From an uncultured Alphaproteobacteria bacterium (GTDB taxonomy: Bacteria > Pseudomonadota > Alphaproteobacteria > HIMB59 > GCA-002718135), in assembly GCA_902595855.1 (NCBI GenBank), contig CACJRY010000005.1:1-64000 (forward strand): a stretch of DNA of 64,000 nt. The letters are read 5' to 3'. The notes under the pieces were generated by a model. The model was not told where the DNA came from. It did not search any database and worked only from the letters and a program-made list of their open reading frames with translations. This document shows positions 1-64,000 of this stretch, piece by piece. Each line of letters begins with the position of its first letter. Positions within the stretch are counted from its first letter, which is position 1. The position numbers were made by a program, and so were the translations under genes.

Positions 1-2
1 TT

Positions 3-599
3 ATAGGTGTTAATGGAAGTGGAAAAACAACAACTATAGGAAAAATTGCAAGTCAAATAAGAGATGAAAATAAAATCTTAATTGCTGCTTGTGATACATT
101 TAGGGCAGCAGCGATTGATCAATTAAAAAGCTGGGCAGATAAAAGCAAAAGTGATTTTTTTTCAGGAAATATCAATCAAGATCCTGCCAGTGTTGCTTTT
201 CAAGCTACTGAAAAATTTAATAAAGAAGATTTTGATTATTTAATCATTGATACAGCAGGAAGATTATCCAATAATACAAATTTAGTAAATCAATTAATTA
301 AGTTAAAAAATGTTGTCTTAAAGATTAATGACAAAACTAAAATTGAAACAATTCTAGTTTTAGATGGGACCAATGGATCAAATATGATCAAACAAGTTGA
401 TATATTTGGTAAAGAATTAGATGTCACAAGTATAATAATTACAAAATTAGATGGTACTGCCAAAGGTGGGGCCTTAATTTCAATTGCAAATAAATACGAA
501 ATACCTATAAGTTACATCGGTCTTGGAGAAAAACCTGAAGACTTAATAAGCTTTAGTGCTAGAAACTTTTCAAGATCAATATTAAATTTGGAAGCGTAA
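3..599 (+). CDS. ftsY: Signal recognition particle receptor FtsY, 5'-truncated by window edge
   Basis: Open frame from position 3 to stop at 597-599; P-loop IGVNGSGKTTT, DTFRAAAIDQL, DTAGR, TKLDGTAKGG motifs. ORF track entry at 384 is only its C-terminal part. Confidence 0.95.
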   Translation: MGVNGSGKTTTIGKIASQIRDENKILIAACDTFRAAAIDQLKSWADKSKSDFFSGNINQDPASVAFQATEKFNKEDFDYLIIDTAGRLSNNTNLVNQLIKLKNVVLKINDKTKIETILVLDGTNGSNMIKQVDIFGKELDVTSIIITKLDGTAKGGALISIANKYEIPISYIGLGEKPEDLISFSARNFSRSILNLEA

Positions 600-600
600 C

Positions 601-1140
601 ATGAAATCAATCTATAAACTTTTAATTGATATAGGACCATTGGCTGTATTTTTTATATTCTATACAAGGAGTGGTTTACAAGCATCAATATTGCCTCTTA
701 TGATTGCAACTGTAATTGCTGTTTTGTTTTCTTACATCCTAGAAAAAAAAATACCTATTATGCCAACGGTTGGAGCTGGAATTGTTTTAATTTTTGGAGG
801 CTTAACAATTTATTTTGATAATGAAATTTTCATTAAAATGAAACCAACTATAATCAATTTAATTTTTGCAATAATTCTCTATGGTGGTATGCTTGTAAAA
901 AAACCTTTGCTTAAAATTTTACTTGGCGCAGCACTACGACTTGAGGAAGAAGGTTGGAGAATACTTACTTACCGCTGGATAGGTTTTTTTATTGCACTTG
1001 CAGTCCTAAATGAAATTGTTTGGAGAACACAGACAACAGATATATGGGTAAATTTTAAAGTTTTTGGAATTTTACCAATTACTTTTATTTTTACGATGAC
1101 TCAATTTCCATTAATAAAAAAACATCAAATTGATGATTAA
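601..1140 (+). CDS. yciB: Inner membrane septation protein YciB/IspZ family
   Basis: 179 aa hydrophobic protein with LxEEGWRILTYRW and NEIVWR motifs; follows ftsY as in other Alphaproteobacteria. Confidence 0.9.
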   Translation: MKSIYKLLIDIGPLAVFFIFYTRSGLQASILPLMIATVIAVLFSYILEKKIPIMPTVGAGIVLIFGGLTIYFDNEIFIKMKPTIINLIFAIILYGGMLVKKPLLKILLGAALRLEEEGWRILTYRWIGFFIALAVLNEIVWRTQTTDIWVNFKVFGILPITFIFTMTQFPLIKKHQIDD

Positions 1141-2345
1141 CTTAAATTATTCTCTCTTAACGCTATAACTCCTGGAGATTGATTGCCCTCCAACCATTCT
1201 AAAAATGCACCTCCAGCGTTAGAGATATAATCAAAACCATCTTCAGCATTTGCATTCTTTATTGCAGAAAGAGTATCTCCTCCGCCAGCAAGAGCATTAA
1301 TACCAAATTGCTTTACATTTTGTTTGATGTTTAGAGCAATTTCATTTGTTGCTCTTTCATATGATTTATATTCAAAAGCTCCAACAGGACCATTCCATAG
1401 AACCATTTTTGAATTCTTGATTTCTTGATTAATCAAAGTAGTAGTTTTTGTTCCTAGATCTAAAATCATATAGTTTTTTGAAATATTATTAATATCAAAC
1501 TCTAATGGCTCTCTATCTTCAATACTTTTTCCACAAATAACATCCAACGGGAGAATTAATTTACAATTAAACTGTGTAGCTTTTGTTTGAATATCTTTTG
1601 CCACTTCAACCAAATCTTGTTCAACTAATGATTTACCTACCATTATATCTTTTGATAATAAAAATGTATTAGCCATGGCCCCGCCAATAACAACACAGTT
1701 AAACTGTTGTATCAAATTATTTAACAGGTTAATTTTTGTCGAGATCTTAGAGCCTCCAACAATAGCTAAATTTGGTTTTTGGGAATTTTCTAAAAATTTG
1801 CTTATGTGTTCTATTTCTCTAATTAAGTGATTTCCAGCAACAGCTGGTATATATTTTGCAAAACCTGTAATTGATGTATGGTTTCTGTGAGAGGCAGAAA
1901 AAGCATCGTTTACGTAAACATCAAATAAACTGCTAACATTTTTTGCAAAATCCCAGTCTATTTTTTCTTCACCTTTTTCAAATCTAATATTTTCAATAAG
2001 GCAAACTTCACCTGATTTCATCTCGTAAAATTTTTTACTTATATTTTCTTTTTGAAGGTTTTTTAAAAAATGAATTTTTTCAATTTCTAGAATTTCTGAC
2101 AGAGAGGAAAGAATAAATTCTAAAGAATACTCTTCTATAACTTCTCCCTTAGGCCTTCCAAAATGAGCCAATATAAAAATTTTGTTTTTATTTTCTATGA
2201 GGATGTCTATGGACGATTTGATAGCTAAAATTCTTGATGAGTCAGTAATTACCCCATTTAAAACAGGGACATTTAAGTCAGCTCTAAATAATACCTTTTT
2301 ATTATTTACTTTATAATTGCTTAGATTTTTCATTATTTCTGACAA
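1137..2345 (-). CDS. pgk: Phosphoglycerate kinase
   Basis: 402 aa; RADLNVP, LAHFGRPKG, VNDAFSASHRNHTS, GGGDT motifs. Confidence 0.97.
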   Translation of the reverse strand: MSEIMKNLSNYKVNNKKVLFRADLNVPVLNGVITDSSRILAIKSSIDILIENKNKIFILAHFGRPKGEVIEEYSLEFILSSLSEILEIEKIHFLKNLQKENISKKFYEMKSGEVCLIENIRFEKGEEKIDWDFAKNVSSLFDVYVNDAFSASHRNHTSITGFAKYIPAVAGNHLIREIEHISKFLENSQKPNLAIVGGSKISTKINLLNNLIQQFNCVVIGGAMANTFLLSKDIMVGKSLVEQDLVEVAKDIQTKATQFNCKLILPLDVICGKSIEDREPLEFDINNISKNYMILDLGTKTTTLINQEIKNSKMVLWNGPVGAFEYKSYERATNEIALNIKQNVKQFGINALAGGGDTLSAIKNANAEDGFDYISNAGGAFLEWLEGNQSPGVIALRENNLS

Positions 2346-2476
2346 ATTATATTAAAAATACATGTTATTTATTGGTTTTTTATAAAAAATCCCAGTTTTT
2401 TCTTTTAGCAGTTACATATTTAGTATAATGGTGTTGTTGAATACTACTATATGTAGATAATTTTAAAGGATAAATT

Positions 2477-2950
2477 ATGCCTTGGGATGACAACAATGTT
2501 TCAAAACTAAGAGAGCTATGGGATCAAGGTTTACCTACGGCTCAAATAGGAAAGCTTCTTGGTTTTACAAAAAATGCTGTAGTTGGAAAAGCTCACAGGA
2601 TTGGTCTTGAAAGAAGGCCGTCGCCAATAAGACGAACATCAGTAAAGCCAGATAGAAAAAAAGCAAGGTCACCGATAATTCCAAAACTTAACTTCGAAGT
2701 CACAAAAGATGAAGTTAAAGAAAAAGTAGCTCCTCGACAGAATTTTCAACCAGTAGTAAAAAACTTATTTACCAAAAATGTAAAAAGAGGCTGTGAATGG
2801 CCTGAGGGTCATCCAGATGAGGCTGATTTCAAATTTTGTGGTAAAGAAAGATTCGACGATAAACCATACTGCATTGAACATTGCGCTGTTGCCTACGTTA
2901 TACCTGAAAAAGAAGAATCAGAAAAACAACAGATTGTTCAAAGAGCTTAA
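2477..2950 (+). CDS. gcrA: GcrA cell cycle regulator family protein
   Basis: N-terminal W..ERV-like helix-turn-helix (WDDNNVSKLRELWDQGLPTAQIGKLLGFTKNAVVGKAHRIGL) and C-terminal CEWPEGHP...FCG...YC.EH. Confidence 0.93.
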   Translation: MPWDDNNVSKLRELWDQGLPTAQIGKLLGFTKNAVVGKAHRIGLERRPSPIRRTSVKPDRKKARSPIIPKLNFEVTKDEVKEKVAPRQNFQPVVKNLFTKNVKRGCEWPEGHPDEADFKFCGKERFDDKPYCIEHCAVAYVIPEKEESEKQQIVQRA

Positions 2951-3001
2951 TTTTTAATAGATTAGTTTTTTTAAACTGCTAGGTTCATTTATCTAATTTT
3001 T

Positions 3002-4249
3002 ATGAACCAAAAAAATACAAGTATTTTTACCCCCGTACTAGTAGGTGGAAGTCTAATTTTATTGATTAGTTTTGCTATACGTTCTACCTTTGGTCTTTTT
3101 CAGATACCAATCGCAGAAGAGTTTTTATGGGCTAGATCAGAATTTTCAATGGCAATAGCTATTCAAAATTTAGCATGGGGAATTGGAACGCCTATATTTA
3201 GTGCCTTTGCTGAAAAATTTGGAGACAGAAAGGCTATAACTTTAGGATTGGTTTTGTATGCTGTTGGAGTTTTTATAAGTAGCTCAGCCTCTTCTCCTGA
3301 GGCACATCAATTTCTTAATGTTCTAATTGGTTTTGGAATCGCTGGAAGTGGTTTTGGACCGATACTAGCAGTGGTTGGAAGAACTGCATCTCCTGAGAAA
3401 AGATCTTTAGCCTTAGGTATTACAACAGCAGCTGGATCAGCCGGGCAAGTAGTAGGGCCGCCATTTGCTGCAGGACTTCTTGATGTTATGCCTTGGTCAT
3501 CAGTTTTTGTTGTTTTTGCGATAATTAGTATTTTGACAATTGTACTAGTTCCTCTTTTAAAATCTGAACAAAAGATTTCAAAAAAAGAAGTTGAGTCAAA
3601 TCTTAGTGATGCTCTCAAAGATGCTTTCAAAGATCCCACATATACAATGCTTTTTTTAGGATTTTTTTCTTGTGGTTTTCAGTTAGCTTTCATCACTGCT
3701 CATTTTCCAGCTTTCATTGCAGAAGCAAGTAGCCCAATTATACAGGGTAGCTTAATTAGCATTGTTTGTAATTCTGTTGCTTCTTTAGGAGCATTATCAA
3801 TTGCTTTAATTGGGCTGTTTAATATCATTGGTTCAATTGCAGCAGGTGCAATGGGGAAATATTATACAAAAAAATACTTATTATCCATTATTTATGCAGG
3901 TCGAACAATTGCTGCAATTGCATTTATAATGTTGCCGATTACACCGACGTCTGTGGTTGTGTTTTCGATAGTGATGGGTTCTTTGTGGCTTGCAACAGTT
4001 CCATTAACTTCCGGAATAATAGGATATATTTATGGACTGAAATTTATGGGCACCTTATATGGAATAGTTTTTTTATCTCATCAGATTGGTTCATTTGTTG
4101 GTGTATGGTTAGGTGGATTATTTTATGATATATATGGAAGTTACGATATTGTCTGGTGGGTAGGAATTGGTGTAGGGGCATTTTCTGCAATAATTCATTT
4201 ACCAGTGAAAGAAAAACCTTTAGCTGAACGAAAATTAATTAGTGCCTAA
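3002..4249 (+). CDS. Major facilitator superfamily transporter
   Basis: 415 aa, 12-TM-like hydrophobic pattern, MFS loop FGDRKA. Confidence 0.88.
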   Translation: MNQKNTSIFTPVLVGGSLILLISFAIRSTFGLFQIPIAEEFLWARSEFSMAIAIQNLAWGIGTPIFSAFAEKFGDRKAITLGLVLYAVGVFISSSASSPEAHQFLNVLIGFGIAGSGFGPILAVVGRTASPEKRSLALGITTAAGSAGQVVGPPFAAGLLDVMPWSSVFVVFAIISILTIVLVPLLKSEQKISKKEVESNLSDALKDAFKDPTYTMLFLGFFSCGFQLAFITAHFPAFIAEASSPIIQGSLISIVCNSVASLGALSIALIGLFNIIGSIAAGAMGKYYTKKYLLSIIYAGRTIAAIAFIMLPITPTSVVVFSIVMGSLWLATVPLTSGIIGYIYGLKFMGTLYGIVFLSHQIGSFVGVWLGGLFYDIYGSYDIVWWVGIGVGAFSAIIHLPVKEKPLAERKLISA

Positions 4250-4304
4250 ATCAAAAAATTTTTGTTAGTAGATATTATGACATCTAATATAATAAAAAAA
4301 TAAA

Positions 4305-5003
4305 ATGAAAAAAACAGCCGTATTTATAGCTGCAGGAAGTGGAATGGGCGCTGCCGCAGCAAAACATCTATCATCAAAAGGTTTTGATATTGCAATTATG
4401 TCTTCATCTGGCAAAGGTGAAAAATTAGCCAGAGAATTAGGTGGTTTTGGATTTACTGGTTCAAACTTAATCACAAAGGATATTGAAATATTTTTTAAAA
4501 AAGTTTTGAGTGAATTTAATAAAATAGATGTTTTAATAAACAGTGCTGGACATGGGCCCAAAGGAGATGTTTTAGAATTAAAAGATGAAGATTGGATTAA
4601 GGGTATGGAGGTATACCTGTTAAACGTCATTCGATCATCAAGAATAGTCACACCAATAATGCAAAAGCAAAATAATGGTTCCATAATAAACATTTCTACT
4701 TTTGCCGCCTTTGAGCCAGAAAAATCATTTCCAACATCAGGGGTATTTAGATCTGGTCTGGCTAGTTTTACTAAACTTTATGCAGATAAATATGCACAAT
4801 ATAATATTAGAATGAATAATATTTTACCCGGATTTATAGATAGCTTGCCTGAAAAAGAAGAATTCTTAAAACGCATACCACTTAAGCGATATGGTAAAGT
4901 AGGTGAAATTTCATCTGTAGTTGAGATATTAGCCTCAGATGGAGGGGCATATATTACTGGACAGAATATTCGTGTTGATGGTGGAATCACGCGCTCTGTT
5001 TAA
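4305..5003 (+). CDS. SDR family oxidoreductase
   Basis: Rossmann IAAGSGMG, NSAG, C-terminal GQNIRVDGG. Confidence 0.88.
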   Translation: MKKTAVFIAAGSGMGAAAAKHLSSKGFDIAIMSSSGKGEKLARELGGFGFTGSNLITKDIEIFFKKVLSEFNKIDVLINSAGHGPKGDVLELKDEDWIKGMEVYLLNVIRSSRIVTPIMQKQNNGSIINISTFAAFEPEKSFPTSGVFRSGLASFTKLYADKYAQYNIRMNNILPGFIDSLPEKEEFLKRIPLKRYGKVGEISSVVEILASDGGAYITGQNIRVDGGITRSV

Positions 5004-5005
5004 AA

Positions 5006-5800
5006 ATGTTAAATATTAATTATAAAAAATTATTATTAAAAAAAAATAAAATACCTATTACATGCTTAACTGCCTACTCAAAACCTACTGCTAATTTATT
5101 AGATGGTAAAGTTGATTTAATATTAGTTGGTGACTCGCTAGGAACTACTTTGTATGGAATGAAAAACACCAGAGGTGTTACAATTGAGATGATGAAGAAT
5201 CATGGAAAGGCAGTAGTCAAAAATACAAAATCTTCAATGACTATTGTCGATATGCCTTACAACACATACAGAAATAAGAGAGAAGCGTTAAAGAATGCTA
5301 AAGAATTAATTGCTTTTACAAAGGCCGATTTTCTTAAAATTGAAACAGATAAAAAAAATATTCAAATAGTAAAATATTTGTCAGATAATGAAATTAAAGT
5401 TGTATCACATATCGGAGTAACTCCTCAAAAGTTTTCAGATTTTAAAAAAATTAAAAGTGTTGGTAAACAAACTAAAGATGCTCAGAGACTATTAAATTTA
5501 GCAATTGAACTTGAGAGTGCTGGTTCAAAATTGATTGTGCTAGAATGTATTTATGAAACAGTAGCAAAGAAAATTACAAACATATTGTCTATTCCAACTA
5601 TTGGAATTGGATCCTCTAAATATTGTGATGGACAAGTTTTAGTAATTGATGATATTTTAAATTTTAATTCAAATATAAAAAAACCAAAATTTGTAAAACA
5701 CTTTACTAACATTGAAGAAAATATTTCTAAGGCAATTAATAATTTTGTCAAAAGTGTAAAAAAGAAAAAATTTCCATTAAGAAAACACTCTTATAAATAG
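5006..5800 (+). CDS. panB: 3-methyl-2-oxobutanoate hydroxymethyltransferase
   Basis: LTAYSKPTA, LVGDSLG, VDMPYNTY, HIGVTPQ, LECI, IGIGSSKYCDGQVLV motifs. Confidence 0.94.
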   Translation: MLNINYKKLLLKKNKIPITCLTAYSKPTANLLDGKVDLILVGDSLGTTLYGMKNTRGVTIEMMKNHGKAVVKNTKSSMTIVDMPYNTYRNKREALKNAKELIAFTKADFLKIETDKKNIQIVKYLSDNEIKVVSHIGVTPQKFSDFKKIKSVGKQTKDAQRLLNLAIELESAGSKLIVLECIYETVAKKITNILSIPTIGIGSSKYCDGQVLVIDDILNFNSNIKKPKFVKHFTNIEENISKAINNFVKSVKKKKFPLRKHSYK

Positions 5801-5813
5801 TCAATTTAATTAC

Positions 5814-6434
5814 TTAAACTTTTAATGATTTAATTTCACCTGAACTTATATCGTATATTAAACCATAAATAGAAAGCTTTTTATTATTAATCATTTTTTT
5901 TACTATTGGAAATTTAATCAAATTATGAATAGACACTCTTATGTTTTCTTCCCCAAGAAAATTAACTTGATTTTCTATTGATAATTTTTTTGGAATATTT
6001 TCAAATGCAGTCTCAAGATTAGCCAACCAATTATTTATAAATTGATATTTTTTGTTTTTACCTTTCAGATGTTGATAATGAGCAGCTTTAATTCCACCAC
6101 AATTTGTGTGACCTAAAACAATAAGATTTGGCACTTTAAGTTCCTTTAAGGCATATTCTATTGCAGCAAAGGTCGAGCAATCATTTTTTGATGATTTATA
6201 TGGTGGCACTACATTTGCAATGTTACGATGTATAAAAAAATCTCCTTCTTTAGCCATAAAAATAGAAGTAACATTTACCCTTGAGTCACAACAGGCAATA
6301 ATCATTGCTTTGGGTTTTTGCCCAAATTTAGCAAGTTTTTTTATTAGATTTGCATTTTGTAAATAGGTTGTAGATTTCCAAAGATTATATCTGTTAATTA
6401 AAAATTTTGGCAAAAGGGTTTTTTGATTCTTCAT
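5814..6434 (-). CDS. Beta-class carbonic anhydrase
   Basis: ACCDSRV and GHTNCGG motifs. Confidence 0.94.
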   Translation of the reverse strand: MKNQKTLLPKFLINRYNLWKSTTYLQNANLIKKLAKFGQKPKAMIIACCDSRVNVTSIFMAKEGDFFIHRNIANVVPPYKSSKNDCSTFAAIEYALKELKVPNLIVLGHTNCGGIKAAHYQHLKGKNKKYQFINNWLANLETAFENIPKKLSIENQVNFLGEENIRVSIHNLIKFPIVKKMINNKKLSIYGLIYDISSGEIKSLKV

Positions 6435-6529
6435 AAATAATACAAGAATTTCAATTTATATTAACAAATTATTGTAGGCAAGTAATTAGCAGTATAATTA
6501 GCTTTTTGTTTTATAAAAATAATTTGATC

Positions 6530-7516
6530 ATGAAAGATGTTTTAGAACGAAAATTTTGTGTTGCTCCGATGATGGGGTATACGACTCCTTATGCAAGAAA
6601 TTTATATAGGATAATGTCAAAAAAAGCTTTTTTATTCTCTGAAATGATTGCAACAAAAACTTTAATTCACTCTAAAAATACTCACTCCATAATAGCTAAT
6701 GATAACCAAAATCCTATTGCGATGCAAGTAGGTGGCTCAGATTATCATGATTTGAAAAAGTGCTCAAATATAGCTTATGAATTAAATTATAATGAAATAA
6801 ATTTAAATGTAGGATGCCCAAGTAAAGCTGTGCAAAAAGGTAGCTTTGGCGCATGTTTAATGCAAGATAAAAATCTAGTTAAAAATTGTTTGAGCGCGAT
6901 GCACATAAATAAAAATATTGAGGTTTCAATTAAATGTAGGATTGGGATTGGAAGAAATTTTAATTACGATTATTTTGAAGAGTTTATTGATGAAATTTTA
7001 AAAAGCGGTATCAAAATTGTATATGTTCATGCAAGAAATGCTATTTTAAATGGCTTCAGTCCTAAAGATAATAGAAATATTCCACCATTGAATTATGGTT
7101 TTGTAAGCAAAATAAAGCAAAAATATCCTGATATTAATTTTATATTGAACGGTGGAATAGATACTATTCAGAAAGCTATCGATTTATCTAAAATATATGA
7201 TGGAATTATGGTGGGTAGATTAATTCAAAATAATCCTTTTTGTTTAAAAAATATTGATACATTATTTTTTAACGGTCAATCTTCATATAAAGTTTCAGAG
7301 GATACAATTATTGAGTATTTTAATTATATTAAACCAAAAATAGGGACTGATAGTATTTACAGGTTGTTAAGCCCACTTCTAAATATATTTTTTGGAGTAG
7401 CAAATGGAAAAAAATTTAAGATTGATATTCATACAAATATGAAAAGTAATAATTTTGCAAAGTTAGAAGAAATATTTCTCAGTTTTGTGAAAGAAAAAAG
7501 CCTTTTAATAAACTAA
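6530..7516 (+). CDS. dusA: tRNA-dihydrouridine synthase, DusA-like
   Basis: VAPMMGYT, LNVGCPSKAVQKGSFGACLM, CRIGIG; start placed at internal ATG 6530 (ORF track 6506). Confidence 0.88.
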   Translation: MKDVLERKFCVAPMMGYTTPYARNLYRIMSKKAFLFSEMIATKTLIHSKNTHSIIANDNQNPIAMQVGGSDYHDLKKCSNIAYELNYNEINLNVGCPSKAVQKGSFGACLMQDKNLVKNCLSAMHINKNIEVSIKCRIGIGRNFNYDYFEEFIDEILKSGIKIVYVHARNAILNGFSPKDNRNIPPLNYGFVSKIKQKYPDINFILNGGIDTIQKAIDLSKIYDGIMVGRLIQNNPFCLKNIDTLFFNGQSSYKVSEDTIIEYFNYIKPKIGTDSIYRLLSPLLNIFFGVANGKKFKIDIHTNMKSNNFAKLEEIFLSFVKEKSLLIN

Positions 7517-8043
7517 AAAGGTTTCTGATAAGAAAAGCTAATTATTTCAACACCAGGATTTTTATTACCAATGTTTGCATTAGAAATATGACCAAGCGAT
7601 ACACCAATTCTATCTTCATTTTTTAATTGATAGCTTATTTCTAAGGTGGTTCTAAACTCTAACTTGTTGCCTAATTTTTTTCCATCTCCATCATCATAGT
7701 AGCCAACACCAAAGCTTGGTGTAAAATTCCATTCATTGGCATTTCCTATTAATAGTTTTCCTAAATTATCCTCTAAATAGATACCCCCCAAAACATAAAG
7801 GGCGGAGTCAGTAGTTACTTCTATACCAGCAAAAGGTTTTAAATAAAAAAAATTATCTTCCTCAGGTCCAATGTCAAGCAATGTATTGTCGAAGCGTCTT
7901 TCAAATCTAATATCTGTAGCATAATTAGAAGATGAGCCATCAAATTTTACATCATATATACCAACCCCAAAAACATCATAACCTTGAGCAGATAAAAAAG
8001 AGGTTTTAAGAAAAACAAATAGAATAAGTAAAAAACGAAACAT
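7513..8043 (-). CDS. Lipid A 3-O-deacylase PagL-like outer membrane protein
   Basis: Signal peptide, beta-barrel-like pattern, C-terminal HISNANIGNKNPGVE matching the PagL His/Ser region, terminal aromatic residue. Confidence 0.75.
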   Translation of the reverse strand: MFRFLLILFVFLKTSFLSAQGYDVFGVGIYDVKFDGSSSNYATDIRFERRFDNTLLDIGPEEDNFFYLKPFAGIEVTTDSALYVLGGIYLEDNLGKLLIGNANEWNFTPSFGVGYYDDGDGKKLGNKLEFRTTLEISYQLKNEDRIGVSLGHISNANIGNKNPGVEIISFSYQKPF

Positions 8044-8074
8044 ATGAGAACTTTATTTGATAGAGATTAAAGTA

Positions 8075-8938
8075 TCAAATAAAAAATTCTTTATTTTGTT
8101 GAGAAATTTCTAGAATTGTTGTTTGTAACTTTTCAAGAGCTTTAGTTTCAATTTGCCTTACTCTCTCTTTGCTTATCTTAAGCATTTTACCAAGTTCATC
8201 GAGAGTAATACTTTTTTCTCGTAGTTTCCTTAACTTGATAATTGTTCTCTCACGCTCATTAAGAGTCAGGATGGCCTTGTGCAAAAAGTCTTTTTTAATT
8301 TTTCCATCATTAAAACTCTGAAAAGACTCTTCAGGGTTTAATCCTTCATCTTCAAGAAGGCTCATAAGGTCATTTTCTGAATCATTGTCAATTTTCTGAT
8401 TAAGGAATACATCTCCCCCACTTAATCTCGACTCCATGTTTTGTACTTCAAAAGTTTTAACATTTAACATTTCTGAAACTTTATTAATTTCTTTTTGACC
8501 CATGAAATCAGAAGAGACATCGGATATTTGTTGCTTAATTTTTCTCAAATTAAAAAAAAGTGCTTTTTGAGAGGCTGTAGAGCCAGTTTTTACAACTGAC
8601 CAATTTTTCAAAATATAGTCTTGAATTGATGCTCTTATCCACCATGATGCATAAGTCGATAACCTAAAATCCTTTGAAATATCAAATTTATCTAATGCAT
8701 GCATTATTCCAAGAACGCCTTCATGTATAAGGTCATCCAGTGGCAAACCGTAACTTTTATATTTCCTGGCATAAGATACTGCTAATCTCAGATAAGCATT
8801 TAGTATAATCTGAAGAGATTTAGATTCTCTGTTTTTTCTCCATTTTTCTATGTGATAGAACTCTTCTTTCTTATCAAGAATTTTGGATCTCTTGGAGAAC
8901 TCAACTAGGTTATTAGATATTAATGTTTTTAAAGTCAT
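8075..8938 (-). CDS. rpoH: RNA polymerase sigma-32 factor
   Basis: Sigma70 region 2 (DLIHEGVLGIMHALDKFD...RLSTYASWWIRASIQDYIL) and region 4. Confidence 0.94.
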   Translation of the reverse strand: MTLKTLISNNLVEFSKRSKILDKKEEFYHIEKWRKNRESKSLQIILNAYLRLAVSYARKYKSYGLPLDDLIHEGVLGIMHALDKFDISKDFRLSTYASWWIRASIQDYILKNWSVVKTGSTASQKALFFNLRKIKQQISDVSSDFMGQKEINKVSEMLNVKTFEVQNMESRLSGGDVFLNQKIDNDSENDLMSLLEDEGLNPEESFQSFNDGKIKKDFLHKAILTLNERERTIIKLRKLREKSITLDELGKMLKISKERVRQIETKALEKLQTTILEISQQNKEFFI

Positions 8939-8971
8939 TTATTAATTTATACGCATAAAAATAACTTTGGA

Positions 8972-9784
8972 TTATTTTGATTCAAATAATTCTATAATAT
9001 TTCCATTTTTGGCAAAAATTCCTGCTAAAATCTTTTTATTTTCAAGGGGTTGCTTAAAAAGAGTACATAAAACCTTCGTTTTTGCATTCTCAATGTCATT
9101 AAGTTTGTTAGATTGATATCCTCTAACAATTCTTTTAAATGAAAAATAAGGCTTATCTATTTTTGAAAAGTTTTGATACCCCCACCAAAAACAGTCGTTT
9201 TGTGCTGATAATGGTCTTGAAATATCAACACCTCTGTTAACAAACAAAGTTTCCATCGTATCAGTAAACGCAGCATGTTTTAGGTTTGAAAAGAATTCTT
9301 TGTGCCCTGAAGTGTTCAGTATTTGTTTGTTTAACTGCGTAGTTAGTTTGTTGATTTTAATTGTCCCCTGAGTAACAGTTTTTTTAAATTCATCAGGATC
9401 AAAATTATAAGAAATAATTGTTTGATCAACACCATGACTAAAGATCCAATCTAAAATTTCTATTGGATTTGGGGCTATATGCAATTGCAGAAGTTTACTA
9501 AACATTTCCTCTTGTGCCCCTCTTAAAAAAATAATGTCGGTATTTTTAAGTGTATATTTAGCCATAAGATTAAATCTTAATTCAAGAACTTCATTAATAA
9601 TTTCTTTTGATTTGTTTCCAAAACCTATTACATTACCTAAGAAAACTAGCTTATCATCTAACTCAAAATTAGATAAAATATATTTTTTAATTGATTGAAA
9701 TGAATCTAAGCTTGAGTGTAATGAGCCTATTGCCCAAATTTTATTTGCATTTTTTAATTCAGAATAATTACTAAAGTTTTCCAA
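8972..9784 (-). CDS. Degenerate metallophosphoesterase (PPP/ApaH-like fold)
   Basis: Residual phosphoesterase blocks IGSLHSSLDSF / LVFLGNVIGFGNKSKEII / IIFLRGAQEEMF / LFVNRGVD with apparently substituted metal ligands. Confidence 0.65.
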   Translation of the reverse strand: MENFSNYSELKNANKIWAIGSLHSSLDSFQSIKKYILSNFELDDKLVFLGNVIGFGNKSKEIINEVLELRFNLMAKYTLKNTDIIFLRGAQEEMFSKLLQLHIAPNPIEILDWIFSHGVDQTIISYNFDPDEFKKTVTQGTIKINKLTTQLNKQILNTSGHKEFFSNLKHAAFTDTMETLFVNRGVDISRPLSAQNDCFWWGYQNFSKIDKPYFSFKRIVRGYQSNKLNDIENAKTKVLCTLFKQPLENKKILAGIFAKNGNIIELFESK

Positions 9785-10285
9785 TTACTTGTTTCTTAGT
9801 ATTGATTCAATTTTTTCAGTTGATTGAAAGTAGTCTGTTTTCTCCACAGCAGCTACTTCTCTAGCTAATCTTTCAATAGCAACTTGAAACATTTGTCTTT
9901 CGCTGTAAGATTGTTCAGCTTGGCTTGTTTTTCTAAAAAGATCTCTAACTACTTCAGCAATTTTTATTGGATCACCTGAAAAAATTTTTGCGTCATATTC
10001 TTGCGCTCTTCTACTCCACATTATTCTTCTTATTTTTGGTTTTAGCTTTAAAATATCAAATACCTGTTCAATTATTTTCTTTGATGCAATTTTTCTTAAT
10101 CCTACCTGTTCAAGTTTATCTGTTGGTACCCTAATTGTTAATTTAGATTGTTCCATTTTAACAACATAAAAATTTGTTTTAATACTTCCTATTTCCATTG
10201 TTTCTAATTTTATAATCTCTCCAACTCCATGCTTTGGATAAACTACTATTTCGCCTTTTGTAAATTGAGAATTTTTATTTGCCAT
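9785..10285 (-). CDS. carD: CarD family transcriptional regulator
   Basis: N-terminal FTKGEIVVYPKHGVGEI; position between fdxA and rpoH is typical of Alphaproteobacteria. Confidence 0.93.
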   Translation of the reverse strand: MANKNSQFTKGEIVVYPKHGVGEIIKLETMEIGSIKTNFYVVKMEQSKLTIRVPTDKLEQVGLRKIASKKIIEQVFDILKLKPKIRRIMWSRRAQEYDAKIFSGDPIKIAEVVRDLFRKTSQAEQSYSERQMFQVAIERLAREVAAVEKTDYFQSTEKIESILRNK

Positions 10286-10287
10286 AT

Positions 10288-10620
10288 CTAACTTCCTGGT
10301 TTTTCACTAAAATGGTCTTGAAATTTATTTTCAACACCTTCCCAGTCTTTAGCGTCAATTGGTGGTTTTTTTTTCTCAGTTATTACTGGCCATAACTCTG
10401 AATACTTTCGGTTGATTTCTGCCCATTTCTCCATTTCGTTCTCAGTATCTGAATGAATTGCATCTATAGGACATTCGGGTTCACACACTCCACAATCAAT
10501 ACACTCATCTGGATGGATCACTAACATATTCTCACCTTCATAAAAACAATCTACTGGACAAACATCAACACAGTCCATGTGTTTACATTTTATACAATTT
10601 TCATCAACTACATATGTCAT
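10288..10620 (-). CDS. fdxA: Ferredoxin, 7Fe/8Fe type
   Basis: [26 protein letters not shown]...[16 protein letters not shown]. Confidence 0.95.
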
Positions 10621-11069
10621 AATATATTTAACTTATCTTTTGCTCTTTTTTTTGCATTTCCACATTCAATATCTGATACATATAGTAAGCCGGCTAATCT
10701 TCTCAACAAGTTTGACTCAAAATCATGAATTTCATTATCAGATAAAATAACTTCCCATAATACTTCAATTAATAATATTTTCTTATCATCAGAAAAAGAT
10801 TTGTTTAATTTAGATGTATAATAAAATAATGACCGAGAATTATCTTTGTCATCTAGGGCTTTAGAAATAGCTATCTTTACGTCATCAGGATTTTCTTTAA
10901 ATACATGAATGAGGCTAGATGAAATTTTATTTACTTCCTCATTTGAAACATTACCATCAGTGTTAGCTGCTTCAATTAATAGGCCTGTAAGTATGTCAAT
11001 ATCCTTACTTTCAAACTTTTGATTTTGACCACTATCATTTGAAAATATATTTTTTAGAGATTGTAACAA
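10617..11069 (-). CDS. TerB-like tellurite resistance/co-chaperone-like protein
   Basis: [20 protein letters not shown]...[28 protein letters not shown]: TerB repeats. Confidence 0.8.
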
Positions 11070-11104
11070 TTTATTACCTTATTAATATCAATTTAAAAAA
11101 TTCT

Positions 11105-13669
11105 TTAAAGTAGTTTTTCCAAAACTGCAAAAGGAGAATTTGGATCTGCTTGTTTTTTAGTTCCTTTTGGCAACTTTTCATTTTTGCTACTTTTTTTAAT
11201 ATTAATTTTTTTAGTTTTAGATTTTGATAATTTTTTAGGTAGTTTTTTTGACTCATAATAATATAAGTCTCTTTCATTATTAAGTTTTATAGTGCTAAAA
11301 CCACAAAACTTCAAAATATCTCTTAATTGATTTCTGTCGCAACCAACTGGATTCATTAAATCTGATGAATCTAAAAAGGGTCCATTTTTAACTTTTTGCC
11401 TAGCTATAAAAAAGATTCTTTCAAACACATCCACTCTTAATGCAAAGTTATTAAGCTTTATATAGCCAATAGCAGGCCAGTAATTCTTTTTCATTTCATT
11501 TTGTATTTCAAAAGACACTCTTCCATCTTTTGGGAGTGGTATAACGCCATCAAATTTATATTCATTAAATATACACCATAAAATACTTGATAATTCCATG
11601 GGTGCCTTTTTTAAAAAATTTGGAACAAAAAAATACTTAGCACCTATTCGAATTCCTGATTTAGATATCATGGTTTTTTCTTCCATTGAAATATCTTTGA
11701 GAAAAGTACTAAATTGCTCAACAGGCAAAGTTCCTAAACTTTCAAAAACATTAAATTTTATTGCTCTAATATTGCTTGATATATTTTCATCATCGCTTTC
11801 TTTAACTGGCCATAATAATTCTTTTATTAATCCATCTATCCACGTTTGAAGTTTTGCAGCAATTAAAAGTCTATTTTCACTACTAATATATTCATTATTA
11901 AGCGCCTCAGCAGTTGGATTAAAAATAGTGGAACCTTTTAAGAGATATCCGACAGTATCTTCTCCCCAAAAAATTTTAATACCTTCATTAAATTTTATTT
12001 CACTAATATTGCCAAAACTTATGGACTCAATAGGAGCATTTAAAAAATTGTTTATTTTTTCTTCAATCATTATTCTAGCTAATTTTTTTACATGAGTTAG
12101 GGAAAAAAGAGAATTAGAAATTACATCTTTGTCTAAATTTAAATTAAAATTGTTGAGCGATCCATACTTCTTTTCCTTTATTTTAATAATTTTACCGTCA
12201 GAGACAGTCAAGTCATTGTATAATTCATTTTTGTTAGATTTTATGAAATACTTTGAATTTATATCAACAAATCTATTTGTTAGACCTTCATGCAGATTGT
12301 CGGACAAATCATTTTCAATTTTTTGAGTAATTTCTTGCCAATATTTTTCATTATCTATCCAACTTTGATGATTTGAAATATAAGTCCAAGTCCTTACTTG
12401 AGAAATTTTTGACGATAACTCTTCGATTCCACCATTGAAATTTTGGAGGCCTATGATATTTTTTTCAAGCCACAACTTTGGTATTTTTTCATTTTTAATC
12501 AAAAGTAAAAAAATGGTTTTAAGAAAATGTAAATATGTATCGTTAAATAATTTTTGAAAATCTGGGATCCTGCAAACCTCCCACAATAAATGTATTCTAT
12601 CTTTATTCGTGAGTAACTTTTTTATATTTTGATCTTCGATTAGATACCTGAAGTTTAATTCATCAGATGCATTTTTTTTATGAATGAAATAATGGTGAAC
12701 AGGAAACTCTTTTAAACTTGCAAGAAAATTTTCAATACTCGAAAAATCTAAAGTTGTGTTTCTCCAATAAATTCTATTAATTGAATTAAAATTACTATCC
12801 TCGATATCTTTTATTGTTTTTACATCAAGTTCGCCTGCATCTTTTAATAATGAAAAAGTTCCATTATTTTCATATCTCCCGGCTCTTCCTGCAATCTGTC
12901 CCATTTCATTTGTATGTAAATTTCTTTTAAATCTTCCATCATATTTTTCGATTGATGAAAAAGCAACGTGATCGATATTTAAATTGAGACCCATTCCTAT
13001 TGCATCAGTTGCTACAAGATAATCAACTTTTTTGTCTTCATAAATTTCAACTTGTGCATTTCTTGTTCGTGGACTTAATGATCCAAGCACAACTGCTGCA
13101 CCACCTCGATGAGTTCTTAGACTTTCAGCAATTTCATAAACATTGTTTATATTGAAAGCTATTACAGCTGACCTAGGCTTAAGTTTAGAAAAACTTCTAT
13201 TAGAATTATAACTTAGTTTGGAAAATCTATCTCTCAGCTCAAACTTTATATTCGGAAAAATTTTTGATAATAAAGATTTTATAGTTAAAGCACCTAAAAA
13301 AATTGTCTCAAATTCACCCCTTGTATTAAGCAAGTGCTCAGTAAAAACGTGACCTCTTTCATAATCAGCTGCTAATTGAATTTCATCAATAGCCACACAC
13401 TCAACATTAATGTTTTTAGGAATACTTTCCACTGTACAAAAAAAATATTTAGCTTCTTTGGGTATAAATTTTTCTTCTCCAGTAACTAAGGCTACATGAT
13501 TAATTCCAATTTTTTTTACTGCCTTATCATAATTTTCACGAGCTAAGAGACGTAAAGGGAATCCAAATATTCCCGACTGATAAGACATAAGCCTATCAAA
13601 TGCGAGATAGGTTTTTCCTGTGTTGGTTGGACCCAGTATGGCTACCAGGTTGCTATCTTCTGCTTTCAC
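11105..13669 (-). CDS. Suv3-like DEAD/DEAH-box RNA helicase
   Basis: ILGPTNTGKTYLAFDRL, DEIQLAADYERGHVFTEHLL, ATDAIGMGLNL, QIAGRAGRY; lysine-rich C-terminus. Confidence 0.92.
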   Translation of the reverse strand: MKAEDSNLVAILGPTNTGKTYLAFDRLMSYQSGIFGFPLRLLARENYDKAVKKIGINHVALVTGEEKFIPKEAKYFFCTVESIPKNINVECVAIDEIQLAADYERGHVFTEHLLNTRGEFETIFLGALTIKSLLSKIFPNIKFELRDRFSKLSYNSNRSFSKLKPRSAVIAFNINNVYEIAESLRTHRGGAAVVLGSLSPRTRNAQVEIYEDKKVDYLVATDAIGMGLNLNIDHVAFSSIEKYDGRFKRNLHTNEMGQIAGRAGRYENNGTFSLLKDAGELDVKTIKDIEDSNFNSINRIYWRNTTLDFSSIENFLASLKEFPVHHYFIHKKNASDELNFRYLIEDQNIKKLLTNKDRIHLLWEVCRIPDFQKLFNDTYLHFLKTIFLLLIKNEKIPKLWLEKNIIGLQNFNGGIEELSSKISQVRTWTYISNHQSWIDNEKYWQEITQKIENDLSDNLHEGLTNRFVDINSKYFIKSNKNELYNDLTVSDGKIIKIKEKKYGSLNNFNLNLDKDVISNSLFSLTHVKKLARIMIEEKINNFLNAPIESISFGNISEIKFNEGIKIFWGEDTVGYLLKGSTIFNPTAEALNNEYISSENRLLIAAKLQTWIDGLIKELLWPVKESDDENISSNIRAIKFNVFESLGTLPVEQFSTFLKDISMEEKTMISKSGIRIGAKYFFVPNFLKKAPMELSSILWCIFNEYKFDGVIPLPKDGRVSFEIQNEMKKNYWPAIGYIKLNNFALRVDVFERIFFIARQKVKNGPFLDSSDLMNPVGCDRNQLRDILKFCGFSTIKLNNERDLYYYESKKLPKKLSKSKTKKINIKKSSKNEKLPKGTKKQADPNSPFAVLEKLL

Positions 13670-13674
13670 TTAAT

Positions 13675-16317
13675 TTATGATGCGTTTTTAACAATTGAAT
13701 TTAACACGTATTGTAAAATACCACCCTGTTTATAATAATCTAGCTCTTTAGCTGTGTCTATTCTGCAAAGAAGTTTAATTGTTCTTGTATTACTAGACTT
13801 TATTTCACAAATTAATTCAGTATTTGGTTGGATAGCATTAAGCCCCTTTATAGTGATCAACTCACTTCCAGTAAGATTAAGTGATTTTCTATTTTGTTCT
13901 GAAACAAACTGTAATGGAAGTACTCCCATACCAATTAAATTTGAACGATGTATCCTTTCAAAACTTTCTGCAATTACTGCTTTTATGCCTAATAATTTCG
14001 TGCCTTTTGCTGCCCAATCTCTTGAAGATCCAGTTCCATATTCTTTTCCGGCGAATATAACTAAGGGAATGTTTTTTTTTGCATACTCTATCGCAGCATC
14101 ATATATGGACATCTCTTTATTCTTATCATCAAAAAATTTTGTTATACCTCCCTCTGTTCCAGGAATAATCTCATTTTTTATTCTTATATTCGCAAATGTT
14201 CCTCTCATCATTATTTCATGATTACCTCTTCTGGACCCATAAGAATTAAAATCTTTTATATTTATTTGTCGCTCATTTAAATATTTTCCAGCTGGACTAT
14301 CTGACTTTATTGATCCTGCAGGAGAAATATGGTCTGTTGTGACACTATCACCTAAAATAGCAAGAATTCTTGCGTTAACAATATCTTCAACTTGATTTTG
14401 TTCACTCTCAAAAAAAGGTGGGTGTTTGATATATGTGCTTGAAGCATTCCATGAATAAGTAGTCTCAGAAACACTATTTATAGATTTCCAGTTTTGATCA
14501 CCGCTATATATTTCTTCATATCTTTTTAAAAACATGTCAGTAGATAAAGATTGATTTACAATCTCATTAATTTCTGATGTAGATGGCCATAAATCTTTTA
14601 AAAAAACCTTATCTCCAGAATTACTAATACCTATTGGCTCATTAAATAAGTCAATGTTCATGTTTCCAGCAATTGCAAAAGCAACCACCAATGGAGGCGA
14701 TGCTAGAAAGTTTGCCTTCACCTCTTGATGAACGCGACCTTCAAAATTTCTATTTCCAGACAATACTGAACAAACTGTTAAATCTTTTTGTTTAATTTCC
14801 CTTGATACCCATTCATTTAGCGGTCCAGAATTACCAATACATGTGGTGCATCCGTAACCCACTAAGTTGAAACCAATCTTATTTAAATATTCTGATAATT
14901 TAGCCTTATCTAAGTAATCACTTACAACCTTGCTGCCTGGTGCTAAACTTGTTTTTACCCATGGCTTAACTTGCAAACCCAGCTCGGTTGCCTTTTTCGC
15001 AACAAGCCCTGCGGCAACCATCACGTTAGGATTTGAAGTATTTGTACAACTAGTAATTGCAGCAATAACTACATCTCCTGATTGAAGCTCTTTTACATTT
15101 TTTGATTTATCAAAAACTGAATTATCTATTTCATTAAAAACACGAGGTATGTCAGTTACGAATACTTTATCTTGTGGACGCTTAGGCCCTGCAACAGATG
15201 GTTTAATTTCATCTAAAGCTAAATGTAGTAGTTCGTCAAAATTAGGATTGTAATCATTCTGAGACCAGAGTTGTTGTGTGTTTGTATATTCTTTTACAAT
15301 ATTAATTTGATGTTCATCTTTTCCAGATAATTTTAGATAATTTAAAGTTTCTTCATCTGTTGAAAAAAAACCGCAAGTTGCACCATATTCAGGCGCCATG
15401 TTTGATATTGTAGCCCTATCTGCAAGAGATAATTTTTTGAGACCATCACCAAAAAACTCAACAAATTTTCCAACCACTCCTTTTTTTCTCAATATTTCTG
15501 TTATTGTTAAAACTAAATCAGTTGCTGTAATTCCTTCCTTAAGTTCTCCATTTATTTTAAAGCCAACAACTTTCGGAATATTCATTGATATTGGTTGACC
15601 TAGCATTGCGGCCTCTGCCTCAATACCGCCAACTCCCCATCCTAAAACTGAAAGGGCGTTTACCATAGTAGTGTGACTATCAGTACCCACAACAGAATCA
15701 GGATAAATATAATTTAGCTTTTTTATTTTTTTTGACCATACTGTCTTAGCTATATTCTCGAGGTTCACTTGATGACAAATTCCACCACCTGGTGGTACTA
15801 AATAAAAATTATCAAATGTTTTTTGGCCCCATTTTAAAAACTCATACCTTTCTTTATTACGATCGAATTCTTTTTTTACGTTATCTTGAAAAGCCCTGTC
15901 ATTTCCAAAATGATCCACCATTACTGAGTGATCAATAACCAAGTCAACTCTTGATAAAGGGTTAATATTATTAGGATTAATACCTTTGTGTCTTAATGCG
16001 TCTCTCATAGCAGCTAAATCAGCAACTGCTGGTACTCCTGTAAAATCCTGCATAAGAACACGGGTTGGAGTAAATGATATTTCAAAATTCTCTAATGGTT
16101 CAGTAATTTTTTTGCATAAATTATCTATCATTTCCTTTGTTACTGCTTCTCCATCTTCATTTCTTAGGAGGTTTTCAATTATTATTTTTATTGAATTGGG
16201 AATTTTAGCTAATTCAAAATTATAAATTTGTGACAAAGTATTTAAGTCAAAATATGTATATTCTCTTTTGTCGATAATGATTTTTTTTCGAGAATTAAAA
16301 GAGTTTAGAGATGTCAT
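13675..16317 (-). CDS. acnA: Aconitate hydratase
   Basis: 880 aa; PGGGICHQVNLE, VVGTDSHTTM, GYGCTTCIGNSG, SRDWAAKG motifs. Confidence 0.97.
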   Translation of the reverse strand: MTSLNSFNSRKKIIIDKREYTYFDLNTLSQIYNFELAKIPNSIKIIIENLLRNEDGEAVTKEMIDNLCKKITEPLENFEISFTPTRVLMQDFTGVPAVADLAAMRDALRHKGINPNNINPLSRVDLVIDHSVMVDHFGNDRAFQDNVKKEFDRNKERYEFLKWGQKTFDNFYLVPPGGGICHQVNLENIAKTVWSKKIKKLNYIYPDSVVGTDSHTTMVNALSVLGWGVGGIEAEAAMLGQPISMNIPKVVGFKINGELKEGITATDLVLTITEILRKKGVVGKFVEFFGDGLKKLSLADRATISNMAPEYGATCGFFSTDEETLNYLKLSGKDEHQINIVKEYTNTQQLWSQNDYNPNFDELLHLALDEIKPSVAGPKRPQDKVFVTDIPRVFNEIDNSVFDKSKNVKELQSGDVVIAAITSCTNTSNPNVMVAAGLVAKKATELGLQVKPWVKTSLAPGSKVVSDYLDKAKLSEYLNKIGFNLVGYGCTTCIGNSGPLNEWVSREIKQKDLTVCSVLSGNRNFEGRVHQEVKANFLASPPLVVAFAIAGNMNIDLFNEPIGISNSGDKVFLKDLWPSTSEINEIVNQSLSTDMFLKRYEEIYSGDQNWKSINSVSETTYSWNASSTYIKHPPFFESEQNQVEDIVNARILAILGDSVTTDHISPAGSIKSDSPAGKYLNERQINIKDFNSYGSRRGNHEIMMRGTFANIRIKNEIIPGTEGGITKFFDDKNKEMSIYDAAIEYAKKNIPLVIFAGKEYGTGSSRDWAAKGTKLLGIKAVIAESFERIHRSNLIGMGVLPLQFVSEQNRKSLNLTGSELITIKGLNAIQPNTELICEIKSSNTRTIKLLCRIDTAKELDYYKQGGILQYVLNSIVKNAS

Positions 16318-16604
16318 GTTAATATATTAGTTATAAAAAAGTGTGCTTACGCCTATCTAATCCTATTTTTAAAAGTTAAATAGCAATCAAAATTAATTAA
16401 TAAGTTTAAGTTTAATAATACTGAATAAAAATTTTGTATAGTTATTTTCTAAATTTTTAATTAGAAATCTGCGAAAAAAATAATAAACACTTCATAAATT
16501 TTAATTTTATTATTAGAGTAATTTTTACTTTGGGTTTGCTGTTTTCTTATATTGTTGACTTTAGGCGTAAGTTTTGGGAGAAAAAGAGAGCCTTTTATGT
16601 TTGT

Positions 16605-16650
16605 CGCTTATTTTAAGTGATGATGGAGGGGGGTTCCTCCACTTTAACCC
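16605..16650 (+). promoter_or_regulatory. Candidate structured 5' leader: 6-bp hairpin followed by H-type pseudoknot
   Basis: Hairpin CGCTTA-TTT-TAAGTG (16605-16619); stem GGAGG/CCTCC (16625-16629/16636-16640) whose loop GGGTT (16631-16635) is complementary to AACCC (16646-16650). Confidence 0.55.
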
Positions 16651-16667
16651 AATACAAGGAGCATTAA

Positions 16668-16895
16668 ATGGCAAAGAAGAAAAAGAAAGCAGCACCTAAA
16701 AGAAAGAAAGCTGCACCTAAAAGAAAGAAAGCAGCACCTAAAAGAAAGAAAGCTGCTCCTAAGAAGAAAAAGAAAGCAGCACCTAAGAAGAAAAAGAGAG
16801 CTGCTCCTAAGAAGAAAAAGAAAGCAGCACCTAAGAAGAAAAAGAGAGCTGCTCCTAAGAAAAAGAAAAAGGCTGCTAAGAAAAGAAGAAGATAG
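16668..16895 (+). CDS. Histone H1-like Lys/Ala/Pro repeat protein
   Basis: 75 aa nearly all AAPKRKK/AAPKKKKR repeats; good Shine-Dalgarno AGGAG at 16657-16661. Confidence 0.88.
   Translation: MAKKKKKAAPKRKKAAPKRKKAAPKRKKAAPKKKKKAAPKKKKRAAPKKKKKAAPKKKKRAAPKKKKKAAKKRRR
16674..16880 (+). repeat. Intragenic tandem repeat, 21 bp x3 then 24 bp units alternating as 48-bp pairs
   Basis: gcagcacctaaaagaaagaaa / gctgcacctaaaagaaagaaa, then gctgctcctaagaagaaaaagaaa / gcagcacctaagaagaaaaagaga repeated. Confidence 0.85.
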
Positions 16896-16960
16896 TCGAT
16901 TTTCTATAGTAGAAAAGAAAAATCTAATTTTTCTTTTTCTTAATTTTTCTAAAATTAATA

Positions 16961-16986
16961 AAAACGGGGTTAGCCCCGTTTTTTTT
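16961..16986 (+). terminator. Rho-independent terminator after H1-like gene
   Basis: AACGGGG-TTAG-CCCCGTT followed by T-tract. Confidence 0.9.
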
Positions 16987-17022
16987 ATTGTTTATGAGAT
17001 AAAATAATCATAATCATTATAA

Positions 17023-17631
17023 ATGCTTCTAATAAATGACTTGTCTTTTTACAGAAATAATAATGTAATATTTGATAACGTAAATATTTCATTAGCTAAT
17101 GGGCAGATAACACAAATAAAAGGAAAAAATGGTTCTGGCAAAACAACTCTCCTAAAAGTAATTTTAAACATCATTGAAGCAAGATCTGGAGAAATATTCT
17201 GGGAGGGCAAAAATATTAAAAAGAATATATTTAACTTTTATAACCAAACAACTTTTATTTCAGATCAATACACCTCATCAAGAAAACTGACGGTATATGA
17301 CAACATTAATTTTTGGAAAGGACTATCTTATTCACAATTAAATGATAACGATATTTTATTGTTATTGGGAACATTTAATTTAAAAAAATATCAAAATACT
17401 GAGACTATGTATTTGTCAGCAGGAGAAATAAAAAAGTTAGAACTTTTAAGATTAATATTAGAGCAGAAAAAACTCTGGATCTTGGATGAGCCATATAATC
17501 ATCTAGATAATTTATCAATTGAAATTTTGAATCAGACTTTTATTGATCATGTTAATAATGAAGGTATTATTTTATTTACATCTCATTATAATCCACCAAT
17601 TAATAAAATAGATGTTATAGATTTTAATTAA
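17023..17631 (+). CDS. ccmA: Heme exporter ATP-binding protein CcmA
   Basis: KGKNGSGKTTLLKV, LSAGEIKKLELLRL, LWILDEPYNHLD; start of ccm cluster. Confidence 0.92.
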   Translation: MLLINDLSFYRNNNVIFDNVNISLANGQITQIKGKNGSGKTTLLKVILNIIEARSGEIFWEGKNIKKNIFNFYNQTTFISDQYTSSRKLTVYDNINFWKGLSYSQLNDNDILLLLGTFNLKKYQNTETMYLSAGEIKKLELLRLILEQKKLWILDEPYNHLDNLSIEILNQTFIDHVNNEGIILFTSHYNPPINKIDVIDFN

Positions 17632-17632
17632 A

Positions 17633-18304
17633 ATGTTTTTCATAATAAAAATATTTGTGTTTTTTAGAAGAGAATCAAAATTATTTTTTACAAATATTAC
17701 AGATCTATTTTCAAATATTGTATTTTTTTTCTTATCTATATTTATTTTTGTTTTTGCATTAGGAACGGATGAACAGCTTTTAAAAACAATAGGCGTTGGA
17801 ATAATTTGGAGCTTATTACTTCTTAGCTCAATTTTAAGTTTAAGAAAATTTTATGAAGAAGACTTTAATAACGGTATACTTGTGATAATTCACATGAGTG
17901 GTATTAGTTATGAGCTATTAGTTTTTTTAAAAATAATATCTCATTTTTTATTTGTTCAATTACCTTTTTTAATTTCTTTACCAATTGTCAGTATATTTTT
18001 CAATTTACCAACTAATGAGGTTTACAATTTAATTATAACATTTTTTATTGGATCATTGATTTTGTCTTGTTTGGGCTCTATTTCAGCATCAATGAATCTT
18101 TTAAACAAAACAAACTTTTCTCTTGGTGGTATAGTTGTTCTTTTGTTTAGTATTCCATTGATAATTTTTTCTGTTGGAATTAACAATGCGGAAAGCGAAC
18201 TTATCTATTTGATTAATTTACTTATAGGAATAGCTCTTATTTTTTTAGGAATTGCACCTTGGTCCAGTGCCGCTTTTATTAAATTGGCTATTAGCAATAA
18301 ATAA
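17633..18304 (+). CDS. ccmB: Heme exporter permease CcmB
   Basis: N-terminal RRE motif, six-TM-like protein between ccmA and ccmC. Confidence 0.9.
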   Translation: MFFIIKIFVFFRRESKLFFTNITDLFSNIVFFFLSIFIFVFALGTDEQLLKTIGVGIIWSLLLLSSILSLRKFYEEDFNNGILVIIHMSGISYELLVFLKIISHFLFVQLPFLISLPIVSIFFNLPTNEVYNLIITFFIGSLILSCLGSISASMNLLNKTNFSLGGIVVLLFSIPLIIFSVGINNAESELIYLINLLIGIALIFLGIAPWSSAAFIKLAISNK

Positions 18305-18996
18305 TGTTTGGTTTTCTTATAAATCCATCTAAGTTTAACAAGCTGGCAGATATAATCTTAAGACCACTTGTATTTATCACTTCAATAATTCTGATAATGG
18401 GTTTATTTTTAGTTTATGTATCTCCATTAGACTATCAACAAGGTCTAACAGTTAAAATAATGTATATACATGTTCCATCTGCTTGGTTAGCCCTACTTAC
18501 GTACTCTATTATGACTTTCTACAGTATTTTATGTTTAGCATTTAAAATTCCATTCGGTTTTATTATTAATAAGGCAGTCGCTCCGATAGGGGCTACTTTT
18601 ACTCTTTTATGCCTTGTCTCTGGATCATTATGGGGAAAACCAATGTGGGGCACTTGGTGGGTTTGGGATGCAAGATTAACATCTGTGGCAATAATGTTTT
18701 TGATTTATGTGATAATTATTTTTTTGAGTCAAACTTTCGAAAATAGAGAAGTTAGAGAAAAAACTATAGCTATATTTATTTTAATTGGTTCCATAAATCT
18801 TCCTATCATAAAATTTTCCGTAGACTGGTGGAATACATTGCATCAACCCGCAAGTATTAGCAAACTTTCTTCCCCTTCAATAGATGTTTCAATGCTCCAA
18901 CCCCTAATAGTTATGACTATTGCTTTTAGCTTAGTTGGCTTAATAATTGCAATTTTAAGAATAAAAGCTGAGATAATAATAAGAAAAAATCATTAA
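18304..18996 (+). CDS. ccmC: Heme ABC transporter permease CcmC
   Basis: MYIHVPSAWLA, WGKPMWGTWWVWDARLTS tryptophan-rich heme motif. Confidence 0.95.
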   Translation: MFGFLINPSKFNKLADIILRPLVFITSIILIMGLFLVYVSPLDYQQGLTVKIMYIHVPSAWLALLTYSIMTFYSILCLAFKIPFGFIINKAVAPIGATFTLLCLVSGSLWGKPMWGTWWVWDARLTSVAIMFLIYVIIIFLSQTFENREVREKTIAIFILIGSINLPIIKFSVDWWNTLHQPASISKLSSPSIDVSMLQPLIVMTIAFSLVGLIIAILRIKAEIIIRKNH

Positions 18997-19058
18997 GTTA
19001 GTCTTTGTGACCTTTAGTCATCGCTTTAAATAGAGTTAAATTTTATATATTAGAAATT

Positions 19059-19157
19059 ATGTATTTTTGGTTTGTTTTTATTACTTATGTTTTGGCTTTT
19101 TTTTTAATTTTTGGGCTGCTTTTGCAGTCTTATTATAAATTAAAAAATCTTAAATAA
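19059..19157 (+). CDS. ccmD: Heme exporter protein CcmD
   Basis: Not in ORF track; 32 aa MYFWFVFITYVLAFFLIFGLLLQSYYKLKNLK, single TM, between ccmC and ccmE. Confidence 0.8.
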   Translation: MYFWFVFITYVLAFFLIFGLLLQSYYKLKNLK

Positions 19158-19159
19158 TT

Positions 19160-19600
19160 ATGAGTTTAAGGTTTCAAAGATTAATTTTAATATTAGTTAC
19201 CTTGATAATATTAGGGGCAGCGGTATTGTTGATACTTTTTAATACAAAGCAAAACATCGTTTTTTTTTATACGCCGACAGAGTTGATTGAAAAAAAAATT
19301 TCCTCTGAAAAAAAAATTAGGATTGGAGGGTATGTAAAAGAGTCTTCATTAAAAAAACTATCTTTAAATCAATATGAGTTTAAAGTTACTGATAATTCTA
19401 ATGATCTTTTAGTTTTTTATGAAGGTATATTGCCTGACTTGTTTAGAGAGGGGCAAGGCACAGTAATTGAGGGTTTTATTGAAAATTATAATTCTTTTAC
19501 TGCTTTAAAAGTGTATGCAAAACATGATGAAAACTATATGCCAGCATCAATTAAAAAAGAATTAGAAAAAAGTAATCAGTGGAAAAAAAATTATAAATGA
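19160..19600 (+). CDS. ccmE: Cytochrome c maturation heme chaperone CcmE
   Basis: FFYTPTEL, RIGGYVKESS, VYYEGILPDLFREGQG-like, AKHDENYMP with heme-linking His. Confidence 0.94.
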   Translation: MSLRFQRLILILVTLIILGAAVLLILFNTKQNIVFFYTPTELIEKKISSEKKIRIGGYVKESSLKKLSLNQYEFKVTDNSNDLLVFYEGILPDLFREGQGTVIEGFIENYNSFTALKVYAKHDENYMPASIKKELEKSNQWKKNYK

Positions 19601-21462
19601 TTTCATTAATAGGCTTTTTATCTTTGTGTTTATCAACTTTTTTTTCTTTTTTAATTTTACTGCCAAAATCGATAATTAATATAAATGTAAAATATTTATT
19701 TTTATTTTTAAAAACTTCAACATTTCTAATTTGTATTTCATTTTTGTCTTTGGTGATAGCATATATCAATTCTGATTTTTCAAATTTTAATGTTTTTCAA
19801 AATTCTCATTCAGAAAAACCATTAATTTACAAAATTTCTGGCACTTGGGGAAATCATGAAGGATCCATTTTATTATGGCTTTGTATGATTTCTATATATG
19901 GATTTTTATATTCTTTAACGAGCAGATCACTTGATAATTTTAAAATTAATGTAATAAAAATTCAAAACGCAATTTTTTTGATTTTTGCTTTTTTTATTAT
20001 TTTTACATCAAATCCTTTTCTGGTAAACACTGTAGAGGTAAAAGAGGGGCTTGGACTAAATCCAATTTTGCAAGACCCAGCTTTAGCAATCCATCCACCT
20101 ATGCTTTATTTAGGCTATGTTGGTTTCTCATTAGTATTTAGTTTGGGGGTTGCGAGCCTTCTTAACAATAATGATAACAAAAGTTGGATTGCTGAAACAA
20201 AAAAATGGTCAATTATCAGTTGGACTTTTTTAACTTCAGGCATTGCTCTTGGGTCTTACTGGGCATACTATGAGCTTGGATGGGGTGGATGGTGGTTTTG
20301 GGACCCTGTAGAAAATATTTCATTAATGCCTTGGATAGTTGGTTTGGCACTAGTTCATTCTTTAATAATGATTAGAGGAGAACAAGCTATTGAGCGATGG
20401 ATTGTCTTTCTTTCAATTCTGTGTTTCTCTTTAAGTGTTTTAGGAACATTCTTAGTTAGATCTGGAATTTTAACAAGTGTACATTCTTTTGCTTCTGATG
20501 CCTCTAGAGGTCTTTTTATTTTATTAATTTTCTTTTTGACTACAGGTTTTGGATTTTTAGTATTTCTGATTAAATCACCAACAAAAAAAAATAATTTAAA
20601 TCTTTTATTAATAAACAAAACTTCAGCTTTAATCATAAATAATATTCTTATGATAATTGCTATGCTGACAATACTTTTAGGAACTATTTATCCTATAATT
20701 ATTGAGGTGTTAACTAATACAAGAATTTCAGTTGGAGGTCCGTACTTTAATTCAACAGTATTGCCAATTCTTTTACCTGGTTTTTTATTAATGAGCATTG
20801 CTCCTGTGCTTTCTTGGCAATCAAATAAAATAAAAAAATTTAAGGTGTATGTTTTATTTTTTTTAATTTTAAGTTGTCTTGTTAGTATATATTCTTATTT
20901 TACTAACTTTAATATTTGGGGTTTCTTAGGCATAATTTTAGGCTTATGGATTATTTTAGCTTCTATCTTATCTATAATATTGAGGTATAAATTTTTAATT
21001 TCATTTAGTTACTTAAAATCAATTAATAGTTTTATTGCTCATATTGGTGTTGGTGTAATGATAATAGGTATTACTTTTTCTAGCGTTTATCAGAATGAAT
21101 ATAGTTTCAATATTTCATTGGGTGACGAAATTAATATAGATAATAACATGTTAAAACTAGAAAATATAAAAATTGTGGAGGAAAAAAACTATCAATCCCT
21201 AAAGGCAGCTTTCAGTTTAACAAAAAAGAATGAAATAATTGGACATATTTTTCCAGCAAAAAACTACTACCCTGTATCAAAGATGATTACTACTGAAGCA
21301 GGAATATATCATGACTGGTTAAAGGATATTTACATAACGCTTGGTAATGAAGAGAATAATATATGGAGCATAAAGGTATATTTAAATCCTCTAGTAAGTT
21401 TCATTTGGATTGGCGTGTTTATAATGGTATTTTCAGGTTTTGTAGCTGTTTTTAAAAAATGA
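19597..21462 (+). CDS. ccmF: Heme lyase CcmF
   Basis: SGTWGNHEGSILLW, HPPMLYLGYVGFS, WGGWWFWDPVENIS. Confidence 0.95.
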   Translation: MISLIGFLSLCLSTFFSFLILLPKSIININVKYLFLFLKTSTFLICISFLSLVIAYINSDFSNFNVFQNSHSEKPLIYKISGTWGNHEGSILLWLCMISIYGFLYSLTSRSLDNFKINVIKIQNAIFLIFAFFIIFTSNPFLVNTVEVKEGLGLNPILQDPALAIHPPMLYLGYVGFSLVFSLGVASLLNNNDNKSWIAETKKWSIISWTFLTSGIALGSYWAYYELGWGGWWFWDPVENISLMPWIVGLALVHSLIMIRGEQAIERWIVFLSILCFSLSVLGTFLVRSGILTSVHSFASDASRGLFILLIFFLTTGFGFLVFLIKSPTKKNNLNLLLINKTSALIINNILMIIAMLTILLGTIYPIIIEVLTNTRISVGGPYFNSTVLPILLPGFLLMSIAPVLSWQSNKIKKFKVYVLFFLILSCLVSIYSYFTNFNIWGFLGIILGLWIILASILSIILRYKFLISFSYLKSINSFIAHIGVGVMIIGITFSSVYQNEYSFNISLGDEINIDNNMLKLENIKIVEEKNYQSLKAAFSLTKKNEIIGHIFPAKNYYPVSKMITTEAGIYHDWLKDIYITLGNEENNIWSIKVYLNPLVSFIWIGVFIMVFSGFVAVFKK

Positions 21463-22037
21463 AACAAATAATTAAAATTACTCCTTTGGTATTATTAGCT
21501 CTTGTTTGTCTTTTTTTTCTTTTATTTATAATTTTTGAGAAAGATCCTAGCAATCCACCAAGCGCCTTACTTAATAAAGAGATGCCAAAATTTTCGACTA
21601 TTAATTTGTTTAACGAAAATGTAAAATTATCATCTGATAACATTAAAAGAAATGTCAAATTAAAGACAGACAACAATGTTAACTTTATAGAAGATGGGTC
21701 AGAAAAATATACTCTTATAAATTTTTTTGCATCATGGTGCACGCCATGTAGAGCTGAACATCATTTATTTTTTGAAATCAAAAATACTTATCCAAATGTT
21801 TTTCTTTTAGGAATGTCTCATAAAGATGATCCTGTAGATTCAAAAAAATATTTAAGCGAGGAGGGCAATCCATATTCATTTGTTGGCCTTGACCAGGATG
21901 GCAAGATTGCTCTAGAATTTGGAGTTTTTGGGTTACCAGAGACTTTTATAGTTAACAATGATGGCAAGATCATATTTAAACATATGGGGCCTCTAACAAA
22001 AAAAATTTTAGATGATGAAATTTCGGCTCTTTTTTAA
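21459..22037 (+). CDS. ccmG: Thiol:disulfide interchange protein CcmG/DsbE
   Basis: NFFASWCTPCRAEH, GLPETFIV. Confidence 0.93.
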   Translation: MKQIIKITPLVLLALVCLFFLLFIIFEKDPSNPPSALLNKEMPKFSTINLFNENVKLSSDNIKRNVKLKTDNNVNFIEDGSEKYTLINFFASWCTPCRAEHHLFFEIKNTYPNVFLLGMSHKDDPVDSKKYLSEEGNPYSFVGLDQDGKIALEFGVFGLPETFIVNNDGKIIFKHMGPLTKKILDDEISALF

Positions 22038-22389
22038 AATTTTATTGTATTTTTTGTTTTTATTCAATTCTAACGGCGTTTTATCAAATGATAAATTAGA
22101 TGATAAAATTAAAAAATTGACACTTGAATTAAGGTGTATGACTTGTCAAAATCAGAGCATTTACGACTCGGATTCAGAATTTGCTCAAGATATTAAAAAT
22201 ATTATTAAAGAGAAAATTAAAGAGGGTTTAAGCGAAAAAGAAATTAAGTTTTTCTTAACCGAAAGGTATGGAGAATATATTTTGTTCAAGCCATATTTTA
22301 GCATAAAAAATCTGCTTTTATGGCTTTTTCCTTTTATTTTATTGGTTTTTTCAATTGGTTTTTTTATAAAAAGTTCAAAAAAAAACTAG
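22015..22389 (+). CDS. ccmH: Cytochrome c maturation protein CcmH
   Basis: LRCMTCQNQSIYDSDSEFAQDIK. Confidence 0.92.
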   Translation: MKFRLFFKILLYFLFLFNSNGVLSNDKLDDKIKKLTLELRCMTCQNQSIYDSDSEFAQDIKNIIKEKIKEGLSEKEIKFFLTERYGEYILFKPYFSIKNLLLWLFPFILLVFSIGFFIKSSKKN

Positions 22390-22487
22390 TGTAAACAAGT
22401 ATTTAATTTGTATTTTTTGATTAAGGCTATATGAATTTATATAAATATATCAAATTACTATCTTAAAGTAATGCACAAGGAGGAATT

Positions 22488-23333
22488 GTGAAAAAATTTT
22501 TACTAATATTATTTTCTTTAAGCTTAATAAGCGTAACGGCAATAGGTAACGCAAAATCTATTAGAATTGGCACAGAAGGGGCTTATCCTCCATGGAATAA
22601 TTTAAATTCTGCTGGAGAACTTGAAGGTGCTGAGATTGATTTTGGTAATGAGGCATGTGCTAGAATGGGTGTTGAATGTGAGTGGGTAACTCAAGACTGG
22701 GATGGAATTATTCCAGCTTTACTACAAGGTAAATACGACATAATTATCGCTGGTATGTCTATTACAGAAGAAAGAAAAGAAAAAGTAAACTTTACAAATG
22801 GTTATATGACTGATGGGGCTCGTTTTGCAGTTTTAAAAGGAAGTGGCCTAGAAGGTTTATCTGTAGCTAAATTCACAGGAGGAGTTAACAAGGTTAATTT
22901 AAACAATGCTGGAGGTAAAGAGCAAGCAGCAATTGGCCAATTAATTGCCGCTATGGATGGCGCTACTGTTTGTGTTCAATCTTCAACAATTCACCAAAAC
23001 TTTTTAGAAAAACATATGTCAGGTGCTGTAAGAGTAAAATTGTATCAAAGTGTTGATGATCACAATTTAGATTTAGCAGCAGGCAGATGTGATGCTATTC
23101 TAGCTGATGTAGGTTCTATAATTGATTTCATGGAGTCTGATGGCGGTGTAGAGGTAGCTTTTACTGGTCCAACATTCTCTGGTGGCGTGTTTGGCGATGG
23201 AGTTGGTGGTGCTGTTAGAAAAGAAGATACTGATATTGTAGATATGTGGAATAAAGTTATAGCTGAAATGTCAGCTGATGGCACAACTGCTGAAATTACA
23301 AAGAAGTGGTTTGGCAGAGATATTTCTATGTAA
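22488..23333 (+). CDS. Amino acid ABC transporter substrate-binding protein (lysine/arginine/octopine-type)
   Basis: Signal peptide; IRIGTEGAYPPWNN...GAEIDFGNEACARMGVECEWV; CDAILADVGS. Confidence 0.9.
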   Translation: MKKFLLILFSLSLISVTAIGNAKSIRIGTEGAYPPWNNLNSAGELEGAEIDFGNEACARMGVECEWVTQDWDGIIPALLQGKYDIIIAGMSITEERKEKVNFTNGYMTDGARFAVLKGSGLEGLSVAKFTGGVNKVNLNNAGGKEQAAIGQLIAAMDGATVCVQSSTIHQNFLEKHMSGAVRVKLYQSVDDHNLDLAAGRCDAILADVGSIIDFMESDGGVEVAFTGPTFSGGVFGDGVGGAVRKEDTDIVDMWNKVIAEMSADGTTAEITKKWFGRDISM

Positions 23334-23359
23334 ATACTAAATATCTATTTATTTAGATT

Positions 23360-23385
23360 AAGGCGGCTGCAGCCGCCTTTTTTAT
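23360..23385 (+). terminator. Rho-independent terminator after binding-protein gene
   Basis: AAGGCGGC-TGCA-GCCGCCTT followed by T-tract. Confidence 0.92.
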
Positions 23386-23440
23386 TATTATTTTAAAGGT
23401 TATTATTGAGTAAATTTTTCTATAGAATAATAAGCATTTT

Positions 23441-23722
23441 ATGAATTCTCTTTTAGTTCTAATTATACAGATAATTAATTTATATCAATTTATTTTACTA
23501 ATTTATATTATTGCAACGTGGTTGCTTAATTTTAATATAATTAACTCATCTAACAAATTTGTTTATAGTGTTATGGAAGCTATGTATCGTCTATGTGAAC
23601 CAAGTTTAAATTTAGTTAGAAAATATATACCAAACTTTGGAACAATAGATATATCACCAATAATTGTCTATTTAGGATTATGGTTTATAAAAAGCTTACT
23701 TATTGAATATTGGCCGAGGTAA
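23441..23722 (+). CDS. YggT family membrane protein
   Basis: 93 aa; YRLCEPSLNLVRKYIPNFGTIDISPIIV. Confidence 0.85.
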   Translation: MNSLLVLIIQIINLYQFILLIYIIATWLLNFNIINSSNKFVYSVMEAMYRLCEPSLNLVRKYIPNFGTIDISPIIVYLGLWFIKSLLIEYWPR

Positions 23723-23723
23723 T

Positions 23724-24620
23724 ATGACAAAATTAATTAATGGAAAAGAAATTGCTCAAAATTTAAGAAATCAACTTAAAGCAGAAATTGACTCTCTAAA
23801 ATCTAAAATTGGTAAAGTGCCAGGTCTAGCAGTTGTTCAAGTTGGAAATGTTGCTGCAAGCAGCGTTTATGTTAAAGCAAAAACTAAAAGTGCTAAAGAG
23901 GTTGGTATTGAAGTAATCGACCATCATCTAAGTGAAGAAACTTCAGAAAAAGAGTTGTTACAACTTGTTTCTAAACTTAATAATCAAAACAATGTAAATG
24001 GAATATTGGTACAACTTCCTCTTCCGAGCAACATTAATGAACAAGTAATACTAGACTCAATTCACCCTGATAAAGACGCTGATGGTTTTCATCCACTGAA
24101 TGTTGGAAAGCTATCAATAGCAAGTAACAATGATGAAAATTTGCTAATTCCATGCACTCCTTATGGGTGTTTAGTTATGCTTAAAGGATTAGACATAAAT
24201 CTTATTGGCATGAACGCTGTCGTAATTGGCAGATCAAATATTGTTGGCAAGCCTATGGCTCAACTATTATTGAAAGAATCTTGTACTGTAACAGTTGCTC
24301 ATTCAAAAACAAAAAACTTAGAAAATGTATGTAAAAATGCAGATATTGTAGTTGCAGCAGTTGGAAGACCCCAAATGGTTAAAGGAAGTTGGATTAAAAA
24401 GGGTGCAATTGTTATTGATGTTGGAATAAATAGAATAGAAGTTAATATAAACGGTGAAATTAAAAATAAATTAGTTGGAGATGTTGATTTTATGGAGGCA
24501 GAAAAAAATGCTTCAGCAATTACACCTGTTCCTGGTGGTGTTGGGCCAATGACAATTGCATGTCTCCTACGCAACACAACGATTTCTTTTAAAAATAAAG
24601 AAAAAAAATTACTTTCTTAG
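23724..24620 (+). CDS. folD: Bifunctional methylenetetrahydrofolate dehydrogenase/cyclohydrolase
   Basis: VYVKAKTKSAKEVGI, GILVQLPLP, DKDADGFHPLNVG, GRSNIVGKPMAQLL, TPVPGGVGPMT; internal ATG at 23724 preferred. Confidence 0.95.
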   Translation: MTKLINGKEIAQNLRNQLKAEIDSLKSKIGKVPGLAVVQVGNVAASSVYVKAKTKSAKEVGIEVIDHHLSEETSEKELLQLVSKLNNQNNVNGILVQLPLPSNINEQVILDSIHPDKDADGFHPLNVGKLSIASNNDENLLIPCTPYGCLVMLKGLDINLIGMNAVVIGRSNIVGKPMAQLLLKESCTVTVAHSKTKNLENVCKNADIVVAAVGRPQMVKGSWIKKGAIVIDVGINRIEVNINGEIKNKLVGDVDFMEAEKNASAITPVPGGVGPMTIACLLRNTTISFKNKEKKLLS

Positions 24621-25466
24621 ACTTTCAATTACTTTGTTGTAGAAATTTTCTACATTAATTAATTTTCTTGCTTCCTCGCAATGATCACAAATGTAGCCAA
24701 CAGCACCACAGGGGGATTTTGGGTGATCAAAATATATATTTTCATGAAATTGATAACCTGTAACCTTTGGGTGAATCCACCCACCAAAATATAGTACAGC
24801 TTTTTTTTTCAAAGCTGCTGCCACATGACCAAAACCCCCTTCTGGACCTAAGAAAAGATCACACTTATTAATAATAGCTGCAGCGGTTCTAAAATCAAAA
24901 TCGATTGAAGAATAGTAAGTACCCTCATATTGTTTGCTCTTCTCATGTTTGGACTGAATTATTAAATAATTTTCTTTTAATTTTAAAATTAGCTTTTTCC
25001 AATTAGACTCACCCCAATCTTTGTTTTGCATTTTATTATAAAAAAAACTGTGGTCTATTTTTGTGGAAGTTGACTCAAAAAAAATTAAGCCTTTATAATC
25101 AAACTTATTATTTTTATGCCAATGATCCTTTGCTGATTGAATTATTTTTTTAGCTTTAGAAGTTTCTTTTTCAGAAAAGTATAGCCGTCCTGGAGTTGGG
25201 CTAAAGTTCATATTCCATTTCCAGTTTTGATTATTGCTGTTTTTGTAATCTATGTAAGGTCTATTTCTCGTGTGGTAATTTATAAAATGTATTGACTTGT
25301 TTCTATCAACTTTATTAATTGGCGTAATGTTTGGGTTATTTTGATAAATTAATGAGTCATATATTATTTTTTCTTCAAGATTGCCTATTACTATTTGCTT
25401 GTTAGGATTTTTTTGTTTTTCTTTTTCAGCAAAGGCTATAATCATCAAATCATCACCTAGGCCCAT
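24609..25466 (-). CDS. Glycosyltransferase family 9-like (heptosyltransferase fold)
   Basis: LFLGPEGGFGHVAAALKKKAVLYFGG typical of GT9 C-terminal domain. Confidence 0.7.
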   Translation of the reverse strand: MGLGDDLMIIAFAEKEKQKNPNKQIVIGNLEEKIIYDSLIYQNNPNITPINKVDRNKSIHFINYHTRNRPYIDYKNSNNQNWKWNMNFSPTPGRLYFSEKETSKAKKIIQSAKDHWHKNNKFDYKGLIFFESTSTKIDHSFFYNKMQNKDWGESNWKKLILKLKENYLIIQSKHEKSKQYEGTYYSSIDFDFRTAAAIINKCDLFLGPEGGFGHVAAALKKKAVLYFGGWIHPKVTGYQFHENIYFDHPKSPCGAVGYICDHCEEARKLINVENFYNKVIESLRK

Positions 25467-25474
25467 TAATTAAC

Positions 25475-26656
25475 TCAGTGTTTTAATCTTAATGAATTAA
25501 TTTTTATAAAGCCCTCTGCATCTCTTTGATTATAATCACCAACCTCGTCAAACGATACAAGTGATAAATCATATTTACTAAAAGGTGATCTTCTGCCTTT
25601 AACAATCACATTGCCCTTGAAGAGATCGAGTCTTACGTCTCCAGTTACTTTTTGCTGAGTTGAATCAATAAGACTTTGCATGCTCATTCTCTCTGAAGAA
25701 AACCATAAACCATTATAAATAGTCTCTGCGTATTTTGGCATCATTTCATCTTTTAGATGAGCCTCCCCTCTATCTAAAGTGATACTTTCAATAGCTCTAT
25801 GAGCTTTAGCTAGAATTGTTCCACCTGGGGTTTCATATATTCCTCTAGATTTCATACCTACAAAACGATTTTCTACTATGTCTTCTCTACCAATTCCGTG
25901 ATTAAAACCATATTCATTAAGTTTTGCTAAAAGTTCATGGGCTTTTAATTTTTTTTTGTTTAATGCAACTGGATCACCTTTTTCAAATGATATCATTATT
26001 TCATCTGGTGTTGAATTTGCGTCTTGAATTGACTTAGTTCTTGAGAAAACATGTTCTGGAGCATTTATCCATGGGTCTTCAAGAATTTTTCCTTCAGATG
26101 AAGTGTGTAATAAATTAGCATCTGTACTAAAAGGTGCCTCACCTCGCTTGTCTTTTGGAATATGAATTTGATATTTTTCTGCAAAATTAATTAAATCATT
26201 TCTAGAATTTAGATCCCACTCTCTCCAGGGTGAAATAACTTTAATCTTTGGATTATTTGCATAGTAACCTAATTCAAATCTAACTTGATCATTGCCTTTT
26301 CCTGTGGCTCCATGCGCGACAGCATCCGCCCCTACTTCTTTTGCAATTTCAATTTGTTTTTTTGCAATTAAGGGCCTTGCAATAGAGGTTCCTAAAAAAT
26401 ACATACCTTCATAAAGGGCGTTTGCTCGAAACATTGGAAAAACATAATCTCTTACAAACTCTTCTCTTAAGTCTTCAACAAAAATTTCTTCAACCCCTAA
26501 GGATCTTGCTTTTCCTTCAACAGGACTTAGTTCTTCACCCTGCCCTAAGTCAGCTGTAAAAGTTACAATAGGGCATTCATATTTAACTTGAAGCCATTTT
26601 AAAATTACGCTGGTATCTAATCCACCAGAATAAGCTAAGACAATTTTATTTGGCAT
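25475..26656 (-). CDS. argG: Argininosuccinate synthase
   Basis: [32 protein letters not shown]. Confidence 0.97.
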
Positions 26657-26657
26657 C

Positions 26658-27131
26658 TTAACAGTCTTTATTGAGTTGATTTATTGCGTTTGTAAATCCT
26701 TTTAATGAATAAATATCATTGGTTATTGTTCCTCTTGTTGACTCACCTGTAAGTGTTAGTTCTAGACCTTTTTTCATTGCATAAATTACTTTACTATCAT
26801 CATTAGTCCATGCAGTCTCAGATGAGTCTTCTGTAGAGTAAAAATCATAATTCGCATTATCAATTTTAACATTGATTCTTTTATTGAGATTATAATTATA
26901 GCCTGCCTCTATCTGAATAATATTTTCATCACTTCCAATAATTTTATATACAAGTATATAATTGTCACCGCGTTTTTTTTCTTTTGGCAAATCTGATTTA
27001 TAGGGATATGCACCAATGTAACACCAGTCTTCATCTTTAACAAATGACCACTTTCCCTTTTCTAGAGATAATGATTGTTTTGCAATAGATATTCCAAAAA
27101 TTGCAATAAATGTAATTAGTATTTTTTTCAT
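26658..27131 (-). CDS. Invasion-associated locus B (IalB)-like secreted protein
   Basis: Signal peptide, [12 protein letters not shown] and [36 protein letters not shown] pattern. Confidence 0.6.
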
Positions 27132-27202
27132 GTATTAATGTATAAATTTGTTATTATACCATTCTAGAAAAGTATCAAAGTTTAAGATGAATAAAAATTA
27201 AT

Positions 27203-27730
27203 ATGGAAAACGATAAGTTAATTGATCTTGCGGCAAAGATTGCAAATACACGAGACGAAAAGGCATTTTCGGAAATATTTGATTTTTTAGCACCAAAAGT
27301 AAATTCCTATTATTTAAAAAATAATTTAAGTTTTGAGCAATCTGAAGAATTAACCCAAGAAGTGCTAAGCGCTGTTTGGCTAAAGGCTGATCTTTTTAAT
27401 CCTGATAAATCTAAATTTATTACATGGGCTTTTACTATAGCGAGAAACAAAAAAATTGATCTTTATAGAAAGCAAAATAATAAAAAGATTGAAGATCAAG
27501 ATGTTAGAGACTTTCTCTATCAACATAATAACATTAGTGATTATGAAATTGAGTCTTCAATCAATAAAATTAAGCAAGAATTGGATGAAAATCAGCAAAA
27601 ACTGATAAAAATGAGCTTTTTTGAGCAAAAAAGTCATAAAAAAATAGCTGAAGAGCTTGAAATCCCTCTTGGTACAGTTAAATCTAGAATAAGATCTACA
27701 TTAAACAAAATGCAAAAATTTTTAACATGA
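27203..27730 (+). CDS. ECF sigma factor (ECF11/RpoE-like)
   Basis: Sigma70 region 2 ELTQEVLSAVWLKADLFNPDKSKFITWAFTIARNKKIDLYR and region 4; overlaps ChrR-like anti-sigma gene. Confidence 0.9.
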   Translation: MENDKLIDLAAKIANTRDEKAFSEIFDFLAPKVNSYYLKNNLSFEQSEELTQEVLSAVWLKADLFNPDKSKFITWAFTIARNKKIDLYRKQNNKKIEDQDVRDFLYQHNNISDYEIESSINKIKQELDENQQKLIKMSFFEQKSHKKIAEELEIPLGTVKSRIRSTLNKMQKFLT

Positions 27731-28362
27731 ACACTACTGCTCAAAAAAACGAACTTATATTTGGCTATTCTAGTGGGAACTTGGGCGAAGCAAAATCACT
27801 TTTTGTTTCAATGTACTTATATCTCAATAGTTTTGCTGCAAAAAAAGCTTCTATATTTGACAACATCCTTGCTGATAATTTCGCAAACCTAGATGAGATA
27901 GCTCCGAGAAAACTGAATTACAAAGATTGCATTGAATCAACCTCTAAAAAAAATCAAAAAGATGAAATTTCTGGCAACTTAAACCCTATTACCAACTTGG
28001 TTGGAAACTTAGAAAATCTAAAATGGAAATCAATTTATAAAGGTTTTAAAGAATACGTACTTCCAGTAAATGATGGAGATACTGTTAAGTTGATAAAAAT
28101 GGATCCCGGAACCTCAGTGCCACTGCATTCACATAATGGCAGAGAATACATTCTTGTTCTGGATGGTTCTTTTTGTGATGAATATGGCGAATACAAAAAA
28201 GGCGATATGCAAATAAATGATCAACAAATTAAACACCACCCAACTGCGTGTGATAATGATGGATGTGTTTGCCTATCAATAACAGAAAATGATGTTGTTT
28301 TCTTCGGTAAGTTTGCCTCAATATTAAATTTATTTACTTTTATAAAATCATTTTTTAAGTAA
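27727..28362 (+). CDS. ChrR-family anti-sigma factor with C-terminal cupin, zinc ligands of anti-sigma domain absent
   Basis: FGYSSGNLGEAKSLFVSMYLYL aligns with ChrR anti-sigma domain; VPLHSHNGREYILVLDGSF cupin. Confidence 0.85.
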   Translation: MNTTAQKNELIFGYSSGNLGEAKSLFVSMYLYLNSFAAKKASIFDNILADNFANLDEIAPRKLNYKDCIESTSKKNQKDEISGNLNPITNLVGNLENLKWKSIYKGFKEYVLPVNDGDTVKLIKMDPGTSVPLHSHNGREYILVLDGSFCDEYGEYKKGDMQINDQQIKHHPTACDNDGCVCLSITENDVVFFGKFASILNLFTFIKSFFK

Positions 28363-28390
28363 AACCTCAGGAATTGCTCTATAATAAATT

Positions 28391-29386
28391 ATGAGCAAAA
28401 TTACGACTCTATTTTATCGTGGAAATTTGATCGAAAGTAAACATGAAATCAAAGGTTTAATAGGATCAATAAATGGAGAAAAAATATTTACTACACATAA
28501 TGAAGATGAATATATTTTTCCAAGATCTTCTATAAAAATTTTTCAAGCCATACCATTTGCTATTTCAGATGCATTTAATGTATTTAATTTAAACCAAAAA
28601 CAAATTGCACTTTCATGCTCATCACATTGTGGAGAGCATTTTCATATAAAAGAATTACAAAAATGGATTATTAAAACTAATTTAAAATCCAAAAATTTGA
28701 AATGTGGTATTCACAACCCATTAGACACTCACGCAACTGAAAAACTTTTTCTTTCAGGGAAAAAACCTTACCAACTTTACAATAATTGTGCAGGTAAGCA
28801 TTTAGCCATGTTAACAGCATGCAAAATAAATAGATATTCAATTGATGATTACTTAGATTTTAATCATCCTCACCAAAAAAAAATAAGGTCTGTTTTTGCT
28901 AAATTTACTGAAGAAAATATTTTAAAAACTAATTATGGTGTAGATGGCTGTAGTGCACCTCAGTACGCATTTACAATCAAACAATTGAGTGTGGCATTAT
29001 CAAATCTTTACAAAAGTTATAATTCTAAATTTGAATATTCTCATATTGTTGGAATAATGATTGATGCTATATTGAAAAATCCATTGTTCATTGGTGGTAA
29101 TAAAAATCTTGATAGTAACTTGATTAGAATCTCTAATGGTGAAATATTTTGTAAGGGTGGAGCTGAGGGAGTATTTTTATTTATACATTTAAAAAAAGGT
29201 ATTTTTGGAATTCTAAAGGTAATAGATGGAAATGAGAGAGTTTTACCTTCAGTAGTTTACAATTTGTTTAAAAAACTTAAATTATTAAAAAATAAGCAAA
29301 TTGAAGAGTTAAAATATTGGAATAATTTTATTTTAAAAAATCATGCTAATATTAAAATTGGGCATATAAAAACAGTTATAGAATAA
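28391..29386 (+). CDS. L-asparaginase II family (PF06089-type)
   Basis: RSSIKIFQAIPF, SCSSHCGEHFHI, NCAGKHLAMLTACK, GVDGCSAPQYA. Confidence 0.9.
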   Translation: MSKITTLFYRGNLIESKHEIKGLIGSINGEKIFTTHNEDEYIFPRSSIKIFQAIPFAISDAFNVFNLNQKQIALSCSSHCGEHFHIKELQKWIIKTNLKSKNLKCGIHNPLDTHATEKLFLSGKKPYQLYNNCAGKHLAMLTACKINRYSIDDYLDFNHPHQKKIRSVFAKFTEENILKTNYGVDGCSAPQYAFTIKQLSVALSNLYKSYNSKFEYSHIVGIMIDAILKNPLFIGGNKNLDSNLIRISNGEIFCKGGAEGVFLFIHLKKGIFGILKVIDGNERVLPSVVYNLFKKLKLLKNKQIEELKYWNNFILKNHANIKIGHIKTVIE

Positions 29387-29795
29387 TTGCTAAGCTTAAA
29401 ACTATTAAAATAGTTAATGGTAATCTTATCTTATAATAAACCAGTCTATCAATTTCTTTAGTGAATATTGTTAAATAATCAAGGATTAACTGTAATAAGA
29501 AACAAAATATTAAAAAAGTATAAACTTTAAAATTATATAAATAGAAGATTATAATTAAAACCGACAAAAAACTTGGTGAAAAACCATACAAGGCTTTCCA
29601 TTTTGATATTTGTTTCTTTAAATTCCAATTTATAGATCCAATGAATACAAAAATAATGATTGAATAAAAAAAGATGAAATCTTTAGCAATATTTATGTCA
29701 ATTTGATGTAAAAAGAATTTATCAATTATGATAATTAAATATGGCGTTAGACCAAAATATGAAATTACAAATTGTAAGTTAATATTTTTATACAT
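29376..29795 (-). CDS. DUF3429-like membrane protein
   Basis: 139 aa, multiple TM, SYFGLTPYLI and GSINWNL pattern. Confidence 0.6.
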   Translation of the reverse strand: MYKNINLQFVISYFGLTPYLIIIIDKFFLHQIDINIAKDFIFFYSIIIFVFIGSINWNLKKQISKWKALYGFSPSFLSVLIIIFYLYNFKVYTFLIFCFLLQLILDYLTIFTKEIDRLVYYKIRLPLTILIVLSLAIIL

Positions 29796-29797
29796 AA

Positions 29798-30673
29798 ATG
29801 ATAAACATAAATGACATAAAACAAATTTCGGAATTATTAAACGAAAAAAAAATTATTAAATATGACTTACTTTCTAATTCTTTCAATATTAATTGCGTCA
29901 AACTATATTTATCAAATAATCGTAAGATAATTGCAAAATATTACGCAAAAGAAAATAAATATTTTAATGCAATAATTTCTGAAACAAAAAACTTAAACTA
30001 CTTAAAGGAAAAAAAATTAAAATATTTTCCAAAAATAATTTTAAGCAATGCAAAATACTTAATTACTGAATATAAAGATAATAACAATAAAATTCCAAAT
30101 GTAACAAATCAAGATTTGCTGAAAGCAATAGTAAAAATTCATTCTTTTTCAACTAAATATTATGGTTTCAAATTTGATACGCAGATAGGCGGAGTACAAC
30201 ATAAAAATAACTACGAGAAAAATTGGGCTAATTTTTATGTGAATACTCGCCTAAATTATTTTTTTGAACTCGCAAATAAAACTAATTTACTCAATGAAGT
30301 TTTAAACATTAAGATCGAAAGAGTTATGAAACAAATTAATAATCTTATACCAAACACGCCTAAGCCGATGTTAATGCATGGAGATCTTTGGGAAGGAAAT
30401 ATTTTGTTTAAAGATTATCAGTTTGTTTCTTTTATAGATCCTGGATCATTTTATGGACATAACGAAATGGAGTTAGCATATTTAAGATGGTTTAATCCTA
30501 TTTTTATAGACCAAGATTTTCTCAGTAAGTATAATGAATATATTCAGATAGAAAAAAATTACTTGTCATATGAACCAATTTATCAGCTTTATTACGCATT
30601 GTGTAATGTAGTTCTGTGGGACAAATCTTATACTGCTGAAGTACACAATTTATTAAATAAAATAAAAGTCTGA
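29798..30673 (+). CDS. Fructosamine kinase/aminoglycoside phosphotransferase family kinase
   Basis: PMLMHGDLWEGNILF and FIDPGSFYGHNEMELAYL. Confidence 0.85.
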   Translation: MININDIKQISELLNEKKIIKYDLLSNSFNINCVKLYLSNNRKIIAKYYAKENKYFNAIISETKNLNYLKEKKLKYFPKIILSNAKYLITEYKDNNNKIPNVTNQDLLKAIVKIHSFSTKYYGFKFDTQIGGVQHKNNYEKNWANFYVNTRLNYFFELANKTNLLNEVLNIKIERVMKQINNLIPNTPKPMLMHGDLWEGNILFKDYQFVSFIDPGSFYGHNEMELAYLRWFNPIFIDQDFLSKYNEYIQIEKNYLSYEPIYQLYYALCNVVLWDKSYTAEVHNLLNKIKV

Positions 30674-30688
30674 ATATAAGTTTAAAGC

Positions 30689-31741
30689 CTACACACAAGG
30701 ATTAGGATCACTTAAGTGAACATCTTGTATATCATTCATAATTTCTTTTGAAAGTGTGATATCCACACTATCAATATTTTCTTTTAATTGAGTCATAGAC
30801 GTTGCACCAATAATATTGCTAGTTACGAAAGGACGGTCATTTACAAATGAATTAGCAAAAGTTGAAGGATTTATATTATAATTTTTTGCTATATTAACAT
30901 ATTTTTCAATGGCTATCTCACCTCTTTTAGTGTGATGCCTTGAAAAACGTCTTGGCCATAAAGTGTATCTAGCGTTTTTTGGATTTTTGTTATTCAAGTA
31001 TTTTCCACTTAACCTTCCTCCCGCCAAAGGTGAGTAAGCGAGCAAACCACACTTTTCTCTTATTGATACTTCAGAGTTAGCTATATCGAAAACCCTATTA
31101 ACCAGACTATAAACATTTTGAATAGACATCATTCTTGGTAAATTTTTATCTTTTGCTATTTCTAAAAATTTCATTGTGCCCCAAGGAGTTTCATTTGAAA
31201 CTCCAACATGCCTTACTTTTCCAGCTTTAACTAAGGATTGAAGATTTTCTAATACTTCTTCTAATGGGCTCCATTCGTTATCCTTGGGATCATATTCAAA
31301 ATCAAGAACACCAAATAAAGGTACTTTTCTCTCAGGCCAGTGTAACTGATATAAATCAATATAATCAGTTTTTAATCTTTTAAGACTTGCATCGATTGCA
31401 TCATTCATATTTTTTTTATCAAAACCTAATTTTTTAGAACCTTCTCTAATCCACTCTAGGCCATCAGATTTTGATGCAATTTTAGAGGCTAAAATAATTT
31501 TATCTCTATTTCTCTTTTCCTTGAACCAATTTCCTATTATTTCTTCAGTTTTCCCATAAGTTTCTTTTCTAGGCATTACCGCATAGAGTTCAGCAGTATC
31601 AAAAAAATTAATCCCTCTTTCAACTGAGTAATTCATTTGTTCAAATGCCTCTTCCTGTGTATTTTGTTCACCCCATGTCATGGTACCCAAACAAATTACA
31701 CTTACATCTAAATCAGTTGTGCCTAATTTTCTGTATCTCAT
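30689..31741 (-). CDS. Aldo/keto reductase (Tas-like)
   Basis: MRYRKLGTTDLDVSVICLGTMTWGEQNT, FFDTAELYAVMPRKETYG, DLYQLHWPER. Confidence 0.92.
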   Translation of the reverse strand: MRYRKLGTTDLDVSVICLGTMTWGEQNTQEEAFEQMNYSVERGINFFDTAELYAVMPRKETYGKTEEIIGNWFKEKRNRDKIILASKIASKSDGLEWIREGSKKLGFDKKNMNDAIDASLKRLKTDYIDLYQLHWPERKVPLFGVLDFEYDPKDNEWSPLEEVLENLQSLVKAGKVRHVGVSNETPWGTMKFLEIAKDKNLPRMMSIQNVYSLVNRVFDIANSEVSIREKCGLLAYSPLAGGRLSGKYLNNKNPKNARYTLWPRRFSRHHTKRGEIAIEKYVNIAKNYNINPSTFANSFVNDRPFVTSNIIGATSMTQLKENIDSVDITLSKEIMNDIQDVHLSDPNPCV

Positions 31742-31812
31742 AAATATTTAATAGAAATGCCTTGAATTTGTCTGATTTATAGCGATATTAGTAATAATTA
31801 AAAGGAGAATTT

Positions 31813-32565
31813 ATGGCTTTAGACTTTAATCAACGATCATTTACTAAAACAGTAGATCAAGCAGCAATTGATGAGGGCTTAAGAGCTTATATGCTTAAAG
31901 TCTATAATTATATGACAATAGGCTTGATGCTTACAGGATTTATAGCTTATTTTTTTGGAAAAGCTTCAATAGTTACAAACGATATGGGTCAAATCATTGG
32001 TGTTACTCAAATAGGAGCTTTGCTATTTGGATCCCCATTAAAATGGGTTGTAATGTTAGCTCCGTTAGGTTTTGTATTCTACTTAAGTGCAAGAATTTCC
32101 AAAATGTCAGTTTCATCAGCTCAAATTACGTTTTGGCTATTTGCAAGTATTATGGGCTTATCTCTGGCTTCTGTTTTTATTGAGTTTACTCAAACATCTA
32201 TTGCAAGGGTATTTTTCATTACTGCGGGCACTTTTGCAGCTATGAGTTTATACGGTTATACTACAAAGAGAGACTTAACTAAATTAGGTGGTTTTTTATT
32301 TATGGGTCTGATAGGCATCATAATTGCAAGCCTTGTTAATATGTTTGTTCAAAGCAGTGCTATGCAATTTGCTATTTCTATAATTGGTGTATTAGTATTT
32401 GTTGGCCTAACAGCATATGATACTCAAAACATAAAGAACATGTATTATGCAGGGGATAGTGAAGAAATTGGTTCAAAAAAGGCTCTTATGGGGGCGTTAA
32501 AATTATACCTTGATTTTATCAATTTATTTATTCTTCTATTGCAGCTTTTTGGACAAAGAAGATAA
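31813..32565 (+). CDS. Bax inhibitor-1/YccA family membrane protein
   Basis: VYNYMTIGLMLTG, C-terminal ALKLYLDFINLFILLLQLFG. Confidence 0.92.
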   Translation: MALDFNQRSFTKTVDQAAIDEGLRAYMLKVYNYMTIGLMLTGFIAYFFGKASIVTNDMGQIIGVTQIGALLFGSPLKWVVMLAPLGFVFYLSARISKMSVSSAQITFWLFASIMGLSLASVFIEFTQTSIARVFFITAGTFAAMSLYGYTTKRDLTKLGGFLFMGLIGIIIASLVNMFVQSSAMQFAISIIGVLVFVGLTAYDTQNIKNMYYAGDSEEIGSKKALMGALKLYLDFINLFILLLQLFGQRR

Positions 32566-32598
32566 TTTCAATTCTTCTTATCAATTTAATTTAAATAT

Positions 32599-32627
32599 AA
32601 CCCAGTCTTTGATAGACTGGGTTTTTT
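32599..32627 (+). terminator. Rho-independent terminator after Bax-inhibitor gene
   Basis: CCCAGTCT-TTGAT-AGACTGGG then TTTTTT, directly abutting ATG at 32628. Confidence 0.93.
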
Positions 32628-34412
32628 ATGAATTCACAGGATAAAATTAAGCCTATTATAAAAGATTTTAATGAAGGTAAAACTGCAGATGCTTTTTTTC
32701 AAATTACAGATCTTATAAAAAATAATCCAGAAAATTTAGAATATCTTTTTTTATATGCAAAAATGTGCAACCAAGTTAACAAACTTGATGAGTCAGAAAA
32801 AGCACTACTTTACTTAATATCTAAAAAACACAACTCTGTTGATTACTTGCACAACTTGTATTCAATTTATATAAAAAAAAATAATCTTGAAAAATCAGAG
32901 GTCATCATAAAAAAAATTTTGGAAATAGAAAATAATCATTATGAGGCACAAAGAGACTTAGCTTACATTAAATATCAAAAAAACGATGTAGATAAAGCAA
33001 AAAGTATTTTAGAAAAAATTATTAATCAAAAGAGCAAAGATCCATTTGCCTTAAACATATACGGATTGGTTTTGCTCAAGAAAGATCTAACTGATGAAGC
33101 TAAAAATTTTTTCAAAAGGGTTATAGAAATTGATCCTAACTATATTGATAGCTTAAATAATTTAGGAAAAACATATTTTGATTTAGAAGATCTTGATCGA
33201 GCTTTTATCTATTTTAGAAAAGCTTACAAAATTAATAAGCAGTTTAGTAAGACATTAATTAATCTAGGAAATTTTCTAAGCTTAAAAGATAAAAATATTT
33301 TTGCGATTAAAGCATATAAAAAAGCATTATTGGGCGAACCTAAAAATATTGAAATCTATGCAAATATTGCTTTATCATATGCAAGAGAAAAAAATTTTAA
33401 AGAATCAAAAAAATATTACGACATTGCTTTGGAAAATAATAACCTGAGCCCCTCTCTTAAGTTGAGCTTATCATATTTATATCTATATAAAAATCAATTT
33501 GATAAAGCGTGGAAATTATTTGAAACGAGAAAAGAAACTTCAAAATTTTTAAAATCTTATAACAATGAGTTTGATATTGAAAAAACCTCAATTCCTGAAA
33601 GAGGTTCATTGGATAATAAAAAAATTCTTGTTTTAAGAGAGCAAGGTGTTGGTGAAGAAGTTTTATTCAGCTCAATGTATGAGGAATTAATTGGTTTAAA
33701 CAAAAATGTTAAGATTGAGACTGATAAAAGGTTAATAACTATTTTTGAGAGATCATTTAAAAGTAATATTTTTGTTCCTAATGGTTATTATTCATCAAAT
33801 AAAAAAAGCTTAGAAAATTTTGATGAAATTATATTTGCTGGAAGTTTATGTAATCTTTTTAGAAATAGTAAATCTGATTTTCCACATAAACCTTTCTTGA
33901 TTGATAATTTAAACAAAACCAAGAAGCTTAAGGATCATCAAATATTTCAAAATAAGAATTTAAAAATTGGTATTTCTTGGAAAAGTGTTGTTTCTGTATA
34001 TGGGAGGCTCAAATCTTTAAATTTATCAGATTTTAAGACGCTAATTAAAAATAACAGAACATTTATAAATCTACAATACGGTGATGTTAAAGAAGAAATC
34101 GCAAAAAAGGAAAATCAAAGTTTTGAGTTATATTCTTTTGAAACAGTTGATTTATTTAATGATTTTGAAGGCTTAATGAGTATACTAAAAAATCTAGATG
34201 TGTTTGTCACAGTAAGCAATTCAACAGCCCACATAGCAGCCGCAATGGGTATAAAAACAATTTTAATATGCCCTAAAAAATCCTCTACATATTTTTATTG
34301 GAGTAATGAAAGTAATGAAACACCTTGGTATCAAAATGTTGAAATTTTTCAAATTGAAACCTCAATAGAAAAAACACTGGAGCGGGTTAATGGAGTGTTA
34401 GAAAAGCTGTGA
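32628..34412 (+). CDS. TPR protein with C-terminal GT9/GT41-like domain (paralog 1)
   Basis: N-terminal TPR repeats; LREQGVGEEVLFSSMY and VTVSNSTAHIAAAMGIKTI. Confidence 0.8.
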   Translation: MNSQDKIKPIIKDFNEGKTADAFFQITDLIKNNPENLEYLFLYAKMCNQVNKLDESEKALLYLISKKHNSVDYLHNLYSIYIKKNNLEKSEVIIKKILEIENNHYEAQRDLAYIKYQKNDVDKAKSILEKIINQKSKDPFALNIYGLVLLKKDLTDEAKNFFKRVIEIDPNYIDSLNNLGKTYFDLEDLDRAFIYFRKAYKINKQFSKTLINLGNFLSLKDKNIFAIKAYKKALLGEPKNIEIYANIALSYAREKNFKESKKYYDIALENNNLSPSLKLSLSYLYLYKNQFDKAWKLFETRKETSKFLKSYNNEFDIEKTSIPERGSLDNKKILVLREQGVGEEVLFSSMYEELIGLNKNVKIETDKRLITIFERSFKSNIFVPNGYYSSNKKSLENFDEIIFAGSLCNLFRNSKSDFPHKPFLIDNLNKTKKLKDHQIFQNKNLKIGISWKSVVSVYGRLKSLNLSDFKTLIKNNRTFINLQYGDVKEEIAKKENQSFELYSFETVDLFNDFEGLMSILKNLDVFVTVSNSTAHIAAAMGIKTILICPKKSSTYFYWSNESNETPWYQNVEIFQIETSIEKTLERVNGVLEKL

Positions 34413-36205
34413 CAGATATTGCCTCTCAGATAAATAATATTTTAAATGAATATTTAGAGGGTGATAAACAAAAAGCATACTTAAAATTAAAAAGAATTTC
34501 TAAAAATTATCCCTCAAATGAAAAATTACAATTTAATTTAGCTTTTATGGAGCAAGATCAAGGAAAAATTGAGGAAGCAAAAAATAGTTATGCTTATTTA
34601 ATTAAAAATTTTAATAACTTTAATTCTAAACTAAATCTTTATAATATTTTATTAAGAGAAAAAAATTTTCTTGAGTCATTAGATTTGGTTGACAATATTT
34701 TAGAAACAAAAAAAGATTTAATCAATGTATGGATAGATAAAGCATACATACACTATAGAATGAAACAATATAGTGAGTCAAAAAAAATATGTAATTTAAT
34801 TTTAACTAAAATTAATAATAACACAAAGGCTTTAAACTTAATTGGTTTGTGTTATTTTAAAGAAAAAAAATATGAGGAGTCATTTAAATATTTATTTAAA
34901 GGGTTATCCATAGATGAAAAAGATATCTCTATATTAAATTCAATTGCTGCAGTCTATTATGAAACAAGAGATTTAAAGAAGTCTGAAGAATTCTATTTAA
35001 AGGCCTTAAGCTATGAGCCTGATTCATATAGAACCTTAAATAATATTGCAGGATATTATCTTGAGATTAACAAATCAAAAAAAGCTATATTATTTTATGA
35101 AAAGGCACTAAGTTTTTTTGAGAATGAGCCGACAATATTAGACAATCTATCAAAAGCCTATTTTAGCTTAAACCAAGATGATTTAGCAAAAAAATTTTGC
35201 AAACAGTCTATTAAAATTAAGAACTCACCATCAACACAAAAATCACTCTCCCATATTTACCTTAAAGAAGAAAATTTTAAAAAAGCATGGGAATATTTTG
35301 ATGGTCGAATTTATGAAGATAATTTTATATACGGAAATAAGTCCTATAATTTTATTAAAGATAAACTTTTAAATAAAAAAAAGATAGATCATAAAAAAAC
35401 ATTATTAATTATTCGAGAACAGGGTGTTGGAGATGAAATACTTTATAGCAACATGTATAGAGATGTTCTTGAAAAATATGAGAACGTCTTAATTGAATCA
35501 GATAAAAGATTAATTGATTTATTCATTGGGTCTTTTGGTCAAAAATATAAAAATAGTTTTATAAAATTTGGTTCTTTTTCAAAAAATCAAAAAAAACTTA
35601 AAGATATAGATCAGGTTTTGTATGCTGGCAGTTTGGGTTATTATTTTAGAAACAATATTATAAATTTTCCAAGCAATAGTTATCTCAAAGTTGATAAGAT
35701 TTTAATAAATAAAACTAAAAATGAGTTATCTAATTTTAAAAAAAAATATAGAGTAGGAATTTCATGGAAAAGCATGAACAATGATTATGCAGAACAAAAA
35801 TCTTTAAGTCTTGATAAGTTTTTGCCACTTTTAAAAATGAAAGATATTGATTTTTTTAACTTACAGTACGGCGATATTGTTGGAGAAATAAATGAAATAA
35901 ATTTGCAACACAATTTAAATTTTATTAGCTTAGATCACATAGATTTATTTAATGATTTTTTGAAAATATCAAGTCTATTAAAAAATTTAGATTTATTTAT
36001 TACAGTAAGTAATAGTACGGCCCATCTTGCAGGTGCATTAGGTATAAAGACAGTTTTGATTAAGCCTTTTAATCATGCTACTTTTTTTTACTGGCACCAA
36101 AAAACCGAAAAGACTCCTTGGTACCCAAGTGTATTTTTAATTGATTCTAACCTTATTAATAAAGAAAAATTATTTGTAGATTTTATTTATTCTATACTTG
36201 AGTAA
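34409..36205 (+). CDS. TPR protein with C-terminal GT9/GT41-like domain (paralog 2)
   Basis: Same architecture: IREQGVGDEILYSNMY, ITVSNSTAHLAGALGIKTV. Confidence 0.8.
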   Translation: MTDIASQINNILNEYLEGDKQKAYLKLKRISKNYPSNEKLQFNLAFMEQDQGKIEEAKNSYAYLIKNFNNFNSKLNLYNILLREKNFLESLDLVDNILETKKDLINVWIDKAYIHYRMKQYSESKKICNLILTKINNNTKALNLIGLCYFKEKKYEESFKYLFKGLSIDEKDISILNSIAAVYYETRDLKKSEEFYLKALSYEPDSYRTLNNIAGYYLEINKSKKAILFYEKALSFFENEPTILDNLSKAYFSLNQDDLAKKFCKQSIKIKNSPSTQKSLSHIYLKEENFKKAWEYFDGRIYEDNFIYGNKSYNFIKDKLLNKKKIDHKKTLLIIREQGVGDEILYSNMYRDVLEKYENVLIESDKRLIDLFIGSFGQKYKNSFIKFGSFSKNQKKLKDIDQVLYAGSLGYYFRNNIINFPSNSYLKVDKILINKTKNELSNFKKKYRVGISWKSMNNDYAEQKSLSLDKFLPLLKMKDIDFFNLQYGDIVGEINEINLQHNLNFISLDHIDLFNDFLKISSLLKNLDLFITVSNSTAHLAGALGIKTVLIKPFNHATFFYWHQKTEKTPWYPSVFLIDSNLINKEKLFVDFIYSILE

Positions 36206-36893
36206 ATTTATTTTTTAAATACTCATCTCTTTCATCAAGCCACTCCTGAGCAAATTCAACATCTTGCCATTCATCAAACCATGGGCCACCTCTTGTGTAG
36301 TGGACTGCAAAAGGTTTTGTTTCATTATGTTTGGATGTCCATCCCTCAAGCCAGTTCCATCTTTCATCCAAAGATCCTATTTCTTTATCTTTTAGCCATT
36401 TAAATTGATGAAGGAATGAACCGGACTCTTTATTAACTAAATCAACAGTTAATTTTTTATTACTTGGGTGAGAGCAGTTAAATAGTATAAAACTTGACCA
36501 GTTTTTTCTTGGATAAATAGTTTGTTTTTGACCATCCATTTTGTGTTTTTCTTTTGGTGTATAATCATGTTTTACACAGTAAACAGCCTTTGATTCATCT
36601 ATCTTTTCAAGAATTTTAAAAACATCTTCAAAAAATATAAAATCACAGTCACAGAATATAGCCCATCCATTATATTTGTTAAGAGCAGGAACTAAAAAAC
36701 GAGAGTAAGTAAATTCTGTTGATGCAAGCGGGTCAATATCTCTAAAATACAATTTATTTGAAATTAATTCATACAGTTTAAGAGAAGTAATTTTTATATT
36801 TGCATTTGATCTTTTCAAAACAGAATACTTACAAACTCTGTAAGCAATATCTTCTTTTGAGTCATAACCTATATAAAGATTTAAATTAGTCAT
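36192..36893 (-). CDS. Putative GT-A fold glycosyltransferase
   Basis: YIGYDSKEDIAYRVCKYSV..., DCDFIFFEDV DxD-like motif. Confidence 0.6.
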   Translation of the reverse strand: MTNLNLYIGYDSKEDIAYRVCKYSVLKRSNANIKITSLKLYELISNKLYFRDIDPLASTEFTYSRFLVPALNKYNGWAIFCDCDFIFFEDVFKILEKIDESKAVYCVKHDYTPKEKHKMDGQKQTIYPRKNWSSFILFNCSHPSNKKLTVDLVNKESGSFLHQFKWLKDKEIGSLDERWNWLEGWTSKHNETKPFAVHYTRGGPWFDEWQDVEFAQEWLDERDEYLKNKFTQV

Positions 36894-38196
36894 TATTTAA
36901 TACTACTGTTCCTAACATTTTTGGCCTTCTCCATTCAAGTGAATTAAAATATCCTGACTCAGAAACAGAGCTCCAATTGTTTTGTGTCAAATTTGTAAAT
37001 TGACATATCCATATTTCATCCAGTCTTGCATTTTCAGCCCTTAACATCCACGCATCTCTTTTTTGTTTATCGTTAAATTCTCCATATTCTATATTAGCCA
37101 TAAATTCACAAATTTCACGATCAGGATTTAAGCTTATAAGACCTTTTATATTTTCTCTTGCAACCTGCCAATCACTATTATGTATAGCAAAATCTAATGT
37201 CAATTTTTTTGATTCTACATCATCAAAATTAGCCTTAGTAATATACTTTACGTTTTCAAGATCTGTAATTTTATGATTTTTTAAAAATTCAGAAATTATT
37301 ATTCTTAGAGATGAACTTGGATTATGATTCCAATATCTTTTTATTATTTTTTTTATTTTTGATATTTCATTATTAATAATTAAAATTTCTAAATGTAATT
37401 TAATAAATGGAGGAAATTGACCATGAAGTTTAATAGCTTTTAAAATTAAATTAAGTGACTCTTCGGGGTCGCTATGAATTTTAATTTTACTAATCTCATA
37501 GAAAGCAATTGCAGTATTTTGATTAAATAATCTTAAATCAATTAATTTTTTATTATAAGCCTCTTTTGAAATATTTATTAGCTGGCTCCAGTTTTTGGTT
37601 TTAGAAATAATAGAAACTATTGTGTGATAAAGTTTGTCTATATTTGGGTTAAGTTGAAATAATTTTTCTGCATAAATAAATGCATGATGATAATCTTCTT
37701 TATTAATATTTTCTTCCATTAAGCCTTTATACCCAAGCGCCTCTGTATTCTTATTTTTTATCATTTGCTCATGCAATAAAGAAAGCTCCTTGTGTTTTTT
37801 TTCAATTTTGAATATTTCAGAATTCAATAATAGTGATAAGCTCTGATCATCTTTAATTAATTTTTTCATTTTGTAACTGGCAGAAACAGCATTCTTTTTA
37901 TCCTTATTTGCTAAGGCGATCATAGCTTCAACGAAGTATTCATAACCTTTTTGTAATTTTTTATTTTTTTTTAATAAAAAATATTTTTGTAAATTATATC
38001 GAGATTTAAAATAAAAAAATTGAATAATAAAAATACATATAAATAATAAAATTCCAAAAAATAAAAATAAATTAGATGAAAAGACAAATTGTAATTCGTT
38101 TATATCAAAGGTAATTATAAAAGAATTTGATGTTAAATACGTGACGAGAAATATAAGAACAAAAAGCTGTATAAACAAAATTATAAATTTAATCAT
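36886..38196 (-). CDS. HemY-like TPR membrane protein
   Basis: Two N-terminal TM segments plus TPR-like region and C-terminal ...DEIWICQFTNLTQNNWSSVSESGYFNSLEWRRP; adjacent to mitofilin-like gene and tsaD. Confidence 0.7.
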   Translation of the reverse strand: MIKFIILFIQLFVLIFLVTYLTSNSFIITFDINELQFVFSSNLFLFFGILLFICIFIIQFFYFKSRYNLQKYFLLKKNKKLQKGYEYFVEAMIALANKDKKNAVSASYKMKKLIKDDQSLSLLLNSEIFKIEKKHKELSLLHEQMIKNKNTEALGYKGLMEENINKEDYHHAFIYAEKLFQLNPNIDKLYHTIVSIISKTKNWSQLINISKEAYNKKLIDLRLFNQNTAIAFYEISKIKIHSDPEESLNLILKAIKLHGQFPPFIKLHLEILIINNEISKIKKIIKRYWNHNPSSSLRIIISEFLKNHKITDLENVKYITKANFDDVESKKLTLDFAIHNSDWQVARENIKGLISLNPDREICEFMANIEYGEFNDKQKRDAWMLRAENARLDEIWICQFTNLTQNNWSSVSESGYFNSLEWRRPKMLGTVVLNND

Positions 38197-38199
38197 AAA

Positions 38200-39063
38200 T
38201 TAAATTTCTTCCATTAATTTTTTAAAAGTAGCTGCGATAGTAAGTTGGTTTATAGTTTCACTAAAAAATTCATTGTCCTTATCAATTGAGTTTATTAAAT
38301 TTATTGAATTAGAATAATTTTTGCTTTCTATTTCGTTAGATATGTTGTTTATAGTTATAAGCCTAATGTCAGACAATTTTTTCTTTTGTGATGGTTCGAT
38401 ATTTATATATGATAATATCAATTTTGTTATTCTATTTGTTTTAAATAAATTATTAGATATAAAATTATTAGTTTCGTTTTTAAAGCTAGTTTCTAAAATT
38501 TTCGTCCCTACAAATCTTTTATTATTTAATAAATATAATTTTTCAACTATATAGCTCTTTTCAGCACTAATTAATTTAGCTAATAATTCTAATTCTTTAA
38601 TATAGTCTTGTCCATTTTCGAATTTATACATAATTAATTGAACAGTGTTTTCTTTATTGGTATTATTATCCTTTGACTGAATAGGTTGGTCTAATAAATT
38701 TTTTTCTCTTTGAAAATTATTTTTTATTTCTTTAAGCTCAATTTTAATGTTATCAAAATCATTCTGAATTTCATTTAAAATATCATCAGATAGATTGCCT
38801 TTTTGATTATTTAACGAATCAATTATTTCAACAAGTTTTGAGTTATTTTCATTAATAAGTATCTCTATTTTTTCAATTTTTTCAGAATTTGATTTTATTG
38901 AACTAAAAAAAACATTTTCTTCAGAATTTGCAATATCATTTTGAGCTGTGAGTTTTGAATAGCTTTTAAAAAACAAAAATCCTAATAGAATTAATATTAT
39001 TAGCAAAGAAATACTTACAGATAACTTTGATAAAAGATAGAAATTTTTCATTATATTTTTCAC
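38200..39063 (-). CDS. Mitofilin-like coiled-coil membrane protein
   Basis: N-terminal TM anchor, coiled coil, position between hemY-like and tsaD. Confidence 0.55.
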   Translation of the reverse strand: MKNIMKNFYLLSKLSVSISLLIILILLGFLFFKSYSKLTAQNDIANSEENVFFSSIKSNSEKIEKIEILINENNSKLVEIIDSLNNQKGNLSDDILNEIQNDFDNIKIELKEIKNNFQREKNLLDQPIQSKDNNTNKENTVQLIMYKFENGQDYIKELELLAKLISAEKSYIVEKLYLLNNKRFVGTKILETSFKNETNNFISNNLFKTNRITKLILSYINIEPSQKKKLSDIRLITINNISNEIESKNYSNSINLINSIDKDNEFFSETINQLTIAATFKKLMEEI

Positions 39064-39124
39064 AACAACTTTTTATCATTATTACGTTGTTGTTTAACAG
39101 AAGAATTTAATATACGAAAAAAAT

Positions 39125-40129
39125 ATGCTAGTTTTTGCCATAGAAACCTCATGTGATGAAACTTCAGTATGCATTATGGACAGTGATAAAAATATATATA
39201 GCCATATTATATTCTCACAAGAAATTCATAAAATACATGGTGGGGTGGTTCCAGAATTAGCCTCTAGAGCCCATTTAGAAATTTTGCAAAAAATTACAAT
39301 TCAAGCTTTGAAGAAATCAGGAAAAACATTTTCAGACATAGACGTATTTGCTGCCACTTGCGGCCCAGGATTAATAGGACCACTCTTAATTGGTTCAACC
39401 TTTGCAAAATCACTTGCTATTGGCTCTAACAAACCATTTGTTCCAATAAATCATATTGAAAGCCACCTTTTGTCACCTACTTTCAATAATGAATTTAGAT
39501 ATCCTAATTTATGTTTGTTGTTAACTGGGGGGCATACTGAGATATACCTTCTGGATTCTAAAGAAAAAATTAAACTTTTGGGTGAAACATTGGATGATGC
39601 TATTGGTGAAACATTTGACAAAGTTGGCAAATTGTTAGGTCTTAAATATCCCGGTGGTCCTGAGATTGAAAAGAATGCATTAGATGGTAACGAGCTGGCA
39701 TATACTTTGCCAACACCGATGCTCAATGAAGATAATTTAAATTTTTCTTTTTCAGGTCTTAAAACCGCTGTAAATCAGCTAGTAAAAAAAAATAACTTGA
39801 ATGAAAAATTTGTATCAGATCTTAGTGCTTCATTTCAATTATGCGTTTCAAAAATACTTTTAGGCAAAATAAAAAAAACTATAAAAAAATTAGATGAAAA
39901 ATCTAAAAAAATTCATACTATTTCAGTTGTAGGAGGAGTGTCTAATAATAAATACATTTGTGAAAAAATAAAAAACTATTTCAAAAAAACACACATTGAG
40001 ATCATTTTTCCAATAAAAGATATGATGAGTGATAACGCTGCAATGATTGCGTGGAATTGTATTAATAAAAATACAAAATCTCATCAAGACCTCTTCTTCA
40101 ATGCTAACCCAAGACTTAAAATAAATTAA
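39125..40129 (+). CDS. tsaD: tRNA N6-threonylcarbamoyladenosine modification protein TsaD
   Basis: AIETSCDETSV, GGVVPELASRAHLE, GPGLIGPLL, NHIESHLLS. Confidence 0.97.
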   Translation: MLVFAIETSCDETSVCIMDSDKNIYSHIIFSQEIHKIHGGVVPELASRAHLEILQKITIQALKKSGKTFSDIDVFAATCGPGLIGPLLIGSTFAKSLAIGSNKPFVPINHIESHLLSPTFNNEFRYPNLCLLLTGGHTEIYLLDSKEKIKLLGETLDDAIGETFDKVGKLLGLKYPGGPEIEKNALDGNELAYTLPTPMLNEDNLNFSFSGLKTAVNQLVKKNNLNEKFVSDLSASFQLCVSKILLGKIKKTIKKLDEKSKKIHTISVVGGVSNNKYICEKIKNYFKKTHIEIIFPIKDMMSDNAAMIAWNCINKNTKSHQDLFFNANPRLKIN

Positions 40130-40167
40130 ATTGATGTAATTTATAAAAAATAGAGTATTTTATAATT

Positions 40168-40578
40168 ATGGGCATAAATTATTGGTTATTAAAATCTGAG
40201 CCATCTACATGGTCCTGGGATGATCAGGTAAAAAGTAAAATAGACATGTGGGATGGTGTTAGAAATTATCAAGCTAGAAACAATTTGATAAAAATGAAAA
40301 AAAAGGATTTATGTTTTTTTTATCATTCTGTATCTGAAAAATCGATAGTTGGTATAGTTGAGGTAGTAAAAGAACATTATGCTGATCCTACTGATAAAAA
40401 AAATAAATTTGTTGTAGTGGATGTTAAAGCATTAAAGAAACTTAAAAATCCTGTTTCTCTTGAAAAAATAAAAAAAAATACTAAACTAAAAAATATTGCG
40501 TTGATTAAACAAAGTAGACTTTCTGTTATGCCCTTAAGAAAATTAGAATGGGATGAAGTCTTAAAACTTAGTGAATAA
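40168..40578 (+). CDS. EVE domain-containing protein
   Basis: WLLKSEPSTWSWDDQ...WDGVRNYQARNNL...FFYHS. Confidence 0.93.
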   Translation: MGINYWLLKSEPSTWSWDDQVKSKIDMWDGVRNYQARNNLIKMKKKDLCFFYHSVSEKSIVGIVEVVKEHYADPTDKKNKFVVVDVKALKKLKNPVSLEKIKKNTKLKNIALIKQSRLSVMPLRKLEWDEVLKLSE

Positions 40579-41479
40579 TATTACCAAACATATTTTCTGG
40601 TTATCCTCTTATCCTAAAAGTGGGAACACTCTTTTGAGATCAATCTTAACTTCAATTTTTTTTACAGATGATGGAAAGTTTAATTTTAATTTACTAAAAA
40701 ATATTCCACAAATTGAAAATACATCAAATTTAGAATTTATCAAATATACCAACAGTGAAGATTTTGAAAATATACATAAATTAGAAGTTCTCTCTAAATA
40801 TTGGCAAGATATCCAAAGTAAAAAAAATCTTGAGTTTGAAGGGGATTTCATTTTTATCAAAACCCATCATGCACTAATAGAGTTTCTAAAACATCCATAT
40901 ACAAATAGATCAAATACAAGGGGATTAATTTATGTAGTACGAGACCCTCGGGATGTTGTAATTTCACTTGCTCATCATAATAATATTTCAATAGAAAAAA
41001 GCATTGAAGTAGTCATGAACAAAAAGTTTGTCATTGAATGGCAAGATCCTATGCAAATTTTTTTAAATAGAAAAAAACCCCTAAGCTACTTATCAAGTTG
41101 GGATTTTCATTATGAGTCATGGATGGAAAATAATTTTGAATGCCCTCAACTATTAATAAAGTATGAAGAAATGATTTCCGATAAGTTTAGTGTTATAAGA
41201 AATTTGATTAAATTTTTTGAGTTTAATTATAATTTTAATTTTTCAAATTTAGATGCAAAAATAAACAACATTCTTGAGACTACAGATTTCGAATTATTAA
41301 AAAAAAATGAAAAGAAATACGGTTTTTCAGAAGCAGTAAATAAAAGTTTCTTTAACAAGGGGGTGACAAATCAATGGAAAAATAAATTAACAAAAGAGCA
41401 GATTACGTTAGTTGAAAAAAAATTTCATCCACTAATGAAAAAACTAGGTTATAAAACAATTTATTACAATAATAATTAA
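40571..41479 (+). CDS. Sulfotransferase (paralog 1)
   Basis: GTG start overlapping EVE gene; SSYPKSGNTLLR PAPS motif, YVVRDPRDVV. Confidence 0.87.
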   Translation: MNNITKHIFWLSSYPKSGNTLLRSILTSIFFTDDGKFNFNLLKNIPQIENTSNLEFIKYTNSEDFENIHKLEVLSKYWQDIQSKKNLEFEGDFIFIKTHHALIEFLKHPYTNRSNTRGLIYVVRDPRDVVISLAHHNNISIEKSIEVVMNKKFVIEWQDPMQIFLNRKKPLSYLSSWDFHYESWMENNFECPQLLIKYEEMISDKFSVIRNLIKFFEFNYNFNFSNLDAKINNILETTDFELLKKNEKKYGFSEAVNKSFFNKGVTNQWKNKLTKEQITLVEKKFHPLMKKLGYKTIYYNNN

Positions 41480-41491
41480 TTAAGCAAAAAA

Positions 41492-42370
41492 ATGTCAAAA
41501 CATATTTTTTGGATTTCATCTTATCCTAAAAGTGGCAACACTCTAGTCAGAGCAATAGTTAGTGCATTATTTTTTACTAAAGATGGAGTATTTAGGCTTG
41601 AACAATTAAAACACTCTACTCAGTTTGAAAAAAGAGATAGACTAAACTTAGTAAAAACAATAAACAAAAACGATTTTTTAAAACTTGATCAACTTAAAGT
41701 TCTCTCAAAATATTGGCAATTATTACAAGAAAAAAAAAATATGAATATCAATAAAGGATTTGGTTTTGTAAAATCACATTCATGCTATGTTTCTATGTTC
41801 AACAATTGGTTTACCAATAGCAACAACACTGCGGGATACATTTATGTATTAAGAGACCCAAGAGATGTGGCTGTATCTTGGTCTAAGCATGCTAACTTAT
41901 CATACGATGACTCAATAAATTTTATGTCTAATTTTGATTCATGTATTGAGTGGGCCGATACAGAATCAGAGTTACCTCCTGAGATAAAACCAAAATCTTT
42001 TATATCTTCATGGGATGAGCATGTTTTATCCTGGACAAATAATAAATTAAACGTTCCAAAATTAATATTAAAGTATGAAGATCTTGTTTATAATAAAGTA
42101 GAAACGATTAATATAATTATTGATTTTTTTGAAAAGCAACTTGAAATACAATTTAATTTGAAAAAAGAAAAAATAGACAACATTGTAGAGTCAACAAATT
42201 TCAAAGAAGTAAAATTGCAAGAAAGCCAAAATGGATTTATAGAAGCTGCAAATGGAGTTTTTTTTAGAAAAGGAAAAAAAAATCAATGGAAAAAAGAATT
42301 AAATGAAAAGCAAATCACAAGATTAGAAAATAAATTTAGAGATTTTATGAATAAATTTGGTTATGATTAG
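41492..42370 (+). CDS. Sulfotransferase (paralog 2)
   Basis: SSYPKSGNTLVRAIV, YVLRDPRDVAVSW; clearly homologous to upstream gene. Confidence 0.87.
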   Translation: MSKHIFWISSYPKSGNTLVRAIVSALFFTKDGVFRLEQLKHSTQFEKRDRLNLVKTINKNDFLKLDQLKVLSKYWQLLQEKKNMNINKGFGFVKSHSCYVSMFNNWFTNSNNTAGYIYVLRDPRDVAVSWSKHANLSYDDSINFMSNFDSCIEWADTESELPPEIKPKSFISSWDEHVLSWTNNKLNVPKLILKYEDLVYNKVETINIIIDFFEKQLEIQFNLKKEKIDNIVESTNFKEVKLQESQNGFIEAANGVFFRKGKKNQWKKELNEKQITRLENKFRDFMNKFGYD

Positions 42371-42381
42371 GTTAAATTATT

Positions 42382-44316
42382 ATGAGTGAGAAGTATAAAA
42401 TAAAAGACAGCTGGATAAGAGATGCAAAAATTAATAAAGCAGACTATGAAAAGATGTACAAAGAGTCAATCACAGAAAATGAAAGTTTTTGGTCTAAAGA
42501 AGGTAAAAGAATAGAATGGTTTGAGCCATATACAAAAATAAAAGATGTAATTTACAGTAAGGATAAGGTTGATATTAAATGGTATTATGATGGAACTACA
42601 AACGCATCATTAAATTGCGTGGATAGACATGCAAAAAATAATCCTGATAAAACAGCGATAATTTGGGAAAGTGACGACCCAACTAAAGCAAAAAAAATAA
42701 GTTATAAAGAATTGCAATCTGAGGTTTGTAAAATGGCAAACGCACTTAAAAAAATAGGTGTAAAGAAAGGTGACAGAGTAACTATTTATTTAACTATGAT
42801 ACCAGAACTAGCCTATGTGATGCTTGCCTGTGCTAGAATAGGAGCAATACACTCAATAATATTTGGTGGTTTTTCATCAGAGTCTATAGCAGGAAGAGTT
42901 AAAGATTGTAATTCTAAATTTATTATAACTGCTGATGAAGGAATTAGGGGTGGAAAAAATATTCCTCTCAAAGAAATCACTGACAAAGCTCTAGAAAGCT
43001 GTCCAGATGTTAATAAGTGTTTAGTTGTTAGATATACTAATAATAAAGTAAATATGCTTAATGAGAGAGACATTTATCTTGATGAATTAATTTCTGATGT
43101 TGATGATTATTGTGAACCGGTAGAAATGAATGCTGAAGATCCTCTGTTTATTTTATACACTTCAGGATCAACTGGCAAACCCAAGGGCGTTTTACACACA
43201 ACAGGTGGTTATCTTGTATATGCATCAATGACACACGAATATATTTTTAACTATAAAGAAGATGATATCTATTGGTGTACGGCTGATATTGGCTGGATTA
43301 CAGGACATAGTTATATTATTTATGGTCCACTCGCTAACGGAGCGACCACTGTAATGTTTGAAGGGGTTCCAAACTATCCAAGTTTCGCAAGATTTTGGGA
43401 AGTTATAGACAAGCATAAGGTAAATATTTTTTATACAGCACCAACAGCAATTAGAGCTTTAATGAGGGAAGGAAACGACTATGTTAAAAAAACATCAAGA
43501 TCTTCTTTAAAGTTACTTGGTACTGTTGGAGAGCCAATAAATCCTGAGGCTTGGAAATGGTATTACGAAATTCCTGGCAATTCTGAATGTCCCATAGTTG
43601 ATACATGGTGGCAAACAGAAACTGGAGGAATTTTGATCTCACCGCAAAGTGGGGCTATCGATTTAAAGCCAGGTTCTGCCTCCAAGCCGTTTTTTGGAAT
43701 TGAGCCATGTATAGTAAATAAGGATGGAGAAGAACAAGACGGAGAGTCAGAAGGGATGTTATGCCTAAAAAATTCATGGCCAGGTCAAATGCGTACTGTT
43801 TATGGTGATCATGAAAGATTTATATCAACATACTTTTCTCAATTTAATGGAAAATATTTTACTGGTGATGGCTGCAGAAGAGATAAGGATGGATACTATT
43901 GGATAACTGGTAGGGTTGATGATGTTATAATAGTTTCAGGCCATAATCTTGGAACCGCAGAAATTGAAAGTGCTTTTGTCTCTCATCCTCAGGTTTCAGA
44001 GGCTGCGGTAGTTGGCTACCCACATGATATTAAAGGAAATGGATTATATTGTTATGTTTCTTTAGTTGTTGGTGCAGAAAGTAGTAATGAATTAAAAAAG
44101 GAATTAATTCAAACTATTAGATCAAAAATTGGTCCTATTGCAAAACCTGATTTTATTCATTTTACAGACGGCTTACCTAAAACACGGTCGGGGAAAATTA
44201 TGCGAAGAATATTAAGAAAAATTGCTGCTAATGAACATGATCAATTAGGAGATATTACAACATTGGCTGATCCAAGTGTAGTTGAAAAATTAATTTCAAA
44301 TAGACTTAACATTTAG
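42382..44316 (+). CDS. acs: Acetyl-CoA synthetase
   Basis: [43 protein letters not shown]. Confidence 0.96.
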
Positions 44317-44868
44317 CTACCTTGCTTCCCAATGCTTTAAACACCTAGGTTCATAAATATCTGCTGCACCTACTTGGGTTCTGTCACCACCTTGAGTTTT
44401 TCTATATGTTTTTGTTGCTTCCATTCCACATACGTTACAAAAACCATAAATTTTTATTATTTTATCAGACAATCCAAGAAGCATTGAAGATGTTTCCCAA
44501 GGTCTCCCTCTAGAGTCTTGATCCAACCCTGAAGACACAACATCAATGCCATTATTTAATATTATCTCAACATTTTCTAATGTTTCATTTGTGTTCATAA
44601 ATTGAATTTCATCTAAAAAAACAACATCGACTAAATCTTGTTGAAATTTAAAATTAGTTTTTACGTGATCCCAGTTCTTCATTGCAAAACATTCATGACT
44701 TAAATCGTTGTGTGTAATTATTTTCTCTTGATGATAACGATTGTCAATTATAGGCTTAATTACAATAATTTTTTTATTTTGATGTTTGGCCCACAATATT
44801 CTTTTTAACAGTTCACTAGTTTTACCAGCAAACATGGCGCCGACGATAGTTTCTAGTTTTCCTCTCAT
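44317..44868 (-). CDS. tdk: Thymidine kinase
   Basis: VGAMFAGKTSELLKR, DEIQF, zinc cysteines CNVCG...CLKHW. Confidence 0.96.
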   Translation of the reverse strand: MRGKLETIVGAMFAGKTSELLKRILWAKHQNKKIIVIKPIIDNRYHQEKIITHNDLSHECFAMKNWDHVKTNFKFQQDLVDVVFLDEIQFMNTNETLENVEIILNNGIDVVSSGLDQDSRGRPWETSSMLLGLSDKIIKIYGFCNVCGMEATKTYRKTQGGDRTQVGAADIYEPRCLKHWEAR

Positions 44869-46004
44869 AAAGACAGATCCTTTTTTATAGCATTATATAT
44901 ATCTTGTACATTTAAAGAGAGTAAACATCCTGCTGGTTTTTTAAAATTTTCTAGATAATAGTTTTTAACACCTCTATTATTTATATCTTTAAAATTATTA
45001 TTTTTAATTTTTAAGCTATTGAGCCGTAAACTGTCATAACAGCCGAAAGAATTTTGATAGTTAAAAATATCTGTTAAGCCGCAAGGTGCATTACAATAAG
45101 CAGATGTAAAATTATTTTCTATACCTTTAATTAAATTATAATTTTTTAATAAAATTTTACTTGAAACGCTAGTTTCTAACAACATGCCTCTTTTGTTAAG
45201 CATTTTTGCTACATGTAATGGCCCAGAGTCCATGAATAAGCCATATTGAATATTTTTGATATATGAAATAAGTTCTGATTTATTTTTTGGATCAACCAAT
45301 GTAACATTTTTTTTGCTTAAATTATTAAATAAGTAATGTGATATCTTCGAGTCACAGTCTAAACATATCTCCACAACATAATCCTGTGTTAATAAATTAA
45401 GAAGATCATTTAAAATTACTATTGGCATACTTCTTATAGGTGAGCTGGAAATTGGAAAAATTGATATTTTATTAATTTTATTATTATTTTTTATAAATTG
45501 TCTTTTTCTGGGTTGTGCAATACCAAAATAATTAATAATTTCTTCAAATATATTAGATCTTGAATATTTTTGATTTACTAAATTGTTAATCTCTAGAGTT
45601 AAATGAAAAATAGTATCAAAATTATTAAATTCATTTTTTTCAATTATAAATGGGTAAATTTTAGGTATTTTATAAAAATCTCTGAATATAATTTCGTACT
45701 CTCCAGTAAAAGCAACCCCCAAATTATCAAATTTAATTATCTCACTTAATTTTTTAATTGCCATTGCATATTCAATAGCATCTCCCAACCCAATACTTGG
45801 TGGAAGACAAAATAATATATTTTTGCTTATTTTTGTAGCTGGAAGTCTTTTTTCACGCTTCAAAAATTTAATTACTAAGCTATTTTCCTTATTTAATTTT
45901 TTCCAAAGGTAAGTGTTTTTACTGAAATAAACATTATTTGATGTAATATTAAATTTTGTAAATGAAGTTTTGATTTCATTTAAGGAAAAGCTAAAAAATG
46001 GCAT
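44865..46004 (-). CDS. Putative GT9-like glycosyltransferase
   Basis: SPIRSMPIVILNDLL...GLFMDSGPLHVAKMLNKRGMLLET resembling heptosyltransferase C-terminal domain. Confidence 0.6.
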   Translation of the reverse strand: MPFFSFSLNEIKTSFTKFNITSNNVYFSKNTYLWKKLNKENSLVIKFLKREKRLPATKISKNILFCLPPSIGLGDAIEYAMAIKKLSEIIKFDNLGVAFTGEYEIIFRDFYKIPKIYPFIIEKNEFNNFDTIFHLTLEINNLVNQKYSRSNIFEEIINYFGIAQPRKRQFIKNNNKINKISIFPISSSPIRSMPIVILNDLLNLLTQDYVVEICLDCDSKISHYLFNNLSKKNVTLVDPKNKSELISYIKNIQYGLFMDSGPLHVAKMLNKRGMLLETSVSSKILLKNYNLIKGIENNFTSAYCNAPCGLTDIFNYQNSFGCYDSLRLNSLKIKNNNFKDINNRGVKNYYLENFKKPAGCLLSLNVQDIYNAIKKDLSL

Positions 46005-46023
46005 TTATGTATTATATACTTTC

Positions 46024-47292
46024 ATGAATAGAAGCACAAAAACAAGATATACAATTTTTCAAATATTAATTGAAATTTTCAAAAAAAATAAAAATTATGA
46101 AAATGTTTTTGATGAAAAAATATCTGAATTTGATTTTAGTCAGAAAGAAATCTCTTTTATTAATAATATCTGCCTAAACACAATGAGAAGAAGTATTCAT
46201 TGTAAATTAATCTTAGATAAATTTGCCAAAAAAAGACTTAAGACAAATGAATTTATACTTTTATCTTCTGCTGTTGTTCAAATTGTCTACTTAAAAATTA
46301 AACCGTATGCAGTTTTAAACGAAACTGTAAATGTATCCAAAAAAATAAAAGTTTTTCCTGGCTTTGTTAATGCTATTCTAAAAAATATTTTGAAAAATAT
46401 AAAAGATATAGAAAAGACAAAAATTGAATTAAGTGATTTTCCAAATTGGTTTATTAGTGAAGTAAATAAGAGCAAAAACTTAGATCTTTCTTACTTCATT
46501 AAAACTTTTTATAAACAACCTGATCTCCATCTCGTTTTTAAGTCCAAAGAAGCTCTTAATAATTTTTTTGGATCTCACACAAAGAGCTCACCTAAATCTG
46601 CTTTTATAGATGATAACAAAAAGGTTAGTGAGATAGAAAATTTTAATAAAGGTGAGTGGTGGGTACAAGACTTTTCATCAATGATACCAATAGCAATTAA
46701 TGATAAAATAAAAAATTATGATGTTCTCGATATATGTGCTGCGCCTGGCGGTAAATCTTTTCAGTTGCTATCTGATAATAATGTTTTGCTGAATGACATA
46801 AGCAAAAAAAGAATTTTAAGACTTAAAGAAAACTTATCAAGATTAAATTTTAAACCTAAAATTTATAATTTAAATGCTTTAAATTTTGATGAGAAAAATA
46901 AATTTGATATAGTAATCTTAGATTCTCCATGTTCTGCTATTGGAACAATAAGAAAACATCCTGAAATATTATTTAAGCCAACTAAACCAAATTTAATAAG
47001 TTTAAATAAGCTTCAAAAAAGCTTACTTAAAAAATCATCTAAATTAGTCAAAAAAAAAGGAAAAATAATTTATATGGTTTGTTCATTCTTTCATTCAGAA
47101 ACAATTCAAATAGTTAAAAATTTTTTAGATGAGAACAAAAATTTTAGCCTAGAACAATATAAAACAAATTCGACTATATTTGATGTGAATGGTTTAATTT
47201 CTGATGAAGGATATTTTTTTACACTGCCAAAAAAGTTTAAAGATTTTTATATTGATGGTTTTTTTTCAGCTCAGTTATTTAGAAATGATTAA
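46024..47292 (+). CDS. rsmB: 16S rRNA m5C967 methyltransferase RsmB/Sun family
   Basis: NusB-like N-terminus, WWVQDFSSMIP, DICAAPGGKSFQL, LDSPCSAIGTIRKHPE; ATG at 46024 avoids overlap with the divergent gene. Confidence 0.92.
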   Translation: MNRSTKTRYTIFQILIEIFKKNKNYENVFDEKISEFDFSQKEISFINNICLNTMRRSIHCKLILDKFAKKRLKTNEFILLSSAVVQIVYLKIKPYAVLNETVNVSKKIKVFPGFVNAILKNILKNIKDIEKTKIELSDFPNWFISEVNKSKNLDLSYFIKTFYKQPDLHLVFKSKEALNNFFGSHTKSSPKSAFIDDNKKVSEIENFNKGEWWVQDFSSMIPIAINDKIKNYDVLDICAAPGGKSFQLLSDNNVLLNDISKKRILRLKENLSRLNFKPKIYNLNALNFDEKNKFDIVILDSPCSAIGTIRKHPEILFKPTKPNLISLNKLQKSLLKKSSKLVKKKGKIIYMVCSFFHSETIQIVKNFLDENKNFSLEQYKTNSTIFDVNGLISDEGYFFTLPKKFKDFYIDGFFSAQLFRND

Positions 47293-48835
47293 AAAGAAAA
47301 TATATTTAATAGTTAGAAAATTTTTATTAATATATTTATCAATATTTTCAGGAAAAATAAAATTTAAATTATTATCGGGTTTAAATTTTAAAATAATTGA
47401 TTTTAATAATTATGAAAAAAATAAAAACTTAATATTCAGAAAGGATTTTTTTAAGTTAGAAAAAAACTCACTAGTTTACAATTTTGACTTTATAAATTTA
47501 TGCAACAAACTAGGAGGGAAAAGGGGTATTGAAATTGCAAAATTTGGTATTTTTAATTGGTATAAAGCCAATAAATTCAAATCAAGCTTTGTTTGGGACA
47601 CTGAACAAACAGCAAAAAGGATTTTAAATTTAGTATATAATTTTGATTTTATTAACTCAATATCTACAAAAAAGGATGAGCAAAAATTAAAAAAAATATT
47701 AAAAGTTAATATAGATGTTTTTGATAAGCTTATTTTTTCTAAAAATTTTGAAAAGCATTCTTTGCTAGAGCTTAAAGTATATATTTTAACAAAGTTTATT
47801 TTAGGTAATAAAATTGTAAATATTAAAAACAAATTTGAAATAATTATAAAAAATCACTTAGATAGTTTTTCAATGCACAAAAGTTATAATGCTTTAGAAC
47901 AAGCTAGATTTATAAATGATATTAATGAAATAATTTCTATGCTGTTAAACCTTAATAATGAAGTTGATGATTTATTTAATTTTACTAAAATAAAAATGGA
48001 GACAGTGCTGGCACAATATTTTCATAAGGATGGTAGTGTTGCTTTATTCAATGGATTTGGAAACCATAATATTGAAAAAATTAAATTAGCATTAAGTGAA
48101 AAACAAAATATAAGAAAGATAGAATATCCTGAAAGCATTAATGGTATATTTTATTTTGAAGATAAGTTAAAAAAAATTTTCTTTGATATTGTTCAACCTA
48201 CAAACACCTCAATATCTAAAAAACTTAGTGCAGGAACATTGTCAATTGAATTTAGTTCTGAAAAAGAAAAAATAATTACAAATTGTGGCTCTCTTGAGAA
48301 AACTACCGGCGATGCTTCTTATTTGAGATATTCTGCAGCTCATTCTACTGTTATTCTTGAAAATACAAACATAAGTGAAATTAGAAATAATCAACCGCAC
48401 ATAAAATTTCCTCAAATAGTTTCTTTCAAAAAAATAAGCGACGGCATGAACCATGCCATAGAAGCATCTCATAACGGCTATATGAAAAATTATAAAAAAA
48501 TTGTAAAACGAAAAATTTATTATGAAGAAAATAAAAATTCTTTATTTGGAGAAGATTTAATCATTTCATCAATCTCAAAAAACAAAGAAGTAATTTATCA
48601 TATTAGATTTCATGTTTTGCCAAATATTAATATCACACAAACAAATAGTAAAAAAAGCGTTATTCTTAAAACAAATAATAATTCTATATGGCTATTTAAT
48701 GCTAGCAAAGATTTATCTCTAGAAGAAAGTGTTTTTGTTGACAAAAATGATGTTAAACAAACAAAACAGATAGTAATAAAAGGCATAACAAAACAAAATA
48801 GGGAAAAAATTAAATGGTCTCTCTCAAAAAAGTGA
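47285..48835 (+). CDS. Heparinase II/III family protein
   Basis: GIEIAKFGIFNWYKANKF..., AHSTVILENTNISEIR; located between rsmB and purH as in other Alphaproteobacteria. Confidence 0.87.
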   Translation: MIKKKIYLIVRKFLLIYLSIFSGKIKFKLLSGLNFKIIDFNNYEKNKNLIFRKDFFKLEKNSLVYNFDFINLCNKLGGKRGIEIAKFGIFNWYKANKFKSSFVWDTEQTAKRILNLVYNFDFINSISTKKDEQKLKKILKVNIDVFDKLIFSKNFEKHSLLELKVYILTKFILGNKIVNIKNKFEIIIKNHLDSFSMHKSYNALEQARFINDINEIISMLLNLNNEVDDLFNFTKIKMETVLAQYFHKDGSVALFNGFGNHNIEKIKLALSEKQNIRKIEYPESINGIFYFEDKLKKIFFDIVQPTNTSISKKLSAGTLSIEFSSEKEKIITNCGSLEKTTGDASYLRYSAAHSTVILENTNISEIRNNQPHIKFPQIVSFKKISDGMNHAIEASHNGYMKNYKKIVKRKIYYEENKNSLFGEDLIISSISKNKEVIYHIRFHVLPNINITQTNSKKSVILKTNNNSIWLFNASKDLSLEESVFVDKNDVKQTKQIVIKGITKQNREKIKWSLSKK

Positions 48836-50316
48836 CAAGTTATGCATTAGTTTCAGTTTATAATAAAAAAAATCTATATAATTTGTGTAATATTTTAAAA
48901 AAATATAAAATCGGAATAATCTCAACAGGATCTACCTCAAAAAAAATTAGATCATTAGGATTTACATGTTTTGAAATTTCTAAATTTACAAAATTTGATG
49001 AGGTTCTTGATGGAAGAGTTAAAACTCTTCATCCCAAAATATATATTTCTATATTACACAATAGAAATAATAAAGTTCATGAAAAAACTTTTGAGAAGAC
49101 AAATTTCCCAAAAATTGACCATGTAATTGTAAATCTCTATCCATTTAGTAAGTTCATTGATAAAAAAAAAGATGAAGCAATTGAAATGATCGACATTGGT
49201 GGATCTACTTTACTTAGAGCGTCTGCAAAAAATTATGAAAGCATAACAACTATTTGCTCCCCAGACGATTATAAACTTTTAAAGAAAAATATAGAAAAAA
49301 ATTTAGGTGCTACAGATTTAAATTTTAGAAAACTTATGGCAAAAAAAACTTTTGAACTAACTTTCCAATATGATCGAGATATATACAATTGGTTCTCAAA
49401 AAAAAATAAAGAAATATATTTGAGATATGGAGAAAACCCAGACCAAAGTGCAGTATTGAGAACAAATAAAGATAAAAGCATTATTGACAATAAAATTCAG
49501 GGAAAAGAGATTAGTTACAATAATATTTCTGATATTGATAGTGGTTTAGATTTCTTAAGTGAATTTAATGAACCAACAACTGTAATTATAAAACATAATA
49601 ATGCTTGTGGCGTTGCATCATCTTTAACAATAAAACAATCTTTTCTAAGAGCGCTAAAAAGTGATACGAAAAGTGCTTTTGGGGGAGTAGTATTAGTTAA
49701 TAAAAGAATAGATGAAGATTTGGCTAAAATTATTATAAAAAATTTTATTGAGATTTTAGTTGCGCCAAGTTTTACAAAAAAAGCAAGAAAGATTTTAAGT
49801 TCAAAGACAAAATTAATTTTAATTAATTCAAAATCAATACCAAAAATAAAAAAAGAGACAATAAAATCAGTAAGGATGGGGTCTTTATTACAAAAAAATA
49901 ATGATGCAAAAATATCAAAACATAATTTTACAACAGTATCAAAAAAAAATAAAATTTCTAAAAGAGAGAGTGAAGATATTTTGTTTGCATTTAGAGTTGT
50001 TAAACATATAAAATCTAATGCGGTAGTTCTAGTCAAAAACAAACAGACTATTGGTATAGGTGCAGGCCAGATGAATAGGTATGATGCAACAAAAATAGCA
50101 GTTATGAAATATAGAGAAAATTTTTCCTATAAAAATATAGTTTGTGCATCTGATGCATTTTTTCCTTTTACTGATAGCTTAAAATTATTAATAAAAAATA
50201 ACTGCACATGTATTGTAGAGCCAAACGGCTCAATAAATGATAAGAAGATAATTAACTTTGCTAATCAAAAAAATATAAAATTAATATTTTCCTCTAAGAG
50301 AGTTTTTAAGCACTAA
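48814..50316 (+). CDS. purH: AICAR transformylase/IMP cyclohydrolase
   Basis: ISTGSTSKKIR, DGRVKTLHPKI, VNLYPF, LRYGENPDQSA, IKHNNACGVA. Confidence 0.97.
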   Translation: MVSLKKVTSYALVSVYNKKNLYNLCNILKKYKIGIISTGSTSKKIRSLGFTCFEISKFTKFDEVLDGRVKTLHPKIYISILHNRNNKVHEKTFEKTNFPKIDHVIVNLYPFSKFIDKKKDEAIEMIDIGGSTLLRASAKNYESITTICSPDDYKLLKKNIEKNLGATDLNFRKLMAKKTFELTFQYDRDIYNWFSKKNKEIYLRYGENPDQSAVLRTNKDKSIIDNKIQGKEISYNNISDIDSGLDFLSEFNEPTTVIIKHNNACGVASSLTIKQSFLRALKSDTKSAFGGVVLVNKRIDEDLAKIIIKNFIEILVAPSFTKKARKILSSKTKLILINSKSIPKIKKETIKSVRMGSLLQKNNDAKISKHNFTTVSKKNKISKRESEDILFAFRVVKHIKSNAVVLVKNKQTIGIGAGQMNRYDATKIAVMKYRENFSYKNIVCASDAFFPFTDSLKLLIKNNCTCIVEPNGSINDKKIINFANQKNIKLIFSSKRVFKH

Positions 50317-50468
50317 TGAAAAAAAAAGAGTTATCGTATATTTTTAAGCTTATAAACAAACACCCATCAATATTAAGTGGTAGAAAAAAAATAAAAGAAA
50401 ATAATGAAAGAATAGCCAAAACCAAGAGGTTAATTAAAGATTTTATAAGAAAAAATAAATTTTATTAG
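50316..50468 (+). CDS. Small basic protein of unknown function
   Basis: 50 aa MKKKELSYIFKLINKHPSILSGRKKIKENNERIAKTKRLIKDFIRKNKFY; TAATG overlap with purH stop; below ORF-track size cutoff. Confidence 0.4.
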   Translation: MKKKELSYIFKLINKHPSILSGRKKIKENNERIAKTKRLIKDFIRKNKFY

Positions 50469-52135
50469 ATTGTATATTCAAAATGATTCACCCAATATTG
50501 AATGCCAGCTTTGATTTCATTTACTTTATCAAAATTTTTAAATCTATTTATTGAGCTAGAATATAGAGGTTGAACTACTTGATCATAACTTGGTGTGTTA
50601 ATTTTATCTCTTTTTTTTGCAGTTTTTTGGTAATTAATCATATTTTCTTCAAAAGATAGGTTTAAAAATTTTACTAAACTTGTGATTTCGTTTGTAAAAT
50701 CTTTAATGATATTTTCATACTTAACAGTATGATAATTTATTTCAAAAAAATAAAAGTATTTAAATAGTAGCTGAAAGCATTCATTATAAAAAAATGATGT
50801 AGTATGAATATTTTCAAAATTTACCATCCCCTCATTCATTTTAAATGATGTTAATACACAACTTATTATGCAATCCAAAGGATGTCTAATTGCTAGAATA
50901 ATTTTTGAATTAGGAAATATTGTTTTTATAAAACCTAACTCTATTAGATTTAAGGGATATTTATCAATTATAATTTTTTTAGAGTTGTAATTAAAAGAGT
51001 TCATATATTGTTTTTGCATTTGTATTTTTTCTTTTTCATCAATATTCAAAACGTTAATTAATTTATTTTTTTCATAAAATTGATGCCTAACATCAAGCAA
51101 ATATGGCTTTTCTTCTAAAACAATAGTTTTTGAATGGCTTCTTAAAATCGTATCTAGAAGTGTTGTTCCTGATCTTGGAAACCCAATTAAAAAAACTAAG
51201 TTTGAGTGATATATTCCCTCAGAAAAATTAGATAATTTGGATTTATTTTTTTTTTCAAAAAAATTTTTATAAACAGAAATGGTATCTAAAATTAGTTGTT
51301 TATTATATTTTTTATTTTCCTTAAAATTAAGAGTAATTTTGTTTCTCTCAATAGCAAAAAAATAACTTTTATCAAAATCACCAAGTTTTTCATTAACTCT
51401 GCTGAGAAGGTGAAAATAATCTGCTTTAGCTACATCACTTTGCTCTTTTAAAAACTTATTTGAAAGACTTTTATCACTTAGTATGATTTGAGATTTTGAA
51501 TAATTTTTTACCCTAAAATAATATAATGATTCATAGTATGACAGAATGCAATTATTTTTAAAAATTGAACTTGCTTTTTTTAGTAATTCTCTAAAATCTG
51601 TTATACGAGACTGTTTGTCATACTGCTTGAACAAAAAATCATATGACTGCCAAAAATTTTTGTTTAAAGCTATAGTTTTTTTAAAATAATGTTCTGACTC
51701 TAGAAGCTTATCAGCTCTTGTTAAATTGTAAGCCTTTAAATAGTTTAAAATGTAACTCTCATATCTGTTAATATATTTATTTATAAATATCTCTAAATCT
51801 TTGTATTCTTTAAGATTTAGTAAAATTATTGCAATTGCATTAATAATTTCAATATTTTCTTTAATATTAAATAAGAAATTTTCTAAAATATCTTTAGCTT
51901 TTTTTATATTTCCTTCATGAGAGTAAATATTTGAAAGATTTAAATGGCCTTCATACCTATAAATATCTATATTGATTAAATCTTCAAACTTTTCTTTTGC
52001 AAATAAAAATTCTTTTTCTTTTACATCAATTAATCCTAGTTTTAAAATAGCCTCATAGTTTTTTGGTTCTTTTTTTAAAATATTTAGATAATAAATTTTA
52101 TCATTAGAGTTTATGTTCGTAAGTTTTTCGTTCAT
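50465..52135 (-). CDS. TPR-sulfotransferase fusion protein
   Basis: N-terminal TPR repeats; LIGFPRSGTTLLDTILRSH, ILAIRHPLDC. Confidence 0.88.
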   Translation of the reverse strand: MNEKLTNINSNDKIYYLNILKKEPKNYEAILKLGLIDVKEKEFLFAKEKFEDLINIDIYRYEGHLNLSNIYSHEGNIKKAKDILENFLFNIKENIEIINAIAIILLNLKEYKDLEIFINKYINRYESYILNYLKAYNLTRADKLLESEHYFKKTIALNKNFWQSYDFLFKQYDKQSRITDFRELLKKASSIFKNNCILSYYESLYYFRVKNYSKSQIILSDKSLSNKFLKEQSDVAKADYFHLLSRVNEKLGDFDKSYFFAIERNKITLNFKENKKYNKQLILDTISVYKNFFEKKNKSKLSNFSEGIYHSNLVFLIGFPRSGTTLLDTILRSHSKTIVLEEKPYLLDVRHQFYEKNKLINVLNIDEKEKIQMQKQYMNSFNYNSKKIIIDKYPLNLIELGFIKTIFPNSKIILAIRHPLDCIISCVLTSFKMNEGMVNFENIHTTSFFYNECFQLLFKYFYFFEINYHTVKYENIIKDFTNEITSLVKFLNLSFEENMINYQKTAKKRDKINTPSYDQVVQPLYSSSINRFKNFDKVNEIKAGIQYWVNHFEYTI

Positions 52136-52234
52136 TAAAGTCTATTTTAAATTAAAAAAAGCATTTTAAAACAGTATATTTTTATCAATAATTAAAATTA
52201 ACTTTTCAGCTAGTGTTTTTTGCTTTATTTAAGA

Positions 52235-52837
52235 ATTATGCACCTTTTTTTTTCTACTCCTATTTGGATAACTGAAATTAATAATTTTGAAAATATAAAT
52301 AAAGAATTAATTAATTATATTTACAATGCGAAAGAAAAGAATCCAAAAGGCAAAACAAAAAGTAATGTATATGGTTGGCACTCTGAAGATTTTGATTTGA
52401 AGGACCAAGAATTAAAAAATTTTATTTCTGAAATTTCAAAAAATATTGGAATTGCAATTAAAGACATGAATTGGGATTTAGATACACAAATTGTTAAAAT
52501 TACAAGCATGTGGAGTATAATCAACAATAAAGATGCATTTAATGAAAGACATCATCATGGGAGCAGTGCTCTCAGCGCCGCTTACTATGTAAAAGCAGAA
52601 AAAAATGCAGGAAATATTATTTTCTTTGATCCTAGACAGGCTAATGTTTTTCATCATCCAATTTCTAAAGAAGCAAACAATATTAATGCACAAGTACAAT
52701 CAGTAACTCCAAAGGCAGGCACTTTGGTATTATTTCCTAGCTATTTAGAACATAAGGTAGGTCCAAATCTTTCTAATGAAGAACGAATAGTAATAAGCTT
52801 TAATGTTTCCTTGTTAAGAAAAAAAGACTTAGTTTAA
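52235..52837 (+). CDS. 2OG-Fe(II) oxygenase family (TIGR02466-like)
   Basis: FSTPIWI, ERHHHGSSALSAAYYVKAEKNAGNIIFFDPR, GTLVLFPSYLEHKVGPN; internal ATG (MHLFFSTPIW) preferred over track start 52220. Confidence 0.85.
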   Translation: MMHLFFSTPIWITEINNFENINKELINYIYNAKEKNPKGKTKSNVYGWHSEDFDLKDQELKNFISEISKNIGIAIKDMNWDLDTQIVKITSMWSIINNKDAFNERHHHGSSALSAAYYVKAEKNAGNIIFFDPRQANVFHHPISKEANNINAQVQSVTPKAGTLVLFPSYLEHKVGPNLSNEERIVISFNVSLLRKKDLV

Positions 52838-52840
52838 CAA

Positions 52841-53563
52841 TTAATTTTTTAATTTTTTCAAAAAAAGTTCAATATCAATATTTTTAAGTTGGAGTTGGTT
52901 TATAATTTCTTTTCCATGAATTCCAACGAAATGAAAAAAGTTTGGTTTTTTTATTTTTTTAGCGTTAGGTAAAAAAGGCATATAATTCCATTCGCACCCA
53001 ATTTCTGTAAACAAGTCTTTGTTCTGAAGTATAAATTCATTAAGCATCATGTTATCTGAGTTTTTTCCTTTTGCTCTAATTTTATTTTTCATTCTATCAA
53101 TCATATATTTAGATAATTTTTTTGCCGTTAAATTATCACAAAATGTTACTCCCGAGTTAAAGTATCCGTATGAATTATCTAGATTGTTTATTTCTCTAAA
53201 TATTTTTGAAGAGTTTCCTTCAGGCTCTCTTACGTTTTGCAATCCATTAATTTTAGGAAGAGGTTCAGCATCCGAATAAATATAAATGTCATTATCTATA
53301 TATATTGTGTATTTATAATGATTATTAAAATGAAAGTATCTCTCAAAAGAATAATGCTTATTCTTTGTTGCTAAGAAATCAAAGTTTCCAAACTCAGCTT
53401 CGTAGGTGCTCTTCTTTACGAGAGAATAATCATAACCACATTTCTCACAATATTTTTTTACAGAGGGAATAAATATATCTCGAATTGGATTAATTGTAGA
53501 TTCATTTCCCCACTGTGTTCCAGAACCAATATCAATTTGCAGAACAAGAGTTTCAGATTTCAT
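52841..53563 (-). CDS. Putative GT-A-type glycosyltransferase
   Basis: YTIYIDNDIYIYSDAEPLPKI DxD-like motif. Confidence 0.6.
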   Translation of the reverse strand: MKSETLVLQIDIGSGTQWGNESTINPIRDIFIPSVKKYCEKCGYDYSLVKKSTYEAEFGNFDFLATKNKHYSFERYFHFNNHYKYTIYIDNDIYIYSDAEPLPKINGLQNVREPEGNSSKIFREINNLDNSYGYFNSGVTFCDNLTAKKLSKYMIDRMKNKIRAKGKNSDNMMLNEFILQNKDLFTEIGCEWNYMPFLPNAKKIKKPNFFHFVGIHGKEIINQLQLKNIDIELFLKKLKN

Positions 53564-53564
53564 A

Positions 53565-54227
53565 TTAGTACCATTCGTAAAACCAATTGTTGTAAAGATT
53601 TGTTTCCTTTAAATTTTCTAATAAATTTTTATAAGAACTAAAAAATTCTTTATTTTTATTTTTTCTTGGGTCTCCATGAAGTTCACATAAAACACATTTT
53701 ATTTTGCTTCTTTGTTCTATTAAATACGGCATAATTTCGTATTCACTTCCCTCAACATCGATTTTTATTAAATCAATATTTGAAAATTTGGACACTATAT
53801 TTAAGATATGCTCTACCTTTATTTCTACACTATTAGTTTTGGAGACATTGTCTTTATTATTGTTAAGAGAAGAACTTTCAATATAATTGAAATCGCTAAT
53901 TCCTGTTGATTTCTCATGAAGGTATAATTTTGTGGGTCCTGAATAATTAGAAACAGCAAGGTTAAATGTTTTTACTTTTTCACAGTCAATAAATCTTCTA
54001 GCTAAAATTTCAAAACATAATTTATTTGGCTCAAAAGCGTAAATATATGGTTGTTTTTTTTCAAATATAAAATTTGAAATGTTGCCAATGTTAGCACCAA
54101 TATCGAGCACAACTGAATTTTGATTTAGTCCCTCGATAAGTTCTATAAATTTATTATTAATTATCAAATCTTGATATGCTGTCGAATTTGAAATCATCAA
54201 CTTATATAATAGGCTTGCATTTAACAT
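53565..54227 (-). CDS. FkbM family methyltransferase
   Basis: SVVLDIGANIGNISNF, YAFEPNKLCFEIL, IDLIKIDVEGSEYEI. Confidence 0.88.
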   Translation of the reverse strand: MLNASLLYKLMISNSTAYQDLIINNKFIELIEGLNQNSVVLDIGANIGNISNFIFEKKQPYIYAFEPNKLCFEILARRFIDCEKVKTFNLAVSNYSGPTKLYLHEKSTGISDFNYIESSSLNNNKDNVSKTNSVEIKVEHILNIVSKFSNIDLIKIDVEGSEYEIMPYLIEQRSKIKCVLCELHGDPRKNKNKEFFSSYKNLLENLKETNLYNNWFYEWY

Positions 54228-54294
54228 TTAGTTTTACTTTTTTTTAAATTTTTAAAAGGTTATTTTAAGATCTACCTATGTTATAATATATTTT

Positions 54295-54969
54295 ATGAAT
54301 GGGTCTACAGCAATAATTATTCAGGCTAGATTAAACAGCCAGAGGTGTAAAAACAAAATGTTGCGTAAATTTGATGATTTATCATTATTTGAATTACAAC
54401 TAAATAAGTTAAATAAACTTGCAGAAAATCCAATTTATAGAGTCTATTGCGCAGTAGGAGAAGAGCCTTTTTTTAAGATACTTAAAAATTACGAATTTGT
54501 TAATCTAGTTAAGAGAGATAAAAAAAGTGTAAGCTCTGATGCAATTGAAGATGTATTTAATTACTTAAAAGAAGTAAAAGAAGAAGTAATATGCTTTGTA
54601 AATGCATGCGCCCCTTTGTTAAACATTTCAAAATTAAAAAAAGCATTAGAGCTGTATGATACCTTAAAATTAAAAAGTTTAACAACTGTTATAGAAAAAA
54701 AAACATGGTATTTTGATAACAATAATAAGCCCATTAATGATAATTCAAGTTGTAACACAAAAGATCTGCTGCCTCTTTATGAGTGCACTCACAATTTTCA
54801 TATATTTAAAAAAGAATATTTTATAAAAAATAAAAGATATTGGAAGAATCAGGAAAATGATCCCTATCTCTTCAAAGTTGATTTTTTAGAGTCTTTGGAC
54901 ATAGATACTGAAGAGGAGTTTATATATATTGAAAAAATATATAAGGCGCTAAAAGACTCTAGCCTCTAA
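54295..54969 (+). CDS. Acylneuraminate cytidylyltransferase-like (NeuA/SpsF-like) nucleotidyltransferase
   Basis: AIIIQARLNSQRCKNKMLRKFDDLSLFE; VNACAPLLNISKLKKAL; DIDTEEEF. Confidence 0.78.
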   Translation: MNGSTAIIIQARLNSQRCKNKMLRKFDDLSLFELQLNKLNKLAENPIYRVYCAVGEEPFFKILKNYEFVNLVKRDKKSVSSDAIEDVFNYLKEVKEEVICFVNACAPLLNISKLKKALELYDTLKLKSLTTVIEKKTWYFDNNNKPINDNSSCNTKDLLPLYECTHNFHIFKKEYFIKNKRYWKNQENDPYLFKVDFLESLDIDTEEEFIYIEKIYKALKDSSL

Positions 54970-55780
54970 GTGATTTAATTTTTATTTTTTCTGACTCTGT
55001 AATTTTTCTTGGCTTTGAAGATCCTAAAGATTTTTCAATGGCTCTTATACCGCTCATTAGCTGGAATAATCCTGCTGGCTCTACTGAAGATAATTGATCA
55101 CTTCCCCACATGTGTCTATCCAATGTTATATGTCTTTCGATCCATGTTGCTCCAAGACCAACAGCTGCAAAAGTAGTTGACAGCCCAAACTCATGTCCGC
55201 TGTAACCAATTTCAATTCCTTTAAATTTTGACTTAAGATATTGTATATAATTTAAATTCAATTCACTAACTGGAGAAGGATAGGTTGATATAGTATGCAT
55301 TAATATGTTGGGTTTTAATATCTTTACCGCACTATTTATTTGGGCTTGATTTGACATCCCTGTAGATAATATTTTTTGTTTATAATTTTGATTAACATAT
55401 TTGCATAATTTTTTATCAATTAGCTTTGCAGATGGTATTTTAGTAATTTTTGAAATTTCTTTTAGTTCTGAAGCTGAATTAAGATCCCAAACAGAAGCAA
55501 ACCATTTAATTTTTTTTGATTTACAATATTTATCTATATTAACAAAATCATCTAAAGAAAATTCTATCTTTTTTTTGTATTCAATATACTTTAATTTACC
55601 CCATGGTGTCTTTACTAGTTGATTTTTTTTATTTTTAGGTACAGCTAAATCGGGATCTCTTTTTTGAAACTTAACATAGTCACATCCTGCTAACTTTGCT
55701 AAATCTATTAATCTTTTTGCTATATCGATACTTCCATTATGATTAATGCCAATTTCTGCAATAACTTTAATTCTATTCAT
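54959..55780 (-). CDS. N-acetylneuraminate synthase (NeuB) family, lacking C-terminal SAF domain
   Basis: VIAEIGINHNGSIDIAKRLIDLAKLAGCDYVKFQKR, IGYSGHEFGLSTTFAAVGLGATWIERHITLDR. Confidence 0.9.
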   Translation of the reverse strand: MNRIKVIAEIGINHNGSIDIAKRLIDLAKLAGCDYVKFQKRDPDLAVPKNKKNQLVKTPWGKLKYIEYKKKIEFSLDDFVNIDKYCKSKKIKWFASVWDLNSASELKEISKITKIPSAKLIDKKLCKYVNQNYKQKILSTGMSNQAQINSAVKILKPNILMHTISTYPSPVSELNLNYIQYLKSKFKGIEIGYSGHEFGLSTTFAAVGLGATWIERHITLDRHMWGSDQLSSVEPAGLFQLMSGIRAIEKSLGSSKPRKITESEKIKIKSLRG

Positions 55781-55818
55781 TTATTAATGATTATTATATA
55801 TTATTAATAATTATAGCA

Positions 55819-56517
55819 ATGTTTGAAGACTACAAAAATAAATATAGTGGACAAAGGTGTTTTATAATTGGTTCTGGACCAAGTCTACTTGAAGAGAATC
55901 TTTCTTTAATTAAAAATGAAAAGATTTTTATTGTTAATAGAGGTTACAAAGCGCTTGATCATGGATTATCACATTATGATTTTTATGTTTGTGTTGACAA
56001 AAATGTTTATGAAAAAAATCATAATGAAATTCAAAAAACTACTAAATTTCCTAGGTTTTATAACCATACATTTATGGACAGTCAGATTTATTGGGATGGA
56101 CCAAAGGAGAAATTTATTCCTGTTTTTAAACACGAAAATAAAAATTCTATTTTATACAAAAGCCTCATGTTAGGCATTATGCCTTTAGATTATTATGATG
56201 GTTGGGGTAAGGCAGTAACAGTTGTAGTTGATACTGCTTTAATCGCATTTTTTCTTGGGTTCAAAGAAATATATATTCTTGGGGTTGATCTCTACTATAA
56301 GGACAACACTAAAACACATTTTTATGGAAAAGAAGAAAGTATTTATTTGGATAGTAAGAAGCCTACAAAGCTAATAAGTCAAGCCCTAAATATAACTGTA
56401 AAAAATTTAAATAAATTTTTCCACCACCATTCTGTTAAAATGATTAATTTAAGTAAAGGATATAAGCATAATGATATCTTTCTAACGGGAAGTTTGGAAG
56501 ATATATTTAACAAATAA
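55819..56517 (+). CDS. DUF115/6-HMP diphosphokinase MptE-like protein
   Basis: FIIGSGPSLLEENLSLIKNEKIFIVNRGYKAL, GWGKAVTVVVDTALIAFFLGFKEIYILGVDLYY. Confidence 0.72.
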   Translation: MFEDYKNKYSGQRCFIIGSGPSLLEENLSLIKNEKIFIVNRGYKALDHGLSHYDFYVCVDKNVYEKNHNEIQKTTKFPRFYNHTFMDSQIYWDGPKEKFIPVFKHENKNSILYKSLMLGIMPLDYYDGWGKAVTVVVDTALIAFFLGFKEIYILGVDLYYKDNTKTHFYGKEESIYLDSKKPTKLISQALNITVKNLNKFFHHHSVKMINLSKGYKHNDIFLTGSLEDIFNK

Positions 56518-56524
56518 AATTAAT

Positions 56525-57514
56525 TTAATTTAGAAATGCCTTTGATATCATTTTTCCATGCTTAAGTGGGTCATAAAATTTTATAAAAGATTTGTTTATT
56601 TGGGTTCGTGTGTTTTCTAATTCATTATTATTTGAGAGGTAAAATTTAATTTTCTCAACTAGATCATAATTTGAATCAAAAACAAAGTTTTCTACCTTCA
56701 TAAAGTTTCTAGAAACTTTATATTTTAAAAAATTCTTATCTATTAAAAAAAAAGATTTAAAAAAAAGAACCTCGTATAGTCTGTAGGGGATATTGTCATG
56801 GTTGCCACTTAAAACTAAATTTATATTAGATTCCTCTATTAATTTAACGTAATCATCTGTTGAAAGCTTTTTTTGGTTTTGGTTCATGTTGTCGAAAAAT
56901 ATTATTTTTTTATTAAAATCAAACTCTTGTTTTTCAAGAAAATCAATAACATTTTTTCTTTGTTTTTTTGTGTCAATTATTTTTCCACAATATGAAAGAC
57001 CATACTTTTTTTCTTTTTTATAATTAGTGTGTGAAAAATTTTGATTTTTTATATTATAATTAATATTTAAAAAACCCATACCGTAATAAGTTGAAAAAAG
57101 CTTTTTTTCTAAATCATCAGATAGTTTATAAAGGCTTAAATCTGCCAATAAATTTGGAACAAAATATAGTTTAATTTTTAAATATTTTTCAAAATTTTTA
57201 ACATCTTTATAGTTAAGCATTCTATCGTATCCAATAAAAAGTGATGTTGGGCACTTAATTTTATTTTGAAGAGCTGGAAGATATTTATCCTCATAATAAT
57301 CAAGGCTAATTTTTGTATCAATAATAATATGATCATAGCGGGTTAAATCTTTCAAAGATAGCATCTCAGGAAGTGATACAATTGTAACATTTGAAAAACT
57401 TTTTAATGACAATAAAAAAAATCCAAAATCTAAATTGCATAAATTTTTTTTAAAAACTGATTTGAAATTCTGTTTAATTGAGTGTTTGTCTCTGTACACA
57501 AATAATATATTCAT
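56525..57514 (-). CDS. Putative glycosyltransferase
   Basis: SNINLVLSGNHDNIPYRLYEVLFFKSFFLID resembles glycosyl transferases-like C-terminal region; genomic context. Confidence 0.5.
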   Translation of the reverse strand: MNILFVYRDKHSIKQNFKSVFKKNLCNLDFGFFLLSLKSFSNVTIVSLPEMLSLKDLTRYDHIIIDTKISLDYYEDKYLPALQNKIKCPTSLFIGYDRMLNYKDVKNFEKYLKIKLYFVPNLLADLSLYKLSDDLEKKLFSTYYGMGFLNINYNIKNQNFSHTNYKKEKKYGLSYCGKIIDTKKQRKNVIDFLEKQEFDFNKKIIFFDNMNQNQKKLSTDDYVKLIEESNINLVLSGNHDNIPYRLYEVLFFKSFFLIDKNFLKYKVSRNFMKVENFVFDSNYDLVEKIKFYLSNNNELENTRTQINKSFIKFYDPLKHGKMISKAFLN

Positions 57515-57638
57515 AAAAAGCTTGTCATATAAAGTTTGTTAACAATAAAACAATATAGATATAATTATTAGAAAATTTAACAATTTATTTTTATGTTAAG
57601 ATAAAATAATGAAAATATTAGGGGAAAATTAATCGAAC

Positions 57639-57655
57639 TTGGACGTACGTTGGAC
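57639..57655. repeat. TTGGAC direct-repeat pair, 11-bp spacing (left copy)
   Basis: TTGGACGTACGTTGGAC. Confidence 0.7.
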
Positions 57656-57724
57656 ATATAGCTTTTATCAAACAGTGTTTATTATTAATTCAAAAACTAA
57701 GCAATTATAGTTTAGAGACAATGT

Positions 57725-58516
57725 TTAAGAAAAATTTTTTTCAAAAAAATAGTCTAAAATATCCTTTTGATGAGTAAATTGATTTTTGGTTATTAGTTTA
57801 AACCCTAAATTATTTAAAAATTGAGTTACAACAGTTGTGTTCTGTGGAAAGATTTCTATTTGCAAAAAAATTTTATTATCAGCAAGTAAATTTTTTATAC
57901 CCTGGAGAACAAATAGTTCATGACCTTCCGTGTCAATTTTTATAGCAATATTTTCATTTTTAATTTTTATTAAATCATCCCCTGTTTTATATTTTATTTT
58001 TATATTACCATTATCACTGATTTTGGCTCCTCCAGATTGACTAAGTCCAAATCTATTTTTCGCTTCAAGAAAACTGTCTCCACCTTTACTTGATAGCGCA
58101 TAATCATATAAGTAAATTTTGTTGCTAAAATCATTTAAATTCACATTTTTTTTTAATCTTTTGAAAGCATCTTTGTGAGGTTCAAATGCGTGTATAGTTA
58201 AATTAGGATGATTTTTAGCCATCAAAATGGAATAGATTCCTATATTTGATCCAATATCTATAAAATTATTAATTGAGTATTTTTTTATACTTTTCGAGAG
58301 TATATTAAGTTGTTTTTCCTCATAATAACCATTCATAAATAATTCTCTATCTATTGAATCTCTAATATTTAAAAAAAATTTTACACCTTTAAAACTATAA
58401 TAAAATTTATCTTTATTAATCTTAAAAAGAATTCTTCTTAAAAGAGAGTTAGATAATCTTTTAAGTAGTGGCAATTTTCTTATAATATAAAATATTTTAA
58501 AAAATAAAGTCTTCAT
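57725..58516 (-). CDS. FkbM family methyltransferase
   Basis: NFIDIGSNIGIYSILMAK, HAFEPHKDAFKRL, IAIKIDTEGHELFVLQGI. Confidence 0.88.
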   Translation of the reverse strand: MKTLFFKIFYIIRKLPLLKRLSNSLLRRILFKINKDKFYYSFKGVKFFLNIRDSIDRELFMNGYYEEKQLNILSKSIKKYSINNFIDIGSNIGIYSILMAKNHPNLTIHAFEPHKDAFKRLKKNVNLNDFSNKIYLYDYALSSKGGDSFLEAKNRFGLSQSGGAKISDNGNIKIKYKTGDDLIKIKNENIAIKIDTEGHELFVLQGIKNLLADNKIFLQIEIFPQNTTVVTQFLNNLGFKLITKNQFTHQKDILDYFFEKNFS

Positions 58517-58590
58517 GATTTATTAATGTTTATAATAATATTGAAGTTATTAAACTATATTTTTTATAATATTAAATATTATAACTAAAT

Positions 58591-58607
58591 TTGGACATAT
58601 GTTGGAC
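58591..58607. repeat. TTGGAC direct-repeat pair, 11-bp spacing (right copy)
   Basis: TTGGACATATGTTGGAC. Confidence 0.7.
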
Positions 58608-58631
58608 GCAAGCCTAGGCGCACTCTCGAAT

Positions 58632-58683
58632 TTGGAGCGGGCGAAGGGATTCGAACCCTCGACTTCAACCTTGGCAAGGTTGC
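58632..58683 (-). repeat. Displaced 3' fragment of tRNA-Gly (putative att site)
   Basis: 52 bp identical to 60375-60426: anticodon arm, T arm, acceptor 3' strand and CCA; 5' half missing. Confidence 0.93.
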
Positions 58684-58750
58684 CGAGTACGAATTACCTT
58701 AACCTTTTCTTAAGTTTTAAATAACATAATTTAATATTTTGTAAACCAAG

Positions 58751-58769
58751 TGTCCCGCTACTGTCCCGC
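58751..58769. repeat. TGTCCCGC direct-repeat pair, 11-bp spacing
   Basis: TGTCCCGCTACTGTCCCGC. Confidence 0.75.
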
Positions 58770-58772
58770 AAA

Positions 58773-58826
58773 GAGAGATGGCTGAGCGGTTGAAAGCACC
58801 GGTCTTGAAAACCGGCAAAGGAGCAA
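58773..58826 (+). pseudogene. 5' fragment of tRNA-Ser (anticodon TGA)
   Basis: GAGAGATGGCTGAGCGGTTGAAAGCACCGGTCTTGAAAACCGGC: D arm and anticodon arm present; no T arm or 3' acceptor follows. Confidence 0.85.
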
Positions 58827-58827
58827 A

Positions 58828-59370
58828 TTACATTTTGTTACTTTTTTTTGAGTTACATGAATAACAAAGTGGTTGCACATTTTCAATTAAGTTTGTTCCT
58901 CCTTTACTAATTGGAATAATGTGATCCATAGTTATTGGACTTTTCCTTCCTTTAAGCAAAGGAATATTTTCCCATCTTCTTTTACACATTGGACAAGTTT
59001 CGTATAATTTTAATTTTTCTTGAAATTGTTTTGGGTCAATAATACCTCCGCTACTTTTTATTCGAGCTCTTCTAGTTTGACTAAAACCAAATTTATTACA
59101 TTCTTTACAAGCTGAAAAATATGTTCCAGCAGTCCTTAATGTAAAATTATCATTTGTTAAAAATCTTTGACATTTATAGCAAGTACGGTGAGTTTCTGTA
59201 TGAAGATTTTTTTTTCCTTTTTTTCTCTCAAGTTTTTTTCTTTGCACATATTCATTGCAATCCATACACATGCGATAATATTTTCCATCCTTGCGTCTAA
59301 TAAAACTGTCTAAAGCTTTTGTGGTTTTACAAAGATAACATTCTTGTGTGTTATCATACCGACTACTCAT
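58828..59370 (-). CDS. HNH endonuclease with N-terminal zinc-ribbon-like cysteine pairs
   Basis: CPMCKRRW...TMDHIIPISKGGTNLIENVQPLCYSCNSKKSNK plus CYLC, CMDC, CYKC, CKEC pairs. Confidence 0.9.
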   Translation of the reverse strand: MSSRYDNTQECYLCKTTKALDSFIRRKDGKYYRMCMDCNEYVQRKKLERKKGKKNLHTETHRTCYKCQRFLTNDNFTLRTAGTYFSACKECNKFGFSQTRRARIKSSGGIIDPKQFQEKLKLYETCPMCKRRWENIPLLKGRKSPITMDHIIPISKGGTNLIENVQPLCYSCNSKKSNKM

Positions 59371-59411
59371 AAATTTATTTTACATCAATTAAATTATTAT
59401 TGAATATCAAG

Positions 59412-59428
59412 TATCCCGCAAATATCCC
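59412..59428. repeat. TATCCC direct-repeat pair, 11-bp spacing
   Basis: TATCCCGCAAATATCCC. Confidence 0.65.
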
Positions 59429-59458
59429 AAAATAGCAAACAAAATTATTTATTGAAAT

Positions 59459-59695
59459 TTATTTACTTCCAACTTTTTCTACACAAATAAACTTTATCTC
59501 ATCTTTAGAATTATTACCTTTTGTTAAGGAACCAAGGCTATTTACACATTGAGCCATTGGAGAGAAAAAAAGGTGATAAGAAAAAAACATAATAAGGATT
59601 GATAAAGAAATTATGCTAATAATTAAAACTCTTTTATCCAAATTGAAAAAAATATTTTGAGTTGTATTTTTTTTGAATTTCTTATTTTTCTTCAT
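59459..59695 (-). CDS. Hypothetical small membrane protein
   Basis: 78 aa, one TM segment; overlaps 4 nt with upstream 59692-60270. Confidence 0.5.
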   Translation of the reverse strand: MKKNKKFKKNTTQNIFFNLDKRVLIISIISLSILIMFFSYHLFFSPMAQCVNSLGSLTKGNNSKDEIKFICVEKVGSK

Positions 59696-60270
59696 AAACC
59701 AGTTGTATCAATTGTATAACCCTTACCAGTATCATATTTTTTTACATCTTCATTTTCATAAATTTTAATTGGTTCATAATCGTTTTCTTTGTCTTTTATT
59801 CCCAAAAGAAGTTCTACTTGTTTGTAATTATCACTTTGGCCAAAAATAGTTATTGTAAGCTCTTTGGTTGTTTCATTTGGGTGAATAAAATTTCTATAAT
59901 CTTTTCTTAGTGGAATTATTTTTTTATCGAAAGGTACAAATTCATAAATGTTAATAAAGTGCTCAAAATCCCAAAAGAATATTGAGTAATTATCAAAATA
60001 TGTTTCAATAAAATAATTTCCTAAATCTTCTTGTCTTTGCATAGCATCATCGATCGGAATTGGTGATAGTGTTTTAGCCGATACATCTTGAATAATCATA
60101 TCTTTTGAACATCGTATTGAATAATCTTTAAACAATACATTTGGGTTTGGCGGATCATTTATTTCTAAATGATAATTGTTATGTATAAATTGCTTGTTTA
60201 CGATATTATATTTTTTTTCATCAAAAAAATTTTCTAATTTCAATCCAAACAAACCTTCAATCTTTTTCAT
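59692..60270 (-). CDS. Hypothetical protein
   Basis: 192 aa, no recognised motif; lies in element remnant. Confidence 0.6.
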   Translation of the reverse strand: MKKIEGLFGLKLENFFDEKKYNIVNKQFIHNNYHLEINDPPNPNVLFKDYSIRCSKDMIIQDVSAKTLSPIPIDDAMQRQEDLGNYFIETYFDNYSIFFWDFEHFINIYEFVPFDKKIIPLRKDYRNFIHPNETTKELTITIFGQSDNYKQVELLLGIKDKENDYEPIKIYENEDVKKYDTGKGYTIDTTGL

Positions 60271-60321
60271 AAAATAATACTATCATTAAAATTGTAAAAA
60301 TTTACAAATATACATCCAAAG

Positions 60322-60338
60322 TGTCCCGCTAGTGTCCC
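60322..60338. repeat. TGTCCC direct-repeat pair, 11-bp spacing
   Basis: TGTCCCGCTAGTGTCCC. Confidence 0.75.
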
Positions 60339-60375
60339 TTGCGTATATTAATTAGTTAATATTTGGGAGATTTAT

Positions 60376-60450
60376 TGGAGCGGGCGAAGGGATTCGAACC
60401 CTCGACTTCAACCTTGGCAAGGTTGCGCTCTACCCCTGAGCTACGCCCGC
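60376..60450 (-). tRNA. tRNA-Gly(GCC) with encoded CCA
   Basis: Reverse complement GCGGGCGTAGCTCAGGGGTAGAGCGCAACCTTGCCAAGGTTGAAGTCGAGGGTTCGAATCCCTTCGCCCGCTCCA folds as a full cloverleaf. Confidence 0.97.
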
Positions 60451-60507
60451 ATAATTTTTTCTACTATCACGATAGTTTCATAAAGTATAATAAAAAGATG
60501 TATTTTT

Positions 60508-61026
60508 ATGTTAAGCTCTGAAGAATTTATAAAGTTATTAGATGACAATAATTACGATTATGAGCTTAATAGACATGAAGCACTTTATACTGTTGAAGAC
60601 TCTTACAATCTCAGAGGAAAAATAAAGGGATCTCATAGTAAAAATTTATTTTTAAAGAATAAAAAAAATAAATTTTTTTTAATTTCTTGTGAAGAATTTA
60701 CAAATATAAATCTTAAAAAAATTTCAAAATCCTTGGGTTTGGGAAATATATCTTTTGCAAGAGAAGAATATTTAAAAGATTTGCTGAACATAAAGCCTGG
60801 GTCAGTCTCTCCCTTTGCGCTCTTAAACGATCATGAAAACAATATTAATTTTTATTTAGAGGACAAGCTTTTTAATTCAGATTTTGTTAACTTTCATCCT
60901 TTAGTAAACACAATCACTATTACAATGAGCTGTGAAAGTTTTGTTAAGTTAATGATTGAAAATAATAAAAAAATACATATCTTTTCAACTGAAAGTGAAA
61001 CAATAATAAAAACATATGGAGAATAG
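60508..61026 (+). CDS. YbaK/ProX-type aminoacyl-tRNA deacylase
   Basis: GSHSKNLFLKNKKNKFFLI, PGSVSPFALLND, FHPLVNTITITMS. Confidence 0.9.
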   Translation: MLSSEEFIKLLDDNNYDYELNRHEALYTVEDSYNLRGKIKGSHSKNLFLKNKKNKFFLISCEEFTNINLKKISKSLGLGNISFAREEYLKDLLNIKPGSVSPFALLNDHENNINFYLEDKLFNSDFVNFHPLVNTITITMSCESFVKLMIENNKKIHIFSTESETIIKTYGE

Positions 61027-61879
61027 CAATATAATAGATGTTAATGAAGTTGACTTTGAAACTAAAGTTATTGAAAAAAGTGATCATAAGTTAGTTGTTG
61101 TAGATTTTTGGGCGCCTTGGTGCGGACCTTGCAAACAATTAACACCAGTGATGGAAAAAATTGCTAGAGAAAACGAAGATAGTTTTGATTTAGTAAAAAT
61201 TAATATAGACGAAAATCAACAACTTGCAGCTCAGCTCCGAATTCAATCTATACCTGCTGTTTTTGCTTTCAAAGAAAAAAAAATTGTTAATGCCTTTCAA
61301 GGAGTAATTTCTGAAAAAGATTTTATTGAATTTATAGAAAAATCAGATGGAAAAAAACTAAAAGAAGATATGACTGATTTTTATAATGAAATAAAAAAAC
61401 TTATTATTGATAAAAATATAAATGAAGCAAAAGATAAGCTTTTGAATTTTATCACTGAAAATAATGGCGATCCTGTTGCTATAAGTCTTTATTTGCAATG
61501 TTTGTTGACACAAAAAGAGTTTAAAGAAATAGATGATTTTGTTTCATCTCTTGATGAAGAAACCATAAAAAATAAGGAAATTGAAAAAATTTTAAAAAAG
61601 GTAAAAATCACTAAAGATTCTAAGGGTCTAGCATCCATAGATGTATTGCTTAATAAGTATAATGAAAACCCAAAGAATTCAAAGGTACTTATAGAGATAT
61701 CTGAGTTTTATTTTTCTGAAGAGGATTATGAAAAAGCCTTTTCGTTTTTGTTAGATAATTATAAAAATGACAAAGAAAAAATACAAAAAAAATTAGTAGA
61801 GTTTTTTGAGGCCCTAGGAAACGACCATGAGGCTACAAAAACTAATAGAAAAAAACTTTCTAGCTTGTTGTTCTCATAG
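61016..61879 (+). CDS. Thioredoxin-TPR protein (CnoX/YbbN-like)
   Basis: VVDFWAPWCGPCKQLTPVMEKIA followed by TPR-like region. Confidence 0.92.
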   Translation: MENSNIIDVNEVDFETKVIEKSDHKLVVVDFWAPWCGPCKQLTPVMEKIARENEDSFDLVKINIDENQQLAAQLRIQSIPAVFAFKEKKIVNAFQGVISEKDFIEFIEKSDGKKLKEDMTDFYNEIKKLIIDKNINEAKDKLLNFITENNGDPVAISLYLQCLLTQKEFKEIDDFVSSLDEETIKNKEIEKILKKVKITKDSKGLASIDVLLNKYNENPKNSKVLIEISEFYFSEEDYEKAFSFLLDNYKNDKEKIQKKLVEFFEALGNDHEATKTNRKKLSSLLFS

Positions 61880-62470
61880 ATGAAAATACCAATTTTCCCT
61901 TTGAACGGGGCCGTTATGTTTCCCAAAACCAATCTGCCTTTAAATATATTTGAAGAAAGATATATTAGCATGATAGACTATTCTCTATCGAATAATCGGT
62001 TTCTTGGCATGGTTCAACAAAAACCCAATAACGAACTTTATAATATCGGCTGTTTTGGTAAAATTACTGCCTTTAATGAAACGACTGACAAAAGATATTT
62101 AATTAACTTGGAAGGAATAAACTACTTTAAAATTTCCAAACAATTAGAAACAGATTTTAAATTTTTAATTTATGAAATAGAAATTCTAGATAGCTTTAAC
62201 AACAACCCCATTGAAAATTCTTTAAAAAATAAAATACTTGATAGTTTTAAAAAATATAATGAAGTTAAAAAAATTAATTTCAGTATTAAAGAAATTTCTG
62301 ATTTAAGTATTATTGATTTGCTCAAGCTTATAGTAATGATTTCTCCGTTTGAGGTTAGTGTAAAGCAAATGTTTTTGGAACTAAAATCCAACAAAGAATT
62401 ATACAAAAATGTTTTGTCTACCTTAGAAATCGAAACCGCAACAAAAAATAAAACAACATCTATAAATTAA
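61880..62470 (+). CDS. Stand-alone LON substrate-binding domain protein
   Basis: IPIFPLNGAVMFPKTNLPLNIFEERYISMIDYSL. Confidence 0.9.
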   Translation: MKIPIFPLNGAVMFPKTNLPLNIFEERYISMIDYSLSNNRFLGMVQQKPNNELYNIGCFGKITAFNETTDKRYLINLEGINYFKISKQLETDFKFLIYEIEILDSFNNNPIENSLKNKILDSFKKYNEVKKINFSIKEISDLSIIDLLKLIVMISPFEVSVKQMFLELKSNKELYKNVLSTLEIETATKNKTTSIN

Positions 62471-63657
62471 ATACCCATTGCGAAATCTGCGATTTTGTTT
62501 TTAATTGCTCTGTTGTTGTTTATCAAGCTTAGACCAATTTTTTTTAAGAACTTGTATTGTTTTTGATCTTTTTTAAATATCCAGTTTAGCTTATCAGTTA
62601 TTTCAAAAAGCCTGTATGCATCATAATAACACAAGGCATTATATTCTTTACAAAACCCCTTTGTACCCAAACTGTATTTCTTATTTTTTGCTTTAATTAG
62701 CAATGATGTTATTGATTTTACATCTCTTAATCCAAGGTTCCAGCCCTGTCCTGCAATTGGATGAATAGAGTGTGCAGCATCACCTGCATAAATGACTCTG
62801 TCCTCATAAAATTTTTCATTTATATGCGCAGATAGAGGAAATGATTGTATAGAATTAATTCTTAAAACATTTCCTAGTTGCTTAAAAATTTTTTCATTTA
62901 AAACCTCTTCAATATATTCAGTTTGTAAGCCTTTAGAAGAAATCAAGTCAACTACCTTAGGTATATTTGACCAAATAAGAGCGCTTTGGTTCATATTTTT
63001 TTCTCTTTGCATCGGCAGAAGGGCAAGTGGACCGTTTTTTAAAAAAAACTCATATGCAATATTGTTGTGCGGCTTCTCATGCAAAAAATTTACAACAAGA
63101 GCTTTTTCACTGTAGTTTTTTGTAAACAAGTTAGTGCCTAATAATTTCCTAACTGCGCTTTTTTTTCCATCTGCAGCAATAACTAATTTGGCATTAATTT
63201 TTTTTTCATTTGAAAAACCAATTATTTTTGAATTTTGATATGATAGGTCGTGCAAGCTTGATTCAAATAAGAAACTTACATTTCTTTTTTTTTTTATTTC
63301 CTTCACAAGAACATTAATCAGTTTTGAGTTTTTTACTATATAGCCCAAATTAGATTTAGCTTTTGGGTTTATAAAATCTATATTAGCTTTAACCTCTTTA
63401 TCAATTACTTTAATCTGTTTTATTGGTTCAGCAAAATTTTTAATTAATTTCCACACTCCTTGAGACTCTAGAAAGTTTTTTGAACCTTCTGATATGGCGG
63501 TTGTCCTTGTGTCTGTTGTGATTTTTTTACTATTAAGATTAATTTTTTTTTTTTCAGAAACAATAACGTTGTAGCCCAATTTTGAGGCAGAGTATGCTGT
63601 TAAAAGGCCTGTCAGTGCACCTCCCACTATATGAATATCGCAATTAAATTCTTTCAT
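62467..63657 (-). CDS. UbiH/UbiF/COQ6-type FAD-dependent hydroxylase
   Basis: IHIVGGALTGLLTAYSASKLGYNVIV; VIYAGDAAHSIHPIAGQGWNLGLRD. Confidence 0.92.
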   Translation of the reverse strand: MKEFNCDIHIVGGALTGLLTAYSASKLGYNVIVSEKKKINLNSKKITTDTRTTAISEGSKNFLESQGVWKLIKNFAEPIKQIKVIDKEVKANIDFINPKAKSNLGYIVKNSKLINVLVKEIKKKRNVSFLFESSLHDLSYQNSKIIGFSNEKKINAKLVIAADGKKSAVRKLLGTNLFTKNYSEKALVVNFLHEKPHNNIAYEFFLKNGPLALLPMQREKNMNQSALIWSNIPKVVDLISSKGLQTEYIEEVLNEKIFKQLGNVLRINSIQSFPLSAHINEKFYEDRVIYAGDAAHSIHPIAGQGWNLGLRDVKSITSLLIKAKNKKYSLGTKGFCKEYNALCYYDAYRLFEITDKLNWIFKKDQKQYKFLKKIGLSLINNNRAIKNKIADFAMGI

Positions 63658-63705
63658 AATTCTTCTTCGAATTACCTTATTCTAAAGGTATTAGAAACAA
63701 TTAAT

Positions 63706-64000
63706 ATGTTTAAATATGGCGGATTTAAGTTATTTCTACTTAAAACCTTTGTGGGTTTGGGTCTGGCTGCCGTAGGTGCTTTTGTCTTGATTAGTCTAGG
63801 TACATACAATCAAGATGATCCTGGTTTTGGCAAACTACAAGCATATGGGAATACACAAAATTTTTTTGGTGGTCTTGGGGCGCTTACTTCAAGCGGGATG
63901 TTATTTTTATTTGGAATATATTCCTATGTAATTGGTTTGTTTGTGCTTTTTGTTGGTATAAGATTGTTTGCTGGGACCTTGGTTAAAAATATTTATATTA
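63706..64000 (+). CDS. ftsK: DNA translocase FtsK, N-terminal membrane domain (3'-truncated by window edge)
   Basis: MFKYGGFKLFLLKTFVGLGLAAVGAFVLISLGTYNQDDPGFGKL...NFFGGLGALTSSGMLFLFG: TM domain with DDPGF motif. Confidence 0.85.
   Translation, partial: MFKYGGFKLFLLKTFVGLGLAAVGAFVLISLGTYNQDDPGFGKLQAYGNTQNFFGGLGALTSSGMLFLFGIYSYVIGLFVLFVGIRLFAGTLVKNIYI

Follow-up and report, generated by a model that had tools for sequence, protein, structure and literature searches.

A ChrR-type anti-sigma factor without anti-sigma zinc ligands but with an intact cupin metal site in a marine alphaproteobacterial order

In R. sphaeroides ChrR, the zinc of the anti-sigma domain is held by H6, H31, C35 and C38 (PMC6852236), and zinc binding through these residues is required for sigma inhibition. 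Can a ChrR homologue that has lost all four ligands still act as an anti-sigma factor? A gene pair in the window raises this question, where the window is the whole stretch of 64,000 nucleotides analysed.

27203..27730, + strand: ECF sigma factor gene, 175 aa, paired with the ChrR homologue (Pfam Sigma70_r2 2.2e-12, Sigma70_r4 1.6e-11)
27727..28362, + strand: ChrR-type anti-sigma factor gene, 211 aa, with an N-terminal anti-sigma domain and a C-terminal cupin (TIGR02451, PF12973, 2z2s_B)

A ChrR homologue paired with a sigma factor

Identity of the 211-aa protein was examined with profiles, pairwise alignment and structure prediction. It matches TIGR02451 at 7.3e-35 with 120.7 bits, just below the curated cut-off of 124.5 bits, and PF12973 (Cupin_7) at 9.5e-19. 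With phmmer, residues 9-191 align in register with R. sphaeroides ChrR (2z2s_B, E 1.6e-19). When the anti-sigma domain alone was compared by hhalign, 14 same-genus domains matched 62 zinc-type domains in register (E 4e-7, probability 93%). Ten column-shuffled controls of this comparison gave no match, so the homology of this domain is above chance, and the protein has the N-terminal class I anti-sigma domain of the ChrR family. An AlphaFold2 model from 48 sequences is only moderate in confidence (mean pLDDT 70), its top PDB matches being the ChrR crystal structures 2q1z and 2z2s. Helices are placed at residues 3-16 and 21-52, and the helix 4 region, where contact with sigma region 2 is expected, has pLDDT below 50. 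The earlier note on this DNA had called the protein a ChrR-type anti-sigma factor, and this identification holds with the same ORF coordinates.

The solved structure that best matches the sigma factor is R. sphaeroides SigE (2q1z_A, 8e-31), and chrR adjoins a SigE-type ECF sigma gene. The sigma stop and the chrR start overlap as ATGA. Such translational overlap is seen in most same-genus loci, and sigma-chrR linkage is found in both families of the order, which is presumably the HIMB59 / AEGEAN-169 clade. An argG-ialB pair running divergently from sigma-chrR is likewise a gene order common to both families, and this synteny shows that the locus was inherited vertically across the order. Those relatives that sequence comparison could name are marine single-cell genomes, Pelagibacteraceae bacterium AG-337-I02 among them.

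On the other side of chrR, an L-asparaginase II-like gene lies 3′ (28391-29386); in the genus it is present on contigs that extend far enough. In the other family, no asparaginase-like gene was found next to chrR, and DUF3429-like and short pterin-dehydratase-like genes follow directly, as judged by eye. The same genome also encodes a further cupin, a stand-alone protein of roughly 127 aa resembling the cupin of ChrR (G000:C1:59228-59428).

Loss of the zinc site in the order and beyond

27727..27924, + strand: anti-sigma domain, residues 1-66, without zinc ligands (hhalign E 4e-7; dN/dS 0.08; helices 3-16 and 21-52)
27814..27837, + strand: codons 30-37, with Tyr30, Asn34 and Ala37 at His31, Cys35 and Cys38 of R. 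sphaeroides ChrR (from the alignments)

Alignment places Y30, N34 and A37 at H31, C35 and C38, and the H6 equivalent is absent; the first His of the protein is residue 134. The ZAS motif H/C-x24-25-H-x3-C-x2-C is missing from the window protein and from every aligned orthologue, and judged by its sequence the protein is not a ZAS protein. With no Hx3Cx2C, it falls among the non-zinc class I domains by the criterion of a published domain survey (PMC7406223). Loss of all anti-sigma zinc ligands, as claimed in the earlier note, is thus confirmed by the phmmer alignment and the lack of an N-terminal His.

The same note had named a mis-called start as something that would undo this claim. The in-frame codons 5′ of the ATG read SWYS*I*NKIYIKQNAKIFN, with neither a His nor a start codon before the stop, so the ORF start misses no N-terminal zinc motif. 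The start is correct, and an N-terminal extension hiding the motif is ruled out.

How far the loss extends was examined in the order. Zinc ligands are absent and cupin ligands are kept in all 64 aligned orthologues, 45 from the same genus and 19 from the second family, and the check for clade-wide loss proposed in the earlier note therefore gives an order-wide answer. An assembly or lineage artefact is ruled out by this alignment together with the synteny.

Two alternatives bear on what remains of the domain. First, it could be a degenerate remnant, with the sigma factor no longer inhibited and the cupin serving another role. Every zinc ligand needed in R. sphaeroides is indeed gone, and the rate of evolution of the domain is somewhat above that of the cupin (dN/dS about 0.08 versus 0.03; the linker has 0.26-0.28 and the C-terminal tail, at 0.016, the smallest value among the four segments). 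However, a dN/dS of about 0.08 is strong purifying selection and shows that the domain is functional. Ten residues (N8, L10, G17, L19, K23, S24, Y30, L31, N34 and A37), including all three at the former ligand positions, are invariant in the 48-row alignment A2, and two further points against decay are the overlap of the gene with sigma at the majority of loci in the genus and its linkage across two families. We consider a remnant very unlikely.

Second, the domain could bind metal via other residues: Asp, Glu or Asn, Cys68, or ligands contributed jointly with a second protein. Cys68 does not vary within the genus; among all Cys and His in residues 1-95 of 71 orthologues, it alone is invariant. 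But no other Cys or His is conserved there, Cys68 lies in a low-confidence linker whose adjoining segment has pLDDT below 50, and the HIMB59-type protein in the alignment lacks it. Metal binding of this kind is highly improbable, and an alternative set of Cys/His ligands is ruled out by Cys68 standing alone. From the purifying selection and the solitary Cys68, the domain has neither decayed nor been fitted with another Cys/His metal site.

A class-wide search found TIGR02451 matches in 207 of 388 genomes. Ninety loci (87 distinct), drawn from high, middle and low scores, were read, and one mis-aligned row (L150) was read by eye for the ligand counts. Outside the order, HxxxCxxC is kept in 62 of the 87, partly kept in 3 and absent in 22, and the cupin ligands are intact in all 22 zinc-less homologues. 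When weighted by score strata, the zinc-less share is roughly a quarter to 30%. This agrees with the published domain survey: of the class I anti-sigma domains that are soluble, approximately 28% have no zinc motif there, and zinc and non-zinc types are intermixed inside groups (PMC7406223).

Zinc-less homologues sit on several separate branches of a maximum-likelihood tree. On this tree, a quick search whose long branches make deeper placements unsure, parsimony counts 12 changes in the zinc-less label, and well-supported branches force no fewer than 4 of them. A one-off loss is ruled out by our class-wide sample and the tree, and the singularity implied by the title of the earlier note does not survive, as 22 of 87 other alphaproteobacterial ChrR homologues have the same loss. 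In this order the loss is shared by the whole clade, and it represents a common variant that has recurred, not an exception. Anti-sigma domains of the non-zinc kind are already known; what we did not find described is a zinc-free ChrR-cupin clade: our literature search returned no paper on one, and the consulted part of the published survey does not single out ChrR-cupin proteins (PMC7406223).

A sigma gene was not detectable within 1.2 kb in 8 of 21 zinc-less homologues (L115, L118, L127, L128, L130, L134, L136 and L147), as against 4 of 61 zinc-type ones. The eight are possibly orphans or have a different partner.

The intact cupin and a proposed model for inhibition without zinc

27997..28296, + strand: cupin domain, residues 91-190 (PF12973; dN/dS 0.03; model matches 2q1z and 2z2s)
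28126..28146, + strand: cupin metal motif HSHNGRE (His134, His136, Glu140), equal to H141/H143/E147 and kept in every aligned homologue with sequence there
28234..28236, + strand: His170, fourth cupin ligand, equivalent to H177 (from the alignments)
28297..28359, + strand: amphipathic conserved C-terminal tail, residues 191-211, ending LNLFTFIKSFFK (dN/dS 0.016; helix 196-210 predicted with low confidence)

Zinc in the R. sphaeroides ChrR cupin is bound by H141, H143, E147 and H177 (PMC6852236). The window protein ends in a cupin_7 domain with the same His, His, Glu and His, since H134, H136, E140 and H170 align to these residues, and the cupin metal motif described in the earlier note is accordingly present. 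Cys180 and Cys182 of a CxC are also kept in the genus (alignment A2).

Within the genus, no part of the protein is more strongly conserved than the tail ending LNLFTFIKSFFK, and most class homologues (tails of L066-L155) finish in a comparable stretch, short and amphipathic (GRLLNPF, for example). The ChrR tail could touch the membrane; for R. sphaeroides, ChrR is reported to occur in the membrane fraction, as data not shown (PMC3818230).

What may replace the zinc is suggested by the residues at its former site. Among 21 zinc-less homologues outside the order, the Cys35 position is Ser, Asp or Asn in 17, followed by Pro in 12 and then by Asp or Glu in 12, a pattern that, read from sequence, would be typical of a helix N-cap. 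The first family of the order has mostly Asn-Ser from this position (alignment A2). Zinc-free E. coli RseA has Asn-Pro-Glu and reaches the ChrR fold via protein packing (PMC6852236). Given these putative capping residues and the RseA fold, the simplest reading is that capping plus packing replaces zinc.

We propose that the zinc-free anti-sigma domain would still bind and silence the sigma factor, its helix bundle being held by hydrophobic packing and by capping from Asn34 (at the Cys35 position), as in RseA. A signal, most likely sunlight-derived singlet oxygen or organic peroxide, would then act at the intact cupin metal site, and the sigma factor would be released. The R. sphaeroides response to singlet oxygen depends on the ChrR cupin (PMC6852236, PMC6432622). 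As a whole, an ECF11-like sigma factor with a cytoplasmic, zinc-independent anti-sigma partner that senses through its cupin metal site is probably the best explanation, despite the zinc requirement of R. sphaeroides ChrR. The zinc-independent fold suggested in the earlier note is thus supported, with clade-wide loss, purifying selection and no alternative Cys/His behind it. The implied singularity falls, and altered control of the adjacent sigma factor, the other option in that note, is a possibility at most.

The same genomes carry a cluster of photolyase, FAD-dependent oxidoreductase, DUF1365 and cyclopropane-fatty-acid-synthase-like genes, which we take to correspond gene by gene to R. sphaeroides SigE response genes. 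That response includes the photolyase gene phrA and furan-fatty-acid genes (PMC6852236). By analogy, the cluster would hold the kinds of genes under SigE control, and a regulon link here may be drawn as a circumstantial one. The cluster is conserved in both families, with trhO nearby (L260, L261, L237, L262). A search for a promoter motif common to the sigma operon and the cluster found none. The region upstream of sigma (27130-27202 and equivalents) takes three unlike, internally conserved forms within the order, each carrying a TTAAGA-like element.

A third alternative keeps the zinc-independent anti-sigma factor and replaces its signal by one other than singlet oxygen or organic peroxide. 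It would fit a promoter that has no recognisable likeness to the R. sphaeroides SigE type and varies from subclade to subclade, as well as the circumstantial regulon link. On the other hand, the cupin ligand set is full, the CxC of Cys180 and Cys182 is kept in the genus, and the lineage is sunlit and proteorhodopsin-bearing (PMC10308909), with the photolyase / CFA-like cluster. We hold another signal to be unlikely.

Extending the zinc-independent reading to ChrR at large, the zinc finger may be a replaceable structural clip, swapped several times for a helix cap, with the never-lost cupin as the sole chemical sensor. We offer this tentatively, giving it slightly less than even weight. The role of the ChrR zinc-thiolate in singlet-oxygen sensing is debated (PMC6432622) or described as unknown (PMC6852236). 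If the extension is true, zinc-free ChrRs would answer singlet oxygen without a zinc-thiolate, which would settle the role of the finger. Natural ChrRs with a cupin but no zinc site are ready-made test cases for which metal site senses, and those described here come from a marine lineage of sunlit waters that is abundant and has cultured relatives (HIMB59 / AEGEAN-169 clade, PMC10308909).

Comparison with known systems

The other zinc-less alphaproteobacterial ChrR homologues (e.g. L106, L107, L114 and L126) likewise lack HxxxCxxC with cupin ligands intact, and a sigma gene adjoins in 13 of 21. Many of them retain His31 with both Cys lost, whereas the window protein has Tyr there.

Among non-zinc class I proteins, E. 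coli RseA and M. tuberculosis RskA share the anti-sigma fold without zinc, and the Asn-Pro-Glu of RseA resembles the residues replacing Cys35 in zinc-less ChrR homologues. Unlike the window protein, however, both are membrane-anchored and have no cupin, and in RseA control is exerted from the periplasm through proteolysis.

The best match in both sequence and structure is R. sphaeroides ChrR, which works with SigE/RpoE of ECF11. The two proteins share the two-domain layout, the HHEH cupin ligands and the adjoining ECF sigma gene at an identity of about 30%, and they differ in the H6/H31/C35/C38 zinc site, which is absent from the window protein.
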